The notes below the pieces were generated by a model. The model ran no database searches. It was not told where the DNA came from and was given only the letters and a program-made list of their open reading frames with translations. Position numbers and translations under genes: made by a program. From Meiothermus cerbereus DSM 11376 (lineage in GTDB: Bacteria > Deinococcota > Deinococci > Deinococcales > Thermaceae): 64,000 bases of DNA. Below are positions 1-64,000 of the stretch, in pieces; position 1 is the stretch's first letter; each line of letters opens with the position of its first letter. Location of the stretch: contig NZ_KK211062.1 in the NCBI RefSeq assembly GCF_000620065.1, positions 62,001 through 126,000 of the forward strand, read 5' to 3'.

Positions 1-146
1 ACCCCAAGCCCGGCCAGCGAGGCCGCAGCCCGCTGGGCCCGCCGGTACAGCGCAGCGTAATGCAGCCAGCTCCCACGCCAGTACACCGCTGGGCGCTCGG
101 GGTGGTAGGCGGCCAGGCGCGAGAGCCAGTTGGCGTTCAGTTCCAT
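1..146 (-). CDS. AMP-binding acyl-CoA synthetase, N-terminal fragment
   Basis: Reading leftward from an ATG at 146, the frame stays open to the window edge (48 codons). It begins MELNANWLSRLAAYHPERPA and continues with a Val-Tyr-Trp-Arg-Gly-Ser-Trp stretch, the usual opening of ANL-superfamily acyl-CoA or fatty-acid ligases, which place a 'RPA(V/L)' strand right after an N-terminal helix. The start codon overlaps the last 10 nt of the upstream KAS III-like gene, so the two are probably translationally coupled and act on the same acyl chains. The catalytic P-loop and A8 motifs lie outside the window, so substrate and chain length cannot be judged. Confidence 0.72.
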   Translation of the reverse strand, partial: MELNANWLSRLAAYHPERPAVYWRGSWLHYAALYRRAQRAAASLAGLG

Positions 147-1150
147 CTGGCCCCCCCTTCAAAGCGCAGCACCGCCGCCCCCCAGTGGTAGCCCACCCCA
201 GCAGTAGCTAGGGCTACCAGGCTCCCCGGGAGCAGCCTGCCTGCCTCGCTGGCCAGCTTCAGGGAAAGAATGGGGTCGAGCTGGCCCAGGTGTCCATAAT
301 CGGACAGGTAAATGGAATGCTCTTCCGATAGCCCCAACCCGGCCAGCACGGCCTGGTGGGCCGAGGGCTTCATGTGTAAAAGGGCCAGGTAGTCGAGGTC
401 GGCAGCCGTATAACCAGCCTGCCCAAGTGCGCCCTGGATGACCTCCAGAAAACCGGGCAGCGAGACCTGCTCGAGCCGCTCTTTCATCACTTCAGGCTCA
501 GCCACCCGCAACCTGTACTGGCCTACATTGGCCGGAGTTAGGGGCTCGACCGTGCCCCCCACCGGCACCCGCACACTGGTTGCTAGGGTGGGGTCGGTTT
601 TGAGCCGGCTGGCCAACAGCTTGAGCCCGGATCCCTGCCGGGCCACCACCACAGCCCCACCGCCCGCCGCCAGGTCGTACATGAAGCGCACCGCGGGGTC
701 GGCGTAGTCAATCAGGTCGCCGTTGCGGTAACCACCTGCAATCAGGATGTGGGCCAGGTCGGGGCGGCTGGCCAGAAGCCCCTCGGCTACTGTCAGCGCG
801 GTGATAAAGCTGGCGCATTTCTGGTTCAAGTCAAAACACCAGGCCCGGCTGGCCCCCACCATCTGGGCAATGAGGGGTGCGCTGGTCCAGACCGGATAAT
901 CTTTGTGCTCGTCAGTGATGCTAATCACCACGTCCAGTTGTGCGCCCTCCAGATCCGCCTGTTGTAGCGCGGCCTGGGCAGCCCAGCCCCCCATCCGGGC
1001 CGGGTGGTCGCCTGGGCCAGGGATGGGTTTTTGGTGGATGCCGAGCTTCTCCCGCACCACCCATTCCGGCAGCCCGCTGGCCGCAGCAATCTCGCTGCTG
1101 TGCATGCGTGGTGTAGGTAGATAGACCCCAAGGCCCCGAAGGTACGCCAT
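137..1150 (-). CDS. 3-oxoacyl-ACP synthase III-like (KAS III/thiolase fold) protein
   Basis: This 337-residue protein has the KAS III fold. Cys112 in NQKCASF is the acyl-accepting nucleophile, HMKPSAHQ carries the catalytic His, and YGHLGQLDP sits where FabH has its Asn loop, with His instead. It probably makes a carbon-carbon bond between an acyl thioester and a second acyl group. The ATG at 1150 is chosen because GAGG lies 6 nt upstream; a TTG at 1162 would add four residues. The next gene is an acyl-CoA ligase overlapping by 10 nt, which suggests a specialised pathway rather than housekeeping FabH. The missing Asn motif also points to a HMG-CoA-synthase-like or OleA-like subgroup. The class call is firm and the substrate is unknown. 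Confidence 0.8.
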   Translation of the reverse strand: MAYLRGLGVYLPTPRMHSSEIAAASGLPEWVVREKLGIHQKPIPGPGDHPARMGGWAAQAALQQADLEGAQLDVVISITDEHKDYPVWTSAPLIAQMVGASRAWCFDLNQKCASFITALTVAEGLLASRPDLAHILIAGGYRNGDLIDYADPAVRFMYDLAAGGGAVVVARQGSGLKLLASRLKTDPTLATSVRVPVGGTVEPLTPANVGQYRLRVAEPEVMKERLEQVSLPGFLEVIQGALGQAGYTAADLDYLALLHMKPSAHQAVLAGLGLSEEHSIYLSDYGHLGQLDPILSLKLASEAGRLLPGSLVALATAGVGYHWGAAVLRFEGGARWN

Positions 1151-1302
1151 CTCGAACCTCAAAACCAGATTGAGGTGAGTTTATGCGGGGCCTGTTACAA
1201 CCTTGTTACACACAACCCGGCCCTGGAGGGTGGGTCGAGGGTGTTGTTTGGCGCTCTCTCCTGCAGTGCAAACAGCGAGCAAGGTGCCGGTGGCTCGATT
1301 TG

Positions 1303-1460
1303 ATACCAGATTCGGTTAGTTCGTCACCGAACGGTGACGAACTAACCCGACCAAAGGGATACGCTTTCTTCGCCGAGCGCAGCGAGGGGTGTGCTCTAGG
1401 ATTCAAAAAGATAGCCTCTTAGCACTTTTTGTTTGAAGATTATCTTTTTGAATCCGGTAT
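1303..1460. mobile_element. MITE-like element, copy 1 (158 bp)
   Basis: The element is bounded by inverted ends ATACCAGATTC (1303-1313) and GAATCCGGTAT (1450-1460), matching at 10 of 11 positions. Inside are a perfect 16-bp inverted repeat (1314-1329 with 1332-1347, centre AA) and a second 15-bp pair, GGATTCAAAAAGATA (1399-1413) with its complement at 1441-1455. It has no credible coding capacity. A shorter relative lies at 19926-20052, and copy 1 carries about 30 extra bases after the central palindrome. Ends and size fit a non-autonomous transposable element. A target duplication is not clear from the two copies. Confidence 0.8.
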
Positions 1461-1560
1461 TAGATCTACTGGGGGGCTGTAGAGGTAAAAATCTGATGCG
1501 GAGATACTTAGTATTACGCTGGCCTGGTTCCAAACAATTCTCAAGGTAGAAAGTTTTTTA

Positions 1561-3345
1561 TCAGCGCTTGTAGACCCGCCGCTCGGCCTCGATGGCCTGC
1601 AAGACCTCCTGGATTTCTTTGGTCAGGGCGCGAATCTCGTCCAGGTCGGTAACGCTTTTGAGCTGGGTTTTGAGTTTTTCCAGCCGCATCTCGAAATAGA
1701 CCTCCCGTACCCGGGCCAGCGCCACATTCAGGTGGACCTCGAGGTTCTGGCGCTCAAAGCTGGGGCTCTTCATCAGTACGTCGATCAGACGGGCGCCTTC
1801 CCCCCGTTGCTCAAAATGCTTCAGGATTCGGTTCTTGCCCTGTTCAGAACGGGCCGCCTGCATAAATTCGGCCAGAAGGCTTCCTTCGGGCGGCCAGGTG
1901 TGGTCTTCGACGTACTGGGTCCACTGCAAAAACTCCTCCTCGGGCACCGAATACAAAAGTGCGATAACATCCAGCTCGCGCAAGAGACGTTTTTCCGTGA
2001 GGTCTGGGCGGCCCAGGCCAATGCCCTGGGTTCGGTCGGGTCGGGCGGCGGAACCAGCCCGCCCTGAGGAAGTGCGGGCCCGGGCCAGGTAGTCTTCCAG
2101 CGCGCGGGGGCTGATTTCCAGCGCACCAATTACCTTGGCTTTTAGTTTCTCGACCACCTGGTCGAAGGGTTCACTCGAGATCAGGCGGGGCTTGAGGGCC
2201 TCGAGCACTTTCTGTTTGTGCTCGGGGCGCTTCAAATCCAACCCCGCCGAAGCCTGCTCGAAGCGGTACTCCACCTCGGACAGCGCCGCCTCCAGCGCGG
2301 CTTCAAAGCGGTCTTTACCATCGGCAACCAGCAACAGATCCCCCGGGTCTTTACCCCCCTCGAGCAGCACCGCGTACACTACAAAGCTTCGAGCGATCTC
2401 CAGGTTCAGGCTTTGCAAGGTAGCTTTACGCCCGGCCTCATCGGCATCGAAAGCCAGGTAAAGCTCGGTGGCATCGGCCCGCTTCAGCAGGTGGGCCTGC
2501 TCGTTGGAGAGCGAGGAACCCAGTACCGCCACGGTTTCGGCAAAACCCAGCTGGTGCAGGGCGATCACATCGAACAGCCCTTCTACCACTACCGCCCGCC
2601 CGCGCTCACGGATGGCCGCACGGGCCTCTGGATAGCCATAAAGTAGCTGGCTCTTCTTGAACAGGGCGGTTTCGGGAGAGTTGAGGTATTTAGGGTTGTC
2701 GTCTTTTTCCAGGGCTCGAGCCGTAAAAGCCACGATGCGGCCCAGCGGATCCAGAATGGGAAAGGTTACCCGGTTGCGGAAGCGGTCAAAATAACGCCCC
2801 TCGCGCTCCATGAGCACCCCAGCCTCCAGGCCTTCCTCCGGGCTTATGCCGTGGTCCTGCAGGTACTTGATCAGGCCATCCCGGCTTTTGGGCGCATAGC
2901 CCAGACCAAACCGTTCGATAGATGCAGGGGTCAGACCGCGTTCCTGCAGGTACTGCAGTGCCTCACCAGCCAGGTGGGAGCGGAAGTAAGCCTGGGCCAG
3001 CTCGAGGATTTGCAAAGCCTCCTTACGCCCGGAGGAACGCCCTTTGTACTGTGGCAGCTCAACCCCGGTCTCCTGAGCAAGGCGCTCGAGGGCCTCACGA
3101 AACTCAATGCCCTCAATCTTTTGCAAAAAAGCAAAAATGTCACCCCCACTTTTGCAGCCAAAGCAGTAACACAGCCCTTTGGCCTCGTTGACCTGAAACG
3201 AGGGGGTTTTTTCCTGATGAAAGGGGCAGAGGCCCTTCCAGGTACCCTTGCCGCTTGGCTTGAGCGCCACATACCTGCCCACCAGCTCCCGAATAGGCAT
3301 CCGGGAGCGGATAAGTTCGATGGCTTGGGCACTTTGGGCATCCAT
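1561..3345 (-). CDS. dnaG: DNA primase
   Basis: DnaG synthesises RNA primers at the replication fork. The N-terminal CHC2 zinc-binding domain has Cys40, His43, Cys61 and Cys64 (CPFH and CFGC). It is followed by the catalytic core and a Toprim domain with VVVEGLFDVIALHQLG, whose Glu-Gly is the first metal ligand, and AFDADEAGRKA, which supplies the acidic pair. The helical C-terminal part (about residues 430-594) corresponds to the helicase-binding region. The length of 594 is normal. Here the gene stands alone rather than in the rpsU-dnaG-rpoD cluster of many bacteria. The start ATG has no recognisable Shine-Dalgarno sequence. Three hundred bases upstream lies a degenerate transposase gene. 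Confidence 0.96.
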   Translation of the reverse strand: MDAQSAQAIELIRSRMPIRELVGRYVALKPSGKGTWKGLCPFHQEKTPSFQVNEAKGLCYCFGCKSGGDIFAFLQKIEGIEFREALERLAQETGVELPQYKGRSSGRKEALQILELAQAYFRSHLAGEALQYLQERGLTPASIERFGLGYAPKSRDGLIKYLQDHGISPEEGLEAGVLMEREGRYFDRFRNRVTFPILDPLGRIVAFTARALEKDDNPKYLNSPETALFKKSQLLYGYPEARAAIRERGRAVVVEGLFDVIALHQLGFAETVAVLGSSLSNEQAHLLKRADATELYLAFDADEAGRKATLQSLNLEIARSFVVYAVLLEGGKDPGDLLLVADGKDRFEAALEAALSEVEYRFEQASAGLDLKRPEHKQKVLEALKPRLISSEPFDQVVEKLKAKVIGALEISPRALEDYLARARTSSGRAGSAARPDRTQGIGLGRPDLTEKRLLRELDVIALLYSVPEEEFLQWTQYVEDHTWPPEGSLLAEFMQAARSEQGKNRILKHFEQRGEGARLIDVLMKSPSFERQNLEVHLNVALARVREVYFEMRLEKLKTQLKSVTDLDEIRALTKEIQEVLQAIEAERRVYKR

Positions 3346-3444
3346 AGGAGGTAGGCTTGTCAGGGCATTTGCCCAGCAAATTTAGAACTACATTCTAGCT
3401 CGCCCTTGCAAGAGGTAGGCCATAGTTAAAGATTTGGAATCCGG

Positions 3445-3921
3445 TCATATAGAGCACTCTTCACAAATATTGAGCTGCTCCCAGGCACATGACAAAAGCC
3501 CCATACAAGCGTACAGTTCGGTTTTCCTGGCTTCTGGGGCAAAGAGAAGCTGGCGTAGATAATCAAGCCCATGGCGAAAGGTGGAGTAGAGCTTACGCGC
3601 ATGGGTTTTGATGGGGATAGGCTTGGTTCGTGAGAGCCATTCCCCCACCTGATGCGCCCAGACCAGGGCAATGCTCATCAAAGCAATCAGCGACTCCATC
3701 CGTTCAGCCCGGGTCAGGTGGGTGGATTCGAAGTCGAAGCCCTGGGTTTTGAAGGCTTTGAAGAGGGTTTGGATCTCCCAGCGCCGGGCGTATCGAGCAG
3801 GGGCCTGCTGGGGATCGGCCTCGCGGACGCGGATCAAGGCCAGCACAAATGCGGCCAGAAAGTCCAGTCGGGCTCGATGCCACTGCAGGTGGGGTCGAAA
3901 AACTTCGCTGAGTTCGATGAT
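3445..3921 (-). pseudogene. IS4-type transposase, internally deleted remnant
   Basis: The C-terminal part, RYARRWEIQTLFKAFKTQGF followed by a THLT motif and a hydrophobic helix, is the conserved end of IS4-family transposases. The N-terminal part (EVFRPHLQWHRARLDFLAAF) also resembles the start of such enzymes. In this frame the two pieces are only about 20 residues apart, so the central catalytic domain with its two Asp residues has been lost by an in-frame deletion. The position where the family normally has the catalytic Glu (RWxIE) is Gln here. No start codon with a ribosome site is present, and a stop at 3922-3924 precedes the frame. The protein cannot be an active transposase. No terminal inverted repeats were identified. 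Confidence 0.75.
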
Positions 3922-4106
3922 TCATGGGACTACCTCTTGGCGGGGCAGTCCCTATTTTTATCAGCTCCTACGTGCTTCTGGTAAGTTTTGTCGTGTACCT
4001 AGCGTCTGGGCATCGCTGCACTAAAGAACCCGCAGATTGCTGGGGGTGAGTTCCGCACCAGCTCCAGCCAGTACTTCGTCGGTCTGTATGGACCAACCCA
4101 ACCCGT

Positions 4107-7100
4107 TCACTCGAGCCGCTCTGGACGTAGTGCCAGATGCATATCAAACTTCTGGCAAAACCAGCGCGCCAAAGCACCCAGAATTCCGTACCCACGAAAA
4201 CTATAGGCCCTCAAGCGGGGTTTTTCACCCTGGATCACCCCGTGCAGCAGGGTTTTCCAGAGCTGGGCCAGCGGGGTTCTGGGCTCAAGCTCCAAAAGGC
4301 CGCTGGGGTCATGCCCCGAAGCCAGCAAAAGCTGGGCCTGTAGCAGGCGGGCGTAGCCGTGCTGCACCACGAAACCGGAGGCTGCCGTTTGCTGCACCAG
4401 GTAATGCGCGATGGCCAGGGCCTTCTTGGGGTTGTGGGTTTGCTGGGTAAAGCTAAGGGCCAACAGTGCGTAAAAGTAAAGGGTTGGATTATGTCCCCGC
4501 TGCGCCAGCAACACCGCGTTTCGTATGTGGGCTGTCCCACTGCGTGCCTGATACCATTTGTTGATTCCCATTGCCAGCTCACAGGCCGCCCGTACCTCTA
4601 ACTGCGACTGCCCCTGAAGCCCTTTGAGCAGCCGCTGAAGCATCTGGCTGTTGTGCTGCCCTGGGGCCAGGGCATAGGCCAGGGTCAGCAGGGCCAGGAG
4701 TTGTGGCGAAGGCGCATGCACAACAGCCGACTCGCCAAAGTAAAGCGCATCCTCAAGCTGACCCGACTCAATCAAGTAGCGCAAGCGAACTCGGCTCACC
4801 CGCTCCACAACCCATTGGGGCGCACCCTCGAGCAACAACAGGCCCTCTTCCAACAAGGCCCTTGCCTCCTCCATCTGGCCAGAGTCGAGCTGCAAGGCCG
4901 CCAGATGACCGCCGTACAGGCAACTAAACCAGGTGGGCAAGACTTCGCCCGGCAGCTCACCCAGGGCATTTATAGCCTCGCGCAGCTTGAACTGTCGCCA
5001 TAGCGCTTCAGAAAGAAGCAGCCGGGCCTCAAAGTTTTCGGCAGGGCTATGGGCATACTCCCTGAGGTACGCTTCACACAGCTCCTGGGCTGGTTTAAGC
5101 TGTCCCAGACGCAGCAAGCCCCGTGCACGAACCAGCCGGGCAGCACCCTCGAGGTAAGCCGGGAGCCCTTGCAGCAGTCTGTCCGCCTCCTCCATCGGGA
5201 GGGTGCGGGCCAGCGCCAGGGCCAGGCGGGGTTCAATAATTTCAGCGGGCCGGGGAAGCTCCATCTGGGGAGCAATCCCCTGCCGGGACGGGCCGCCAGT
5301 GCGGCTGTCCACCAGGTCTACCTGCCCCAGTGCTAGGCTGGCCTCGAGTCGAATAGCCCAGGCCCGCTGGTGCAAAGCCTGCGGCAGTTCCCGGGCTTCC
5401 ATGGGCAGGCTGGCCAGCTCGAGGGCTTCTGCATAGCGGCCCAGGGCCAGGTAGGCCTCGGCAGCCTCGAGCGCAGCCTGCCAGCGCACAGTGCCCTCGG
5501 CCAGGCGCAGGGCCTCGAGGTAGCCCAGAATGGCCCCTGAGTAGCGTTCCTCCGTCCAGGCCTGTTGTGCAACCACCCGCCACATGCGGTAGGCCGTAGT
5601 TATATCGCCGGCCGCCTCGAGGTGGGTGGCAGCCTCGGCCAGACGCCCCTGGTGCTGATACCAACGGGCCGCCTGCTGGTGCCAGTTCTGCACCTGCTGT
5701 CCGCCAACCTGGCCCAGAATCGCCTCGCGCAGCCAGGGTATCGCAAAGCGCAACTGCCCCCGGTCGTCGGCCTCGAGGTAGCCCTCCCCCACCAGCCGGG
5801 TCAGGTCGGCCTCCTCCCCTACCAGGTGCCTGACCAGCTCGGGCGGGACGGTCGAACCCAAAACCGCCGCGGCCTGCAGGGCCACTCGAGCCAGCCGGGG
5901 CAGGCTGTCCACCCTGGGCTGGTACAGCGGGATAGGCTCAGGCTCACCGTTTGGGGTCAGGCTCAGGGCCTGTACCGCCAACGGATACCCGCCGCTGGCC
6001 TCGGCTAGGTGAAGACTGGCGGCCGGGCCCAGTTCGGGGCGGGCCCGCAAAATCAGACGCTGGGTATCCTCGAGCGAAAGGGGCTTAAGTAAAAGAGGTT
6101 CCAGGTCGTCGGCTGCCTCCCAGCGGTTTTGCCGCGCAACCAAAAGCAGCATAACCCCCGGCGGGGCGGGGCGGCGGGTGAACTCCAGCACCGTCGGGTC
6201 GGCATTGTGCATATCTTCCAGCACCACCACCAGCGGGCCGTTCTGAGCAATTTGGGCCAACATCGTCCACCAAGTCTCTATCAACAGGCGATCGAGTTCG
6301 TCGGAGGGCAGGCCGGGATGCTCTGCAACGCCAATGCTGTAATCCAGAATGGTACGCAGATGCTCCGGCAGCTTCAGCTGCCGGAGTTGCAAAAGCCCAT
6401 CTGGCAACAACTTTTGCAATGCCTGTCGCAGGGCATAACGCAAGGCCACCCCAGCCGTCAGGTGCGGAGCAATCACACCGCGCACCCCCTCGGGCAGGGT
6501 TTCGATCAGGTGTCGGGCCAGGTGCGACTTGCCCACCCCCATAGGCCCATACAGCACCACCCTGCGGCCTGCCCCAGCGCGAACCGCCTCCAGCGCGCGG
6601 CGCAACACCTGGGCCTCCTGCTCCCGGCCCAGCACCTCCGGGGGGTCATGGCGCAAGCCCAAAAACCGGAATGGCACCAGGGGTTCGGCGTAACCTTTGA
6701 GAGGTTGGGGAGCAAGGGCCTCGGTGATTGCGTTTGGAACGAGGCGCATGGTAGTTACATCACACCACACCTCACCTGGTGGGGCCGCCTGGGACAGGCG
6801 CTGCGAGAGGTTGATGGCTGGCCCCAGCACGGTCTGATCGCCGGCCAATCCCCCACCCAGCGGGGTCCGCAAGACCAGACCGCTGGCCACCCCCGCTCTG
6901 CCTGGCAGGGTACTCGAGGCCACCATGGCCTGGGCAGCCTCGAGTGCTGCCCGCGCATCCGACTCCTGGCTGCGCGGAACGCCAAACACAGCCAGAAAAC
7001 CATCGCCAAAAAACTTATCTATGTGGCCACCATAAAGCCGAACATGGTTGGCAGCCGTCTGCAAGGCCGTGTTGGCTGCCTCCCAGGTATCCTCCAGCGG

Positions 7101-7262
7101 GTGTGCCAGCGCATACTCGGTAAACCTCGAGAGGTCGAAAAATACCGCGCTCACCCAGCGACGTTCCTGAACAAAAGTCCCCCCCGGCAGCAACGCATTT
7201 CCGCAGCGAACACAGGTCTCCTCACCAGCAGCATTGGTGTAACCGCAACGGGGGCAAATCAT
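4107..7262 (-). CDS. zinc ribbon - class III cyclase - AAA ATPase - TPR signalling protein
   Basis: This 1051-residue cytosolic protein has four parts. Residues 3-20 form a zinc ribbon (Cys3, Cys6, Cys17, Cys20). Residues about 35-195 are a class III nucleotide cyclase domain: metal Asp43 (FFDLSRF) and Asp87 (FFGDG), a purine-contacting Lys83, and Asn151 with Arg155 (NLSQR), so the catalytic set appears complete. Then comes an AAA/STAND-type ATPase with Walker A GPMGVGKS (239-246) and Walker B VVVLEDMHNAD. The remainder is alpha-helical, TPR-like repeats with no C-terminal DNA-binding domain seen. Mycobacterial and proteobacterial proteins of this build are thought to couple ATP-driven assembly to cAMP production. 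The ligand is unknown. It has no obvious operon partner. Confidence 0.85.
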   Translation of the reverse strand: MICPRCGYTNAAGEETCVRCGNALLPGGTFVQERRWVSAVFFDLSRFTEYALAHPLEDTWEAANTALQTAANHVRLYGGHIDKFFGDGFLAVFGVPRSQESDARAALEAAQAMVASSTLPGRAGVASGLVLRTPLGGGLAGDQTVLGPAINLSQRLSQAAPPGEVWCDVTTMRLVPNAITEALAPQPLKGYAEPLVPFRFLGLRHDPPEVLGREQEAQVLRRALEAVRAGAGRRVVLYGPMGVGKSHLARHLIETLPEGVRGVIAPHLTAGVALRYALRQALQKLLPDGLLQLRQLKLPEHLRTILDYSIGVAEHPGLPSDELDRLLIETWWTMLAQIAQNGPLVVVLEDMHNADPTVLEFTRRPAPPGVMLLLVARQNRWEAADDLEPLLLKPLSLEDTQRLILRARPELGPAASLHLAEASGGYPLAVQALSLTPNGEPEPIPLYQPRVDSLPRLARVALQAAAVLGSTVPPELVRHLVGEEADLTRLVGEGYLEADDRGQLRFAIPWLREAILGQVGGQQVQNWHQQAARWYQHQGRLAEAATHLEAAGDITTAYRMWRVVAQQAWTEERYSGAILGYLEALRLAEGTVRWQAALEAAEAYLALGRYAEALELASLPMEARELPQALHQRAWAIRLEASLALGQVDLVDSRTGGPSRQGIAPQMELPRPAEIIEPRLALALARTLPMEEADRLLQGLPAYLEGAARLVRARGLLRLGQLKPAQELCEAYLREYAHSPAENFEARLLLSEALWRQFKLREAINALGELPGEVLPTWFSCLYGGHLAALQLDSGQMEEARALLEEGLLLLEGAPQWVVERVSRVRLRYLIESGQLEDALYFGESAVVHAPSPQLLALLTLAYALAPGQHNSQMLQRLLKGLQGQSQLEVRAACELAMGINKWYQARSGTAHIRNAVLLAQRGHNPTLYFYALLALSFTQQTHNPKKALAIAHYLVQQTAASGFVVQHGYARLLQAQLLLASGHDPSGLLELEPRTPLAQLWKTLLHGVIQGEKPRLRAYSFRGYGILGALARWFCQKFDMHLALRPERLE

Positions 7263-7467
7263 AGGGCTAAACCACTGCTACAAATGTCTGGATGCACTTA
7301 GCGATCTAAAAAGTATATGACGCCAGGCAACTTGCCTTCCCAGTACAGGCTGCTCAGCATGCCCAAGTATAGCCCCTGCCACAAGGATTTCCAAGCCAAA
7401 CAACAAAAAAGGTGGCCGCGGCGCTGAGCATAGCGGGCTTGCCCGGGGCCTCAACAAAGCCCTTTAG

Positions 7468-7932
7468 CTAACGCGAGTAGGCATCCGGTCGAAAGGCCAT
7501 CAGTGGAGGGGCCAAATAGGCCCGAACCGGTGTCCCCGGGCCCGGAGGGCTTGGGGCAGCCAGAATCATTTGCAGATTTTTTTCATCGTTAGGGCTCTCC
7601 ACCTGTAGTACAAAATACTGGGCATCGAGCACGTCGCCTACCCGTCCCCTCACCAGGTAGCGGCCACCGCCCAGGTGCTCGATGGTTGGGGCCTCTGTGG
7701 CTTCCTCCCACCGCTCAACCTGCCCATGAAAAATCAGGGGGGTTTCTTCACCCGAGAAGGGTGTCAGGGCTCGGTCAAAAACAAACAGGGGGCCCCAGGG
7801 GGTGAGCACCTCGAGCATGGGGCTTCCCATTGGTTCGGGGCTTACAGGCCAGCTTTGGGCATAACTCGAAAAGCGTTCCCAGAAGGATTCAGGGCTGTCC
7901 TCGAGGGCCACACGTCGGGTCGTCACGTTCAT
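7468..7932 (-). CDS. hypothetical protein, about 154 residues
   Basis: I do not recognise this family. The protein starts MNVTTRRVALED, lacks a signal peptide or membrane segment, and has several short beta-rich stretches (for example YLVRGRVGDVLDAQYFVLQV) and a Pro/Gly-rich region before its C-terminus. A GGAGG sequence ends 3 nt before the ATG at 7932 and 9 nt before an in-frame GTG at 7926, so the GTG could be the true start. A longer reading to 8010 has no ribosome site. It lies between the cyclase/ATPase gene and bamA, on the same strand, with gaps of more than 200 nt on both sides, so it is probably its own transcription unit. Confidence 0.6.
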   Translation of the reverse strand: MNVTTRRVALEDSPESFWERFSSYAQSWPVSPEPMGSPMLEVLTPWGPLFVFDRALTPFSGEETPLIFHGQVERWEEATEAPTIEHLGGGRYLVRGRVGDVLDAQYFVLQVESPNDEKNLQMILAAPSPPGPGTPVRAYLAPPLMAFRPDAYSR

Positions 7933-8010
7933 CACCCTCCATGATAATGCCCAAATTCGCCCCAGATCGCAGACGCCAGCACGACAGCAGTTCTGCCCTG
8001 TTTTTGCCAA

Positions 8011-8377
8011 ACCGCTGTCGTGCAGCGTTCAAACACCCTAGAGCGCTCTTCATAGTCCTTGAACCCCTCACCAACTTTATTGTTGCATCCCACGCAGCAC
8101 AGTGACCATCCCGGATAGGAGACCACATCTGCGAAGAGCACAACAAAAGTCCTCGGTTGGTTTTGCAGGCCTGGGTCTCCACTTGAAGCACCGGTAGGCA
8201 GAGCCAGCACCTCCAGGGGATGACCAATATGAACCCCACTTGAAGCTTTGTGTTTAGGGCAGGTCAAAACCAACCGGATGCAGGGCCAGCGCTTGGCGTA
8301 GCTTCAGGTGGGGGCCCCAGCAAAAAGCACAAATCAAAGATATTTAGCTAAACAGAGCACTTCCGGCGGGGATCAGC
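8011..8377. other. intergenic region, 367 bp
   Basis: I find no gene here. The stretch carries one copy of a dispersed GC-rich repeat (8302-8340). The rest shows no convincing promoter, tRNA or conserved RNA fold. Confidence 0.5.
8302..8340 (-). repeat. dispersed GC-rich repeat, copy A
   Basis: Read on the minus strand, this contains the core CTGGGGCCCCCACCTGAAG preceded by TCTTTGATTTGTGCTTTTTG. Copies B (20171-20222) and C (54178-54214) share GGGGCCCCC, the pyrimidine run before it and CCTGAAG after it. All three are intergenic. Confidence 0.6.
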
Positions 8378-10954
8378 CTAGAACCCCAGGCCCAGACGCA
8401 AGGCAAAGCGACCCGCGGGGTTGCGCTGACTGAAACCGTAGTCCAGGCGAATGGGCGGCAGGACTGCTCCCAGCAGGTCGAGGTTGACCTGCATACCAAA
8501 GCCAACCCCCAGGAAGAAGGCGTCCAGGTCTCCTGAGGCGGGCCAGAGACGGCCAAAATCGGCAAACAAAAACCCGTAGAGGTTGGTTCCACCGGTTGGG
8601 CTCAGGCCAAAGTCATAGCCGTACTCGATGGAACCATTCAAAACGGTGGTTCCCTTATCGAGGAAGCGGGGGTCGTAGCCGCGCAAAGTGGTAATGTCGG
8701 TGCTGTTACCCCCCAGGCTAAACTTTTGGCTGTCCTGGGCTGTGCCCAGGATGGTACCAAAGGAGAGGCGCAGGCCCAGCGCCTGACGAGCGGCCTGGTC
8801 TAGCTGGAAGTAGGTTCTGCCCGTTACCACCACCGGCACATACTGCGTGGCATTGCTGCCTTTAGGGAAGGTGATACCGTAGCCAGTGTTGAGGTTGAGC
8901 GAGAAGCCCTGGGTGGGGAAGTTGGGGTTATTAAGTGTGGTGTAGGTCGTCCCCAGCGTGAGGGTCAGGGCCTGGAACTCCCGCACGTTCTGCTCAAATT
9001 TGTTCTGGGCATCCTGTAGCAAGGCATCGCTACATGCGGTATCCTCGGCCACCGGCGGGTTGGCTTTGTTGCTCGAGTCGGGTACTTTGACCAGGCATCG
9101 AGGCCGGTTGGGATCGTTAACTTCCAACACTGGAATGTTCCACTCCCAGCCCAGCCCTGCCGAAATCCGAAGGTTTGGCAGGTCGCTGCTCAGGGGGCGC
9201 GAAATGGAAAAGTTAATGCCCGTCTTGCGCTCGGTGTACTGCCACAGCGAAGTCCTGTCCTTATCATCAATAACCCCATCTCCGTTCAGGTCGGGGGTGT
9301 TGCCGTTGTAAAGCTGCTCGAGGGGAAAATTAATGTTGGCCTGGGGTTGGCTGTAGACGCTTATCCCAAAGGAGGTGCGCACCTGCTTAAAGTCGGCGAA
9401 GTCGATGTAAACCCAGGGAATCCGGTACGAGGCGTTGAAACTTATGAGCTGGCCGGCATCGTTGGGGTTGATACCCAGGGTTACGCTGTACTGATGGGCC
9501 AGTCCCCACAGGTTGGTGTCGCTGATGCTAATGTTGCCCTCCCAGCCGGTCAGGCTACTCCACGAGATCCCGGGAATGAAGCTGCCGGTCTGAGCTTCGC
9601 GGAAGCTCAGCACGAGTATCACGTCTTCGGGCTTGTCACCCTGCTCTGGGCGTATTCCCGGCGGCTCGCGCAACAAGCCGGTACGCAGGATATTGGTAAT
9701 GCCCTGCCGCAACGCGCTTACCGAGAACAGGCTACCCACCGGCGGCATCTCGCGCAAATACACACTGGGGTCGGTGCGGGTCAGTGCAGGTTCAATGCGG
9801 TATCCGGCAATTCGAAGCTCACGGAGCCGCTGCACATAGACCCCCTCGCGGAAGGTAATCTCGGGCTGTGCTACCAGGTCATAGCCAGCATCGCGGTACT
9901 CACGCAAAATTCGGGCAAAATCCTCGTTGGCTAGGGCGGGGTTGTATTCGTCGCCCGGTTTGAGCCGTAGTTTTTCCAGCAGCTTGTCACTTGCAATCGC
10001 AGTGTTGCCTTCTATGCGCACCTCGCGAATTGCACCAAAGCGCTGCTCACCCGCTTGAAAAACCAGGCGTACCCCTTCCTGGCTCACCCGTTCGGGCCTG
10101 AACTCAACCACCCGGCTGATGCTGCGCGACAAGGCGTTAACCCCGTCCAGAATCTGGTCAAGGTTAAAGGGATCGCCCACCTTGAGCCCCAGGGCGCTGA
10201 TGTCCACCCCTCGAGCGCTAATCTCGACAATTTTCAGCTCGCTAAAGGCCACCTTCAGCACCCCATCCACCAGGCTGGTACGGGTAAGGTCTACCCCACT
10301 GCCCCTGAAGCCGGCCGAAGCGTAGACATCTGCAGTGCGGCCCACCGCATCGCGGAAGCGCTCGAAGGAAAAACGCCCATTCTCGATTACCGGCTGGAAA
10401 AGGGGCTCGAGGCGTTCCTTGGGAACATAGGTCGCTCCCCCCACCTCCACCGACTTGAGCTCAGGGCTCTCCTCGATATTGAAGAAAAGCTCTACCCCAC
10501 CCGCTACCTCCTTGGTCTCGGGTATCACCCTGGGTTCAAAAGGAAACCCCTCGTTGCGGTAAATGCGCGCCAGGGCCAAAGCGGCCTCGGTGGCCTTCTT
10601 GGGGTTGAAGACCGAGCCCACCCCAATGGCCTGTTCGGTTTCCAGGTAGCGCAGCACGTTGGCCTCGGGGAAAGCCCTGGCCGAGGTCGCAACTTTGCTG
10701 ATGGTGGGGTTGGTAGTTACCTCTACCACCAGCTTGCTGCCGTCCAGGCGGACTCTGGCATCACGAAAGTAGCCGGTATTCAGCACCGCTGCTCTAGCCT
10801 GCTCGAGGTCGCCAGGTTCGTCGCCCACCCCAAAAGGTAGCGAAATGCGCACCAAAGCCGCCAACACGGCGTCGGCGCCCTGCACCTCCACTTCCTGAAT
10901 GGGTGCTGCCAAAGCTGCACCCAGCAACACCACCAAGGTCAACAATCGCTTCAT
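8378..10954 (-). CDS. bamA: outer-membrane assembly protein BamA (Omp85 family)
   Basis: An 858-residue outer-membrane insertase. Residues 1-17 are a signal peptide (MKRLLTLVVLLGAALAA). Residues about 18-450 form successive POTRA domains, and the rest is a 16-strand-type barrel ending in the aromatic C-terminal Phe. LRGYD (757-761) is the Omp85 loop-6 motif. Two barrel loops are unusual: residues 555-566 (DLNGDGVIDDKD) match a calcium-binding EF-hand/dockerin loop, and a long loop near 605-650 carries Cys620 and Cys641, which could form a disulfide outside the cell. A TATCGT -10 box at 10962-10967 lies 7 nt before the ATG, so the mRNA may be leaderless. The giant TamB gene is directly upstream on the same strand, 125 nt away. 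Confidence 0.93.
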   Translation of the reverse strand: MKRLLTLVVLLGAALAAPIQEVEVQGADAVLAALVRISLPFGVGDEPGDLEQARAAVLNTGYFRDARVRLDGSKLVVEVTTNPTISKVATSARAFPEANVLRYLETEQAIGVGSVFNPKKATEAALALARIYRNEGFPFEPRVIPETKEVAGGVELFFNIEESPELKSVEVGGATYVPKERLEPLFQPVIENGRFSFERFRDAVGRTADVYASAGFRGSGVDLTRTSLVDGVLKVAFSELKIVEISARGVDISALGLKVGDPFNLDQILDGVNALSRSISRVVEFRPERVSQEGVRLVFQAGEQRFGAIREVRIEGNTAIASDKLLEKLRLKPGDEYNPALANEDFARILREYRDAGYDLVAQPEITFREGVYVQRLRELRIAGYRIEPALTRTDPSVYLREMPPVGSLFSVSALRQGITNILRTGLLREPPGIRPEQGDKPEDVILVLSFREAQTGSFIPGISWSSLTGWEGNISISDTNLWGLAHQYSVTLGINPNDAGQLISFNASYRIPWVYIDFADFKQVRTSFGISVYSQPQANINFPLEQLYNGNTPDLNGDGVIDDKDRTSLWQYTERKTGINFSISRPLSSDLPNLRISAGLGWEWNIPVLEVNDPNRPRCLVKVPDSSNKANPPVAEDTACSDALLQDAQNKFEQNVREFQALTLTLGTTYTTLNNPNFPTQGFSLNLNTGYGITFPKGSNATQYVPVVVTGRTYFQLDQAARQALGLRLSFGTILGTAQDSQKFSLGGNSTDITTLRGYDPRFLDKGTTVLNGSIEYGYDFGLSPTGGTNLYGFLFADFGRLWPASGDLDAFFLGVGFGMQVNLDLLGAVLPPIRLDYGFSQRNPAGRFALRLGLGF

Positions 10955-10961
10955 GCTGCCA

Positions 10962-10967
10962 ACGATA
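10962..10967 (-). promoter_or_regulatory. -10 box (TATCGT) of bamA
   Basis: A TANNNT hexamer ends 7 nt before the ATG of bamA and supports initiation at 10954 on a leaderless transcript. No good -35 box is visible. Confidence 0.5.
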
Positions 10968-11079
10968 TGCGTAGCGCGTGAAGTGTGCGTGAGAGGGCTT
11001 CTGTGGGAAGCAAAGATTTGGGGTGGCAGTACCTCGAGCCCCTTACATTCAGCCGGTTTTAAGCTGCAGCAAACCCGGA

Positions 11080-14000
11080 TTAGTAACGGAAGGTAAAGCC
11101 AATACCGAACTTAATCCCGTCGCTGCGGAAGGCGTCGCCGATACCGGTAGCCAGGTCAATTGTTAGGTCGGCCCCGAGGGGGCGAATGGTCCAGCCAAAG
11201 GAGATTTCCGGCCTTGGCTGAGGAAAGACTTCTGTGCTGATGCGCAAGCGATAATCGCCCCGCAGGTATTCGGCAAAAACGGTCTGGTAGCCACGCAGGT
11301 CTACCGAGTAGGCAAAGAACAGCTCGGGAGAAAGATAGCGCCCGATGGTGAAGCGGGTCTCTTCGATGGTTCCACCGTTGAGGGCTGGGATTTCCACACG
11401 CACCTGATCCAGCCCCAGCGCCTTAGCCAGCTCGCGCTCGAGCTGCCCCACAATAAAGTTCTGTACCGCCGCCTGAAGACCGGTCTGGGCGATATCGGCG
11501 GGCAGGGCCGACAGGTCGGAGCGGCCCAGCAGCAACAGGGCATAAATTTCGGCATCGGAGTAAGGCTGGCCATCGTTTTTGCGGGCGATCTCGTTGTTAT
11601 GACGGGCCACAAAGGTAGGGGTGAGGTTGACCTTGATGCGCCCGTTCTGCCGCACAAACTCTCCTTTAAGGGTGAGGTTAATCTGAATGCGCCGGTTGTC
11701 CTGACCCCGATCCAGCACCTGTGTATCGGCCACGATTTGCAAATCGGGCAGAATGCCCGCCGCTGGGCTGAAGCGCGCATAGCTGCGTTCGTCCGGTGAA
11801 CGATCCCTTATGGTAAAGTCGCGGTCCCATAGCTTGAAGCTGCCCCTGAGCGGCACCACCTCGCCGGAGAGAAAGGGGTTGGCAAGATCGCCATTAAGGA
11901 AAATCTCGCCCGCCAGCTCACCCTGGGCCAGCGATTCCTGGATTAAGATGCCGCGGTCGGCTTTGAGTTGAATGTTGGCAAACTCCACTGGCACCAGGTT
12001 GGCAGGGCGGGGGGTTCCGGGATCGGGCGGCGCACCGATGGTCAGTTCGCGCTGCCCCTCGGGGAAACCCAGCCGGGCGCGCATCACGTTGGCTGCCCCC
12101 TGAACAATGTAAGACCCGCGCTGGTAGCGTAAAATTAGGTTGGTTTCAAGCAGGCCCTCAAGCAAGAAATACTGTGGATAACTGACCGGCACCTGACCCT
12201 GCAGGGTTAGGATGAGCTGGGGAAACAAGGTTCCGTACAGGCGGGCATCCTGCTTTTGCAACCTGGCGTCCACGGTGTAGGCGGGGTAGTTGAAGCTCAA
12301 GTCAAATGGTTCATTGGGGCTCAACAGGGGCAGGTTGGCCGAACCCCTGGCCCGCACCGTAAAGTTGCTGAGGTCGCCTTCACCGGAAAGCTGGGCCTCG
12401 GCGGGGTAGGGCGCGGTAAGTTTGATGCGCCCCTCAGCACTGGTGGTATTGCCGACCCGCAGCACCGCACGGGGGGTTTCGGCCCTTACCGGGCCCAGCT
12501 TGAAAGCGAAATTTTCCAGCGTAAGGTCAAACGACTCCCCATTGGAAGCCAGGCGTAGTGTGCCGCCGCCCTCGGGAGCCAGGGCCTTTAGGTTGGGTAT
12601 AACCTGTAGCACCGGCGTAAAGCTGGTGTTCTCCAGGCTCAGACGCAGGTTGCTGCCCCGCCGACCATAGTACCCGGAGCCCGTCCAGGTGCCCTTGCCC
12701 GTCAAACCCAGCTGGTCTATATATAACCGCTCTTGCTCGAAACGTAATGCGGCTGTGCCCACCAAGGTATCGCCCCCGCCCTGGAAGCGCAGGTACTCCC
12801 CTACCCAGATGCCTTTGGATGCCCAGGGGTTGCGGGTGTTGTAACTAAAGGTGGTTCGGCCTGTCCAGAAGGCCTGCCCAGCCAGATCGCCCGCCCAGGT
12901 GGAGAAAAGCCAGTGCAAAGGAAAGGAAGCCGCTACAGCCTCCCCGCTCAGGATGCCATTTTCCAGACGAATGCTGGCCGTGGTGCGGTTGAAACCCAGG
13001 CTGCCGTTTTCACGCAATTCGTTTAACTGGCCGGTTCTCTCAAAGCTAATTTCGGCCTGCAGCAAGCCATTACTGAAAGCACCCCGGGCACGGGTGGTCA
13101 GGGCCAGGTCGTCACCCTTAACCCGCAGGCCCGGGCTACTCAGGTTGAACTCGAGCCGACCCTGGCTAAACTCCAGCGACCCGCTGGCCCGCCCAGTCAG
13201 AAAAGGCAGTCGGCTGGCAATCTGTGGAACTTCATCAAGGGCCAGGTCTTTGAAGCCTGCACGGGCCCAGAGCCCATCCCGGGCCAGCTCCCCCTGCACC
13301 TCGAGGTTGCCCACATCACCCTTGAGGGTACCGGAGGCGCTCAGGGTTTGTTTACCTTCCAGCACTAGCTGCAGGCGACTGGAAAGTGGCTCGAGCAGTA
13401 CATCGAGCCGCAAGCGCCCCTGCCAGTTTCCTGCTTCAGGGTATTTTAGCTGCCCTTCAATCCAGGGCCCTTTGGCGGTGACGGCGGCCTCGAGCAGGCG
13501 TCCTTGGGCCTCGAGCAGTTGCTTTTGTTCGGTGTCCCGATAGGTCAGCTGCCAGCGCCCATCGAGTCCGATCTGCCCAGCCAGAACACCGTTTTTCCAA
13601 GGAAGCCAGGGGGTCTCGGGATGGGTGATGCGTAGGCTGGCTTTTTCGCCCATCCCTTCCAGGGCCACCCCCAGCCCATAGGGGGATAGGTTAAGCGCAC
13701 CATCCAGCCGACCCTCTTTGAACTGGAGCACCCCCGTACCCAGCTCAGGCGCGGCCAGGCGCACGGCCAGGGTCTGTAAATCCAATCCCGCCACCAAGCG
13801 GCCTCCCGCAAAGGGGTAGACGGCCTCGAGCACAGGCCCCTGGCCCCGAACCTCGAGGTTTTGCAGAACCAGTTCTCCCGAAGCGCTGCGCTCGGCAAGG
13901 TTTATCAGCAAGCTGCTGGCCCGCGAGGCTGCAGCTTTGCTGGCATCGTCCAGGCGCCTGGCCTGGGTACTGACCAGCATCAGGCTGTTGAGGCCCTCGC

Positions 14001-17000
14001 GGTTGGGGGCCACCTGCAACATGGGGTAGCGCAGGCGAAGCCCCAGACCCAGCACCTCCCCCTCCACAAGCGGGATTCCACTGCCCGAAAACTCGAGGCT
14101 CCCTTCACGGAAATGCAACCTTCCCGACCAAGCCTCGCCGTAGCGCAGCGAGCCGTCTACGTCGCCGCTCAGGCTGGCCTGCAGCTGGCCTTGCTGCCAG
14201 GTGGCCTGAAGTGCCCCTTTGCGGCCAAAGGCCTCCCAGTCCAGACTTCCCTTTAGTCCATTCCAGGGCCCCGCCACCCGCCCGCTCAGGCGAAGGCCGC
14301 TGAGGTTGTAATCCTGCAAGCGGGCCTCGAGCTGGTCTGGGCTGAGGGTGGCCTCTAAACCCGGTGCCTGGACGCGCAGGCGGGTATCCTGGCCCTCGAG
14401 GTTCGCACTCTGGCCCGCAATCTGGTATTTGCCACTAACCCAGCGGCCCGGATAGGTGCCACGGGCCTCGAGCTGGCCCAGCCCACGGGGCAGCGCGCCC
14501 ACAAAAGACCAGTTGACCTGCAGGGGGTTGAGCCGCAAACGGCCAGTCAGCGGGGCCAGCTCGGCCAGGCCTCGCAGGTCTATTTCGTTACCCTGGGCAT
14601 TAAGCTGCACTGCCCCCCACTCCGGTACCTGCACCTGACCATTGCCCCGCAAAGCCAGAGGGGAAGCGTCTAGCTCAAAACGCCCTTGCAGCTTTAGTTC
14701 GGTAGCCTGGCCAGGGATGGGGCCTCCCAAGTCGGCCTCGAGCTGCCAGCGGGTAGGTTGGCTCCAGCCCTCACGCAGCTGCGCGCGCAGGCTGCCCTGC
14801 CATCCCTCGCGACCGTTCAGTTTTACCTGCCCGGCATCCAGGTTGGCCTGCCCCACCAGCCGTCCACCGGGCAGCGGAAGGTCAAGCTGTAGCAGCCCGC
14901 TGGGCGCATTGTTCACCCAGCGGGCCGTGCCGCGGGCGTAGGGGCCATCTAAGCGTAGTTGCAGCAGACGGTCATATGCCAGGTCAAACCGTTGTGCTTC
15001 GTAGCGACCCTGGATTTGGGCCTGCAGCTGGGCCGGGAAGGCCATGCCGGTAGCCTCGAGGTTCGGCCCACTGACCACCAGCGGCAACTGCAGGGACTCC
15101 CAGGGGCCTTCACCCTGGGTCTGAAGGCGCAGGGGCAGGCCCACGAAGGGCTCGAGGTCGCTGTCCATGCTGAGCTTCAGCACACCCTGGGCCAGGCGGG
15201 CCGAGAGCCCCGCGCCTTCGGCCTGGGCCCAGAGCGCATGCAAAAAGCCGCTGGGCTGCCCATTCTGACGGGAAGCCGGCGCCTCATCCCAGGGTGAAGC
15301 CACGCCATAGCCAAAACGCAAAGCCACCTCGGCCCCACGCCCTACCAGGCTGCCCTCACCCAGCAACTCTGGCCTGAACAGGCTTCCCCCCAGGCTGCCC
15401 CGGGCCCGCAGGGTGCTGGCCCCCAGGGTGCGGGTGTATGCCACCTGACCGCCCAGCTCGCCTCGGCGGTTGGTGCGGGCCTCCACATCGGCCTCGTAAG
15501 CAGTACCCCGCGCCACCAGACTGGCCCCTTCACCCCGCAGCTCCAGGGCAATCTGCTCGCCCCGGGCCTGCATCTGCCCGCTAAAAGTCTCGCCCGCCAG
15601 GGCTAGGTTGCCCGACAGGCCGTAGCGACGCTCGCTCAGCTCGAGGCTCCCCTGCCCCGCCAGGCGCAGGCTGTCCAGGCTGGCGGCCTGGCCCTGGGCT
15701 TCCACCCGCATGGGGGCCGCCCAGGCCAGCGTCCAACGGGCCCCTTCGCCGCTCAAACGCAGCGGGCCACTTTGCTTCAGGTATTGCAGGCTGGTGAGCT
15801 GCCCACTGGCCTGGTAGCGGCTTCCTACATTGGAGAGTTCCAGACTGGCCTGGGCATACGCGCTCGTTAGCTGAAGCTGGGCCAGCCCCCGGTTCTGCTG
15901 CAGGGCATAGCTGCCCTGGGCCTGCACCCTAAAGGCTTGGGACTGGGCCTCCAGCCAGAATTCCGGACGCAGGCGCGACCCGGCAATCTGCGCCTCCAGA
16001 TCGAGCCCCGGCACCCGGTAGGAGAGGCGGCCCTCCAGCTTTTCGCCCACGTGGAGCAGGCCCTCGAGGTCGCCTGTTCCAATCACCCTGGGGTCGCGGC
16101 CCGGCTCGAGTTCCAGCACCGCCCCAGCCTGGTAATCTGGAAAAAAGGCCGAAAGGGAGCGGTTTTTGTAGCCCAGCTCGAGCTGCTGACCATACACATA
16201 GAGTAGCCCCGTCGCCTCACCATCGGGCACCAGGCCCGAGGACAACAGGCCCGACAGATCCAGGCGCCCATTCAGGCGCCCCTCTACATCGGCCCCCCAG
16301 ATGCGGGCCAGATGGGCGGTCTCGAGGTCGAAGATGGCCTGCTGACGCACCAGCTGCACCCGCCCCTCGGGCAAGGTCAGGCTGGCCCGCAAACGCGACA
16401 GGTCGGCACCCTCGGCCTCCAGGGTGGCACTCAAGGGAAGGCCGGCGTAGGTGGTGCGAAGGCTGCCCTGGACAGCTAGCGCTTTCCCCTCGAGGCTACC
16501 CTGCAACACCCCTTTGCGCTCCAGAAGTTGATAGGACCAGTTCACCCGGCCCGCGTAGGACAGGCCCTTGCCCTCGAGCTCCAGCGGCCCTTCCAACTTC
16601 CAGCTTTGGGTCAGTACATCTGCACTAAGCTGCCAGTTCTGCGCTTCCAGGTAGGGCAGGTTGTAGCGCCCCTGGCCCCGGGCCTCGAGGTTGTTCCACG
16701 GGCCGCTCACCTCCAGACTTCCGCTCAAGTAAGGCAGGCGCAGGCTGCCCCAAAGCGCCACAGCCTCGCTACTGAGCTGCCCGCGCACCGTGCCGTAGGG
16801 GCTTTGCGCCGCCAGGCTCACCGGCCCCAGCAGGCCCGTGCCGCTCATCTGGGCCTGGCCGTAGGAGGTCTCCAGGCTCAGGCGCCCCCCGCGCTCCGAC
16901 CAACTGCCCTTCAGGCTTCCCGGCACCCCCCAGCGGCTTAGATCGTAGCCGGTCGCAATGGCCCGCAGGCGCAAACCCTCCAGCGGCCTCCCGGCCACCA

Positions 17001-19512
17001 GCCGATAATCCCCTGCCAGGGTCAGGCGGCCATTCTGAAAGAGCCCTGAATAGCTCAGGTTGGTGCCGCGACCTCTAAACTCGAGCCCCCCTTCCAGCTC
17101 CGGCAGCACCAGCCGCCCCTGGTAGGCCAGCCCGAACAGATCAGCCTGGCCAGAGAGCTGGCCCCTATAGCCGGCGTAGCCCAGGCTGCCCCTTACCGAC
17201 AGGTTGCGCCAGGCACCTTCGCCGTTCACGGTTCCATAGGGGGTACGCAGTTCCAGGCTGCCGCGCTCGAGGTTCCCCCTGGCCCGCACACTTCCAGGCT
17301 CCCGGTTTACCAGCAGCGGCAGCGTGCCCTCAAACGGAAAACCCGCCTTTAGCTCCACCCGTCCACCCGGCCAGCGGGCCTCGGTGCGGCTTACCTCCAG
17401 CGGCACCGAGGGCACCTCCACAAACCCCGCCAGCGGCAGGGTCAGGCGCCCTTTGAGGGCTGTGCTGGGCCAGACCGGGCCGGAAAGCTGGGCATAACCA
17501 CTGGCCGTCGCCCACAGGGTAGCCCCACGCCCCTCCAGGGTGCCCCCGAGCCAGGGGGTAGCGAAGCGTACCTGGCCCGAGTAGAGCGCACCCTTTAGAC
17601 CCAGGTTGGCTTCCAGGCGAACCTGTGGCCCCAGCTCGAGCGGCCCTTTGAGCAAGAGCCCGCTGGTTCCATCTGCGGTGATACTAAGGGTCTCGAGCCG
17701 GGCCTTGAGCCCGGTGCTGTCGGCGGTTCCACTGAGCGGCAGCACCCGCAGCGGGGTACGTACCTCGCCCTGGTAGCGGGTAGCCAGGTCGTAAAGCTCG
17801 CCCTTCACCGACACCCGCTCACTCTGCAGATCCCAGCCCCCCGAGAGCTTACCTTGTTCGTAGCGCACCTCCCCCGAAAGCTTAAAGGCCTCCAGGATTT
17901 GCAGGGGCAGCCCGCGCAGGCCCAGGGTGAACACCCCGTTGCGGTACACCCCGCTGGCCCAGCGGTTGCCCAGCCGCCAGGTGGGGCCATCCTGCTCTAC
18001 CGCAATGGGAAAGCGGGCGTAGGGGGAGTCATAGTCCAGGTCGCCGCTAAAGCGCCCCGCCTTCAAGCGGGCCTGGCCGCCAAGCTGGCCCACCAGCAGC
18101 TCGAGGCCGGAAAGCCGCATCTGCAGGTCGTCCCAGGTTCCGCTTAGATCCAGCGCCCCCAGGCGGCCCTGAACCATAGCCCCCTGGCCCTGTAAGTTGC
18201 CCGATAGGCTAAAAGGCCTGGTCAAAGGCAGGCCGACGTTTTCTGACCGCACCCCAAGGCTCCAGCGCGGCCCGGTGCTGGAAAAGCGAACCGCGGCCTC
18301 CCCCAGTAGGGGCCGGGGCCAGACCAGGGTACCCTCGGCCTGAGTATTGGGGCCTTTGCCCACCAGGCGCAGGTTGCTCTGAAACGAGTCGCGCAGGCGC
18401 ACCATGTACTCGTCGGTGTTTCGCAGGGACAGCGTAGCCTGAAAGGTGCGGTCGAACAAAGCCCCGTCCACCACGGTATCGAGCCGAAACTTTTTGTCGA
18501 AGGCCAGCGTCCCCTCATAGGTTAGGGGTTCGCCCAGCAAGCGGCCCTCGCCACTGTAGCGCCCGCTCAAGATCAGGTTCTGCCAGCCCCGGCCCTCGAG
18601 CACCAGCGGCCCACCCCCGCTCACCGGCAGGCGCAGGCCAAAGTTCTGCGCCAGGGCGGGCAGGGTGGGGTTGCCCTCGACCCGGAAGCGGTACTCCTGG
18701 TTGGGCAGATCCACCGTAGCCGAGCCCTTGAGGGGGCCATCCAGGCCCTGCCCGACCAGGTTGGCGGTTACGGCCTCCCCGTCGAAGTCCACCGCGCCGA
18801 AAATGTCGGTAAGGGTAAAGCCCACAATTCTGACGGTGGCGTTTTTGATCTGGTTTTTGCCCTGGATACCGTTCTTCACCCTGGGCCCGATGATCCAGGA
18901 GCCCAAAAGCTCGCCCGACTCAAAGCCATCAAACCAGTAGCGGGCCGCCCGCAGCTCGCCCCTGGCCTCGATCTGCCAGGCCTCAAACTCGCGCCCGGTG
19001 CGCTGAACCGTAGCCCAGAGCCTCCCATCGGGAAGCGCTAGCGCAACCTGATAGGGGTCACGGCCCCGCACGGTAGCCCGCAGGGTGGGCAGGAAAAACT
19101 TCTGGCTCTGTTCAATCTGGACACTCACGCGGTTTAGCGCCAGCTCGTCCACCCGCAACTGAATGGGGGTAGGAGCAGCAGGTTGCCGCCGCTCCGGGAT
19201 GATGCCATCCCAGCTCAAAAAAACATCGCCCTCTTCGGCGATAATCCGCAGCGGTAGCTCGCGGCGTAGCAAGCTCAGCAGGTTATAGCCGATACGCAAG
19301 CGCTGAACCTCGAGCCGCACCCCATTGCCTTGCAGTTCAACCCTCCGCAGCTCGAGGCCCCCCAGCAGGTAGCCCCCCACCCCCTGCCATTGTCCGGTAA
19401 AGCCGGCAGCCTTAAGCCCTTCTCGCAGGGCATAGTCAATCAGCGGGGGAAATGCTGGGAGCCCCACCAAAAGGAGGAGCAGAATTGCTGGAACCCAGCG
19501 CCAAAACCGCAC
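11080..19512 (-). CDS. tamB: TamB-type inter-membrane bridge protein (DUF490), 2810 residues
   Basis: One N-terminal membrane anchor (WVPAILLLLLVGLPAFPPLI, near residues 6-25) is followed by about 2750 residues of short repeated beta-strand units rich in Leu/Gly/Arg (patterns such as 'GxLxLxGxWxxLxAxG'). This is the hydrophobic-groove beta-helix of the AsmA/TamB family. The last 350 residues form the conserved TamB (DUF490) domain and end in an aromatic residue. Family members span the periplasm and are linked to phospholipid transport and outer-membrane protein assembly together with an Omp85 partner, here bamA directly downstream. E. coli TamB is about 1260 residues, so this is more than twice as long. 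The start is GTG, with TAGACT at 19519-19524 ending 6 nt upstream. Confidence 0.9.
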   Translation of the reverse strand: MRFWRWVPAILLLLLVGLPAFPPLIDYALREGLKAAGFTGQWQGVGGYLLGGLELRRVELQGNGVRLEVQRLRIGYNLLSLLRRELPLRIIAEEGDVFLSWDGIIPERRQPAAPTPIQLRVDELALNRVSVQIEQSQKFFLPTLRATVRGRDPYQVALALPDGRLWATVQRTGREFEAWQIEARGELRAARYWFDGFESGELLGSWIIGPRVKNGIQGKNQIKNATVRIVGFTLTDIFGAVDFDGEAVTANLVGQGLDGPLKGSATVDLPNQEYRFRVEGNPTLPALAQNFGLRLPVSGGGPLVLEGRGWQNLILSGRYSGEGRLLGEPLTYEGTLAFDKKFRLDTVVDGALFDRTFQATLSLRNTDEYMVRLRDSFQSNLRLVGKGPNTQAEGTLVWPRPLLGEAAVRFSSTGPRWSLGVRSENVGLPLTRPFSLSGNLQGQGAMVQGRLGALDLSGTWDDLQMRLSGLELLVGQLGGQARLKAGRFSGDLDYDSPYARFPIAVEQDGPTWRLGNRWASGVYRNGVFTLGLRGLPLQILEAFKLSGEVRYEQGKLSGGWDLQSERVSVKGELYDLATRYQGEVRTPLRVLPLSGTADSTGLKARLETLSITADGTSGLLLKGPLELGPQVRLEANLGLKGALYSGQVRFATPWLGGTLEGRGATLWATASGYAQLSGPVWPSTALKGRLTLPLAGFVEVPSVPLEVSRTEARWPGGRVELKAGFPFEGTLPLLVNREPGSVRARGNLERGSLELRTPYGTVNGEGAWRNLSVRGSLGYAGYRGQLSGQADLFGLAYQGRLVLPELEGGLEFRGRGTNLSYSGLFQNGRLTLAGDYRLVAGRPLEGLRLRAIATGYDLSRWGVPGSLKGSWSERGGRLSLETSYGQAQMSGTGLLGPVSLAAQSPYGTVRGQLSSEAVALWGSLRLPYLSGSLEVSGPWNNLEARGQGRYNLPYLEAQNWQLSADVLTQSWKLEGPLELEGKGLSYAGRVNWSYQLLERKGVLQGSLEGKALAVQGSLRTTYAGLPLSATLEAEGADLSRLRASLTLPEGRVQLVRQQAIFDLETAHLARIWGADVEGRLNGRLDLSGLLSSGLVPDGEATGLLYVYGQQLELGYKNRSLSAFFPDYQAGAVLELEPGRDPRVIGTGDLEGLLHVGEKLEGRLSYRVPGLDLEAQIAGSRLRPEFWLEAQSQAFRVQAQGSYALQQNRGLAQLQLTSAYAQASLELSNVGSRYQASGQLTSLQYLKQSGPLRLSGEGARWTLAWAAPMRVEAQGQAASLDSLRLAGQGSLELSERRYGLSGNLALAGETFSGQMQARGEQIALELRGEGASLVARGTAYEADVEARTNRRGELGGQVAYTRTLGASTLRARGSLGGSLFRPELLGEGSLVGRGAEVALRFGYGVASPWDEAPASRQNGQPSGFLHALWAQAEGAGLSARLAQGVLKLSMDSDLEPFVGLPLRLQTQGEGPWESLQLPLVVSGPNLEATGMAFPAQLQAQIQGRYEAQRFDLAYDRLLQLRLDGPYARGTARWVNNAPSGLLQLDLPLPGGRLVGQANLDAGQVKLNGREGWQGSLRAQLREGWSQPTRWQLEADLGGPIPGQATELKLQGRFELDASPLALRGNGQVQVPEWGAVQLNAQGNEIDLRGLAELAPLTGRLRLNPLQVNWSFVGALPRGLGQLEARGTYPGRWVSGKYQIAGQSANLEGQDTRLRVQAPGLEATLSPDQLEARLQDYNLSGLRLSGRVAGPWNGLKGSLDWEAFGRKGALQATWQQGQLQASLSGDVDGSLRYGEAWSGRLHFREGSLEFSGSGIPLVEGEVLGLGLRLRYPMLQVAPNREGLNSLMLVSTQARRLDDASKAAASRASSLLINLAERSASGELVLQNLEVRGQGPVLEAVYPFAGGRLVAGLDLQTLAVRLAAPELGTGVLQFKEGRLDGALNLSPYGLGVALEGMGEKASLRITHPETPWLPWKNGVLAGQIGLDGRWQLTYRDTEQKQLLEAQGRLLEAAVTAKGPWIEGQLKYPEAGNWQGRLRLDVLLEPLSSRLQLVLEGKQTLSASGTLKGDVGNLEVQGELARDGLWARAGFKDLALDEVPQIASRLPFLTGRASGSLEFSQGRLEFNLSSPGLRVKGDDLALTTRARGAFSNGLLQAEISFERTGQLNELRENGSLGFNRTTASIRLENGILSGEAVAASFPLHWLFSTWAGDLAGQAFWTGRTTFSYNTRNPWASKGIWVGEYLRFQGGGDTLVGTAALRFEQERLYIDQLGLTGKGTWTGSGYYGRRGSNLRLSLENTSFTPVLQVIPNLKALAPEGGGTLRLASNGESFDLTLENFAFKLGPVRAETPRAVLRVGNTTSAEGRIKLTAPYPAEAQLSGEGDLSNFTVRARGSANLPLLSPNEPFDLSFNYPAYTVDARLQKQDARLYGTLFPQLILTLQGQVPVSYPQYFLLEGLLETNLILRYQRGSYIVQGAANVMRARLGFPEGQRELTIGAPPDPGTPRPANLVPVEFANIQLKADRGILIQESLAQGELAGEIFLNGDLANPFLSGEVVPLRGSFKLWDRDFTIRDRSPDERSYARFSPAAGILPDLQIVADTQVLDRGQDNRRIQINLTLKGEFVRQNGRIKVNLTPTFVARHNNEIARKNDGQPYSDAEIYALLLLGRSDLSALPADIAQTGLQAAVQNFIVGQLERELAKALGLDQVRVEIPALNGGTIEETRFTIGRYLSPELFFAYSVDLRGYQTVFAEYLRGDYRLRISTEVFPQPRPEISFGWTIRPLGADLTIDLATGIGDAFRSDGIKFGIGFTFRY

Positions 19513-19518
19513 ACCTTC

Positions 19519-19524
19519 AGTCTA
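19519..19524 (-). promoter_or_regulatory. -10 box (TAGACT) of tamB
   Basis: The hexamer ends 6 nt before the GTG start, the spacing of a leaderless transcript. It is the main argument for using GTG at 19512. Confidence 0.5.
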
Positions 19525-19659
19525 GCCCAGAACTCTGAGGGGAATCTAGGAAATGCCCATCGGGGGACAATCAAGTCTAGTTTTTGAGCGAAAGATTTTA
19601 GTCCAAGTCCAAAACCAACCAGTCTTTAGCAAAAGTTTGACTCGTTGTAGATTGAGGAC

Positions 19660-19926
19660 GTGCTGCGTATTACGGTATTGGTCAGTGGACATGTGCAAGG
19701 GGTGGGCTACCGCTACTTCACCCGCAAGAAAGCCTTTGAGCTGGGGCTATCGGGTTACGCCGAAAACCTTCCCGATGGGCGGGTGGAGGTGGTGGCCGAG
19801 GGCGAAAGAGCCGACCTCGAGCACCTGATTCATCATTTGCGTCAGGGGCCCAGGGGGGCTAAGGTAGAGCACCTGGACGTGCAGTGGAGCGAGGCCACCG
19901 GCCTCAAGGGGTTTCAGACCTACTAA
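19660..19926 (+). CDS. acyP: acylphosphatase
   Basis: An 88-residue cytosolic enzyme that hydrolyses carboxyl-phosphate bonds such as acetyl phosphate. The phosphate-binding loop [12 protein letters not shown] contains the catalytic Arg, and the catalytic Asn is in [13 protein letters not shown], both in the positions typical of the family. The length is also typical. The start is a GTG with GAGG a few bases upstream. It is transcribed divergently from tamB. The last base of its TAA stop codon is the first base of a MITE-like element (19926-20052), so that insertion supplies the 3' untranslated region. Confidence 0.95.
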
Positions 19927-20052
19927 TACCAGATTCGGTTAGTTCGTCACCGTTCGGTGACGAACTAACCCGACCGAAGGGAGTGCTCTAGGATTCAAAA
20001 AGATAGCCCCTTGATGTTTTTTGTTTGAAGAGTATCTTTTTGAATCCGGTAT
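19926..20052. mobile_element. MITE-like element, copy 2 (127 bp)
   Basis: It has the same architecture as the element at 1303-1460: ends ATACCAGATTC and GAATCCGGTAT, a perfect 16-bp palindrome arm pair (19937-19952 with 19955-19970), and the inner 15-bp pair GGATTCAAAAAGATA (19991-20005) with its complement at 20033-20047. The palindrome centre is TT here and AA in copy 1. This copy lacks the roughly 30-bp central segment of copy 1. Confidence 0.8.
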
Positions 20053-20170
20053 AAGTCCATAGTTGAAATGCAAGATGCTGTTCCGAAAGATCGCTTTAGG
20101 AATTGCGCCAGGTACGCATAGAATCATTCCGCGGGGTTTTGCCAATCTACCCAGGCGCAACCCATCAGAA

Positions 20171-20222
20171 GTGTCTTCGATTTGTTTTTTTCTGGGGCCC
20201 CCGCCTGAAGCGCGGGTAGCAA
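20171..20222 (+). repeat. dispersed GC-rich repeat, copy B
   Basis: TCTTCGATTTG, a T run, then CTGGGGCCCCCGCCTGAAG and GCGGGTAGCAA. It matches copy A upstream of the core and copy C downstream of it. It lies between the MITE and the 3' end of hflX. Confidence 0.6.
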
Positions 20223-20290
20223 CAGCCCGAAAAACGATGGAGCTCCGACCTCTTCCTAACACAAATTCAGGCGGGGTTCATACCACTCCC

Positions 20291-21976
20291 TCAATCGGTA
20301 GAGGCGGCTACTGCCACCCTGGGTTCAGGAGAAACGTAAGCCCAGGCTGCCGGTCGCACCCCCTGGGCCAGCAGGGCTTCGGCCACCCACTGCTTGAGCT
20401 CGTGTAGGCCCAGCCCCTTCACCGCCGCAACGGGCAGGCCGCCCAGACGTTCTTTGAGAAACTCGAGGTCGTACCCATCGGCGGCATCGGCCTTGGAGAG
20501 CACCAGCACGCGCCGGGACTCAACGCCAAGCTCGGCCAGCAGGTCTTCGACTACCTCATAGCGTTCCAAAGCCCCTTCCTGTGAGGCGTCCAGCACGTGC
20601 AGCAGCACATCGGCATCGCGCAGCTCTTCCAGCGTCGAGCGGAAGGCCTCCACCAGGTCGCCTGGCATGTGGCGAATAAAGCCTACCGTATCGGTAAAGA
20701 GCACCTCACCTATGCCCGGCAAAAAACCCCGGCGGGTGAGCGGGCGCAGCGTAGCAAACAGTTTGTTCTCGCCCTCGTCGCCTTTTTTGGCCAGGGCGTG
20801 CATGAGGGTGGTCTTGCCCGCATTGGTGTAGCCCACCACCCCCACTATGGGCAGGCCCGATTTATCCCGCTGACGGCGGGTTTCCTGCCGGCGAGCGGCA
20901 ATTTCGCGCAGCTTGCGGGTAAGCTCGGCGATGCGGTCTTTCAGACGGCGGCGATCCACCTCGAGCTTGGTCTCGCCTGGCCCCCTGGTGCCGATACCGC
21001 CCCCCAGGCGCGATAATTCCTTGCCCTTGCCCACCAAGCGGGGCAGGAGGTATTTGAGCTGGGCCAGCTCGACCTGCACCTTGGCCTCGGGGGTGCGGGC
21101 ATGCTGGGCGAAGATGTCCAGAATCAGCTGGGTGCGGTCGAGAATTTTGAGTCCGGTAATGGTTTCAAGCTCGCGGGCCTGGGCTGCACTCAGATCGATG
21201 CCAAAGATCAGGGTGCCCGCGTTCTGGTGGTAGGCCTGGGAGACCAGCTCCTCCACCTTACCGCGCCCCACCGCATAGCGGGGATCCAGGCTGGGGCGGA
21301 AGACCAGCTCCTGGTGGGCCACCACCGCCCCGGCGGTGCGGGCCAGTTCGGCCAGTTCGGCCAGGTCCACCTCGGCCTGCACCCCCTCGCCCTGGTCTAC
21401 CCCCACCAACACCGCCCGCTCCCCCGAGCCATCCCGCAGGTCGAGGCCACGGGCCTGACGCGATAGCTCTTCTTCTAAGGCCGCTACGGCCACAGCCAGG
21501 TCCCACTCGAGGTACTCGTAGTAAGGCCTGGCGGGGAAGATCTGCCAGTCTTCTTCGTCGGCTTTGGGGGGTGATAGCTGGGCTAAGTGCAGCTTGCCGG
21601 GATGGCCCTGCTCCACCTCGAGGGCCCCCATTGCGTCCAGGCGGTGCAAAAAAAGCATCGAGAGGTCGGGCCGGGAAAGCCCCCCCTGGCCCAGATGGGT
21701 GTGCAAAACGCGATACCCCGACAAGCGGGTTTCCACCAGGGCCGACTCGGGCACGGGCAGTTCCTTGGCATCCCCTACCGCCACTCGAACGACCCGCCCT
21801 CCTCTATCGAAAAGCAGGCTTATAGGTTTTCCCAGCTCCCCGGACAAAGCCGCCAGGGTGCGGGCGAGTTCGGTAGTGAGCAGGCGGTTGGCTCCCACAC
21901 GGCGGTTGTACAGGTTAGCCAGGCGCTTCTTTTCGCTAGGCTTCAAACCGTTGGTGCGACCAAAGATTTTCTCCAC
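20291..21976 (-). CDS. hflX: ribosome-associated GTPase HflX
   Basis: HflX splits or rescues stalled ribosomes. The protein is 561 residues long. Residues about 185-370 are the HflX ATP-binding and helical linker domains, with GGIGTRGPGETKLE, the signature of the family. The G domain follows: G1 GYTNAGKTT (382-390), G3 DTVG and G4 SKAD. The N-terminal 185 residues have no counterpart in the 426-residue E. coli protein and form an extra domain. The start is GTG. Upstream there is a TATACT -10 box (22068-22073), a perfect palindrome directly after it, and a hairpin in the leader, so its expression may be regulated. It is transcribed divergently from the HAD hydrolase gene. Confidence 0.93.
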   Translation of the reverse strand: MEKIFGRTNGLKPSEKKRLANLYNRRVGANRLLTTELARTLAALSGELGKPISLLFDRGGRVVRVAVGDAKELPVPESALVETRLSGYRVLHTHLGQGGLSRPDLSMLFLHRLDAMGALEVEQGHPGKLHLAQLSPPKADEEDWQIFPARPYYEYLEWDLAVAVAALEEELSRQARGLDLRDGSGERAVLVGVDQGEGVQAEVDLAELAELARTAGAVVAHQELVFRPSLDPRYAVGRGKVEELVSQAYHQNAGTLIFGIDLSAAQARELETITGLKILDRTQLILDIFAQHARTPEAKVQVELAQLKYLLPRLVGKGKELSRLGGGIGTRGPGETKLEVDRRRLKDRIAELTRKLREIAARRQETRRQRDKSGLPIVGVVGYTNAGKTTLMHALAKKGDEGENKLFATLRPLTRRGFLPGIGEVLFTDTVGFIRHMPGDLVEAFRSTLEELRDADVLLHVLDASQEGALERYEVVEDLLAELGVESRRVLVLSKADAADGYDLEFLKERLGGLPVAAVKGLGLHELKQWVAEALLAQGVRPAAWAYVSPEPRVAVAASTD

Positions 21977-22008
21977 TAATCAATCACCTAAGCTGAGCAA
22001 AAACAAGC

Positions 22009-22073
22009 GCGCTCCATCCACCGTTATGGGCTTCAGGGAGCGCAGCTCGAGGTCTCAACTTGAGATCAGTATA
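22009..22073 (-). promoter_or_regulatory. hflX promoter, operator-like palindrome and leader hairpin
   Basis: On the minus strand a TATACT -10 box (22068-22073) is followed by the perfect palindrome TCTCAAcTTGAGA (22053-22065) at the expected transcription start. A 7-bp hairpin, GCGCTCC/GGAGCGC (22037-22043 with 22009-22015), lies further into the roughly 85-nt leader. The palindrome is well placed for a repressor. Confidence 0.45.
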
Positions 22074-22131
22074 GCACCTGCTTTGGGGAAAAAATGATAG
22101 AAATCATAAGACTGAACCAGGCCGCTTCAGG

Positions 22132-22137
22132 TAGGCT
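22132..22137 (+). promoter_or_regulatory. -10 box (TAGGCT) of the HAD gene
   Basis: A TANNNT hexamer ends 7 nt before the GTG at 22145, consistent with a leaderless message. Confidence 0.45.
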
Positions 22138-22144
22138 TTAGGGT

Positions 22145-22726
22145 GTGCTGAGGCTGAAAGCCGTATTCTTCGATCTGGATGACACCATCTTGAGGCCCCG
22201 GGCCTGCAATCCCTGGGCAGAGTTCAAGAAAAGCCACGGCCTAAAGCCCCATCTTCTAATCCTGGATGGCATTGCCCAGCGCCCATCGGAAGAGCAGGCC
22301 ACTCTGCATCGCCGCTTGTTGCAGTACGAGCAGGCGCTGGCAGCAAGTTCCGAGCTGCGCGAAGGAATGCCCGAGCTGCTGAGCCAGCTAAGCGCTTTGG
22401 GCCTGGCTACGGCCCTGCTAACCAACAACCACCGGGCCGCTACCGAGAAGGCATTACAAAAGCACGGGCTGGCATTTGATCTGGTTCTCACCCGCGAGGA
22501 TGCGCCCCCCAAACCCAGCCCAGCTTTGTTGCAGCATGCTTTAAAGTTTTTTGCCCTAAAGCCCCACCAGGCGCTTTTCATCGGGGACTCGGAAGGTGAC
22601 CTGCAAGCCGCACAGGCCATACAAATTCCGGTGTGGTTTCTGGCCACACCGCACAACTCGACACTAAAGCCCCGCTTCGAGTACCCTATAGAACTGTTGC
22701 AGGCACTGATGCAACATTGGGGGTAG
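22145..22726 (+). CDS. HAD-family hydrolase
   Basis: A 193-residue haloacid dehalogenase-like phosphatase. Motif I is FFDLDDT (nucleophile Asp and acid/base Asp), motif II is LLTNN, motif III Lys is in PPKPSP, and motif IV is GDSEGD. A helical cap is inserted between motifs I and II. This is the general subfamily that includes phosphoglycolate phosphatase and pyrophosphatase-like enzymes; the substrate cannot be read from the sequence. The GTG start is supported by the TAGGCT box 7 nt upstream. The YdcF-like gene begins 9 nt after the stop, so the two are probably cotranscribed. Confidence 0.85.
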   Translation: MLRLKAVFFDLDDTILRPRACNPWAEFKKSHGLKPHLLILDGIAQRPSEEQATLHRRLLQYEQALAASSELREGMPELLSQLSALGLATALLTNNHRAATEKALQKHGLAFDLVLTREDAPPKPSPALLQHALKFFALKPHQALFIGDSEGDLQAAQAIQIPVWFLATPHNSTLKPRFEYPIELLQALMQHWG

Positions 22727-22735
22727 AATTCAGCT

Positions 22736-23266
22736 ATGCGCTGGTGGTGGGTGTTGGTGCTTCTGGCTTTAGGACTGGTCTTTTTTAGCCCCAAAGCGGT
22801 CTCCAGTTCGTTACAAAAAGCCGACTGGATTGTGGTTTTAGGAGCAGCGCAATACAACGGTGAGCCTTCGGACATTTTCCGCAATAGGCTCGAGGCCGCT
22901 TTGCGTCTGTACCGCCAGGGGTACGCGCCGCGCATTGCCGTGACCGGGGGCCGCCGTCCCGGCGACCGCTACAGCGAAGGCGAAGTAGGTTGCCAGTATC
23001 TCCAGGCCAGAAAGGTGCCCCGTTCAGCCCTCTACTGTGAGCAGCAAAGCCGTCGCACCGTGGAAAACCTGACCAACATTGTGCCCATCATCGGCAAGTC
23101 CAGTGTCATTATCGTGACCGACGAGCCGCACCTGCCCAGAGCCCTCATCCTGGCCGAACAACTGGGCATCCGGGCCAGCGGTTTTGCGGTACGGGGAAAC
23201 TTTAAGGAATCGTACTGGCAGCGCGAAAGCTGGCTGGCTGTTCTGGCCCGGCTGGGGGTGCGTTAG
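22736..23266 (+). CDS. YdcF/SanA-like DUF218 protein, membrane-anchored
   Basis: A 176-residue protein with an N-terminal hydrophobic segment (WWWVLVLLALGLVFFS) that anchors it in the membrane, followed by a DUF218 domain: 'DWIVVLGAAQ' strand, RLEAALRLYRQG helix and 'IAVTGGRRPGD' with the family's conserved Glu (SEGE) after it. DUF218 proteins such as SanA and ElyC act in envelope integrity and peptidoglycan precursor metabolism in Enterobacteria, but the biochemical reaction is not settled. It follows the HAD gene by 9 nt. Its stop codon overlaps that of the convergent divIVA gene by 4 bp. Confidence 0.8.
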   Translation: MRWWWVLVLLALGLVFFSPKAVSSSLQKADWIVVLGAAQYNGEPSDIFRNRLEAALRLYRQGYAPRIAVTGGRRPGDRYSEGEVGCQYLQARKVPRSALYCEQQSRRTVENLTNIVPIIGKSSVIIVTDEPHLPRALILAEQLGIRASGFAVRGNFKESYWQRESWLAVLARLGVR

Positions 23267-23757
23267 CGTTTGAAGCGATCCAACGAAGACAGATAGCCCT
23301 CCAGTAGGGCGCGAAACTGGCCCACAAACAGGTCGCGCTCGTTGCGCACCTGTTCGATGTCGCTCTTGATTCGCTTCATCTGCTCGATGAGTTCCTGCAG
23401 CGCAGCCTGGCGCTCGGTCTCGGTCTCGCGCTTGATGAGTTCGGCCTCGCGCTCGGCCTGGGCCTTAATCTCGCGGGCGATGCGCTCGGCGGCCACCACC
23501 GCCCGCTTTAGCTCGGCCTCGCCCTCTTTGGATTTGGCTAGCTCGGCCTCGAGTTCACGAATGTGACTACGTAGGCGTTCATTTTCTTCAATCAGGGCGG
23601 TCTGCATATCGGCCACCCGACCCAGATACTCCCGTACCTCGGCCACCGCGTAGCCCCGCAAGCCCTGGCGAAACTCCTGGTAGCGGATGTCCAGTGGGGT
23701 TAGGTCGCTACGTTCACTACGCTCGATACGAAACTCACCGGTCATGCGCTCGTCCAC
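23263..23757 (-). CDS. divIVA: DivIVA-domain cell-division/polarity protein
   Basis: A 164-residue protein. The N-terminal DivIVA membrane-binding module is LTPLDIRYQEFRQGLRGYAV-AEVREYL, in which Phe and the RGY turn contact curved membrane. The rest is a long coiled coil rich in Glu, Arg and Lys. DivIVA proteins localise to septa and poles and organise growth. The GTG start at 23757 is supported by a TAGTCT box at 23764-23769 ending 6 nt upstream; ATG at 23745 is an alternative. It lies next to yggS, an arrangement recalling the ylmE-ylmH-divIVA cluster of Gram-positive bacteria, though the intervening genes are absent. Confidence 0.88.
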   Translation of the reverse strand: MDERMTGEFRIERSERSDLTPLDIRYQEFRQGLRGYAVAEVREYLGRVADMQTALIEENERLRSHIRELEAELAKSKEGEAELKRAVVAAERIAREIKAQAEREAELIKRETETERQAALQELIEQMKRIKSDIEQVRNERDLFVGQFRALLEGYLSSLDRFKR

Positions 23758-23763
23758 GGCCTT

Positions 23764-23769
23764 AGACTA
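23764..23769 (-). promoter_or_regulatory. -10 box (TAGTCT) of divIVA
   Basis: The TANNNT hexamer ends 6 nt before the GTG start, indicating a separate leaderless transcript for divIVA within the yggS-divIVA gap. Confidence 0.45.
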
Positions 23770-23825
23770 CTACAGCTTTTGCTCGGATATCGAGAACACC
23801 CCAGCACAATTCAAATAAGGCACAT

Positions 23826-24470
23826 TCACGTCTCAGGCTCAAAAATAGCCCGCCCCACCCGCACCAGGGTGGCCCCCTCCTCTACCGCCACCTCGAAATC
23901 CCCCGACATCCCCATGCTGCGCTCGGGCAACTGGTACTGGTCGGCCAGCCTCGAGAGTCGGGTAAATAGGGGTCGCACCGCCTCAGGGTCTTCGGTATAG
24001 GGCGCAACTGTCATCAAGCCCTCGACCCGCAGTCCCTCCAGGGCTTGTATCCGGGCCATGGCCTCGGGCAGCTCTTCCTCCAAAAAGCCGTGCTTCTGGG
24101 GTTCGCGGCCCAGGTTGAGCTCGAGCAGCACCCGCTGTATCTTGTTATTTTCTTGCGCTTTGCGGGCCACAGCCTCGGCCAAGCGTACCGAATCGATGGA
24201 GTGAATCAGGTCGAATCGCACCGCAAACTTGGCTTTGTTGCGCTGTAAAGGCCCGATAAAGTGCCACTCAGCCTCGAGTTCTTGCATCTTAGGCAAGGCC
24301 TCCTGAATGCGCGACTCGCCCAGGGGAAAACGGCCATAACGCAGCACCCGCTCATGAATTTCTTCCACCGGGTGTTCCTTGGTGACCGCTACCAGCCGCA
24401 CGCCATGGGGGTCGCGCCCCGCCCTGGCGCAGGCCTGCTCGATGCGTGCGAGAACGTCAGGAAGACTCAT
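23826..24470 (-). CDS. yggS: PLP homeostasis protein YggS/YlmE
   Basis: A 214-residue single-domain alanine-racemase-fold protein that binds pyridoxal 5'-phosphate and buffers the cofactor without a known catalytic reaction. The PLP Lys is in LVAVTKEHP. The family motifs WHFIGPLQRNK, HSIDS and SMGMSGDFEVAVEEGATLVR-(V)GRAIF at the phosphate-binding C-terminus are all present. The length is typical. It starts 36 nt after the end of the purine nucleoside phosphorylase gene on the same strand and is probably cotranscribed with it, with divIVA next downstream. Confidence 0.95.
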   Translation of the reverse strand: MSLPDVLARIEQACARAGRDPHGVRLVAVTKEHPVEEIHERVLRYGRFPLGESRIQEALPKMQELEAEWHFIGPLQRNKAKFAVRFDLIHSIDSVRLAEAVARKAQENNKIQRVLLELNLGREPQKHGFLEEELPEAMARIQALEGLRVEGLMTVAPYTEDPEAVRPLFTRLSRLADQYQLPERSMGMSGDFEVAVEEGATLVRVGRAIFEPET

Positions 24471-24506
24471 GCCTGGTCACCCGCAAAATTCGCCCAGAGG
24501 AAGCCC

Positions 24507-25328
24507 TCACATGGCGGCTAGAATTCCACGCACAAACCTGCGGAACAAGGCCCCGCTCCTGGCCGCGGTAGCCAGCACTTCCTGCTCGGTGGCGTGGTGC
24601 TCCCGTTCGGGCACCGCCATATCGGTAATGGTGGAAAGACCCAGCACCTTGGCCCCCAGATGTCGCAGAGCGATTACCTCGGGCACGGTGGACATCCCAA
24701 TTGCATCGGCGCCAAGGGTACGCAGCAGCCGCAGTTCGGCCCGGCTGGCAAACTGCGGCCCAGGCCACCAGGCATAAACCCCTTCGCGCAGGTGGAAGTC
24801 CTGGGCTCTGGCTACTTTATGGGCCAGCGCCCGCAGCTCTAGGTCGTAGGCGTCGAAGGTCACGGGAAAGCGCGGCCCCAGGCGCTCGTCGTTGGGGCCG
24901 GTAAGGGGCGAAAGAGCGGCGTAGTTGATGTAGTCGCTGTGCAACATGAGCTCGCCGGCATTCCAGCCCGGGTTGAGCCCCCCAGCAGCCGAGGTAATCA
25001 AAAATGTCCTGGCCCCCAGAAAGAACCCCACCCGCTGCGGAAATGCCGCCTGGGCTGGGGTGTAGCCCTCGTAGCAGTGCACCCGGCCCTTGTAGGCCAG
25101 TACGTTTTTGCCCTCGAGCCGCCCCAAAATGAGCTTCCCCTCGTGCCCGGGTGCCGTGGAGTGGGGGAAATTAGGCAGCGTGCTGTAAGGAAAGCTCGCC
25201 ACCGTCTCGATCTCGTCACCCAGGGGCCCCAGGCCCGAACCCAACACGATGCCCACCTCGGGCACAAAGTCGGTTTGGGTGCGAATGTGGTTTACAGTCT
25301 CTTGAATCTGGTCGTAGGTAGAACTCAT
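24507..25328 (-). CDS. purine nucleoside phosphorylase, trimeric type, altered base site
   Basis: A 273-residue enzyme that splits purine nucleosides with phosphate. Conserved are the phosphate loop GSGLGPLGD, the His/Arg segment STAPGHEGKL, GRVHCYEGY and GADAIGMSTVPEVI. Two residues that read the base differ from classical inosine/guanosine enzymes: the Glu of GPSFET (human Glu201) is Ala in GPQFASRAE, and the Asn of ITN (human Asn243) is Asp in ITDMA. In the human enzyme an Asn243-to-Asp change brings in adenosine activity, so this protein may prefer 6-aminopurines. The ATG at 25328 is favoured by a TAGATT box 7 nt upstream; a reading from 25352 adds eight residues. yggS follows. Confidence 0.88.
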   Translation of the reverse strand: MSSTYDQIQETVNHIRTQTDFVPEVGIVLGSGLGPLGDEIETVASFPYSTLPNFPHSTAPGHEGKLILGRLEGKNVLAYKGRVHCYEGYTPAQAAFPQRVGFFLGARTFLITSAAGGLNPGWNAGELMLHSDYINYAALSPLTGPNDERLGPRFPVTFDAYDLELRALAHKVARAQDFHLREGVYAWWPGPQFASRAELRLLRTLGADAIGMSTVPEVIALRHLGAKVLGLSTITDMAVPEREHHATEQEVLATAARSGALFRRFVRGILAAM

Positions 25329-25335
25329 ACGCCCA

Positions 25336-25341
25336 AATCTA
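25336..25341 (-). promoter_or_regulatory. -10 box (TAGATT) of the purine nucleoside phosphorylase gene
   Basis: It ends 7 nt before the ATG at 25328 and therefore decides against the longer N-terminus starting at 25352. Confidence 0.45.
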
Positions 25342-25466
25342 CCGCAAAACACAGCTCAGGGTGTAGTGCAGGCCAGCACTCCTCTATCCCAACCCTCTGC
25401 CACAACGGACGCTCGGCCCCGAAGACCTGCTGAAGCCAAGGGCTAATATGCAATCCTTCCGCTCAC

Positions 25467-25488
25467 TTCGACGGGCTCAGGGAACTCC
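25467..25488. repeat. REP-like core, single copy
   Basis: CTTCGACGGGCTCAGGGAAC contains the core TCGACGGGCTC, the same element found twice at 33497-33580. It is intergenic, between the nucleoside phosphorylase and the tRNAs. Confidence 0.5.
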
Positions 25489-25573
25489 TGCCATCGCAGA
25501 GGCGCTGCGTCAACAGAACAATCCAGCAAGATTTGGGGGTGAAAACTTTATTTAGGTCAGGAGGGTCAAAGCT

Positions 25574-25604
25574 AAAACCGGGGTTCAGACGACCCCGGTT
25601 TTTT
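25574..25604. terminator. bidirectional intrinsic terminator
   Basis: A perfect 11-bp stem, AAAACCGGGGT with ACCCCGGTTTT, has a 7-nt loop (25585-25591) and is flanked by T runs on both strands. It ends the tRNA transcript on the minus strand. Confidence 0.8.
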
Positions 25605-25615
25605 GCCTCCTGGAA

Positions 25616-25692
25616 TGGTGGCTATGGGCGGACTTGAACCGCCGACACCACGATTATGAGTCGTGTGCTCTAACCAGCTGAGCTACATAGCC
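25616..25692 (-). tRNA. tRNA-Met (CAU), elongator
   Basis: A 77-nt cloverleaf including an encoded CCA. The acceptor pairs GGCTATG with CATAGCC, the D arm is AGCTCAGCTGGTTAGAGC, the anticodon loop is CTCATAA, and the T arm is GGCGGTTCAAGTCCGCC. The sequence closely follows E. coli elongator tRNA-Met (GGCTACGTAGCTCAG) rather than lysidine-type tRNA-Ile. It lies 1 nt from the initiator tRNA and shares its promoter. Confidence 0.92.
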
Positions 25693-25693
25693 A

Positions 25694-25770
<77 letters not shown>

Positions 25771-25805
25771 TCGGTAGGGGGGTCGCCCCCAAAGCCGCAA
25801 ACTCA

Positions 25806-25834
25806 ATCTTAGGCGGGAAACCGCGCCTCGTCAA
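25806..25834 (-). promoter_or_regulatory. promoter of the two methionine tRNAs
   Basis: A TTGACG -35 box (25829-25834), a 17-nt spacer and a TAAGAT -10 box (25806-25811) place the transcript start near 25799, about 30 nt before the initiator tRNA. Confidence 0.8.
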
Positions 25835-25873
25835 GGCGCGCAAGCCTTTGGCCTCGCCACGGCAAAGCCGCGC

Positions 25874-26962
25874 TCAGGTCAAAACCCGCGCCGTGGTCGC
25901 CTCGTGAATCCCGGCCTTCTTGTCGTGCAAAAAGCCACCCTGGAAACCTCTTTGTAGGGCCACAATCTCGGCCAGGGCCGCCACCGCAATCTCCTCCGGA
26001 CTTTCGGCGCCGATGTCCAGCCCGATGGGATTCCGCAGACGGGCCAGTTGCTCCTGGCTGGGCACGAAGCCTTCGTCTTTCAGGGCATCCATAATTTTTT
26101 CCAGACGGTTGCGCGGACCCAGCATACCCACATACCGGGCCGGCGACTCCAGGGCGAAGCGCAGGGCCTGGCGGTCAATGTCGAGGTGGTGGTTCATCAC
26201 GATGACGTGCTGGCGGGGCGTCAAACTGATTTTCTGGTCGTATTCGTCGTGGGCAGCTTGAATGGTCTGGCAGCCTGCAAAACCCTGCAAAAGCTCGGGG
26301 CGGGCGTCCACCACCGTCACCCTAAACCCCAGCACCAGGGCCTGGTTGGCCATGGGCTTGGCGTCGTGGCCTGCCCCGAACAAAACCAGCTCGGGAATGG
26401 GGCTGCTGACGTCAAAAAATACCTCGGCCTCCTGCACATAGCGGGTGGTGGGGCGGGAGGAGCCCCCCTGCATCTGCTGGGCAATTCGAATCACCTGGTC
26501 GTGCAGTTCGGGGGGGGTAATTTGGCCCTCGAGCGCCCCGTTGGGCTTGAGCCAGACCCGTCCCTCGCCACCCCCCATCACCGTAGCCAGCACCGAGGGC
26601 TCCGACTCGGTGGTCTCCTGCAGCCAGCGGTGCAGCATCCCCTGGGGCTCCACCGGCTCAACCCAGACCTCGACCGTACCACCACAACCAGGCCACCAGG
26701 TCTTTTCTTCGTTGTAATCGAAGATGGTACGCTCGGCCCGGCCCCGGGCCAGAATCTGCATGGCAATTTCGATCATCTCCTGCTCGAGGCAACCCCCGGA
26801 AATCATGCAGGCCGAGCCGCCGTCCTCGCGCACCAGCATCTTGGCCCCTTCGCGGCGATAAGCCGAGCCAATCACCCGCACCACCGTCGCCAGGGCAGTC
26901 TCTTTTCCCTCGGCCCAGGCGGCCTCGAGGGCAGCCAACAGCATGGGTATCTCGTTTGCCAT
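25874..26962 (-). CDS. XdhC/CoxF-family molybdenum-hydroxylase maturation protein
   Basis: A 362-residue cytosolic protein. The N-terminal XdhC/CoxI domain contains GSAYRREGAKMLV, the Cys motif ISGGCLE, and a second Cys in WWPGCGGTVEV. The C-terminal XdhC Rossmann domain has LVLFGAGHDAKPMANQA, a VVDARPE strand end and VGMLGPRNR. XdhC proteins bind molybdenum cofactor, promote its sulfuration and hand it to xanthine dehydrogenase or CO-dehydrogenase-like enzymes. It is transcribed away from the coxSLMDE genes across a 469-bp gap, and no other client lies nearby, so it very likely serves that enzyme. No strong promoter is visible. Confidence 0.9.
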   Translation of the reverse strand: MANEIPMLLAALEAAWAEGKETALATVVRVIGSAYRREGAKMLVREDGGSACMISGGCLEQEMIEIAMQILARGRAERTIFDYNEEKTWWPGCGGTVEVWVEPVEPQGMLHRWLQETTESEPSVLATVMGGGEGRVWLKPNGALEGQITPPELHDQVIRIAQQMQGGSSRPTTRYVQEAEVFFDVSSPIPELVLFGAGHDAKPMANQALVLGFRVTVVDARPELLQGFAGCQTIQAAHDEYDQKISLTPRQHVIVMNHHLDIDRQALRFALESPARYVGMLGPRNRLEKIMDALKDEGFVPSQEQLARLRNPIGLDIGAESPEEIAVAALAEIVALQRGFQGGFLHDKKAGIHEATTARVLT

Positions 26963-27431
26963 AAAACTGTTCCCCTCGCCCCAACCTACACCCAGAAGCC
27001 CCCCAGGACTCTGTTAGCAGAACACATTTGCCCAATTTCGTGCTATTGGCAAAACCCGGGGCTTCTTGTTACTCTCATCTTCGAAGTTATATAGTAGCGG
27101 CTAAAGATTTCAGTTGCAGGTGTGCCCACTCGCTTTGTTTGGCTAGCCTGAGAGTGTTTCTGGTAGCTATGGCCTCGAGGTGCTGTCGTGACTAGATTTT
27201 CTATATACCCAGCAGTGTGCGTTGCAGACAGCCTCGCTAAAGCAACCACCGTGGATTTACGAACCAGGCCCGTCATGCAGGATCCAGTTCCAACGCAGTT
27301 CCACAACACAAGCCTTTTACCTAGCAGCAGCTTGCCCGGCTTTCGAGGAGGAGATGAGGGACCGCCAAGCCTTTGACACAATTTGGCTATCAATGGTCTG
27401 AACCAACCCACCATATCGTCGAGGAGGAAGC
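26963..27431. other. divergent regulatory gap between xdhC and coxS, 469 bp
   Basis: No gene is supported here. A TTGACA hexamer near 27373-27378 has no convincing -10 partner. GAGGAGG before coxS is a strong ribosome site. I looked for a molybdenum-cofactor riboswitch fold on both strands and could not build one. Confidence 0.4.
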
Positions 27432-27932
27432 ATGGCAGAAAAAGTACACATCAAGGTAGTGGTCAACGGGCTCGAGCACCACAGCGAGGTGGAGCCGAGG
27501 CTTTTATTGGTTCACTACCTGCGCGAAACCTTGGGGCTTACCGGAACCCACGTAGGCTGTGATACCAGCCAGTGCGGGGCTTGCACGGTGCACGTAGACG
27601 GACAGGCCGTGAAGTCGTGCACCATGTTCGCGGTGCAGGCCGATGGCGCCAGTGTAACCACCATCGAAGGCATCGGAAGCGTCGGCAAGTTACACCCGGT
27701 GCAGGAAGGTTTTTGGGAGATGCACGGGCTACAGTGTGGCTTCTGCACCCCCGGCATGATCATGGCGGCGGTTGACCTGCTCAACAAGAACCCCCAGCCC
27801 AGCGAAGAGGAAATCCGCCATGCCTTAGAGGGCAACCTGTGCCGCTGCACCGGCTACCACAACATCGTGCGGGCCGTGCAGTACGCTGCCGACAAGATGG
27901 CGGGCAAGGTTGGAGCCGCTGCGGACGACTAA
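27432..27932 (+). CDS. coxS: CO-dehydrogenase-like small subunit, two [2Fe-2S] clusters
   Basis: A 166-residue iron-sulfur subunit of a molybdenum hydroxylase. It passes electrons from the molybdenum site to the FAD subunit. The plant-ferredoxin-type cluster uses [14 protein letters not shown] plus the distal Cys of VKSC. The second, helical domain uses CGFCTPGM and CRCTGY. All eight Cys are present and the length is typical. GGAGG lies 6 nt before the ATG. It opens the order S-L-M-D-E, with the medium subunit after the large one instead of the M-S-L order of classical CO dehydrogenase operons. Confidence 0.94.
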
Positions 27933-27995
27933 TCCCGGGAGCAGGATTCAAGCAACCTGTCTCATACCCCGGATTTACAGATTAGGGAGGAAACA

Positions 27996-30362
27996 ATGGC
28001 CGAAAAACTCTTTGGCAAGGCGATGAAGCGGGTCGAAGACCCCCGCTTCATTACCGGCTCCGGTAACTATACCGACGACATGACCCTGCCCGGCATGGTG
28101 CACGCGGCCATGGTTCGTTCGCCGTATGCCCACGCCCGCATCAAGGGCATCGATACCTCCAAGGCCCGTTCGCATCCTGGGGTGCTGGCGGTAATTACCG
28201 GCCAGGAGATGAAGGATGCCGGCATCAACGGGATTCCCACCGGCTGGCTGCATCCCGGCATCAAAACCCCGCCCCACTACGCCATTACCTTCGACAAGGC
28301 CCGACACGTGGGCGACATTGTGGCCGCGGTCATCGCCGAAACCCGGCAGATTGCCGAGGATGCCGCACAACTCGTGGAAGTGGACTACGAGCCCCTGCCC
28401 GCGGTTGCGCTGGGGAGCGACGCGCTCAAACCCGGTGCCCCCGCTGTACACGACGACGTGCCCGACAACGTCTGCTTCACCTGGAGCATTGGCGATAAAG
28501 CTGCGGTAGATGCGGCTTTTGCCAGCGCCTACAAAACCGTCAAACTCAACCTGCGCAACAACCGGCTGGTGCCCAACGCCATGGAGCCTCGAGCCTCGCT
28601 GGCCCAGTACCTCAAGGCCAGCGACGAGTACACCCTCTGGACCACCAGCCAGAACCCCCACATTCACCGCCTCCTGATTGCCGCTTTCATCATGGGCATC
28701 CCCGAGCACAAGCTGCGGGTGATCGCCCCGGATGTGGGCGGGGGCTTCGGCAGCAAGATCTACCAGTACCCCGAGGAGATTATCGTGCTCTACGCGGCCA
28801 AAAAGCTGGGCCGACCGGTCAAGTGGACGGCCCGCCGCTCGGAGAGCTTTGTCACCGACTCCCACGGACGCGACCACGAGACCGTGGCCGAGATGGCAGT
28901 GGATCAGAACGGCAAGATTACCGCGGTGCGGGTGGACACCATCGCCAACATGGGGGCCTACCTGACCACTTTTGCCCCGGCGGTGCCCACCTACCTGTAC
29001 GGCTGTTTGCTGGCCGGCACCTATACCACACCCCACATCTACTGCCACGTAACCGCGCCCTTTACCCACACCACCCCCGTGGATGCCTACCGGGGCGCCG
29101 GGCGGCCCGAGGCCACCTATCTGCTCGAGCGCCTGGTGGACGTGATGGCCCACGAGCTGGGCATGGATCCGGTGGAGTTCCGCCGCAAGAACCTGATTCC
29201 CCCCGAGGCCTTCCCCTACCAGACCCCGGTGGCTTTGCAGTACGACTCCGGCAACTACGAGGCCAACCTGAACAAGGCCCTCGAGCTGGTCAACTACAAA
29301 GCGCTACGCGAGCAGCAAGAAGCCTGGCGCCAGCAAGGCCGCCACATGGGAATCGGGGTGGTGACCTATATCGAGGCCTGCGGGCTGGCCCCCTCGGCCC
29401 TGGTGGGCAGCCTGGGGGCCCAGGCCGGGCAGTGGGAGAGCGCTTTGGTGCGGGTGATGCCCACCGGCAAGGTGGAGGTCTTTACCGGTACGCACAGCCA
29501 CGGTCAGGGCCACGAGACGGCCTTTGCCCAGGTGGTGGCCGACGAGCTGCAAATCCCCGTCGAGGACGTGGTGCTGATACACGGCGACACCGGGCGGATG
29601 CCCTACGGCTGGGGGTCGTATGGCTCGCGCTCGGCCCCCACGGGCCTCTCGGCCATCGTGCTGGCGACCCGCAAGATTATCGACAAGGCCAAAAAGATTG
29701 CCGCCCATCTGCTCGAGGCCAGCCCCGACGACATCGTGCACGAAGACGGCAAGTTTATGGTCAAGGGGGTGCCCGACAAGGCCAAGACCTTCTTCGAGAT
29801 CGCCCTGATGGCCCACCTGGCCCACAACTACCCCGCCGACCTCGAGCCCGGCCTCGAGGCCACCCACTTCTATGACCCCAAAAACTTCGTCTACCCCTTC
29901 GGCACCCACATCGCGGTGGTGGAGGTAGACCCCGACACCGGCAAGGTCAAGCTGCTGCGCTACCTCTCGGTGGACGACTGCGGCCCGGTGGTCAACCCCC
30001 TGATTGCCGAGGGCCAGGTGCACGGGGGCATTGCCCAGGGCTTGGGGCAGGCCCTGCTGGAAGAGGCCGTCTACGATAAAGAGGGCCAGATTCTCTCGGG
30101 GAACTTTTTGGAGTACACCCTCCCCCGCGCCGACGATCTGGTGCAGATCGAGCACGACCACACCGTGACCCCCTGCCCGCACAACCCCCTGGGCATCAAA
30201 GGCATCGGCGAGGCCGGCACCATCGCCTCCACCGCCGCGGTGGCCAACGCCGTCATGGATGCCCTGCGGCCCTTTGGTATTGTGCACCTCGACATGCCCT
30301 ACACCCCCGAAAAGGTCTGGCGGGCCATTCACGGCAACAGGCTGGCCCAGGCCGCCGATTAG
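27996..30362 (+). CDS. coxL: form II CO-dehydrogenase-like molybdenum large subunit
   Basis: A 788-residue catalytic subunit that holds molybdopterin cytosine dinucleotide. It has [14 protein letters not shown], the cofactor-binding glycine motif, and the catalytic Glu in [11 protein letters not shown] near the C-terminus. The active-site loop reads AYRGAGR, which defines form II (putative) CoxL; authentic aerobic CO dehydrogenases have AYxCSFR with the Cys that ligates copper. The Cys is absent, so CO is probably not the main substrate; an aldehyde, an aromatic or an N-heterocycle is as likely. There is a ribosome site AGGGAGG before the ATG. It lies between coxS and coxM in one operon. Confidence 0.92.
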
Positions 30363-30408
30363 GCCGGGCCTGCGCCGTGTGGTCAAGAGATATAGCGCCG
30401 CGATAAAA

Positions 30409-30448
30409 GCAGGGGAGCCCACAACTCCGCCTCACCCCGCTCCCCTGC
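30409..30448 (+). other. intercistronic hairpin between coxL and coxM
   Basis: A perfect 10-bp stem, GCAGGGGAGC with GCTCCCCTGC, has a 20-nt loop and no T run afterwards. It fits an mRNA-stabilising or processing element better than a terminator. Confidence 0.5.
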
Positions 30449-30466
30449 GCCAAATGGAGGGTTTAG

Positions 30467-31303
30467 ATGTACACATCTGAGTTCGCCTATAAAAAAGCTA
30501 GTAGCCTTGCGGAGGCCATCCGCCTGCTCCAGCAGCACCCCGATGCCAAGCTGCTGGCAGGCGGCCACAGCCTGATTCCCACCATGAAGCTGCGTCTGGC
30601 TTCGCCCCCGGCCCTGATCGACATCTCCAGGGTGCCGGAGCTGCGCGGGATCCGGCGCGAAGGCGAGACCCTGGTCATCGGAGCCATGACCACCTACCAC
30701 GAGCTGGAAACCTCCGATCTGCTCAAACAGCACTGCCCCATCATTCCCCAGGCCGTACACCTGATTGGCGACCCCATGGTGCGGGCCCGGGGCACCATCG
30801 GGGGTTCGCTGGCCCATGCCGACCCCGCCGCCGATCTGCCGGCTTCTATGCTGGCCTTGGGGGCCCAGATTAAAGTCCAGGGGCCCTCCGGCAGCCGGGT
30901 GGTGGAAGCTGAGCAGTTTTTCACCGGCATGTTCAGCACGGCCCTGCAGGAAGGCGAAATCCTGAGCGAGGTACACATTCCCATCCGGCCCGGCGCCCGC
31001 ATGGCCTACGCCAAGTTCCCCCACCCAGCCAGCCGCTACGCGGTGGTGGGGGTGGCGGTGGTGCTGGACGGAAATACCGTGCGGGCGGCGGTTACCGGGG
31101 CGGGCGAGCACGCCATGCGGCTTACCAAGCTCGAGCAGGCCCTCTCGGGCCAGCCCCTTACCGCCCAAAACATCGCCGCCGCCTGCCAGGGGCTGCTCCC
31201 GCCCGACAACCTCAACCACGACCTGGTAGCCTCCAAAGAGTACCGCGCCCACCTGGTGGACGTGATGGCCAAGCGGGCTTTAATGCAAGCCGCCGGGCTA
31301 TAG
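30467..31303 (+). CDS. coxM: CO-dehydrogenase-like medium (FAD) subunit
   Basis: A 278-residue flavoprotein subunit of the same hydroxylase. It binds FAD through the paired motifs LLAGGHSLIP (AGGHS) and GTIGGSLAHADPAAD (TIGG), both diagnostic of the CoxM/xanthine-dehydrogenase FAD family. The C-terminal CO_deh_flav_C domain follows. It starts MYTSEFAYKKA after the ribosome site GGAGG 7 nt upstream. It completes a three-subunit SLM enzyme with coxS and coxL. A GC-rich hairpin stands on each side of the gene, which could set its message level apart from that of coxSL and coxDE. Confidence 0.93.
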   Translation: MYTSEFAYKKASSLAEAIRLLQQHPDAKLLAGGHSLIPTMKLRLASPPALIDISRVPELRGIRREGETLVIGAMTTYHELETSDLLKQHCPIIPQAVHLIGDPMVRARGTIGGSLAHADPAADLPASMLALGAQIKVQGPSGSRVVEAEQFFTGMFSTALQEGEILSEVHIPIRPGARMAYAKFPHPASRYAVVGVAVVLDGNTVRAAVTGAGEHAMRLTKLEQALSGQPLTAQNIAAACQGLLPPDNLNHDLVASKEYRAHLVDVMAKRALMQAAGL

Positions 31304-31320
31304 AAGCCCTGATAAATGTG

Positions 31321-31344
31321 AGGGGCTGAGGCCATTCAGCCCCT
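31321..31344 (+). other. intercistronic hairpin between coxM and coxD
   Basis: A perfect 9-bp stem, AGGGGCTGA with TCAGCCCCT, has a 6-nt loop followed by TATC. Without a T run it is at most a weak terminator. Confidence 0.5.
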
Positions 31345-31361
31345 TATCTTCGTGCCATGAT

Positions 31362-32261
31362 ATGAACATGATGCCTAAATCCGTCGAGGAGACCCAAAAA
31401 GCCCTCGAGGCCCATCGCTACATCGCCGATAAGGGACTCTCGGTAGCGGTGTTTCTGGCCCTGAAGCTGGGCCGCCCTTTGCTCCTGGAGGGCGAGCCAG
31501 GGGTGGGCAAGACCGAGATCGTGAAGGTGCTGGCAGAGATGCTCTCTACCCGTCTGATTCGCCTGCAATGCTACGAAGGGTTGGACATTAGCAATGCGGT
31601 GTACGAGTGGGACTACGCCCGCCAGCTCCTGCAAATTCGGCTGCTGGAGGCCAGCGGCGAGCGCGACCAGGAAAAAGTGCGCCACGAGGTGTTCAGCCAG
31701 GAGTTCCTGCTCAAGCGCCCGCTTTTGCAGGCCCTGGAAAGCCAGAACGGCAAGGCCCCGGTACTCTTGATTGACGAACTCGACCGGGCCGATGAGGAGT
31801 TCGAGGCGTTTTTGCTCGAGTTCCTTTCCGACTGGCAGATTACCGTTCCCGAGGTGGGCACCCTCAAGGCCGAAAGGCCGCCGGTGGTGGTGATTACCTC
31901 CAACCGCACCCGCGAGATACACGACGCCCTGAAGCGCCGCTGCATGTACTACTGGATCGACTACCCCAGCTTCGAGAAGGAGTACCGCATCGTGCAGGAA
32001 AAAGTGCCGGGCGTACCGGAAAAACTGGCCCAGCAGGCGGTAGCCTTTGTGCAGGAGCTGCGTAAGCAGGACCTCTACAAAGCCCCCGGCGTGGCCGAGA
32101 CCCTGGACTGGGCCTCCTCGCTTTTAGCCCTGGGCCAGACCGAGCTTTCCCCCGAGGTCATCGAGGAAACTCTGGGGGTGCTGCTCAAGTACCAGGACGA
32201 CGTGGTTAAAGCCAAAAACCAGGCCCGCGACCTGCTGGCTAGGGCCCAGATGTCTATATGA
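31362..32261 (+). CDS. coxD: CoxD-like MoxR-family AAA+ ATPase
   Basis: A 299-residue AAA+ protein. Walker A is GEPGVGKT (44-51), Walker B is VLLIDELDRAD, sensor 1 is ITSNRTRE, and the arginine-finger segment is LKRRCMYYWIDYPS. In Oligotropha, CoxD works as a chaperone-like ATPase that helps assemble the [CuSMoO2] site together with CoxE. Here the large subunit lacks the Cys that holds copper, so CoxD and CoxE must have a broader maturation role in this operon, probably sulfuration or cofactor insertion. The start is uncertain: ATGs at 31362, 31368 and 31371 have no good ribosome site. It overlaps coxE by 4 nt. Confidence 0.9.
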   Translation: MNMMPKSVEETQKALEAHRYIADKGLSVAVFLALKLGRPLLLEGEPGVGKTEIVKVLAEMLSTRLIRLQCYEGLDISNAVYEWDYARQLLQIRLLEASGERDQEKVRHEVFSQEFLLKRPLLQALESQNGKAPVLLIDELDRADEEFEAFLLEFLSDWQITVPEVGTLKAERPPVVVITSNRTREIHDALKRRCMYYWIDYPSFEKEYRIVQEKVPGVPEKLAQQAVAFVQELRKQDLYKAPGVAETLDWASSLLALGQTELSPEVIEETLGVLLKYQDDVVKAKNQARDLLARAQMSI

Positions 32262-33442
32262 CCCTGTCCACCCCACAGTTACTGAGCCATGTGGTGGCCT
32301 TCGTACGTAGCCTGCGAAGCGAGGGCATGGTGGTTACGCCAGGGCAGACCGCTACCTTTGCCAGGGCCTTAGGGGAGATTTCCATCTTTGACCCGGAGGC
32401 TTTTTTCTATGCGGCCCAGAGCACCCTCCTGACCCGGCAGGAAGACCGGGCTAAGTTTGCCGAAGCGTTTCGCAAGTTCTGGCAACACCTTGGCCTGGAA
32501 CGTTTTCCAGCAGAGCTGCTCAATCAGGCCCCGCTACCTCCCAAAAAAGAGCAAAAGGCCCGGCCCGGCGAGGTGGGGCGCGAGCCGCGCTCCTCGGAGC
32601 GAAGCTCCAACCAACCCCAGCCCGTGGTGGATCGCGCCCTTACCTTCTCCGAGACCGAGGTGCTCAAGCAAAAGCGCTTCGACCAGATGAGTGAAGCCGA
32701 GCTCGAGGCCGCCCGCAGGCTGCTGTATGGCTTCGTATGGAACCCCCCCGAGCGGCGTACCCGCCGTCTGAAAGCCCGCGGCAAAGAGCAACTCGATCTA
32801 CGCAAGAGTTTTCGTCGCGCCCTCAAACACCAGGGCGAGCTGGTGGTGCTCGAACAGCGTTCCCGCAAACACAAACCCCGCCCCATCGTGGCCCTGGCCG
32901 ACGTTTCGGGCTCTATGGAGCGCTACGCGCGGATGCTGCTGCACTTTCTACACGCTTTTTCCCTCGAGCAAACCCGCCAGGGGGTGCGCCAGGTCGAGAG
33001 CTTTACCTTTGGCACGCGCCTGACCCGCATCACCCGCACCCTCAAAAAACGCAGCGTGGACGCTGCTTTGAGTGAGGTGGGGCAGCAGGTCAAGGACTGG
33101 TCGGGCGGCACCCGCATCGGGGCCTGCCTGCACAGCTTCAACCAGAGCTGGGCCAAGCGGGTGCTGGGCCGGGGGGCCATCGTGCTGGTCATCTCCGACG
33201 GCTGGGACCAGGGCGACCCCGAGCTGCTGGCCTTCGAGATGGAGCGCCTGCAGAAGTCCTGCCACCGCCTGATCTGGCTCAACCCGCTTTTGGGCACCCC
33301 CGGCTACCAGCCCCTCACCCGCGGCCTGGTGGCGGCCCTGCCCTACATCGACGACTTTCTGCCGGTACACAACCTGAACAGCCTGGAGATGCTGGTGGAG
33401 GTCTTGCAGGGGCTCGAGCGACGCCCCGGCAGTGCCCACTGA
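32258..33442 (+). CDS. coxE: CoxE-like von Willebrand factor A domain protein
   Basis: A 394-residue cytosolic protein. The N-terminal half is helical and contains a basic, Pro-rich linker. The C-terminal half is a VWA domain with a metal-ion-dependent adhesion site DVSGS (215-219), the conserved Thr in GGTRIG and the Asp in VISDGWD. CoxE proteins partner with the MoxR-type ATPase CoxD, in the same way as other MoxR/VWA pairs, for maturation of a large metalloenzyme. The start ATG overlaps the coxD stop (ATGA), so translation is coupled. It is the last gene of the operon and is followed by a convergent subtilase gene. Confidence 0.92.
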   Translation: MTLSTPQLLSHVVAFVRSLRSEGMVVTPGQTATFARALGEISIFDPEAFFYAAQSTLLTRQEDRAKFAEAFRKFWQHLGLERFPAELLNQAPLPPKKEQKARPGEVGREPRSSERSSNQPQPVVDRALTFSETEVLKQKRFDQMSEAELEAARRLLYGFVWNPPERRTRRLKARGKEQLDLRKSFRRALKHQGELVVLEQRSRKHKPRPIVALADVSGSMERYARMLLHFLHAFSLEQTRQGVRQVESFTFGTRLTRITRTLKKRSVDAALSEVGQQVKDWSGGTRIGACLHSFNQSWAKRVLGRGAIVLVISDGWDQGDPELLAFEMERLQKSCHRLIWLNPLLGTPGYQPLTRGLVAALPYIDDFLPVHNLNSLEMLVEVLQGLERRPGSAH

Positions 33443-33496
33443 TATGAAATCTCGCCAGCTTGTTCTCATAATGCAGAGCCTGAGCGATAGCGGGTC

Positions 33497-33580
33497 TTCC
33501 CTGAGCCTGTCGAAGGGAACACCCTGGGATGGAGGCCCGTATTGCCGTTGGGGCGTTGGCTTCGACAAGCTCAGCCAACC
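33497..33580. repeat. REP-like inverted doublet
   Basis: Two hairpins share one core in opposite orientations: TTCCCT-GAGCCTGTCGA-AGGGAA (33497-33519) and GTTGGCT-TCGACAAGCTC-AGCCAAC (33556-33580). The cores are near-perfect complements while the arms differ, as in BIME-type repeats. They lie between the convergent coxE and subtilase genes. Confidence 0.6.
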
Positions 33581-33681
33581 TTATCGCACCCTTCACAGAC
33601 GTAGCCTCCCACCCTGGAGGCAACTGTGCTGTGTAGGACACAAAGTGCAGTTTCCAAACGACCCTGCCCCAAGCATAGCCA

Positions 33682-33705
33682 AAACGCCCGCCAAGAAAGG
33701 CGGGC
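33682..33705 (-). terminator. intrinsic terminator of the subtilase gene
   Basis: A 7-bp stem, GCCCGCC with GGCGGGC, has a 6-nt loop and is followed on the minus strand by GTTTTGG, 26 nt after the stop codon. Confidence 0.65.
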
Positions 33706-33731
33706 GCGGGTCTAGGGATTGGTAGCAACAA

Positions 33732-34943
33732 TCAGTAATTGCTGTACAGCAGCAGGTTGGGCGAACGCCGCCCGGCGTTGCTCACCACACCCGAAGTGGC
33801 GTTGCCCACAATGGCGTTGCGCACGGTGGCGGGGCTGGCACTGGGGTTGCTTTGCAGGTACAAAGCCGCTACCCCGGCCACATGGGGGGTGGCCATCGAG
33901 GTTCCGCTGATGGTGTTGGTCGAGGTGTCGCTGCTAATCCAGGCCGAGGTGATGGAAGAGCCGGGGGCGAAGAGGTCGAGGCAGCTACCGTAGTTGGAAT
34001 AGGAGGCCCTGGCGTCGGTGGAGGTGGTGGCCCCCACGGTAATGCCTGCAGTGACGCGGGCTGGCGAGAACTGGCAGGCGTCGCGGTTGCTGTTACCTGC
34101 GGCCAGGGCAAAGGTAATCCCGGCGTTGATGGCGTTATTGACCGCGGTATCGAGGGCGCTCGAGGCCCCTCCACCCAGGCTCATGTTGGCCACCGCCGGC
34201 TTTTGGGCGTTCTGCCGTACCCAGTCCACCCCGGCAATCACGCCCGAGTTGGTACCCGAGCCGCTGCAATCCAAGACCCGCACGGCGTACAGGCGCACGT
34301 TCTTGGCTACGCCATACACCGAACCCCCCACCGTCCCGGCCACATGGGTTCCGTGGCCGTTGCAGTCGTTGCCGTTCTGGCCATCGCCAATTGCGTCAAA
34401 AGCCACCGCTGCGCGGCCCCCAAACTCGCTGTGGCTCACGCGGATTCCGGTGTCGATGATGTAGGCATGTACGCCGCTGCCGGTGTTGCTGTAGGTAAAG
34501 GTGCCGCTCAGGGGCAGGGCCCGCTGGTCAATGCGATCCAGGCCCCAGGTCGCACCCGTCTGGGTCGCATCAATAGACATAATCTGGTCGGCCTCAATGT
34601 AGGCCACCCTGGGATCCTGGCGCAAGGCCGCCAAGTTCTCTGGGGAAAGTCTGGCCGCAAGCCCCTGCAAAGCAGCGGTGTAGACCTGCTGCACCCTGGC
34701 ATCGGGAGCAAGTCCGAGGCCCTCGAGTTCACGCTGCAGGGTAACACCTCTACCCAAACCTGCTTTCAGGCTCTGCAAAGAAGCCAGCACGTTGGCGTCA
34801 TCCTTGTAGACCACAATGTACTGACCCTGGATGGCATTGGGGTTGTCGAGGCCCAACACCGGAGCCAGGTTATCGGTGGTTGCGCGGTTGCCACAGGCCG
34901 CCAGCGCCAGCAGTAAAACGAGCCAAGCAAAACGAAGATACAT
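33732..34943 (-). CDS. aqualysin-like subtilisin-family serine protease, lipoprotein
   Basis: A 403-residue secreted protease of the proteinase K/aqualysin group. The signal peptide ends in a lipobox (LALAAC), so the precursor is probably lipid-anchored. Residues about 20-125 form an I9-type propeptide that folds and inhibits the enzyme. The catalytic triad is Asp in YIIDTGI, His in GHGTHVAG and Ser in SGTSMATPHVAG; the oxyanion Asn is in ALAAGNSN. Four Cys (DCNG, LDCSG, DACQ, GSCL) match the two disulfides of aqualysin. The C-terminal secretion domain of aqualysin I is absent. The ATG at 34943 is chosen because GGAGG lies 9 nt upstream; a TTG at 34949 is an alternative. Confidence 0.92.
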   Translation of the reverse strand: MYLRFAWLVLLLALAACGNRATTDNLAPVLGLDNPNAIQGQYIVVYKDDANVLASLQSLKAGLGRGVTLQRELEGLGLAPDARVQQVYTAALQGLAARLSPENLAALRQDPRVAYIEADQIMSIDATQTGATWGLDRIDQRALPLSGTFTYSNTGSGVHAYIIDTGIRVSHSEFGGRAAVAFDAIGDGQNGNDCNGHGTHVAGTVGGSVYGVAKNVRLYAVRVLDCSGSGTNSGVIAGVDWVRQNAQKPAVANMSLGGGASSALDTAVNNAINAGITFALAAGNSNRDACQFSPARVTAGITVGATTSTDARASYSNYGSCLDLFAPGSSITSAWISSDTSTNTISGTSMATPHVAGVAALYLQSNPSASPATVRNAIVGNATSGVVSNAGRRSPNLLLYSNY

Positions 34944-35044
34944 CGCCAAGAACCTCCAGGAGCTGGATTAACTTTGGGTCTGATACCCGCAGAAAGTATA
35001 CACTTCCTGGCGCAAATGTGGTGCTTTAGCAAAACAACCCTCAA

Positions 35045-36706
35045 CTACACCTGAAAAACACCCAGGCGCATCGGCTCCCGCACGGGGTTGAGCGCGCAGA
35101 CCTCGAGGCTCCGGATCAGGCGCTCGCGGGTCTCGTGGGGAAAGATCACTTCGTCCACCCAGAGCCGGGCGGCGGCGTAGCGCGGGTCGAGGGTCTCTTC
35201 GTAGCGGGCCTTGATGCGCTCGTAGAGTTCGACCAGGTCTTCCTCGGTGGGCTTGCGCCCCTCGCGCTCGAGCTTGGCCAGCTCGATCTCCATCAGGGTC
35301 TTGGCCGCGGCGTTGCCACTCATCACGGCATACTTGGCCGAAGGCCAGGCATAGATAAAGCGGGGGGCGTAGGCCTTGCCGGCCATGGCGTAGTTGCCCG
35401 CACCAAACGAACCCCCGGTGATGAGGGTAATCTTGGGCACCACCGAGTTGGAGACCGCGTTCACCAGCTTAGCCCCCCGTCGAATAATGCCCTGTTGCTC
35501 AGACTCCTTACCCACCATAAAGCCGGTCACGTCCATCAGGAACAACAGGGGAATGAAGCGCTGGTTGACCTCGAGGATGAACCGGGCGGCCTTGTCGGCG
35601 GCCTCGGCATAAATCACCCCCCCTACCTCGATCTTGCCGGATTTTTTGATGATGAGCCGCTGGTTGGCCACAATCCCCAGCGGGAAGCCCCCCAGCCGGG
35701 CGTAGCCGCACACCAGGGTCTGGCCGTACTCGGCCTTGTACTCGTGGAACTCGGAGCCGTCCACCAGCCGGGCAATCACCTCTTTTACGTCGTAGGGTCT
35801 GGAACCATCGGGCGATACCAGCCCATACAGGTCTTCCGGGGGGTGAAAGGGCTCCACCTCGCTTTTGCGCTCTGCTGCCCAGGGGGCCAGGGTTGGCTGG
35901 GCGTAGAGCGAGGCCAGAGCGCGGATGCGGGCAATGGCTGCTTCATCGTCCTTCTCGTAAAAGTCCACCGTGCCCGAGACCTCGGCGTGCATCCGTGCCC
36001 CGCCCAGTTCGTCCGAACCCACCTCCTGCCCGATGGCCGCCTTGACCAGGGCCGGCCCAGCCAGGTAAAGCCCCGAACCCTCGGTCATAATCAGCACATC
36101 GGTCATCAGGGGCAGGTAGGCCCCCCCGGCCACGCAGTTGCCCATGATGGCCGAGATCTGCGGGATGCCCAGGGCGTTCATGCGGGCGTTCAGGTAGAAA
36201 ATGCGGCCAAAGTCGTCCTGGTCGGGGAATACCTCGTCTTGCAGGGGCAGGAAGACCCCTGCCGAGTCCACCAGGTAGACCGTGGGCAGGTGGTTCTCGA
36301 GGGCAATGGTCTGGGCCCTAATGACCTTTTTGGCGGTGATGGGAAAAAAGGCCCCCGCCTTGACGGTGGCGTCGTTGGCGATAATCATCCAGTCCCGACC
36401 AGCGATTTTGCCAATGGCGGTCACCACCCCACCCCCCGGGGCACCCCCCCATTCGGCGTACATCTGCCAGCCCGCATAGCCCAGGATTTCCTCGAGCTCG
36501 CTGCCAGGATCAATCAGGCGGGCCATCCGCTCTCGAGCCGTCAGGCGACCCCTGGCGTGCTGGCGCTCTATGGCCTTGGGGCCCCCACCCTGGCGCACCT
36601 GTTCCAGCGAGGTGCGAAAATCGGCCAGGAGCCGTACCCAGGCATCCTTGTTTTGCTTGAAGGTAGACGATTCGCGCTCCTTGGGGCTGATGTGGCTTTG
36701 CATCAT
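35045..36706 (-). CDS. acyl-CoA carboxylase carboxyltransferase (beta) subunit, MccB-like
   Basis: A 553-residue biotin-dependent carboxyltransferase subunit. It transfers CO2 from carboxybiotin to an acyl-CoA. Both crotonase-like halves are present, with glycine-rich oxyanion segments NCVAGGAYLP and GSFGAGNYAM-(A)GKAY. The segment VDSAGVFLPLQDEVFPDQDDFGRIFY and the overall length are those of methylcrotonyl-CoA carboxylase beta chains, used in leucine breakdown, though geranyl-CoA or propionyl-CoA enzymes cannot be excluded. The biotin-carboxylase partner is not in the window. A TAGACT box at 36713-36718 ends 6 nt before the first of two adjacent ATG codons. It is divergent from tpiA. Confidence 0.9.
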   Translation of the reverse strand: MMQSHISPKERESSTFKQNKDAWVRLLADFRTSLEQVRQGGGPKAIERQHARGRLTARERMARLIDPGSELEEILGYAGWQMYAEWGGAPGGGVVTAIGKIAGRDWMIIANDATVKAGAFFPITAKKVIRAQTIALENHLPTVYLVDSAGVFLPLQDEVFPDQDDFGRIFYLNARMNALGIPQISAIMGNCVAGGAYLPLMTDVLIMTEGSGLYLAGPALVKAAIGQEVGSDELGGARMHAEVSGTVDFYEKDDEAAIARIRALASLYAQPTLAPWAAERKSEVEPFHPPEDLYGLVSPDGSRPYDVKEVIARLVDGSEFHEYKAEYGQTLVCGYARLGGFPLGIVANQRLIIKKSGKIEVGGVIYAEAADKAARFILEVNQRFIPLLFLMDVTGFMVGKESEQQGIIRRGAKLVNAVSNSVVPKITLITGGSFGAGNYAMAGKAYAPRFIYAWPSAKYAVMSGNAAAKTLMEIELAKLEREGRKPTEEDLVELYERIKARYEETLDPRYAAARLWVDEVIFPHETRERLIRSLEVCALNPVREPMRLGVFQV

Positions 36707-36712
36707 GACAGA

Positions 36713-36718
36713 AGTCTA
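36713..36718 (-). promoter_or_regulatory. -10 box (TAGACT) of the carboxyltransferase gene
   Basis: Ends 6 nt before the ATG at 36706, a leaderless arrangement. No Shine-Dalgarno sequence is present. Confidence 0.5.
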
Positions 36719-36813
36719 CCGTTTTTCTGTCGGTGGGTTGTAATTCCGTCAGGTTTGTAAGCGTCCTCAACCCAACCAAGGGCCAGCAAAAACGCATCTT
36801 GAAGGCTTTGCCG

Positions 36814-36819
36814 TATGAT
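36814..36819 (+). promoter_or_regulatory. -10 box (TATGAT) of tpiA
   Basis: Ends 9 nt before the ATG at 36829 and so supports that start over the in-frame upstream one at 36733. Confidence 0.5.
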
Positions 36820-36828
36820 GACCGCAAT

Positions 36829-37575
36829 ATGCGCAAACGACTCGTCGCAGGCAACTGGAAAATGTACAAAACCCCCACCGAGGCCCGGATGTGGTTTCGC
36901 GACTTGGTCGCAAAGCTACCCCAGACCCAGGCCGAACCGGCTTTGCTGGTGCCATTTACCCATCTGCCCTACGCGGCGGAAATCCTCGAGGGCCACGGGG
37001 TGTACTGGGGTGCGCAGGACGTCTCGGCCCACAACGAAGGTGCGTACACCGGCGAAGTTTCAGCAAAAATGCTGGCCGACCTGGCCTGCAAGTACACCAT
37101 TGTGGGGCACTCCGAGCGGCGCAGCTACCACGCTGAGTCGGACGCGCTGGTAGCGCAGAAAGCCCGCCGCCTGCTGGAGCATGGGATAGTCCCCATCCTC
37201 TGCGTGGGCGAACCCCTGGAAGTCCGCGAGGCCGGCCATCATGTTGAATACACCCTGCGTCAGCTGGAGGGAAGCCTGGAAGGGGTTCATCCCCCCTCGG
37301 CCTCGAGCCTGGTGATTGCCTACGAGCCGGTCTGGGCCATCGGTACCGGAAAAACCGCCACCCCCGAGGACGCCGAAGCCATGCACCGCGCCATTCGGGG
37401 CTGGCTGGCGGGCCGCTACAGCTCGGACTTCGCCGACCAACTGCGGATCCTATATGGCGGTTCGGTCAAGCCCGATAATGCTACGGCCCTGTTCTCCCAG
37501 CCCAACATCGACGGCGGACTGGTCGGAGGGGCCAGCCTGAAGCTCGAGGACTACATTAAACTGCTCTTGGCTTAA
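36829..37575 (+). CDS. tpiA: triosephosphate isomerase
   Basis: A 248-residue TIM-barrel enzyme interconverting dihydroxyacetone phosphate and glyceraldehyde 3-phosphate in glycolysis and gluconeogenesis. Catalytic Lys11 is in AGNWKMYK, the electrophilic His is in VGHSERR, the base Glu is in [11 protein letters not shown], and the phosphate loop is YGGSVKPDN. The length is normal. The start at 36829 gives the standard N-terminus ([12 protein letters not shown]); a longer reading would add 32 unrelated residues. The MliC-like gene follows after 11 nt with its own ribosome site and is probably cotranscribed. Confidence 0.97.
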
Positions 37576-37586
37576 CCGGAGGAACT

Positions 37587-37910
37587 ATGCGTGCGTGGAT
37601 GTGGAGCATGTGGGTGTTCGTTGGCCTGCTGGGCCTGGCCCAGTCTGCGGAGGTGGTGCAACGCACCTACCGCTGTGCCGGGGGTGTGCAGATTCGGGCC
37701 GTCTACCAAAACAACTTCGACCGGGTGGGGGTGGTGTTCAACAACCAGACCTACGGCCCGTTATTTCAGGTAGAGGCGGCCTCGGGTGTCAAGTATTCCG
37801 ATGGTAGGGCCACCTGGTGGCTAAAAGGCAGTGGGTCTTCCGAGGAAGCCATGCTAATTAGCGAGCGCGCAGGTAGGATACTAGCCAAAGCGTGCAAGCC
37901 CGTGCGCTAA
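37587..37910 (+). CDS. secreted MliC-like lysozyme-inhibitor family protein
   Basis: A 107-residue exported protein. Residues 1-21 form a signal peptide with an Ala-Ser-Ala-like cleavage region (GLAQSAEVV). The mature part shows the MliC/PliC pattern: RTYRCAGGVQIRAVY near the start, VEAASGVKYSDGRATWWLKG in the middle (the 'SGxxYxDG..xWxxKG' signature) and a closing Cys (KACKPV) that can pair with the first Cys. The family inhibits c-type lysozymes through the conserved SG loop, but in a thermophile the target is unclear. It lacks a lipobox Cys at the cleavage site. GGAGG lies 6 nt before the ATG. It follows tpiA by 11 nt. Confidence 0.78.
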   Translation: MRAWMWSMWVFVGLLGLAQSAEVVQRTYRCAGGVQIRAVYQNNFDRVGVVFNNQTYGPLFQVEAASGVKYSDGRATWWLKGSGSSEEAMLISERAGRILAKACKPVR

Positions 37911-37963
37911 AGCTCGGCTTTTAGGCCGTACAGCAATGTTACCAACCGGTGGATGGTATGCGG

Positions 37964-37969
37964 TAGACT
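37964..37969 (+). promoter_or_regulatory. -10 box (TAGACT) of the aminotransferase gene
   Basis: Ends 8 nt before the ATG at 37978 and supports it over the in-frame ATG at 37936. Confidence 0.45.
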
Positions 37970-37977
37970 TTTTGCAC

Positions 37978-39102
37978 ATGGCCAGCCTTCATTCGCGCAC
38001 CCAGCTTTCAAAAGAGAGCATCTTTGCCCACATGAGCCGCCTGGCCGCAGCGCATGGGGCCATCAACCTGGGGCAGGGTTTTCCCTCCAATCCGCCGCCC
38101 GCTTTTTTGCTCGAGGCCGCTCAGCGGGCCATCGGTGTGGTTGACCAGTACACCCCGCCCATCGGCTTACCCAGGCTGCGTGAGGCGGTTGCCGAAGACC
38201 TGGGGGTTTCACCTGAGGATGTGGTCATCACCGCAGGGGGCACCGAGGCCCTGCACGCGCTGGCCGAGTCGCTGTACGGCCCCGGTGACGAAGTGGTCAT
38301 GTTCGAACCCTATTTTGATGTCTACATTCCTCAAACCCGCATAGCGGGTGCAGAGCCCAGCATGATCCCCATGCGCCTCACGGACCGCTGGGAGGTGGAT
38401 CTACCGGCGCTGGAGCGGGCCATTACGGTACGTACCCAGGCCATTTTGCTCACCAACCCATACAACCCCACCGGCTCGGTATTCTCCCGCAGCGAGGCCG
38501 AACAAATTGCGGCCCTGGCCCGCAAGCACGACCTCTGGATCATCAGCGATGAGGTCTACGACGAGCTCTATTTTGCAGAGCCTCCCGTCCGTTTCCGTGA
38601 GCTCGCGCCGGAGCGGGTCTTTACGGTGGGCTCGGCGGGCAAGCGCCTCGAGGCCACCGGCTGGCGCATTGGCTGGATTGTAACCCCGCCCGGTCTGGCC
38701 TCAAAGATAGCCGGAATGCGCCAGTGGAGCAGTTTTTGCTCGGCAGCCCCCCTCCAGGCGGCAGTAGCCGAAGCCCTGCCGATTGCCCGCAAAACGGGCT
38801 TCTATCAGGAGCTGCGCGAGAGCTATGGTCGGCGCAAGGACTTGCTCGAGCAGGGCCTGAGGTCGCTGGGCCTCAAAACCTTTGCCCCCGCCGGAACCTA
38901 TTTTCTGACCGCCCTCCTGCCCGATCTCGACGCCGAGCGGCTGGTGCAGGAGGCTGGGGTAGCCATCATTCCCGGTTCGGCGTTCTACCTGCAAAACCCG
39001 GCCCCCAGGGGTCTGTTCCGCTTTGCCTTTTGCAAGACCGCCGATGAAATTGTTCAGGCCCTCGAGCGCTTGGAGCGCTATTTGAAACAAATCAAGGCCT
39101 GA
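37978..39102 (+). CDS. PLP-dependent class I/II aminotransferase
   Basis: A 374-residue fold-type I aminotransferase. The substrate-carboxylate Arg lies near the C-terminus (FRFAFCK), the PLP-ring Asp/Tyr are in IISDEVYDELYF, the cofactor Asn is in TNPYNPTG, and the Schiff-base Lys is in GSAGKRLEATGWRIGW. The N-terminal INLGQGFPSNPPP motif is typical of the methionine/kynurenine/glutamine transaminase group (YbdL, KAT). Tryptophan catabolism is not needed to explain it; methionine salvage or broad aromatic transamination is plausible. The terminator at 39158-39178 follows. Confidence 0.9.
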   Translation: MASLHSRTQLSKESIFAHMSRLAAAHGAINLGQGFPSNPPPAFLLEAAQRAIGVVDQYTPPIGLPRLREAVAEDLGVSPEDVVITAGGTEALHALAESLYGPGDEVVMFEPYFDVYIPQTRIAGAEPSMIPMRLTDRWEVDLPALERAITVRTQAILLTNPYNPTGSVFSRSEAEQIAALARKHDLWIISDEVYDELYFAEPPVRFRELAPERVFTVGSAGKRLEATGWRIGWIVTPPGLASKIAGMRQWSSFCSAAPLQAAVAEALPIARKTGFYQELRESYGRRKDLLEQGLRSLGLKTFAPAGTYFLTALLPDLDAERLVQEAGVAIIPGSAFYLQNPAPRGLFRFAFCKTADEIVQALERLERYLKQIKA

Positions 39103-39157
39103 CTGGGCTTTGCAATGCCAAACCGTCTGACCAGAATCCTGTGGAGCCACTTGTCAG

Positions 39158-39178
39158 AACGCATGATGTGCGTTTTTT
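39158..39178 (+). terminator. intrinsic terminator after the aminotransferase gene
   Basis: A 6-bp stem, AACGCA with TGCGTT, has a TGATG loop and runs directly into TTTT. It lies 55 nt after the stop codon. Confidence 0.55.
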
Positions 39179-39250
39179 CACGATACGTTGCACGTGAAGA
39201 AATTCTGCTTTAAGCGCAGCCTGAACCCATGCAACAGGGCCATCTTGGGC

Positions 39251-39256
39251 TAAACT
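39251..39256 (+). promoter_or_regulatory. -10 box (TAAACT) of the E1 operon
   Basis: Ends 7 nt before the GTG start at 39264, consistent with a leaderless transcript. Confidence 0.5.
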
Positions 39257-39263
39257 GAACAGC

Positions 39264-40298
39264 GTGGACACAATTCAGTACCTCGACGAACAAGGCAAAC
39301 CGTTGCGGGACTTACCGCTCAGTCCCGATGAGCTGCTCCTGGGCTATCGGGCTTTGCGTCGGGCACGGCACTTCGACGAGCGCGTGCTGGTCTTGCAGCG
39401 GCAGGGACGGCTGGGGGTCTACCCACCCTTCCGGGGCCAGGAGGCCGCCCAGGTGGGCGTGGCCCTGTGCCTCAAGGCCGATCACGACTGGCTTTTGCCA
39501 AGCTACCGCGAAAGCGCAGCCGCGCTCACCTTTGGCATGCCCATCAGCAAACTCATTCTGAACTGGCGGGCCGACCCGGCGGGCTGGGGCGCGCCCCCCA
39601 ACGTCAACATGGTTCAGTTTTACATCCCCATTGCCACCCAGATACCCCAGGCCGCTGGGGTCGCTTATGCCCAGCGGCTCTTGGGAAAGGACGCTGTGGC
39701 GGCGGTGTTCATCGGTGATGGCGGCACTTCCGAAGGCGACTTTCACGAAGGGCTGAACTTTGCCTCGGTGTTCGATGCACCCTTGCTGATTGTGGTGCAG
39801 AACAACGGCTGGGCTATTAGCGTGCCCACCCACAAGCAGATGAAGGTGCCACGCATCGCCCAGAAAGCCCTGGGATACGGGATCCCGGGTGTGGTGGTGG
39901 ACGGCAACGACCTGGTAGCGGTATGGGTGGCCGCCAGGGAAGCCACAGCCAGGGCCCGCCGGGGTGAGGGCCCTACCCTGATTGAAGCGCTCACCTACCG
40001 GGTTGCTCCCCACACCTCCTCCGACGACCCCAGCCGTTACCGCAGCGAGGAAGAAACTGAGCGCTGGCTCAGGCGTGACCCCATTGTGCGCATGAAAAAC
40101 TGCCTTGTGCATCTGGGGCTGTGGAGCGATGAACAGGAGTCCGCGCTTACATCGGAGCTCGAGGCCGAATTCCTAGCTGCCGTAGAGGAGGCCGACCAGG
40201 CCCCCGAACCCAAACCCTGGGAAATTGTGGAGCAGGTCTACGCCGAGATGCAGCCCGACCAGAGAACCGCCTGGAATTATCTGCGGGAGGAAGCATGA
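39264..40298 (+). CDS. 2-oxoacid dehydrogenase E1 component, alpha subunit
   Basis: A 344-residue thiamine-diphosphate enzyme subunit that decarboxylates a 2-oxoacid. The cofactor motif is [17 protein letters not shown] closed by QNN, with a [15 protein letters not shown] loop and the SDDPSRYR active-site segment. It forms a heterotetramer with the beta subunit encoded next, overlapping by 4 nt (ATGA). Pyruvate and branched-chain oxoacids are both handled by this family and the sequence alone does not decide; the SDDPSRYR form is common in both. No E2 or E3 gene is nearby, so those partners must be elsewhere. The GTG start follows the TAAACT box by 7 nt. Confidence 0.9.
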
Positions 40299-41293
40299 TT
40301 GCTGAACGTGGCACTCGAGTGCTGAACAACGTGCAGGCCATCAACGAGGCCCTGGATCTGGCCCTGGCCAAAGACCCTCGGGTGGTGCTCTTTGGCGAAG
40401 ACGTGGGCACCATGGGGGGGGTGTTTCGGGCCTCGGACGGCCTGATGCAAAAGTACGGGGAGAAACGAGTTTTCGACACGCCCCTGGCCGAGAGTGGCAT
40501 CGTGGGGTTTGGGATTGGGCTGGCCCTGGCCGGGCTGCGCCCGGTGGCCGAGATTCAGTTTGCCGGGTTTTTGTACCCGGCCCTCGACCAGATTCTTTCG
40601 CACCTGGGCCGCATGCGCCACCGCACCCGCGGGCGCTTTACCATCCCCATGGTGATCCGGGCCCCCTACGGCGGCGGGGTCAAGACCCCCGAGCAGCACG
40701 CCGACAGTCCGGAGGCCATCCTGACCCACGTGCCGGGGGTCAAGGTGGTAATTCCTTCCTCGCCTGACCGGGCCAAGGGGCTTCTGCTCTCGGCCATCGA
40801 AGACCCCGACCCGGTGTTTTTCTTGGAAGCCATCAAGCTCTACCGAGGCGTCAAGGGCGAAGTACCCGAGGGCTACTACACCTTACCCATCGGAAAAGCC
40901 CGTGTGGTGCGCGAAGGCAGCGCCGCCAGCCTGTTCTGCTACGGGGGCATGGTGGAGGTCTGCCTAAAAGCCGCCGAGGTCGCCGCCCGGGAAGGGGTGG
41001 AGCTGGAGGTGGTGGACCTCGAGACCCTGGTGCCCCTGGATACCCCCACCATCCTGGCCTCGGTGCAGAAAACCGGACGGGCGGTGGTGGTCTACGAGGC
41101 CATGCGCACGGGCGGCTTTGGGGCCGAGGTGGCCGCCCGCATCGCCGAGGAAGCCCTGGACTACCTGCAAGCGCCCATCGTGCGGGTCGCCGGTTGGGAC
41201 GCCCCCTACCCCCCCTTCAGCGCAGTGGAGAACTTCTACCGCCCCGACGCCAGGCGGGTTCTGGAGGCCGTTCGCCGGGTACTGACGCACTGA
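40295..41293 (+). CDS. 2-oxoacid dehydrogenase E1 component, beta subunit
   Basis: A 332-residue partner of the E1 alpha subunit. The N-terminal pyrimidine-binding domain begins with [20 protein letters not shown]-(V)LFGEDVG, where the Glu activates thiamine diphosphate, followed by [19 protein letters not shown]. The C-terminal transketolase-C domain handles E2 contact. The translational overlap with the alpha gene keeps the two subunits equimolar. An unusually complete set of [17 protein letters not shown]-type residues lines the substrate channel, as in pyruvate and branched-chain oxoacid dehydrogenases. Confidence 0.91.
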
Positions 41294-41391
41294 GCTCAGG
41301 CCGACCAAAAAACCAGCCAACCAGAGCCCGCATTGGGCCTGGATAACGCTTGCACCATCTGTATTACCCAACATATGATGCACTCGCCAGT

Positions 41392-41925
41392 ATGGATTCA
41401 AAAGAGCTTCTTGCAGCAGCGGTTGCCATTACGACCGGGATACTGATTGCCAGCCTGGGGTTGATCAACAGCCTCTTGCAAAGCAAAACCGGGCTCTGGG
41501 GCCTGTCTACCGTGGTGCACACCATCGGCCTTGGCTTCTCCCTGGTGGGTCTAATCCTTTTCCAGCAAGGGCATTTTTTGGGTCTAAACTCAGCACACCC
41601 AGTCCGATACGCCCTGCTGGCAATGACCCTTCTGAGCCTTGGGGTAGGCATATTTCTGGTCTGGCTGGGCCTACAGCAGGGCCTTCCCTGGTACAGCTTT
41701 TTGGGGGGTTTAGTGGGTCTCTTGGTGGTCATGGGCACGGTATATTCCGTCAATCAACTGGGCATCACCAACGCCATTACCCTTCTGCTGGTAAGCCAGA
41801 TTCTGGCAGCGGCCATCTTTCAACACCTGGGAATTCTGGTACAGGAGGCCAGTCCGCTCTCGCTGGTCAAGCTACTGAGCCTAAGCCTCATGCTGCTGGG
41901 GGCTATAGCCGTGGTGAGAAGCTAG
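41392..41925 (+). CDS. DMT-superfamily membrane protein, YdcZ/DUF606-like
   Basis: A 177-residue integral membrane protein with five hydrophobic segments. It has the DUF606 pattern: an N-terminal TTGILIASLGLINSLL helix, a second helix ending in GLILF, a PWYSFLGGLVGLLVVMGTV helix, then GITNAITLLLVSQILAAAIF-QHLG and a C-terminal LLGAIAVV helix. Half-size DMT proteins of this kind probably work as dimers; substrates are mostly unknown. The ATG at 41392 is used; a TATGAT box ends 12 nt upstream. An earlier TTG has no support. Confidence 0.75.
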   Translation: MDSKELLAAAVAITTGILIASLGLINSLLQSKTGLWGLSTVVHTIGLGFSLVGLILFQQGHFLGLNSAHPVRYALLAMTLLSLGVGIFLVWLGLQQGLPWYSFLGGLVGLLVVMGTVYSVNQLGITNAITLLLVSQILAAAIFQHLGILVQEASPLSLVKLLSLSLMLLGAIAVVRS

Positions 41926-42067
41926 AGCGGTCTACAAAGAAAATGGTACAAAGCCATTCACAACAAGTGCTGTTCGAGGCTTATTTTTGCTCCTGCTCCC
42001 AGCGGCAAAAATAGCGAAGGCCACGATAATGGCACGCCCGCCTTACCTTTTAGATCTCCAGACATAA

Positions 42068-42081
42068 CAAACGCTTGTTAG
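42068..42081 (+). promoter_or_regulatory. PaaR-like operator and -10 box of paaZ
   Basis: CAAACGCTTGTTAG matches the Thermus PaaR consensus CNAACGNNCGTTNG, as I recall it, at nine of ten fixed positions. It sits in an extended palindrome TAACAA-n4-TTGTTA (42065-42080). A TAGAAT -10 box (42079-42084) overlaps its right end and lies 7 nt before the ATG, so a bound TetR-type repressor would block transcription. Confidence 0.6.
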
Positions 42082-42091
42082 AATAGCTGCT

Positions 42092-44152
42092 ATGAAACTC
42101 AGTAGTTACGCGGTGGGTAGCTGGTATCAGGGCTTGGATGACGGCGTCCTGGTAAGCGATGCGGTCTATGGGGAGCCAGTCGCCCTGGTAAGCAGTGCCG
42201 GGCTAGATTTTGGCGCTATGGTCGAGTACGCCCGCAGGGTCGGCGGCCCCAACCTGCGGCGCTACACCTTCCACGAGCGGGCGGCCATGTTGCGGGCGCT
42301 GGCCCAGCACCTGCAGGCGCGCAAAGAGCAGTTCTATGCCCTCTCGTACAAGACCGGGGCCACCCAGTACGATAGCTGGTTTGACATTGATGGAGGCCTT
42401 GGCACTTTTTTTAGCTATTCCTCGCTGGCGCGGCGCGAGCTGCCCAACGAGCGCTTTCTGGTAGAAGACGACCCCCTGGTGCTCTCCCGGCAGGGCACCT
42501 TCCTGGGGCGGCACATCCTGGTTCCCAAAGAGGGCGTAGCGGTGCACATCAACGCCTTCAATTTTCCGGTCTGGGGGATGCTGGAAAAGCTGGCACCGGG
42601 CCTTATTGCCGGGGTTCCGGCCATCGTCAAACCCGCCACCCAGACCGCCTACCTGACCGAGGCCGTCTTCCGGGCCATGATTGAGTCGGGGATTCTGCCG
42701 GAAGGGGCCATCCAGCTGGTCTGCGGTGGCATCGGCGACCTGTTTGAGCACCTGAACGAGCAGGACAGCGTAACCTTCACCGGCTCGGCCTCCACCGGGC
42801 GCAAGCTGAAGGTGCACCCCAGCCTGATTGCCCACGCGGTGCCGTTCAATATGGAGGCCGACAGCCTTAATTGCGCCATTCTGGGCCAGACGGTGGAGCC
42901 GGGCGACCTCGAGTTCGAGCTTTTTGTAAAGGAAGTGGCGCGGGAGATGACCGTCAAGGCCGGGCAGAAGTGCACCGCCATCCGCCGGGTGATCGTGCCC
43001 CAGGACAAGCTGGAAGCCGTGCTGGAGGCCCTTAAGCAGGAGCTCGCACAGGTCACCCTGGGCGACCCCAGCCGCCCGGAGGTGCGGATGGGCCCGCTGG
43101 TGGGAGCAGCACAGCGCCAGGACGTGCAGGCTGTGCTCGAGCAGCTCAAAGCCCAGGGCTGTGAGGTGGCCTTCGAGGGCTCGCATGAGCTATTGGGGGG
43201 CGACTGGGAAAAGGGCGGCTTTATGGCCCCTACCCTGCTCTATAGCCCCAAACCCTGGGCGTGTGCAGCCCACGACCTCGAGCCCTTCGGGCCCGTAGCC
43301 ACCCTGATGCCCTACCAAAGCCTGGACGAGGCTATCGCCCTGGCCCGGCGGGGCAAGGGCAGCCTGGTGGGGAGCATCGTTAGCTACGACCGGCAGGAGG
43401 CCCGCACCCTGTTCTTTGGCTGCGCCACCCACCACGGGCGGATGCTTATCCTCAACCGGGAAAATGCCCAGGAGTCCACCGGCCACGGCTCTCCCCTGCC
43501 CTTGCTCTTGCATGGGGGGCCAGGCCGGGCCGGAGCCGGCGAGGAGCTGGGCGGGCTACGCGGCGTCAAGCACTACATGCAGCGCTGCGCCGTGCAGGCC
43601 GACCCCACCACCCTAATGGTCTTGAGCAACGAGTACGTGCGCGGAGCCCAGCTCAAAGAAGACCTGTTGCACCCCTTCCGCAAGTACTTTGAAGACCTGG
43701 AGATTGGCGAGAGCCTGCTGACCCACCGCCGCACCGTCACCGAGGCCGATATCGTGAACTTCGCCAACCTCACCGGCGACTACTTCTACGCCCACGTGGA
43801 CGAGATCGGGGCCAAAGACTCAATTTTTGGCAAGCGGGTAGCCCACGGCTACTTCCTGATCTCGGCGGCGGCGGGTCTGTTTGTGAGCCCGGCGCCGGGG
43901 CCGGTGCTGGCCAACTACGGGCTGGAAAACCTGCGCTTTATCGAGCCGGTGGGCATTGGCGATACCATCCAGGCCCGCCTCACGGTCAAGTCGAAAACGG
44001 CCAAAGACCCCAAGCCCGGCGAGCGGCCCACCGGGGTGGTGACCTGGGCGGTGGAGATTACCAACCAGGAGGGCAAAACTGTAGCCCTCTACGACATACT
44101 AACCTTGGTAGAGCGCAAACCTCAGCCTCAAGGCCAGATAGCCTCGGCTTGA
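42092..44152 (+). CDS. paaZ: PaaZ, bifunctional oxepin-CoA hydrolase / semialdehyde dehydrogenase
   Basis: A 686-residue fusion that opens the ring in aerobic phenylacetate breakdown: the C-terminal hydratase opens oxepin-CoA and the N-terminal dehydrogenase oxidises the resulting aldehyde with NADP. Residues about 1-510 are an aldehyde dehydrogenase with catalytic Cys in [10 protein letters not shown] and Glu in NMEADSLN. Residues about 540-686 are a MaoC-type hotdog domain ([20 protein letters not shown], then [13 protein letters not shown] and [11 protein letters not shown]). No other paa gene is in the window, but the PaaR-like operator links it to that regulon. Its 3' end overlaps the convergent hydrolase gene by 25 bp. 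Confidence 0.93.
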
Positions 44153-44976
44153 TAACCTTTTTCACCATGAACCAGCCGCCCCAAGGGATGCCCGGGCTCA
44201 TGGGTAAAACACAGCAAGTAATTGCCCTCTATCCAGCGCTCGTACATCTTCTTGCGGGTCTTTAGGGTGGTCATGGGGTAGAGGTCGAAGGCCATGATGT
44301 AGGGCAGGGGGGTGTGGGCCATGGTGGGAATGAGGTCGGCGGTGTAGGCAAAGTGCTGGCCCTGCGAACGAAACTCTACCGCCTGCATCCCCAGGGTGTG
44401 TCCAGGAACCGGCACCACATACAGGCCCGGCAAAATTTCTTGCTCCCCCTCTACGGTTTCAAGCCGCTCGAGGAGGGGTTCGATGTTTTCCTGCAGGTAG
44501 CTGGCCCGGCTGCGCTCGTGGGGGTGCAGGGCCTCCTCGAGCTCCTGTTTTTGCACGATGTGGCGAGCATTGGGAAAGGTCGGCTGAAGCCGCCCCTCTA
44601 TCAGGCGGGTGTTGAGTCCGGCATGGTCAAAGTGCAGGTGGGTGTGGATCACCAGTGAGATATCCTGCGGCCTTACCCCCAGAATTGCCAGCTGATCCAG
44701 CAGCGGGTTGGTTTCGCTCAAGCCGTAGATGCGACGAAACTTCTCGCCAGGTTTGCGGTCAATGCCGGTCTCGACCAGCACCAGCCGTTCCTGGGTGCGG
44801 ATCAGCAAGGGGTTGAGCCCCAGTCGTACACGGTTTTGCTCATCGGGCGCAGCCAGCTTCGACCAGAGGTTCTTGGGCACCACGCCAAACATCGAGCCAC
44901 CGTCCAGCCATATTTCGCCGTCGCTCAAAATCCAGAGGTCGAAGTTAGCGAGCTTGTGGTACAGGATGGGACGCAT
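44128..44976 (-). CDS. metallo-beta-lactamase-fold hydrolase
   Basis: A 282-residue cytosolic protein. [10 protein letters not shown] is the binuclear metal site, followed by a His in VPGHTLG, an Asp in YTADLIP and a C-terminal His (FTHEPGHP). The insert [14 protein letters not shown] with [20 protein letters not shown] resembles the quorum-lactonase/AidC group, but the family is broad and the substrate is not known. It starts inside the end of the methyltransferase gene (32-bp overlap) and is the last gene of the trpB-trpA-methyltransferase transcript. Confidence 0.85.
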
Positions 44977-45805
44977 CGGGGATGATTATCTCAGGTTGGA
45001 AGGCCGCCAGTCTACGCCGCATGACGGCGACTGCATCCGGGCTTTGGTCTACCAACACGAAACCCCGCCCATTGCGCGCCGCCGCCTCGCCAGTAGTACC
45101 AGAGCCGGCGAAAAAGTCCAACACCGCCTCGCCGGGGTTGGAGTGCACCCGCACGATGCGCTCTAAAAGCCGCAGGGGTTTTTGCGTGGGATAGCCGGTT
45201 TTCTCCTTGGAGGAGGTCGGCACGATGGTCATCCACCAGACATCGGTGGGGGTTTTGCCCCTGGCGGCTTTTTCGGGCCCCACCATCTTGGGCGTTAGGT
45301 AGGGAATGCGGTCAATGGCCTCGTAGTTGAAGGTGTACTTCTTAGGGTCCTTGGCGTACCAGAGCAGGGTGTCGTGCTTGGCCGGCCAGCGGTTTTTGGA
45401 GCGCCCCCCGTAGTCGTAGGCCCAGATGATCTCGTTGATAAAGCTCCGTCGGCCAAAAATCTGATCCAGCAGCACCTTCACGTAGTGCACCTCGCGGTAG
45501 TCCAGGTGCACAAAGAGCGAGCCCTCCGGGGTGAGCAGGCGGTGGGCCTGAAGGAGCCGAGGGCGCAGGAACTCCACAAAGTCGTCAAAACGGTCGGGGT
45601 AGACCGGGGCCTTTAGCGGCTCGGTGCGGTAGCGCTTGCCCGCAAAACCGCGGTGCGGCCCCTGTTCATCGGCTATGGCCCGTATGCGTCGCCGCTGCTG
45701 GGTTTTGCGGGTGTTGAAGGGCGGGTCGAGGTAGATGAGGGGGAAGGATGCGTCGGGCAAGGTGGTGATGTAGTCGAGGCACTCTGCTTGCACAATGCGC
45801 TTCAT
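44945..45805 (-). CDS. orphan beta-class DNA methyltransferase (N6-adenine or N4-cytosine)
   Basis: A 286-residue DNA methyltransferase. The catalytic motif DPPF (27-30) precedes the SAM-binding motif LDFFAGSGTTGEAA, which is the beta order of amino-methylases such as CcrM or M.HinfI. In between lies a variable region, about residues 80-180, that should hold the target recognition domain. TPEGSLFVHLDYREVHYVK and the PTQKPLRLLERIV motif are also typical. No restriction enzyme gene lies beside it, so it is an orphan or epigenetic type. It starts 10 nt after trpA and overlaps the hydrolase gene by 32 nt, so it should be transcribed with the trp genes. The target is unknown. Confidence 0.9.
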   Translation of the reverse strand: MKRIVQAECLDYITTLPDASFPLIYLDPPFNTRKTQQRRRIRAIADEQGPHRGFAGKRYRTEPLKAPVYPDRFDDFVEFLRPRLLQAHRLLTPEGSLFVHLDYREVHYVKVLLDQIFGRRSFINEIIWAYDYGGRSKNRWPAKHDTLLWYAKDPKKYTFNYEAIDRIPYLTPKMVGPEKAARGKTPTDVWWMTIVPTSSKEKTGYPTQKPLRLLERIVRVHSNPGEAVLDFFAGSGTTGEAAARNGRGFVLVDQSPDAVAVMRRRLAAFQPEIIIPDASHPVPQAR

Positions 45806-45815
45806 CGGCCTGATT

Positions 45816-47827
<2,012 letters not shown>

Positions 47828-47872
47828 GGGTTCCTCTCGCAACTTGGATTGAGCTTGGGTTCGCTATACAAC

Positions 47873-47898
47873 AAAAAACTCGAGGTCTTCGCCTCGAG
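47873..47898 (-). terminator. attenuator terminator of the trpBA leader
   Basis: On the minus strand a 7-bp stem, CTCGAGG with CCTCGAG, has a 6-nt loop and is followed by TTTTTT. It lies 38 nt after the leader peptide stop and about 45 nt before trpB. Confidence 0.85.
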
Positions 47899-47902
47899 AA
47901 AA

Positions 47903-47936
47903 GCCCCGGCGCGGGAAACTGACACCGCGCAAGGGC
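47903..47936 (-). other. leader hairpin between trpL and the terminator
   Basis: On the minus strand GCGCGG pairs with CCGCGC across a loop, and an outer GCCC can pair with GGGC next to the terminator stem. It is a candidate pause or antiterminator structure. I cannot fold it properly by eye. Confidence 0.4.
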
Positions 47937-47996
47937 TCAGCAACGCCACCAGCGCTGGTGGTGCCACTTGTAGCTGCGGGGGGTACGGGGCCGCAT
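47937..47996 (-). CDS. trpL: trp leader peptide, 19 residues
   Basis: A short frame from ATG at 47996 to TGA at 47937 ends KWHHQRWWRC. It has three Trp codons (TGG, then TGG TGG in tandem) in 19 codons, in a genome where Trp is rare, and it lies directly between a good promoter and an intrinsic terminator before trpB. The second and third Trp codons lie within a perfect palindrome, CCACCAGC-GCTGGTGG. This is the arrangement of enterobacterial trpL: a ribosome stalled for lack of Trp-tRNA changes the fold of the leader and prevents termination. The ATG is about 2 nt from the expected transcript start, so it is leaderless or nearly so. Confidence 0.85.
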   Translation of the reverse strand: MRPRTPRSYKWHHQRWWRC

Positions 47997-48005
47997 GTTG
48001 TTCAA

Positions 48006-48034
48006 AGGGTAGCAAGCCCCCGGGCTTCCGTCAA
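48006..48034 (-). promoter_or_regulatory. trp operon promoter
   Basis: TTGACG (48029-48034), a 17-nt spacer and TACCCT (48006-48011). The spacer contains a palindrome, AAGCCCGGGGGCTT (48014-48027), that could be a repressor site. Confidence 0.75.
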
Positions 48035-48073
48035 GGATACTGAAAGCGGTCTGCACTTGCCGGACAGTTCGGT

Positions 48074-48079
48074 TAGAGT
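48074..48079 (+). promoter_or_regulatory. -10 box (TAGAGT) of the M29 aminopeptidase gene
   Basis: Ends 8 nt before the ATG at 48088. It is divergent from the trp promoter. Confidence 0.45.
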
Positions 48080-48087
48080 ATGGCGGT

Positions 48088-49317
48088 ATGGAAGCGTTTG
48101 AACACTACCTCGATCAGATGGCAAAAGTAGCCGTACAGGTGGGGCTGGGGCTCCAGGAGGGCCAGGAGCTGGTCATCACTGCTCCGATAGAGGCCGTGCC
48201 GCTGGTGCGAAAAATTACCGAATACGCCTATAAAGCCGGTAGCCCCCTGGTCAGCGTGCTCTACGACGACGACGCAGCCCACCTGCTGCGCTTTCAACAC
48301 GCTCCCGAGGCCTCCTTCGACACCGCACCCAAGTGGCTCTACGACGGCATGGCCGAGGCTTTCCAGGCTGGAGCGGCCCGCCTGCACATCGCTGGCAACG
48401 ACCCCAGCCTGCTTAAGGGTCAGAACCCAGAGCGGGTGGCCCGGGCCAACCACGCCCGCTCGCTGGCCTACCGGCGGGTATTGGAGCTCATCGCCAGCCA
48501 CCACATCAACTGGAGCATTGTGGCCTACCCCCATCCGGCCTGGGCCAGGGCGGTTTTTCCAGATAGCGACGAGCAGGAAGCGGTAAAAAAGCTGTGGGAG
48601 GCCATTTTCAAAGCCTCGAGGCTCGATTCACCCGATCCCGTAGCCTCCTGGAAAGCCCACAACCAGTACCTCGCCGAGCGCGTGGCCTACCTGAATCACA
48701 AGCGCTACCACGCCCTGCACTTCAAAGGTCCCGGCACCGATCTGCTGGTGGGCCTGGCCGATGATCACCTCTGGGCCGGTGGTGCGACCCGGGCCAAGAA
48801 TGGCGTGGTCTGCAACCCCAACATCCCCACCGAGGAGGTCTTCACCACGCCCCATAAAGACCGCATTGAGGGCTATGTGCGTAGCACCAAGCCCCTCTCC
48901 TATTTGGGCAGCCTCTTAGAGGACATCGAGATGCGCTTCGAAAAAGGCCGCGTAGTCGAGGCCAGAGCCAAAAGCGGGGCCGATGTGCTGAACCGGGTAC
49001 TGCAAACCGATGAAGGCGCGCGTAGCCTGGGCGAGGTGGCCCTGGTGCCGCACTCCTCCCCCATCGCGCAAAGCGGCCTTCTGTTTTACAACACCCTCTT
49101 CGACGAGAATGCCGCCAGTCACGTCGCGCTGGGGCAGGCCTACAGCGAGTGCATTCGGGGTGGGAGCCAGCTAAGCCCCGAAGAACTCGCGGCCAAAGGT
49201 GCCAACCGCAGCCTCATCCACATCGACTGGATGATTGGCTCTGGAGAAATAGACGTAGACGGCATTACCGCCTCCGGGCAGGCCGAGCCCCTGATGCGTA
49301 AGGGCGAGTGGGTTTAG
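48088..49317 (+). CDS. M29 family aminopeptidase (thermophilic aminopeptidase T type)
   Basis: A 409-residue cytosolic metallopeptidase that removes N-terminal residues. The M29 metal ligands are visible in the C-terminal domain: Glu in SLGEVALVPHSSP, Glu in FDENAASH with the following His, and HIDWMIG, which gives the His and Asp. The N-terminal half forms the dimer and gating domain. Length and motifs match aminopeptidase T of Thermus aquaticus. It is divergent from trpL-trpB with about 50 nt between the promoters. It has no Shine-Dalgarno sequence, consistent with the TAGAGT box just upstream. Confidence 0.93.
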   Translation: MEAFEHYLDQMAKVAVQVGLGLQEGQELVITAPIEAVPLVRKITEYAYKAGSPLVSVLYDDDAAHLLRFQHAPEASFDTAPKWLYDGMAEAFQAGAARLHIAGNDPSLLKGQNPERVARANHARSLAYRRVLELIASHHINWSIVAYPHPAWARAVFPDSDEQEAVKKLWEAIFKASRLDSPDPVASWKAHNQYLAERVAYLNHKRYHALHFKGPGTDLLVGLADDHLWAGGATRAKNGVVCNPNIPTEEVFTTPHKDRIEGYVRSTKPLSYLGSLLEDIEMRFEKGRVVEARAKSGADVLNRVLQTDEGARSLGEVALVPHSSPIAQSGLLFYNTLFDENAASHVALGQAYSECIRGGSQLSPEELAAKGANRSLIHIDWMIGSGEIDVDGITASGQAEPLMRKGEWV

Positions 49318-49438
49318 CGCCAGCTATGGTTCTTGAAAGGCCGCTTCTAGCCCAGCACCTACAGCTATTTTTACTGGATTCACAATGTGTATTTGCTAAC
49401 TGAGCGTCTAATATGGTGCGTACCACAGTAAAAGTCAA

Positions 49439-50308
49439 ATGGTAAGAGCGTTGGTTCTTATTGGGCTATTTACGCTGATGCTGGCGAAAAGCCAGGCCGA
49501 GTATAACGTTATAGAGCTGCACCTGATTATCGAGAACCGAGGGATTTACCTGCTCAGCCCGGTGGTGCAGAGCCCCCTCGAGGTGCAGGTGCGAAGCCCC
49601 CAGGAAAGCCGCCGCTTACTCTTCAGCTACGAAAGCATTCTCTCTCTGGAAGCGGCCTTTTCCAGTCCACCACAAGGCGCCGAGAACATCGAATGGTTTT
49701 ACGATGGCCGCTGGTTCGTAAAACGAAACGGCTTCTGGGAACAGCAGGAGCTCGAACTAAAGGCTGCCACACCAACTGAAGTGGGCTGGCTTAAGGCTCA
49801 GCTTGACAAACTTTTCAAGCCACCGCTGGAGCTGGTGGATTTTCCCCAGCAGCCCGCCTTGCCCCCCTTGCGCTACGACCCCGAGCCGGGCGCCATTCTG
49901 TACAGCACCGTCTGGATACGCCCGGCTGAAGCGGCCAGCCTCGAGCTGCCCCGGCTCCTGGGCATCATCCCCGTGAAGCTAGGGGGACTGCGGCCACGCG
50001 GTGCCTGGCTTGGCAGCCCTGCGGAGGTGGAGCATCTGTGGCGGGAGTTTGGCCTTAGCAATCCGCCCAAAACCAACCCCAGCAGCGCGGTAGGCTTTTA
50101 TTTTAGCGGGCTGCGCAACGAAAGCTTCAGGGCAAAGGTGCTGGATATGAAGCTGGAGGCTGAGGCCTTGCAGGCCGTGCTCGAGCTGGAATCAAGCGAA
50201 GCCCGCTCGCCTGAAATGACCGGGGTGCTGCTGGTCTTTGAAACCCCCCGGCGTGCTACCCTTCAGGTGGCCGACTCTAAGGGCAATATCCTGGGCACCT
50301 ACCGCTAA
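49439..50308 (+). CDS. secreted protein of unknown function, 289 residues
   Basis: I do not recognise this family. It has an N-terminal signal peptide (MVRALVLIGLFTLMLAKSQA, cleavage after Ala-Glu region), no lipobox and no further membrane segment. The mature protein begins EYNVIELHLIIENRGIYLLS and is rich in Leu, Glu and Pro, with a mixed alpha/beta character. ENIEWFYDGRWFVKRNGFWE is a Trp-rich stretch, and the end (VLLVFETPRRATLQVADSKG) looks like a beta sandwich. It should be exported to the periplasm or the surface. It stands alone between the M29 gene and recX. Confidence 0.65.
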   Translation: MVRALVLIGLFTLMLAKSQAEYNVIELHLIIENRGIYLLSPVVQSPLEVQVRSPQESRRLLFSYESILSLEAAFSSPPQGAENIEWFYDGRWFVKRNGFWEQQELELKAATPTEVGWLKAQLDKLFKPPLELVDFPQQPALPPLRYDPEPGAILYSTVWIRPAEAASLELPRLLGIIPVKLGGLRPRGAWLGSPAEVEHLWREFGLSNPPKTNPSSAVGFYFSGLRNESFRAKVLDMKLEAEALQAVLELESSEARSPEMTGVLLVFETPRRATLQVADSKGNILGTYR

Positions 50309-50433
50309 GCGCACACCAGCCTAATCCTGAGGCCTTGGTCGGACAGGTTGAAGCTAGCCACCTTTGCACCATATAGGTGTTAACAAGCACCCACGCGCCA
50401 ATTGTGCTGCATCAGGGGGTCAGTATAACCTGC

Positions 50434-50889
50434 TCACGACCGGGTTTGCTCGAGGTAGCGCTCCCAGGCTGCCAATGCGTGCGAAAAGGCGTAGCCCCGG
50501 TTTGCCAGAAACCGAATGGCCCGGGGTTTTTCGCCCCTGTGGCGGTTGGCATAGCGCCCCAGCAGGGCCACGGCTTCCTCTATCGGGTCGTGTTCAGCAG
50601 CCTGCTGTGCCAGCACCTGTTCTACTATCTCGCGCGAAACGCCCTTCTCCAAAAGGGCCCGGCGTAGCTTGGCCGCACCCCATTTCCCCGCATACAGCCT
50701 GGTATAACCTTCAGCGTACTGAAAGTCATCGAGATAGCCCAGCTGCTTGACCCGCTGCAACACTGCCGCCACCACGTCCGGCTCTGCCCTGCGGGCCAGT
50801 TTTTGGCGTAAGGCCGCCTCTGGGTAAGCCCTCGCCCCTAGCAAGCGCACCGCATACAAAAATAGCTGGTCGGGGGTCTCGTTCTTCAT
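50434..50889 (-). CDS. recX: regulatory protein RecX
   Basis: A 151-residue modulator of RecA filaments. It has the three tandem three-helix repeats of RecX, with LFLYAVRLLGARAYPEAALRQKL, then QLGYLDDFQYAEGYTRLYAGKWGAAKLRRAL-L and NRGYAFSHALAAWERYL. The length is normal. GGGGTGA lies directly before the ATG. recA is not in the window, so this copy is unlinked from it. It is divergent from the phosphoesterase gene, with 135 nt between. Confidence 0.9.
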   Translation of the reverse strand: MKNETPDQLFLYAVRLLGARAYPEAALRQKLARRAEPDVVAAVLQRVKQLGYLDDFQYAEGYTRLYAGKWGAAKLRRALLEKGVSREIVEQVLAQQAAEHDPIEEAVALLGRYANRHRGEKPRAIRFLANRGYAFSHALAAWERYLEQTRS

Positions 50890-51024
50890 TCACCCCATTA
50901 TGCTTTATGCGTAATGAGAAAGTTTGATTGGGCTTCCCTCCCCAAACCGCACTTGACGCTGGGGCATGAACCCTAGACACTAGACTGAGCCATCTGAGGT
51001 GGCTGCCGAGGCCCCCTGTATCCT

Positions 51025-51762
51025 ATGCGCGTCTTTGCCATTGCCGACATCCATCTGTCTAAAGCCTTCCCCAAGCCCATGAACATCTTCGGGCCCGAAT
51101 GGGACGGGCATCCCGAGGCTGTTTTTGAAGAGTGGCGCAAGGTTGTGAGCGATGACGACCTGGTTGTTGTAGCGGGGGATATCTCCTGGGCCATGAAGCT
51201 GCCCGAAGCCCTGCTCGACCTGGCCGACCTGGCCCAGCTTCCCGGCACCAAGGTACTGTTGCGTGGCAATCACGACTACTGGTGGCCCTCGATTAGTCGT
51301 TTGCGCCAGGTACTGCCGCCCCGAATGCACGCCTTACAACACGACTCGCTGATTATCGGAAACCTGGCCATTGCCGGTAGCCGCGGCTGGGATACCCCGG
51401 GCAGCTACAACTTCACACCAGAGGACGAAAAAATCTACAAGCGCGAAGTGGAGCGGCTGGCGCTCTCGCTCAAAACCCTCCAGGGCCATGACTACGAACA
51501 TCTGGTGCTGGCCATGCACTATCCGCCCTATGGCCCCACCGGCGGTTCCACCGGTTTCACCGAGCTAATCGAGCGGCACCGTCCCACCTGTGTGGTCTAC
51601 GGGCACCTGCACGGCGCCGACCCGGACAGGCTACCCAAAGACTGGAAAGGCATACCCCTATATTTTGTTTCTGCCGATGTGGTGCATTTCAGACCCCAGC
51701 TTATCCTCGAGACCCCCCACCAGATTCACACCTACCAGCCCTCACAGCAGACCCACACCTAA
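51025..51762 (+). CDS. calcineurin-like metallophosphoesterase
   Basis: A 245-residue cytosolic phosphoesterase. The five metal-binding blocks are AIADIHLS (DxH), VAGDISWA (GD), RGNHDYWW (GNHD), AMHYPPYG and YGHLHGAD (GHxH), so the binuclear site is complete. The insert ENDING PSISRLRQVLPPRMHALQ and RGWDTPGSYNFTPEDEKIYK is typical of the MPE_YmdB-unlike 'metallophosphoesterase, PPP-like' proteins found in Firmicutes and Thermus. The natural substrate is unknown. It has no Shine-Dalgarno sequence; TATCCT abuts the ATG. Confidence 0.88.
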   Translation: MRVFAIADIHLSKAFPKPMNIFGPEWDGHPEAVFEEWRKVVSDDDLVVVAGDISWAMKLPEALLDLADLAQLPGTKVLLRGNHDYWWPSISRLRQVLPPRMHALQHDSLIIGNLAIAGSRGWDTPGSYNFTPEDEKIYKREVERLALSLKTLQGHDYEHLVLAMHYPPYGPTGGSTGFTELIERHRPTCVVYGHLHGADPDRLPKDWKGIPLYFVSADVVHFRPQLILETPHQIHTYQPSQQTHT

Positions 51763-51854
51763 AAGCCGCGGTTCATGCCGGCTTCAGCAATCGCTTCGCT
51801 GAGGTACGTCCCCGTAAAGACCGGCGCACACCCCTCACGCCATTCGGCGACTTG

Positions 51855-51882
51855 TTGAACCTCCTTTCATCTGGGGTATCAT
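51855..51882 (+). promoter_or_regulatory. promoter of the RAM-domain gene
   Basis: TTGAAC (51855-51860), a 16-nt spacer and TATCAT (51877-51882), which ends 6 nt before the ATG. Confidence 0.65.
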
Positions 51883-51888
51883 CCAGGC

Positions 51889-52173
51889 ATGATTACTGCG
51901 TTTGTCCTGATCCAGACCAGCCGCGAGTCCACCGCCGAAACCGCCGAGGCCGTCGCCGAAATTCCTGGTGTGGCCGAGGTGTACTCGGTTACTGGCGAGT
52001 GGGATCTGGTGGCTATTTTGCGCTTCAAGGATTTTGAGCAGCTCGACGATATCGTAACCCTGGGGCTACGCAAGCTAAAGGGCATCGAGCGCACCCAGAC
52101 CCTGCTGGCTTTCAGGGCCTATTCGCGCAAGTTGCTCGAGCAGGGCTTTAACATCGGCGGCGAAGGTCTGTAG
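51889..52173 (+). CDS. stand-alone Lrp/AsnC ligand-binding (RAM) domain protein
   Basis: A 94-residue protein that corresponds to the C-terminal regulator-of-amino-acid-metabolism domain of Lrp/AsnC regulators without the DNA-binding helix-turn-helix. ITAFVLIQT starts the first strand, VAEVYSVTGEWDLVAILRFKD is the conserved core including the G-x-x-D-L ligand turn, and IERTQTLLAF ends the fold. Such single-domain proteins form octamers and bind amino acids; in archaea and Thermus they may modulate full-length Lrp proteins. The CPBP protease gene follows after 7 nt. Confidence 0.88.
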   Translation: MITAFVLIQTSRESTAETAEAVAEIPGVAEVYSVTGEWDLVAILRFKDFEQLDDIVTLGLRKLKGIERTQTLLAFRAYSRKLLEQGFNIGGEGL

Positions 52174-52180
52174 TCTCCCC

Positions 52181-52741
52181 ATGTTTCGCTTTTTCATGCT
52201 AATCCAGCTTGGCCTCATGCTGCTGGGCCTGGTCTGGATGGAGCTGGCAGGCTATGCGGCCATAAAAAACCCCGATCCCCTGCGCGATAGCCTGTTCTTC
52301 TTGTTGTTGTTTTTTGGGCTGGTGGGGCTCGAGCGCCTGTTCTCTCTGCTATTCCCACAAAGCTTTCGGGTCGCCGAGGCCCTGCACGGCCAGCTTGGAG
52401 TGGTCATGCGCTCTCAAGGCATCACCCACCATCAAGCGCTGCTGCTGGCCCTGGCCTCTGGGGTAGGCGAAGAGGTGTTTTTCCGTGGTGCTTTACAAAA
52501 TGCCCTGTTTGGCGACTGGCCGGGGGTGCTGCTCCAGGCCGTGGTGTTTACCATGTTCCACCCCGTACCCGACCGCCGGGCCTGGAGCTACCCGCTGTTC
52601 ATCTTTTTGGGCGGGATAATGTTTGGGGCCGCCTATTTGCTTACTGGAAGCCTGATTCCAGGCATTCTAGCGCATTACCTCCACAACGCCAGGGGCTTCT
52701 ACCAGCTGCTGGATCAGGGCGAAACAGGAAAGGGAATTTAG
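52181..52741 (+). CDS. CPBP-family intramembrane glutamic protease (Abi/CAAX type)
   Basis: A 186-residue integral membrane protein with about six hydrophobic segments. The active-site motifs are EEVFFRG (EExxxR), FTMFH (FxxxH) and the terminal HYLHN (HxxxN), all in membrane helices and all intact. CPBP members process prenylated proteins in eukaryotes and act in peptide maturation, self-immunity or unknown roles in bacteria. It starts 7 nt after the RAM-domain gene and is probably cotranscribed with it. Confidence 0.88.
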   Translation: MFRFFMLIQLGLMLLGLVWMELAGYAAIKNPDPLRDSLFFLLLFFGLVGLERLFSLLFPQSFRVAEALHGQLGVVMRSQGITHHQALLLALASGVGEEVFFRGALQNALFGDWPGVLLQAVVFTMFHPVPDRRAWSYPLFIFLGGIMFGAAYLLTGSLIPGILAHYLHNARGFYQLLDQGETGKGI

Positions 52742-52788
52742 TCAGGTTAGGGCCAGACCTACGAAGTACGCCAGAGCCTCCATTCTGA

Positions 52789-52794
52789 TATGCT
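52789..52794 (+). promoter_or_regulatory. -10 box (TATGCT) of icd
   Basis: Ends 9 nt before the ATG at 52804. Confidence 0.4.
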
Positions 52795-52803
52795 TTGAGA
52801 GCT

Positions 52804-54078
52804 ATGGCCTACAAGAAAATCACGGTTCCCGCAGGCGAGAAGATTTCCATTCACGATGGCAAGCTGCAAGTTCCCGACCAACCCATTGTGGGCTTCATTG
52901 AGGGCGACGGCACCGGCCCCGACATCTGGAGAGCCGCCCAGCCCGTGCTGGATGCAGCAGTAGCCAGGGCCTACGGCGGCAGACGCAAGATTGCCTGGGC
53001 CGAAATTTACGCTGGCGAAAAAGCCAACCAGGTCTATGGCGAGACCATCTGGCTGCCCGACGAAACCCTCGAGTTCATCCGCGAGTACCTGGTGGCCATC
53101 AAAGGGCCGCTCACCACTCCGGTGGGGGGCGGGATCCGCTCGATTAACGTGGCCTTGCGCCAGGAGCTCGACCTTTACGCCTGCGTGCGCCCGGTGCAGT
53201 GGTTCGAGGGGGTGCCCAGCCCAGTGCGCCACCCCGAGCTGGTCAACATGGTCATCTTCCGCGAGAACACCGAAGACATCTACGCCGGCATCGAGTTTCC
53301 CAAGGACAGCCCAGAGGTCAAGAAGTTCCTCGAGTGGTTCAAGACCGAATTCCCCAAGCCCTACAGCAAAATTCGTTTCCCCGAGACATCCGGCATCGGC
53401 ATTAAGCCAGTCTCGCAAGAGGGTACCCAGCGCCTGGTAGAGGCCGCACTCAACTACGCCATCGACAACGACCTGCCGTCGGTCACGCTGGTGCACAAGG
53501 GCAACATTATGAAGTTCACCGAGGGGGCCTTCCGCGACTGGGGGTACGCCCTGGCCAAGAGCAAGTACGGTGCGGTAGATCTGGACGGCGGCCCCTGGCA
53601 GACCTTCACCAACCCCAAAACCGGCAAGCAGATCGTGGTGAAGGACATGATCGCCGACAACTTCCTGCAGCAGATCCTGCTGCGCCCCTCCGAGTACAGC
53701 GTCATCGCCACCCTTAACCTGAACGGCGACTACATCTCCGACGCCCTGGCCGCCCAGGTTGGGGGTATCGGGATTGCCCCTGGCTCCAACGTCAATTACT
53801 ACACCGGGCACGCTGTTTTCGAGGCCACCCACGGCACCGCGCCCAAATACGCAGGCAAGGACCAGGTCAACCCCAGCTCGGTAATTCTCTCGGGCGAGAT
53901 GATGTTGCGCTATATGGGCTGGACAGAGGCCGCCGATTTGATTATCCATGCCATGACCAAAACCATCGCCCAGGGGCGCGTTACCTACGACTTCCACCGC
54001 CTGATGGTAGCCGAAGGCCGCAGCGCAACCCTGCTCAAGTGCAGCGAGTTCGGCCAGGCGCTTATCGAGAACATGTAG
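52804..54078 (+). CDS. icd: isocitrate dehydrogenase, NADP-type
   Basis: A 424-residue TCA-cycle enzyme. The substrate-binding Ser is in [13 protein letters not shown], the same position as the phosphorylated Ser113 of E. coli Icd. The Arg residues, [13 protein letters not shown] and [15 protein letters not shown] are conserved. [20 protein letters not shown] carries Lys and Tyr as in NADP-specific enzymes. The ATG at 52804 is preferred over an in-frame TTG at 52795. It is followed by a GC-rich hairpin and a cluster of repeats. Confidence 0.96.
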
Positions 54079-54177
54079 GGCTACACCAAAAGATGTTCTC
54101 TGCGAAGGGGGGTTAAGTGAACCCCTCCTGAATCGTCCCGTTAGGGGCAGGTCAGAGCACCCTGGTTTTTTGAGCTA

Positions 54178-54214
54178 ATGCTACCCACACTTCAGGCGGG
54201 GGCCCCGGAAAAAA
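54178..54214 (-). repeat. dispersed GC-rich repeat, copy C
   Basis: Read on the minus strand it has TTTTTTCCGGGGCCCCCGCC, then TGAAGTGTGGGTAGCA. It matches copy B through the core and the downstream GGGTAGCA. Confidence 0.6.
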
Positions 54215-54231
54215 GACCTTTTTATTACCCG

Positions 54232-54291
54232 TCCCGAAGGGGATCGTCCCGTTGGTGCACGGGCACCGCCCATCCCGAAGGGGATCGTCCC
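54232..54291 (+). repeat. direct repeat pair, 19 bp
   Basis: TCCCGAAGGGGATCGTCCC occurs at 54232-54250 and 54273-54291, identical, with 22 bp between. A partial relative, AATCGTCCCG, lies near 54131. Each unit can fold with its CCC/GGG ends. Confidence 0.6.
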
Positions 54292-54340
54292 CTCGAGCGG
54301 GGCGAGCAGTCACTTGAACAGGCTGCTCACCCAAACTCGG

Positions 54341-54346
54341 TATAAT
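54341..54346 (+). promoter_or_regulatory. -10 box (TATAAT) of the membrane-protein gene
   Basis: A perfect TATAAT about 46 nt before the ATG at 54393. TTGAAC at 54314-54319 is too far (21 nt) for a standard -35. Confidence 0.5.
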
Positions 54347-54392
54347 GGGCATCATCAGGAGCGGTACTTTTCAGCTAAAAGAGGGAGGCTTC

Positions 54393-54683
54393 ATGGTACA
54401 GGTTCTTTTGGTGTTGGGTTTTCTTCTGATGCTCTACAACACCTACACTGGCTTTCAGATGAAGGGCAAAGCGCCCGGTGGGGTGATTGGAGAACGGCTC
54501 ACCCAGCTCAATCTGTTTATTTTGCTTTTCGCGCTGGGGTATCTGGTTGTGGGGGTGCTGACCTGGAGTCGCCCAGTTGACGCCCTGCTGCTGATTGTGA
54601 GTCTAATTTTGTTGTTTGGAGCGATATTTGTCCTGCTGGTTCTACGACTAGTACAGGCCGTATTAGCAGCACTCGAGGGTTGA
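54393..54683 (+). CDS. small membrane protein of unknown function, 96 residues
   Basis: I do not recognise the family. It has three hydrophobic segments (MVQVLLVLGFLLMLYN, LNLFILLFALGYLVVGVL, LLLIVSLILLFGAIFVLLVL) with a short basic turn, TGFQMKGKAPGGVIGERLTQ, between the first two. GAGGGAGG lies 6 nt before the ATG. Its stop codon overlaps the start of the next gene by 1 nt (TGATG), so translation is coupled and the two products may act together. A strong TATAAT box lies upstream. Confidence 0.65.
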   Translation: MVQVLLVLGFLLMLYNTYTGFQMKGKAPGGVIGERLTQLNLFILLFALGYLVVGVLTWSRPVDALLLIVSLILLFGAIFVLLVLRLVQAVLAALEG

Positions 54684-55141
54684 TGCAAATCTACCGCCAA
54701 ACCTCCAAAGCGCTGGATATTTTCCTCAACCGGGATGAGCGCCTGGTGTATGCCCTTTGTCGTGAGGAAATAAGCGACATCGTGCTGGCCCAGCGTACCC
54801 AGCTCCCGCTGGACGTTCTGAACAACACCCTATCTGCGTTGCTCGAGCATGGCCTGATCGAAATAGTGGCGTCATCTCAAAGTGCGCCAAGCCAGCCAGC
54901 AGATCCACAGCCTGCCACGCCCACGCCGGATAAGCTGGTTGCTACAAAAGCCCAGCTGGCCGCCATTCTCAAGGCCGAACTGGGAGAGCACGCAGCAAAG
55001 TTTCTACCAGAAATTGAGCAGAAACAAAGCCTGGGCGAGCTCGAGGACTGGAGCCACAAACTGGTAATAAAGCTCAGGCTAACCCTGAGCCAAAAAGCTG
55101 CGAATGCCCTCGAGGCCCGCCTGCAATCTCTTTTTGCCTAG
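54683..55141 (+). CDS. winged-helix-like protein of unknown function, 152 residues
   Basis: A soluble protein. Residues about 10-55 (FLNRDERLVYALCREEISDI, then LPLDVLNNTLSALLEHGLIEIV) have the spacing of a winged helix-turn-helix: a helix, a short helix, a recognition helix and an 'LLEHGLIE' wing. A Pro/Ala/Ser-rich linker (about 60-80) joins this to a C-terminal helical region that ends KAANALEARLQSLFA. It overlaps the membrane protein gene by 1 nt. A DNA-binding or protein-assembly role is possible; none is shown. Confidence 0.6.
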   Translation: MQIYRQTSKALDIFLNRDERLVYALCREEISDIVLAQRTQLPLDVLNNTLSALLEHGLIEIVASSQSAPSQPADPQPATPTPDKLVATKAQLAAILKAELGEHAAKFLPEIEQKQSLGELEDWSHKLVIKLRLTLSQKAANALEARLQSLFA

Positions 55142-55199
55142 AGAACAGTTCCCCCAAAACCACCGGCAAAGCGCGCCTGCAGAGCGTAAAGTGCCCGGT

Positions 55200-56324
55200 T
55201 TATCCCTCCAGCTCTTGCAGCACCCCACGCAGGCGACGGGTCATGACCTGGGCGTACTCCACCCATTCGGCCAGAGCCTGCTCTACCGACTGACGCATCA
55301 AAAACTCGCCTGGCGAGAGGCGTTTTAACAGCAGGAATGGAGGGCTGCTGAGGCTCTCGAGCACCTTTTGTAAGCGGTCGGCCTCGAGGTTCAGCTCCCG
55401 CGCCATTGGCATCAGGTCGGCCAGCAAAAAGACCCGCTGCGCCGGCTGGTCGGCCAGCAGGGTCAGAACCGCCGAAAAGTGGCTGCGCTCGCGCAGAACC
55501 CCCGAAATTTCGCCCTCGATGGCCTGTATGGATTCCAGGTCTATACGGCCTTCCCGCAGCAGGCGTTCGATGTCAAGAGGCCCTACTGGAAAGACATCGC
55601 GCAGCTTAACCAGTCGCTGCAAGGCCTCGGGTGAGACGTAGCCCAGGCCTGCCTGCGCCAGCCCCGAGGGCCGCACAGCGGCGATCTCGGCCAGGGCTTC
55701 GGGCCTGGAAGACTCGCCAGCCACAATGGCGGCATACTGCACCCGGCCCTGCTGGCGGTAGGCCAGCAGCTCTTTAGACTCCATCTCACCAAATTTAGCC
55801 AGAGCCAGGTGAAAGGTTCGCCGCCCCAAAGCCGCCCTGAAAACCCAGGGCGCGCTACCCGACTCTCGAGAAAACCCCAAAGCCTCGAGATCAGCTGAAA
55901 ATGCAGGCACCTCGCTTGCAATCGGCTTGTGCGGGAAAATAACCTCTTTGGGATAAGGCGTAACCTTGACCCGCTTCTCGGGCTTTTCTGGCAAGGGTTC
56001 GCTGGGCTTTTGTCTGGGGCGCTCTGGCTCGGCCTGGCGGGGCCGGGCCGGCTTGGCTACGGGCGTTAGAGCTTCCAGCGTAATCTTGTCACCCTCGAGG
56101 TGCAGCACAATTTTGTCATTCACACCCAAACGCCGTTTGAGGTAGTAAGGCGCAAGGCCCTCAAGGCGGCTATATGCCCAGTTAACGGTGGCGTCATAGG
56201 TTTCGCCATCTTCATCGAGAAGGGCAATCCGCTCTTTGCCCTGCAAAAAAACCCGCAGTGGCTGGGTTAGGCTCATGGTTCCAGTGTTAAGGCAAGTGCT
56301 GGTGAGGACGTAGCGCGCAATCAT
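55200..56324 (-). CDS. two-domain protein of unknown function, about 374 residues
   Basis: I do not recognise this family. An N-terminal beta-rich domain of about 70 residues (LRVFLQGKERIALLDEDGET and following) resembles a small double-psi or B3-like fold and ends KIVLHLEGDKITLEAL. A Pro/Arg/Lys-rich linker (PARPRQAEPERPRQKPSEPL) leads to a helical C-terminal domain of about 230 residues. The ATG at 56324 overlaps the exonuclease stop region and has AGGA 5 nt upstream; ATG at 56276 (MSLTQPLRVF) is an alternative. It follows the exonuclease gene by 7 nt on the same strand, so a DNA-related role is a fair guess, not shown. Confidence 0.55.
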   Translation of the reverse strand: MIARYVLTSTCLNTGTMSLTQPLRVFLQGKERIALLDEDGETYDATVNWAYSRLEGLAPYYLKRRLGVNDKIVLHLEGDKITLEALTPVAKPARPRQAEPERPRQKPSEPLPEKPEKRVKVTPYPKEVIFPHKPIASEVPAFSADLEALGFSRESGSAPWVFRAALGRRTFHLALAKFGEMESKELLAYRQQGRVQYAAIVAGESSRPEALAEIAAVRPSGLAQAGLGYVSPEALQRLVKLRDVFPVGPLDIERLLREGRIDLESIQAIEGEISGVLRERSHFSAVLTLLADQPAQRVFLLADLMPMARELNLEADRLQKVLESLSSPPFLLLKRLSPGEFLMRQSVEQALAEWVEYAQVMTRRLRGVLQELEG

Positions 56325-56331
56325 AGGTTTC

Positions 56332-57105
56332 CTAACGGGCCTTGTTGGCCAACTGGCTGGTCGGGGTCGGGTGGCCTGCGGTAAGCATGTAATACATTTC
56401 GCGTGCGACCTGTAGCGTGGTTTCCACGTCTCCCAGGGCGCGGTGACGGCCGGCAATGGGCCCCAGGTCGAAGGCCCAGGCCAGGGCATCCAGCCCGCGT
56501 TTGGGAAGTCCGGGCAGGGCCTTGCGGGCCCAGTCTATCGTGTCTACCACAGGGTTATCCAGTCGGTAACCCAGGCGCCGCAAGCGAGGCTGCAAAAAGC
56601 CCAGGTCAAAGCCAGCATTCTGGATAATCAGGGTGGCGTTGTCCAAGAGTGGCAGGGCTTCACCTAGAACTGTGTAAATATCGGCAGCACCGCGCACATC
56701 CTGGTTTCGGATTCCGGTCAGTCGGCTGATGAAAGGCGGAATCGGCATGCCCGGATTGACCAGCCGCTCAAACACCGTGAGCTGGCCATTTTCCAGGCGA
56801 ATCAGGGCCAGCTCGATAATTTCGCTGTTTTCCGGGGAAAGCCCAGTGGTTTCTACATCGAGCACCACAACTGCTTCGCCCGGTGCTGGAAAACTGTATT
56901 TCCACTCCCACAAACCCACCTCAGCTGCGACGCGTTCAAAACGCCCATCCAGCAGGCTTTTCAGCAGGTCGCTGGCCCAGGAACCTTTGGGCAAGCCCTG
57001 TGCGGCCAAGAGCTGCTCGGCCAGGGAGCGCTCGGGAAGGTGGCGGCCAACGCTGCGTAGATGGCGGGCGAGTCGGGTAGATAGTCGGTAGTGGGTAGGA
57101 CTCAT
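56332..57105 (-). CDS. DnaQ-like 3'-5' exonuclease (DEDDh)
   Basis: A 257-residue nuclease. The exonuclease motifs are VLDVETTGLS (ExoI, D and E), NAGFDLGFL (ExoII Asp; Gln rather than His precedes Asn) and HRALGDVETT (ExoIII, His and Asp). An N-terminal extension of about 80 residues (STRLARHLRSVGRHLPERSL) precedes the domain. It could be the proofreading subunit of polymerase III or a repair/RNA exonuclease; the family does not decide. The start is uncertain: ATG at 57105 or ATG at 57141. A TATACT box at 57231-57236 and a hairpin lie upstream. Confidence 0.85.
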   Translation of the reverse strand: MSPTHYRLSTRLARHLRSVGRHLPERSLAEQLLAAQGLPKGSWASDLLKSLLDGRFERVAAEVGLWEWKYSFPAPGEAVVVLDVETTGLSPENSEIIELALIRLENGQLTVFERLVNPGMPIPPFISRLTGIRNQDVRGAADIYTVLGEALPLLDNATLIIQNAGFDLGFLQPRLRRLGYRLDNPVVDTIDWARKALPGLPKRGLDALAWAFDLGPIAGRHRALGDVETTLQVAREMYYMLTAGHPTPTSQLANKAR

Positions 57106-57193
57106 GGATTGGGGTTTGGGTATCGGCGATGCGTGCGGCATAAGCACGAAACCTCGAGGTAAGACTTGAGACCCGGTAAAGAGCCAGAAAATA

Positions 57194-57236
57194 CCTGCGA
57201 GTTCACAGATGAATTCGAGGTCTCGCAGGGAGTATA
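57194..57236 (-). promoter_or_regulatory. -10 box and leader hairpin of the exonuclease gene
   Basis: On the minus strand a TATACT -10 box (57231-57236) is followed almost at once by an 8-bp stem, CCTGCGAG with CTCGCAGG, around a 20-nt loop, then TATTTTC. A regulatory leader or weak attenuator is possible. Confidence 0.4.
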
Positions 57237-57365
57237 CCGCAGCTTACACAGATATGACAGGCCTTATAACCGTTAACGGAGTCGCGTTAAGTCGGCGTTT
57301 CTTTCTGGGTTTGCCTGCCGGAACCTAAAGCCAGGCCCAGGTCTGCCACCCAGACCACCCCCGAC

Positions 57366-58799
57366 CTACAAGCTGGCCACTCGAGCAAAGGCCCCTTCGG
57401 TAGCCTGCTCAAAAGCGTTGGCTGCAACAAATATCTGCTCGTCGTGCAGTGGTTTGCCTATAAGCTGAACCCCCACCGGCAGGTGCCCCTCAAACCCCGC
57501 CGGAATGCTCATGGCCGGCACCCCAGCCAGGTTAATGGCTACGGTGTCGATGTCGGCCAGGTACATCGAAAGGGGATCGGCGGTTTTTTCGCCAAAACGG
57601 AAGGCCGGGAAAGGGCTGGTTGGGGTAAGAAGCAGGTCAGCCCTGGCAAACGCCGCGTCCAGGTCGGCTTTAATTTTGGCTCGAGCCCGTAAGGCTTTGC
57701 CGTAATAGGCCTGGTAGTAGCCGGAGGATAGCACAAAAGTGCCCATCAGTATGCGCCGCTGCACCTCGGGGCCAAACCCCTGCTCACGGCTTCGCATCAT
57801 GGTCGCGATGCTGTCTTCGGCAGGCACCCGCAGGCCATACAGGGTTCCATCATAGCGGGCCAGGTTGGAGCTGATTTCGGCGGTGTTAACGATGTAATAA
57901 GCGGCCAGGGCGTAGTCGAGGGTGGGCAGGCTGACCTCCACAAAGCGCGCACCCTGGGCTTCCATCACGCTTCGGAAGCGCTCGAGGGCCTCCAGCACCC
58001 CCGGTGAATTACCCATAGCCAGGGCTTCTTTGACAATACCGATGGTGAGGCCTTTGGCCGAGGCCTGCAAGGCCGCCACAAACCGAGGCTCGGCTTCCAG
58101 GCTGGTGCTGTCCCGGGGGTCGTAGCCGCTCACCACGTCGCTCAGCAGGGCCAAATCCTGCAGCGAGCGGGCCATAGTACCCACCTGATCTAAGCTGCTG
58201 GCCGTAGCCACCACCCCATAGCGTGAGATGCGGCCATAGGTAGGCTTGAAGCCGTAAACCCCACATAGCGCAGCCGGCTGGCGCACGCTCCCGCCGGTGT
58301 CGGTGCCGAGCGCCAGCGGAACCATACCGGCTGCTACCGCCGCCGCCGAGCCCCCCGAGGTGCCCCCCGGCACCCGCTCGAGGTCCCAGGGGTTGCGGGT
58401 AGGGCCAAAAGCCGAATACTCGGTGGAAGAACCCATGGCGAACTCGTCCATGTTGGCCTTGGCTACCAGCACCGCCCCAGCCTGGTGCAGCTTTTCCACC
58501 ACAGTCGCGTTGTATGGCGGCACAAAGTCGGCCAGCATTTTAGAGCCACAAGTCGTCTGTAAGCCTTGGGTACAGATATTATCCTTGATCACAATGGGAA
58601 CACCGGCCAGAGGAAGGTTCTCGCCCTTGGCGAGGCGCTCTTCCACCGCTCTCGCCTCGAGCAGGGCCTGGGGGTTCAGGCGAATCAGGGCATGAACCTG
58701 AGGCTCGAGCTGCTCTATTCGCTTTAGAGAAGCCTCCACCACCTCGCGCGGCGAGCCCTGACCCGACTGGATGCTCTTCACAATTTCTTGCGCCAACAT
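57366..58799 (-). CDS. gatA: Asp-tRNA(Asn)/Glu-tRNA(Gln) amidotransferase subunit A
   Basis: A 477-residue glutaminase of the GatCAB complex, which converts mischarged Asp-tRNA(Asn) or Glu-tRNA(Gln). The amidase Ser-cisSer-Lys triad is visible: Lys in PIVIKDNICT, Ser residues in GGTSGGSAAAVAAG. DTGGSVRQPAALCG-V is the signature of the amidase family. The length is typical. gatB and gatC are not in the window, so the subunits are encoded apart. A TATCAT box at 58808-58813 ends 8 nt before the ATG. Confidence 0.94.
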   Translation of the reverse strand: MLAQEIVKSIQSGQGSPREVVEASLKRIEQLEPQVHALIRLNPQALLEARAVEERLAKGENLPLAGVPIVIKDNICTQGLQTTCGSKMLADFVPPYNATVVEKLHQAGAVLVAKANMDEFAMGSSTEYSAFGPTRNPWDLERVPGGTSGGSAAAVAAGMVPLALGTDTGGSVRQPAALCGVYGFKPTYGRISRYGVVATASSLDQVGTMARSLQDLALLSDVVSGYDPRDSTSLEAEPRFVAALQASAKGLTIGIVKEALAMGNSPGVLEALERFRSVMEAQGARFVEVSLPTLDYALAAYYIVNTAEISSNLARYDGTLYGLRVPAEDSIATMMRSREQGFGPEVQRRILMGTFVLSSGYYQAYYGKALRARAKIKADLDAAFARADLLLTPTSPFPAFRFGEKTADPLSMYLADIDTVAINLAGVPAMSIPAGFEGHLPVGVQLIGKPLHDEQIFVAANAFEQATEGAFARVASL

Positions 58800-58807
58800 A
58801 CCGCCCC

Positions 58808-58813
58808 ATGATA
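58808..58813 (-). promoter_or_regulatory. -10 box (TATCAT) of gatA
   Basis: Ends 8 nt before the ATG at 58799; no Shine-Dalgarno sequence is present. Confidence 0.45.
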
Positions 58814-58951
58814 AGGCGCATCAGCTCGAAGTGGCATACCCCGCTAGGTCATGGGAACCATCCAGCGAGATTCCCGGTTGAGGGCGTTTTGAGCTGAAAA
58901 AGTCACTGCTTGAGGGGGCCTTCACGGTGCATGGCCCAGCGCCACTGACGG

Positions 58952-59701
58952 CTATCGCGCCGCACTCCCCAAATGCTGGTCGAGAAATGCAGTGGTCCGT
59001 TGTGCAATCTGGCTCCAACCCTCTTCGGCGCTTATGGTGGCTGGGTTGTCGCCCCGCTGGGGGCCGTAGGCCCCAAAACCAGCATGGTTCAGACCAGGGA
59101 TGACCTGTTTGAGCGTATTTTTGGGAAACTTAGGCGCGCTGGCCTCGAGCTGCTCCCCACGCACAACCCCGTCCCGCTCACCAAACAGGGCCAGGGTCGG
59201 GAGGTCTTTTCCCGACAGGTCATTTTGCGGGTAAGCAGCCCACATCACCAGGGCTCTGACCTCGGGGTTGCTCTGGGCAAAGTTGGAGGCCACCACCCCG
59301 CCCAGGCTGTGTCCACCCACGGCCCAGGGCAACTCTGGTGCTTCGGCCAGCGCTGCTCTGGCCTTGCCCTGCTCGGTAACGGCCAGGTTGAAGCGAACCC
59401 GCAGCAAGGCAACCCGGTACCCAGCCGCTGCAATCTTGCGTAAAACAGGGGCATAGGCTTGAGGCTCGACCAGCCCACCAGGATAGAAGGCCAGCCCCCC
59501 CTTAACCGTCCCCTGGGGGGTAAATACCCAGCCGTAAGGGGTGGCCTGCACCTGAACCTGGCTATCCGGTGCCAGGGCCTCCAGGGCCGCCTGGGTGGGC
59601 GGATAGGAGGTCAGCGCCCGCTGGGTGTACCAGACGATGGCTGCAGCAAAAAGCAACAGCCCTCCAAAGAAAACCAACCAGAACACACGTTGTTTGCTCA
59701 T
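58952..59701 (-). CDS. membrane-anchored alpha/beta hydrolase
   Basis: A 249-residue protein. An N-terminal membrane segment (VFWLVFFGGLLLFAAAIVWY) is followed by an alpha/beta-hydrolase domain of the YmgC-like Abhydrolase_5 type. The nucleophile Ser is in GGHSLGG, the acid Asp probably in FGERDGVV, and the His in GLNHAGFGAYGPQ. The conserved YPGGLVEPQAYAPVLRKIA segment gives the oxyanion hole. It should face the periplasm or lie at the membrane. The substrate is unknown. A Shine-Dalgarno sequence is not seen. Confidence 0.85.
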   Translation of the reverse strand: MSKQRVFWLVFFGGLLLFAAAIVWYTQRALTSYPPTQAALEALAPDSQVQVQATPYGWVFTPQGTVKGGLAFYPGGLVEPQAYAPVLRKIAAAGYRVALLRVRFNLAVTEQGKARAALAEAPELPWAVGGHSLGGVVASNFAQSNPEVRALVMWAAYPQNDLSGKDLPTLALFGERDGVVRGEQLEASAPKFPKNTLKQVIPGLNHAGFGAYGPQRGDNPATISAEEGWSQIAQRTTAFLDQHLGSAAR

Positions 59702-59904
59702 AAAATCCAGGCCGACAAGAAATCTTCTTATTTTGGGGCTTTAACCGAGTTTGGCTGAACCGTTGGCGTCCACCTCGACCAAAGGGAGTGTTGCAGGATG
59801 CGAAACTCTGCGAAGCCGGTGTTGGAGGAAGCCGCACACCAAGCAGGCTAGGCAAAGCTTCAGCTGGCTTCGTAGTTCCCCTTGTACTCCAGCCGCTCGC
59901 GCCC

Positions 59905-62900
59905 TTAGTCGCCGATGGCCGGGACGGCACCAACCGCTTGTAGCTCGCGGCGCAGCTTATCATAGCGCCGCCGCTCGAACAGGTAAAAGGCCGCCGGCAC
60001 CACATACAGCGTAAGCAGCATCGAGACCGAGACCCCACCCAGGATGATAATCCCCAGCGGGCGGCGGAACTCCGAACCTTCACCGCTGGCGGCAATGAGC
60101 GGAATGGAGATCATCAGCACCGTGAGGGTGGTCATCAGGATGGGACGCAGGCGCAGGCGTCCGGCCTCGACCAGGGCCTCATACAAAGGCTTTTCGCGGG
60201 CCTGGCGTACGGCAAAGTCCAGGAGCAGGATGGCGTTTTTGGTCACCAGACCAATAAGAATCACCACCCCCAGCACCGAAATTACGTCCAGGCCACTGCG
60301 GAAGAAATAGAGGAACCAAAACGCCCCTACCAGCGCCAAAGGCACCGGAAGTAGCAGGTACAGCGGATAGCGAAAGGTGTTGAACTGGCTCGAGATCACC
60401 AGGAAGTTCAAGAGCAAGGCCAGCCCGAAAGCAATGGGGGCACTGCGGGCCAGGTCGCCCACAAACGCCGTGGAACCCTGGGTTTCCAGCTGCACGCCGT
60501 CGCTAAAGACCCCCGCTTTTTCCAGCTCCTGCCGCACCAGGTTGGAGAGCTGGAAGGTTCCAATCTCGGAGTTGGGGGCCCGGTTGGCGTTGATACCGGC
60601 AGAGAAGGCCTGGTTGGTGCGCGAGAGCTGGGCCGGGGTCTGGCGGCTTTCAAACTGCCCCAGGCTGCCGATGGGCAGGGTGCTCCGCAGGGCAGGAGCA
60701 GCCACCGGAAGCGAAAGCAGGCTGGACTGATCGGGCACCAAGCGCGGGTCGGCTCGAACCACAATGGGAATATCGTCGCCGCCCGAACGGACGTTGCCCG
60801 CCTCGGTGCCGGCATTGTAGATGCGCAGGGTCTGGGCCAGGTCGCTTGGGGTGAGGCCCGTGCCGATGAGCCGGCTGGGGTTGGGCACCAGCACCCGCTC
60901 GGTGGCGGTTTCCTCGAGGCTGCTGCGAACGTCTATCAGGTAGGGCAGGTTTCGCATGACCTCGAGGGTCTGCCGGTTTTTCTCCGCCAGCAGGGCGGGG
61001 CTGGGGGCGGTCAGGGTGAATTGCAGGTCGGCGGCTCCCCCTGGCCCTCCTTCGGGCACGGTTACCCGCAAATCAGCTTCGGGTCGGTCACTCAAAAGCT
61101 TCTGCAGGGCTTCGCGGAAGCTCGGCAAAAGTTCATAGACATCCTGGCGTTCACTCTTGCCCACCAGCTCGACCACAATGCGGGCCCGCTCGGGGTTGCC
61201 TCCCCCTAGGGTACTTTGCGAGCTGCCCACGGTATTGAGCACCGAGCGCACCTCGGGGCGGGCCACCAGCCAGGCCTCGAGGCGGCGCGAGAGGGCATCG
61301 GTCTCGGATAAGGCGGTGCCCTTGGGCAGCACCAGATCCACGTTCATCTGCCCGTTGTCGTTTTTGGCGGTGAAGTTGAAGGGAATTTTTGGGGCCACAT
61401 AGCCGATGCTCAGGAAAAAGACCAGGCCCACCAGTAGCACCCAGGGGCTTTGCTTCAAAGCCGCGGCCAGGCTGCGGGCGTAGAACTCCCGCAAGGCCAG
61501 GAACACCCTTTCGGACACCCCGTGCAGGCTTCCGGTGATGGCTCCGGCCAGACCAAACACCAGCGAGAACAGCCAGCGCAAGGGGGCCAGCAGCAGGGTA
61601 AAGGGGGTAATCAGCACGTTGAACCACCGGCGCGAGGGGTTCAGGCCCGGCTGCTGGTAGACGTGCAGACGCAGACCCCAGTGCAGATCCTGGCCCAAGC
61701 CCAGCACCCGCTGGCCGAGCTGGCGCCAGGTGGGGGGTTCGGGGTCGGGGAAGTAGGCCAGGCGCACGGTGAGGAAAAACAGGGCCTCGAGCCAGCTCAC
61801 CGCGATGGCCGCCGCCAGCACGATGCCAAACTGCCGGAAGAACTCCCCGATAATGCCTGGTAGAAAGCTGATCGGCAAGAACACCGCCAGAAGCGAAAGG
61901 GTGGCCGCCGAGACCGCCGAGAGCACCTCAGTGGAGCCCTTGAGCACCGCCTGCAGGTTGTCGTAGCCCATCTGGCGGTAGCGCTCGATGTTCTCCGAAA
62001 GCACGATGGAGTCGTCCACCACGATACCCACCGCCACGATGATGGCCAGCAGGCTAATCACATTGAAGGTAAAGCCCAGCAGGCCAAACACAATCAACGC
62101 GCCCGACATGGTGATGGGAATGGCCAGCACCACGCTAAAGACCGAGTTGAGCTTGCCTAGGAAAATCAGGGTGATGAAGGAGACGATGGCGGCAACCAGC
62201 AGCACCTCGCGGAAAGTGTCGTTGACGGTGTTTTCGATGAAGGTGGTGGTATCGCCCACAATACGGGCCTGGTAGCCTTGCGGCAGCCGGACTTCCTGCA
62301 GGGTGCGCTTGATGCCCTGGGCCACCGCCACTGCGTTGGAGTCGGGGGTTTTACGCACAGCCAGCGGGATTACCGGCTGGCCGTTGAGCCGGGTCAGGCG
62401 GGTGGGGTCGGCCTGGGCATCACGCACCACGCCCAGATCCCGCACCCGCAGGCCACGGGCTGGATCCACCAGAATGTTCCCGACTTCCTCGGGGGTGGTG
62501 GGGGTGTTGCGTAAGGTAAAAAGCAAGCGCTGCCCCCGGTCGCTCTGGGTTCCGGCGGGCACGGCCAGCGCCGAGGCCTGGATGGCGCCCACCACCTGGG
62601 CTGGGGACAGGTTATAGGCGCCCACCTTGTAGGGGTCGAGCAGAACCTGCACCTGCCGCTCGGGCGCCCCCTGTACCTGCACGTCGGCTACCCCTGAGAT
62701 GAGCTGTAAGCGGGGCTTTAGCACGTCGTTGGCGTACTTGGCTACCTCGCGCAGGTCGCGTCCATCGGCTGAGAGGGCAATAAAGAGAATCGGTGAGGCC
62801 GCGGGGTCGAAGCGCTGCACCACCGGGGTCTGGGCATCGCGGGGCAGTTGCCCCCGTACCGCCGACACCCGCTGGGAAACATCGGTAGCCACCCGGTTGA

Positions 62901-63258
62901 TATCCTGGCCAAACTCGAAGGAAACAATCACCTGGGAAAAGCCCTCACCCGAGAGCGAGGCGATCTGGTCGAGGCCCGACAGGGTGGAGACCGCATCCTC
63001 GATGGGGCGACTCACCTGCTGTTCGACTTCTTCGGGCCCGGCTCCCGGGTAGGCCGTGGTCACGGCCACCACCGGAATCTCGAAGCGGGGCAGCAGGTCT
63101 ACCCCCACCCGGCTGCCGGTGATAAGGCCGAACAACACCATGGCCAGGAAGACAGCCGTAGAAAACACCGAGCGCTTTACAAAGAAGGCAATGATCGGAT
63201 TGACCGGCTTGCCGTCTGGGGGTTCGGGAGCTACAACAGGGCGTTCTGGCTGGCTCAT
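59905..63258 (-). CDS. RND-family (HAE1/AcrB-type) efflux permease
   Basis: A 1117-residue inner-membrane pump subunit driven by protons. The proton-relay residues are Asp415-Asp416 in TM4 (GIVVDDSIV) and Lys in TM10 (LIGLVTKNAILLLDFA). Two large periplasmic porter/docking domains and the typical YPGAGPEEVE and VSAVRGQLP segments are present. Between TM6 and TM7, at about residues 505-585, is an extra block with a hydrophobic stretch (NVLITPFTLLLAPLRWLFSL) not seen in AcrB (1049 residues). The ATG at 63258 has GAGGTGGG just upstream. It follows the adaptor gene by 37 nt, forming a two-gene pump operon; the outer-membrane channel is not in the window. Confidence 0.93.
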   Translation of the reverse strand: MSQPERPVVAPEPPDGKPVNPIIAFFVKRSVFSTAVFLAMVLFGLITGSRVGVDLLPRFEIPVVAVTTAYPGAGPEEVEQQVSRPIEDAVSTLSGLDQIASLSGEGFSQVIVSFEFGQDINRVATDVSQRVSAVRGQLPRDAQTPVVQRFDPAASPILFIALSADGRDLREVAKYANDVLKPRLQLISGVADVQVQGAPERQVQVLLDPYKVGAYNLSPAQVVGAIQASALAVPAGTQSDRGQRLLFTLRNTPTTPEEVGNILVDPARGLRVRDLGVVRDAQADPTRLTRLNGQPVIPLAVRKTPDSNAVAVAQGIKRTLQEVRLPQGYQARIVGDTTTFIENTVNDTFREVLLVAAIVSFITLIFLGKLNSVFSVVLAIPITMSGALIVFGLLGFTFNVISLLAIIVAVGIVVDDSIVLSENIERYRQMGYDNLQAVLKGSTEVLSAVSAATLSLLAVFLPISFLPGIIGEFFRQFGIVLAAAIAVSWLEALFFLTVRLAYFPDPEPPTWRQLGQRVLGLGQDLHWGLRLHVYQQPGLNPSRRWFNVLITPFTLLLAPLRWLFSLVFGLAGAITGSLHGVSERVFLALREFYARSLAAALKQSPWVLLVGLVFFLSIGYVAPKIPFNFTAKNDNGQMNVDLVLPKGTALSETDALSRRLEAWLVARPEVRSVLNTVGSSQSTLGGGNPERARIVVELVGKSERQDVYELLPSFREALQKLLSDRPEADLRVTVPEGGPGGAADLQFTLTAPSPALLAEKNRQTLEVMRNLPYLIDVRSSLEETATERVLVPNPSRLIGTGLTPSDLAQTLRIYNAGTEAGNVRSGGDDIPIVVRADPRLVPDQSSLLSLPVAAPALRSTLPIGSLGQFESRQTPAQLSRTNQAFSAGINANRAPNSEIGTFQLSNLVRQELEKAGVFSDGVQLETQGSTAFVGDLARSAPIAFGLALLLNFLVISSQFNTFRYPLYLLLPVPLALVGAFWFLYFFRSGLDVISVLGVVILIGLVTKNAILLLDFAVRQAREKPLYEALVEAGRLRLRPILMTTLTVLMISIPLIAASGEGSEFRRPLGIIILGGVSVSMLLTLYVVPAAFYLFERRRYDKLRRELQAVGAVPAIGD

Positions 63259-63295
63259 ACCCACCTCTGGTTCATGCGGGTGCTAAACAAGGTGC

Positions 63296-64000
63296 TCACT
63301 GCACCACCTCCACCGCGTCCCCATTGCTGAGGCTCGAGGGCACCGGAAAGACCACCGGTCCACTGCCCAGCCCCTCCACCGCGACCCGGGCTCCGGTATC
63401 GCCCAGCACCCGCACCGGGGTGCGTACCGCCTTGCCCTCCTGCACCACAAACACGTAGGTGCTGCGGCCCTCGGTGCGCAAAGCGCCAGCGGGCAGCAGG
63501 CTGCCCTGGGCCAGGGTGAGGGTGTAGCGCACCTGGCTGCTGGCCCCGGGGGGCAGGTCGCCTTCGACCTGAGCGGTCAGCTCGACCAGGCGATCGGTGC
63601 CGGGCACTTTGCTGCTCTTGCGCAGGGTAGCGGGGTAGCTCTTGCCCCCGTAGAGCACCTCGACCTTGCTGCCCAGCGGCAACGCGGCGGCTTCCTCGGG
63701 GGGCAGGCGGAAGGTGGCCTCGAGCCTCGAGGTATCGGCCAGCCGGAAAGCCCGCTGCCCTGCGCTCACAAACTCGCCGGGGTTGGCAAAAATCTCCGCC
63801 ACCACCCCCGCAAAAGGGGCCCGTACCTCGGTGTCGGCTACCGCTCGCCGGGCCTGGGCCAGTTGGTTCTGGGCTTGCTGCACCTGTAGGCGCAAGAGGG
63901 CCAGGTCTTCGCTGGAAGCCCGCTGGGCCCGGGCCAGGTTTTCACGGGCGTTGTCGAAGGCAGCTTTGGCCTGGTTGTAGGCAGCCTCGAGGCCGGTGAG
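63296..64000 (-). CDS. RND efflux periplasmic adaptor (membrane-fusion protein), partial
   Basis: The frame stays open from the stop at 63296 to the window edge (235 codons), so its N-terminus is outside. It shows, from the edge inward, an alpha-helical hairpin (LEAAYNQAKAAFDNARENLA and following, heptad pattern), the second half of the lipoyl domain (VRAPFAGVVAEIFANPGEFV), a beta-barrel with VPGTDRLVELTAQVEGDLPPG, and a membrane-proximal domain ending GDAVEVVQ. This is the MFP/HlyD family partner of the RND permease that follows 37 nt downstream. It probably carries a lipobox or anchor at the missing N-terminus. Confidence 0.88.
   Translation of the reverse strand, partial: LTGLEAAYNQAKAAFDNARENLARAQRASSEDLALLRLQVQQAQNQLAQARRAVADTEVRAPFAGVVAEIFANPGEFVSAGQRAFRLADTSRLEATFRLPPEEAAALPLGSKVEVLYGGKSYPATLRKSSKVPGTDRLVELTAQVEGDLPPGASSQVRYTLTLAQGSLLPAGALRTEGRSTYVFVVQEGKAVRTPVRVLGDTGARVAVEGLGSGPVVFPVPSSLSNGDAVEVVQ

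What the first reader, a model, noticed from the sequence alone, without database searches (positions are those of the whole stretch)
47873..48034. Complete trp attenuator with a Trp-rich leader peptide ahead of trpBA
On the minus strand a TTGACG-17-TACCCT promoter is followed within about 9 nt by a 19-codon frame with three TGG codons (two in tandem), then a hairpin region, then a perfect stem-loop terminator with six T residues, then trpB with its own ribosome site. The second and third Trp codons lie inside a perfect 16-bp palindrome, so a stalled ribosome would change its pairing. This is the layout of enterobacterial ribosome-mediated attenuation. The leader peptide would have almost no 5' leader itself, so stalling would occur on a leaderless message.
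Basis: partly seen in the sequence, partly recalled or inferred. Interest (0 to 1): 0.8.

Follow-up and report, generated by a model that had tools for sequence, protein, structure and literature searches.

The report
Ancient conserved peptide controlling tryptophan synthase genes
In front of the tryptophan synthase genes of this heat-loving bacterium (and of most of its held relatives) lies a tiny gene, starting right at the mRNA's end, whose peptide has been kept almost letter for letter for a very long time, which suggests that the peptide itself, not just its tryptophan codons, helps the ribosome decide whether trpBA is switched on.

Summary
Comparison changes the interpretation. The leader peptide is conserved at amino-acid level, essentially one copy per genome and directly ahead of trpB wherever context was read, in 82 of 111 held Deinococcota genomes (Meiothermus, Calidithermus, Thermus, Marinithermaceae-like, Trueperaceae). 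Core: R-x-R-T-P-R-x-[YF]-K-x-x-H-Q-R-W. Synonymous codons change freely (pN/pS 0.14 in Meiothermus). The first Trp is replaceable (W, R, I, V, H). Seven Thermus leaders contain no Trp codon and are still under purifying selection. The same genomes carry an ordinary leaderless attenuator before trpE (MLRFAHVKGWWWPG), where only WWPG is kept and the rest drifts. So the trpB leader is not merely a Trp-codon counter; it looks like a nascent-chain (arrest-type) leader coupled to Trp decoding. In Meiothermus it is joined to a covarying protector hairpin and an intrinsic terminator, and the switch point lies where a ribosome sits at Trp16/17. In Trueperaceae the same peptide has no intrinsic terminator, only a C-rich spacer. 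Stalling itself is inferred, not shown. Classical attenuation: partly supported. New variant of a known kind.

The parts
48029..48034 (-). -35 element TTGACG
   Evidence: sequence; TTG 15-19 nt upstream of the -10 in 62 of 79 leaders
48006..48011 (-). -10 element TACCCT, 9 nt before the leader ATG (leaderless start)
   Evidence: TANNNT 4-10 nt before the start in 79/79 leaders, 5% expected
47937..47996 (-). leader ORF MRPRTPRSYKWHHQRWWRC* (conserved core RxRTPRxYKxxHQRW)
   Evidence: profile hit E 5e-10 in its own genome
47946..47961 (-). hairpin P: CCACCAGCGCTGGTGG palindrome inside codons 12-17 (His-Gln-Arg-Trp-Trp)
   Evidence: invariant in Meiothermus, largely a product of the conserved codons
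47901..47938 (-). hairpin A (protector; arms a and b), starts 58 nt from the AUG, followed by UUUU
   Evidence: 5 of 12 pairs with compensatory changes among 12 Meiothermus leaders; position fixed relative to Trp17, not to the stop codon
47873..47898 (-). intrinsic terminator T: CTCGAGG-CGAAGA-CCTCGAG-TTTTTT (arms c and d)
47832..47837 (-). Shine-Dalgarno of trpB (GAGGAA region)
   Evidence: sequence
46604..47827 (-). trpB, tryptophan synthase beta chain
   Evidence: ORF; single full-length copy in the genome, about 70-95% identical relatives throughout the phylum
45816..46607 (-). trpA, overlaps trpB by ATGA
   Evidence: ORF, named from its sequence and position

Best explanation
The element is a conserved leaderless leader ORF of the trpBA operon whose nascent peptide RxRTPRxYKxxHQRW acts in cis while in the ribosome tunnel. 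Shown: the ORF, its promoter at the AUG, its position before trpB, amino-acid-level selection, and in Meiothermus the covarying hairpin A and the terminator. Inferred: 70S ribosomes start at the 5' AUG; the basic/aromatic chain slows or sensitises the ribosome as it reaches the Trp16(-Trp17) codons, so the ribosome is held there when Trp (or charged tRNA-Trp) is short; a ribosome at Trp17 or just beyond covers arm a of hairpin A; arm b then catches arm c before arm d is made, terminator T fails and trpBA is transcribed. When Trp is plentiful the ribosome runs through and leaves, A and T form and transcription stops. In Marinithermaceae-like and Trueperaceae genomes the same held ribosome would act on another terminator, most simply by covering a Rho loading site in the C-rich spacer, as TnaC does. 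The same peptide would thus be plugged into different termination devices.
For: Peptide: one profile hit per genome in 82/111 genomes (two genomes have a second: one weak, one in a MAG with the same leader on two contigs); always before trpB where context was read, or before an EamA gene-trpB operon (G096); a scan of 84,980 species found 24 matches, all Deinococcota. Selection: pN/pS 0.14 Meiothermus, 0.28 Trueperaceae, 0.17 in Thermus leaders with no Trp in the core, with heavy synonymous change (pS 0.4-0.6). Fixed-length core ending at position 16, variable length on both sides, as expected if the held position is near codon 16-17. Internal control: the trpE leaders of the same genomes keep only WWPG, with pN/pS 0.71-1.8 for the other codons. 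Trp coupling: all 59 non-Thermus leaders keep at least one Trp; position 16 is W in 49, F or G in 10. RNA: hairpin A covaries; c-arm pairing in the RNA before d is made switches from 0.02-0.09 to 0.54-0.7 when the first free nucleotide moves from 56-60 to 62 and beyond; the same measure reproduces the known E. coli trpL switch (0.62 stalled at Trp, 0.02 at stop). Trueperaceae spacers have a C over G excess, median 96th percentile of local background.
Against: No experiment shows stalling, Trp response or termination. The b:c antiterminator is weak (roughly -4 to -9 kcal/mol against -10 to -15 for T), and shuffled RNA pairs with arm c about as well (0.55-0.6), so only the protected state (A formed) is clearly non-random. 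A simple stall with Trp16 in the A site (first free nucleotide about 58) would leave A intact; only Trp17 or later opens it, and the footprint is uncertain by 2-3 nt. Seven Thermus leaders have no Trp codon, so for them Trp decoding cannot be the signal. The Rho role is inferred from base composition alone and is weak in the Marinithermaceae-like family (mean C-G excess 0.12, median 61st percentile).
Confidence: 0.5

Rival explanations
1. Ordinary Trp-codon-counting ribosome-mediated attenuation (TrpL type) on a leaderless mRNA; the peptide sequence has no role of its own.
For: Three Trp codons, hairpins and terminator in Meiothermus; at least one Trp in all 59 non-Thermus leaders; switch point of hairpin A at Trp16/17; a clear attenuator of this type before trpE in the same genomes.
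Against: Amino-acid-level conservation of non-Trp residues across families with free synonymous change, the opposite of the trpE leaders; Trp11 replaced by R/I/V/H; many leaders have a single Trp; Trp-free Thermus leaders still constrained; no terminator in two families.
Confidence: 0.22
2. The ORF encodes a free micropeptide that acts in trans (on TrpB, on RNA or on the ribosome), as reported for peTrpL of Sinorhizobium; the terminator ends its own short mRNA.
For: Peptide-level selection, even without Trp codons in Thermus; strong terminator in Meiothermus; Thermus has a second promoter-like TAGGAT element between leader and trpB.
Against: Fixed position just before trpB in all genomes read and no free-standing copy; in Trueperaceae and Marinithermaceae-like genomes no terminator separates it from trpB; in G010 the T tract abuts the trpB Shine-Dalgarno, leaving no room for another promoter.
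Confidence: 0.15
3. In Thermus the leader is a remnant being lost; its apparent conservation reflects recent common ancestry and overlap with other signals.
For: Frameshifted or absent in G023, G032, G033, G037, G038, G048 and in G049 of a neighbouring genus; Trp codons mostly gone.
Against: pN/pS 0.17 among 8 leaders with no Trp in the core, with pS 0.43; promoter retained at the ATG in all leaders found. Does not apply to the window's own genus.
Confidence: 0.1

Closest known systems
E. coli trpL attenuator (Rfam Trp_leader type)
   Same: short leader ORF with tandem Trp codons, mutually dependent hairpins, intrinsic terminator before trp genes
   Different: leader peptide sequence is what is conserved here; leaderless start; protector hairpin lies downstream of the Trp codons; no Rfam match
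TnaC leader peptide of the tna operon (PMC8429421)
   Same: conserved leader peptide with a role for non-decoded residues; Rho site directly after the leader (compare the C-rich spacers in Trueperaceae)
   Different: no detectable sequence homology (no match in PDB chains); it precedes the biosynthetic trpBA, so the expected response to Trp is opposite; ligand unknown
Leaderless trpE attenuator of the same genomes (MLRFAHVKGWWWPG in the window's genome)
   Same: leaderless, Trp codons, terminator, same organism
   Different: only WWPG is conserved there; the rest drifts
Conserved leader peptides without terminators before cysteine operons of Actinobacteria (PMC1262725); leaderless polycysteine attenuators of mycobacteria (from memory)
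   Same: conserved leader ORF before an amino-acid operon, terminator often missing, Rho suggested
   Different: other amino acid and phylum; those keep a run of the regulatory codon (from memory)
peTrpL of Sinorhizobium meliloti (PMC7298713)
   Same: trp leader peptide with a proposed function of its own
   Different: no sequence similarity seen; no evidence for trans action here

Membership tests
Classical ribosome-mediated trp attenuator | short translated leader with regulatory Trp codons before trp genes | tested here: met
   at least one Trp in 59/59 non-Thermus leaders; translation itself inferred from selection
Classical ribosome-mediated trp attenuator | intrinsic terminator between leader and first gene | tested here: inconclusive
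   met in Meiothermus and near relatives, absent in two families carrying the same leader
Classical ribosome-mediated trp attenuator | mutually exclusive antiterminator controlled by ribosome position | tested here: inconclusive
   equilibrium test is not diagnostic (E. coli control fails too); kinetic proxy shows a switch at Trp17 but with a weak antiterminator
Classical ribosome-mediated trp attenuator | only the regulatory codons, not the rest of the peptide, are conserved | tested here: not met
Nascent-chain arrest leader peptide (TnaC/SecM class) | peptide-level conservation of non-decoded residues in a fixed-length core | tested here: met
Nascent-chain arrest leader peptide (TnaC/SecM class) | sequence-dependent ribosome stalling shown by toeprint or profiling | not testable with these tools
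   needs experiment
TnaC family | TnaC motif (W12, D16, P24 with stop) before tnaA | tested here: not met
   no conserved Asp or terminal Pro in the core; precedes trpB
Leaderless mRNA of Deinococcota | -10 element a few nt before the start codon, no Shine-Dalgarno | tested here: met
   79/79 and 0/79; pattern described in PMC12340547

The most novel reading that the evidence does not exclude
A phylum-old arrest peptide dedicated to tryptophan synthase: the ribosome, translating a leaderless ORF, senses Trp supply through the nascent chain RxRTPRxYKxxHQRW, and this one sensor has been coupled to different transcription terminators (intrinsic in Meiothermus, probably Rho in Trueperaceae), and in Thermus has even lost its Trp codons while keeping the peptide.
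Probability: 0.4. Interest if true: 0.85.

Novelty: new variant of a known kind. Interest (0 to 1): 0.67.

Why it matters
Known Trp leaders fall into codon counters (TrpL) and ligand-sensing arrest peptides (TnaC). This one combines Trp codons with strict peptide conservation, over much of a deep-branching phylum, on mRNAs with no 5' leader. It gives ready-made natural variants (3, 2, 1 and 0 Trp codons; with and without terminator; lost altogether) and a built-in control, the trpE leader of the same cell, to test how peptide sequence and codon supply share control of a ribosome. Thermus ribosomes are a standard for structure work, so a stalled complex could be looked at directly.

Tried and rejected
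Equilibrium folding of the terminator at every ribosome position: about 0.9 or more nearly everywhere (with local dips), but the E. coli trpL control behaves the same, so this test was discarded. Shine-Dalgarno occlusion as the switch in families without a terminator: accessibility is flat with ribosome position. Conservation as an RNA-level effect: rejected, synonymous sites vary freely. A known family: no NCBIfam match, only a sub-threshold Pfam match (E 0.11), no Rfam or PDB match. A second copy or other target gene elsewhere in the genomes: essentially one copy per genome. Literature: no paper on trp attenuation in Thermus or Meiothermus was found in the open library; subscription papers on Thermus trpE or trpBA could not be read. 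The collection scan with a pattern needing Trp11 found no Deinococcus, and no genome identifiable as Deinococcus was in the unnamed held set, so that family is undecided.

Full report
What is there. On the minus strand of the window, a promoter (TTGACG 48034-48029, TACCCT 48011-48006) ends 9 nt before an ATG at 47996 that opens a 19-codon frame, MRPRTPRSYKWHHQRWWRC*. It is followed by a long hairpin (47938-47901), a perfect terminator (47898-47873) and trpB (47827-46604), which overlaps trpA. The window lies in a 3.03 Mb genome with a single full-length trpB. Relatives named in a collection scan with the same leader are Meiothermus, Calidithermus, Thermus and Trueperaceae.

The leader is old and is conserved as a peptide. 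The upstream regions of trpB were read in 50 genomes of the family and about 50 more of the order. A profile of the 18-residue core, searched in six frames through all 111 held genomes of the phylum, found 82 genomes with a match, one copy each save two genomes; wherever the context was read it lies just ahead of trpB, or in G096 ahead of an EamA-type transporter gene followed by trpB. A degenerate DNA pattern for [RS]TPxx[YF]KWxH run against 84,980 species matched 24 stretches, all in Deinococcota; from the information content of the pattern I estimate about two matches by chance. Outside Thermus, R4, T5 and K10 are invariant in 59/59 leaders, P6, R7 and R2 in 58/59, H13 in 54, Q14 in 52, W16 in 49. 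The leaders were picked with a loose expression on R-T-P-x-x-[YF]-K, so those positions are partly conserved by construction; R2, R7, H13, Q14 and W16 are not, and the profile search carried no such rule. Synonymous sites are heavily changed (pS 0.4-0.6) while pN/pS is 0.14 in Meiothermus, 0.28 within Trueperaceae and 0.07-0.47 in most between-group comparisons (0.55-0.89 against Thermus, whose core differs).

Trp codons matter, but are not the whole story. Every non-Thermus leader has at least one Trp codon (59/59), yet Trp11 is W in only 34 of 59 and otherwise R, I, V or H; many leaders end HQRW* with a single Trp at 16. In Thermus the core drifts to RTPFA[FY]K[WR]RHGRYR; 7 of 20 leaders have no Trp at all, and among 8 with no Trp in the core pN/pS is still 0.17. 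Some Thermus leaders are frameshifted or missing.

An internal control. The same genome has a second leaderless trp leader, before trpE: MLRFAHVKGWWWPG*, with a terminator. In 44 genomes only the two Trp codons and the following Pro-Gly are kept (W 44/44 twice, P 41, G 39); the other codons drift with pN/pS 0.71 (Meiothermus), 1.6 (Thermus) and 1.8 (Marinithermaceae-like). This is what a codon-counting attenuator should look like, and the trpB leader does not look like it.

Leaderless start. A TANNNT hexamer lies 4-10 nt before the start codon in 79/79 trpB leaders against 5% in shuffled DNA, and none has a Shine-Dalgarno-like sequence. This is the leaderless pattern described for the phylum (PMC12340547). 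The 5' end has not been mapped here.

RNA structure in Meiothermus. Three hairpins follow one another: P (codons 12-17), A, and terminator T. P is invariant and largely follows from the conserved codons. A is a real conserved structure: 5 of 12 pairs show changes on both sides, 0 of 500 shuffles reach that, and sliding the partners destroys it. A begins 58-59 nt from the AUG in all leaders with a matched terminator except G011, which has no A, wherever the stop codon lies (57-72), so its register is set by Trp17 and not by the stop. Equilibrium folding cannot tell an attenuator from a plain terminator: T is formed at about 0.9 or more in nearly all ribosome positions, and so is the E. coli trpL terminator. 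A kinetic proxy can: folding only the RNA made before the last arm reproduces the E. coli switch (region 3 sequestered 0.62 when the ribosome is at the Trp codons, 0.02 at the stop). In Meiothermus, arm c is free (0.02-0.09) when the first uncovered nucleotide is 56-60 and sequestered (0.54 and more) from 62 on, because arm a of hairpin A is then covered. With the usual footprint, Trp16 in the A site gives about 58 and Trp17 about 61. So a ribosome at Trp17 or just beyond would favour read-through, one at Trp16 would not, within 2-3 nt of uncertainty. The b:c pairing is weak, and shuffled RNA pairs with c about as well, so this is a consistent geometry, not a proof.

Other families. In the Marinithermaceae-like and Trueperaceae genomes no convincing intrinsic terminator was found between leader and trpB, the gap can be as short as 43 nt, and Shine-Dalgarno accessibility does not depend on ribosome position. 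Trueperaceae spacers are rich in C over G (median 96th percentile of local windows; weaker in the other family), which would fit Rho loading as after TnaC (PMC8429421). This is inference.

Interpretation. The most economical reading is a nascent-chain leader: the peptide core in the tunnel and the Trp codon at its end together decide how long the ribosome waits, and the lineage-specific RNA behind it turns the wait into read-through. What is shown is the anatomy, its conservation, the peptide-level selection and its contrast with the trpE leader. Stalling, the signal (charged tRNA-Trp, free Trp, indole or other) and the direction of control are inferred. Plain attenuation remains a serious rival in Meiothermus, and a trans-acting micropeptide cannot be excluded.

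Noticed in passing
L157 (own genome, contig C3), reverse strand; leader about 118 nt before the trpE match start: A second, classical leaderless trp attenuator before trpE: MLRFAHVKGWWWPG* plus terminator; WW(W)PG is conserved in 44 Thermaceae and Marinithermaceae-like genomes while the rest drifts. The conserved Pro-Gly-stop after the Trp run is unexplained.
   Followed up: partly
L115, L121, L150, L155 (family f2), L108-L110, L117 (f3), L127, L138 (f5), just upstream of trpB: Genomes without the leader, and a few with it, carry TAGACA...TGTCTA-like palindromes or repeats over the trpB promoter, suggesting a DNA-binding repressor as the alternative control of trpBA.
   Followed up: no
Thermus trpB upstream regions, e.g. 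L035, L039, L040, L041 within about 60 nt of the trpB start: Conserved second promoter-like TAGGAT element followed by a GGCGC..GCGCC hairpin and T run directly before the trpB Shine-Dalgarno; the only promoter-like element left in G038 and G048, which lost the leader.
   Followed up: no
L228 (G096), reverse strand: The trpB leader heads an operon in which an EamA-type transporter gene (named by recalled similarity) is inserted before trpB; possibly a Trp or aromatic exporter under the same control.
   Followed up: partly
Thermus leaders in G024, G029, G036, G039, G044, G045: These leaders read ...YKWRHGRYRP(S)*, a loose likeness to the K-W...R-P* of TnaC, with different spacing; may be coincidence.
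   Followed up: no
window 48088-49317 +: Divergent gene sharing the leader's intergenic region; resembles an M29-type aminopeptidase (recalled, not tested). Its start is about 54 nt from the leader's -35.
   Followed up: no
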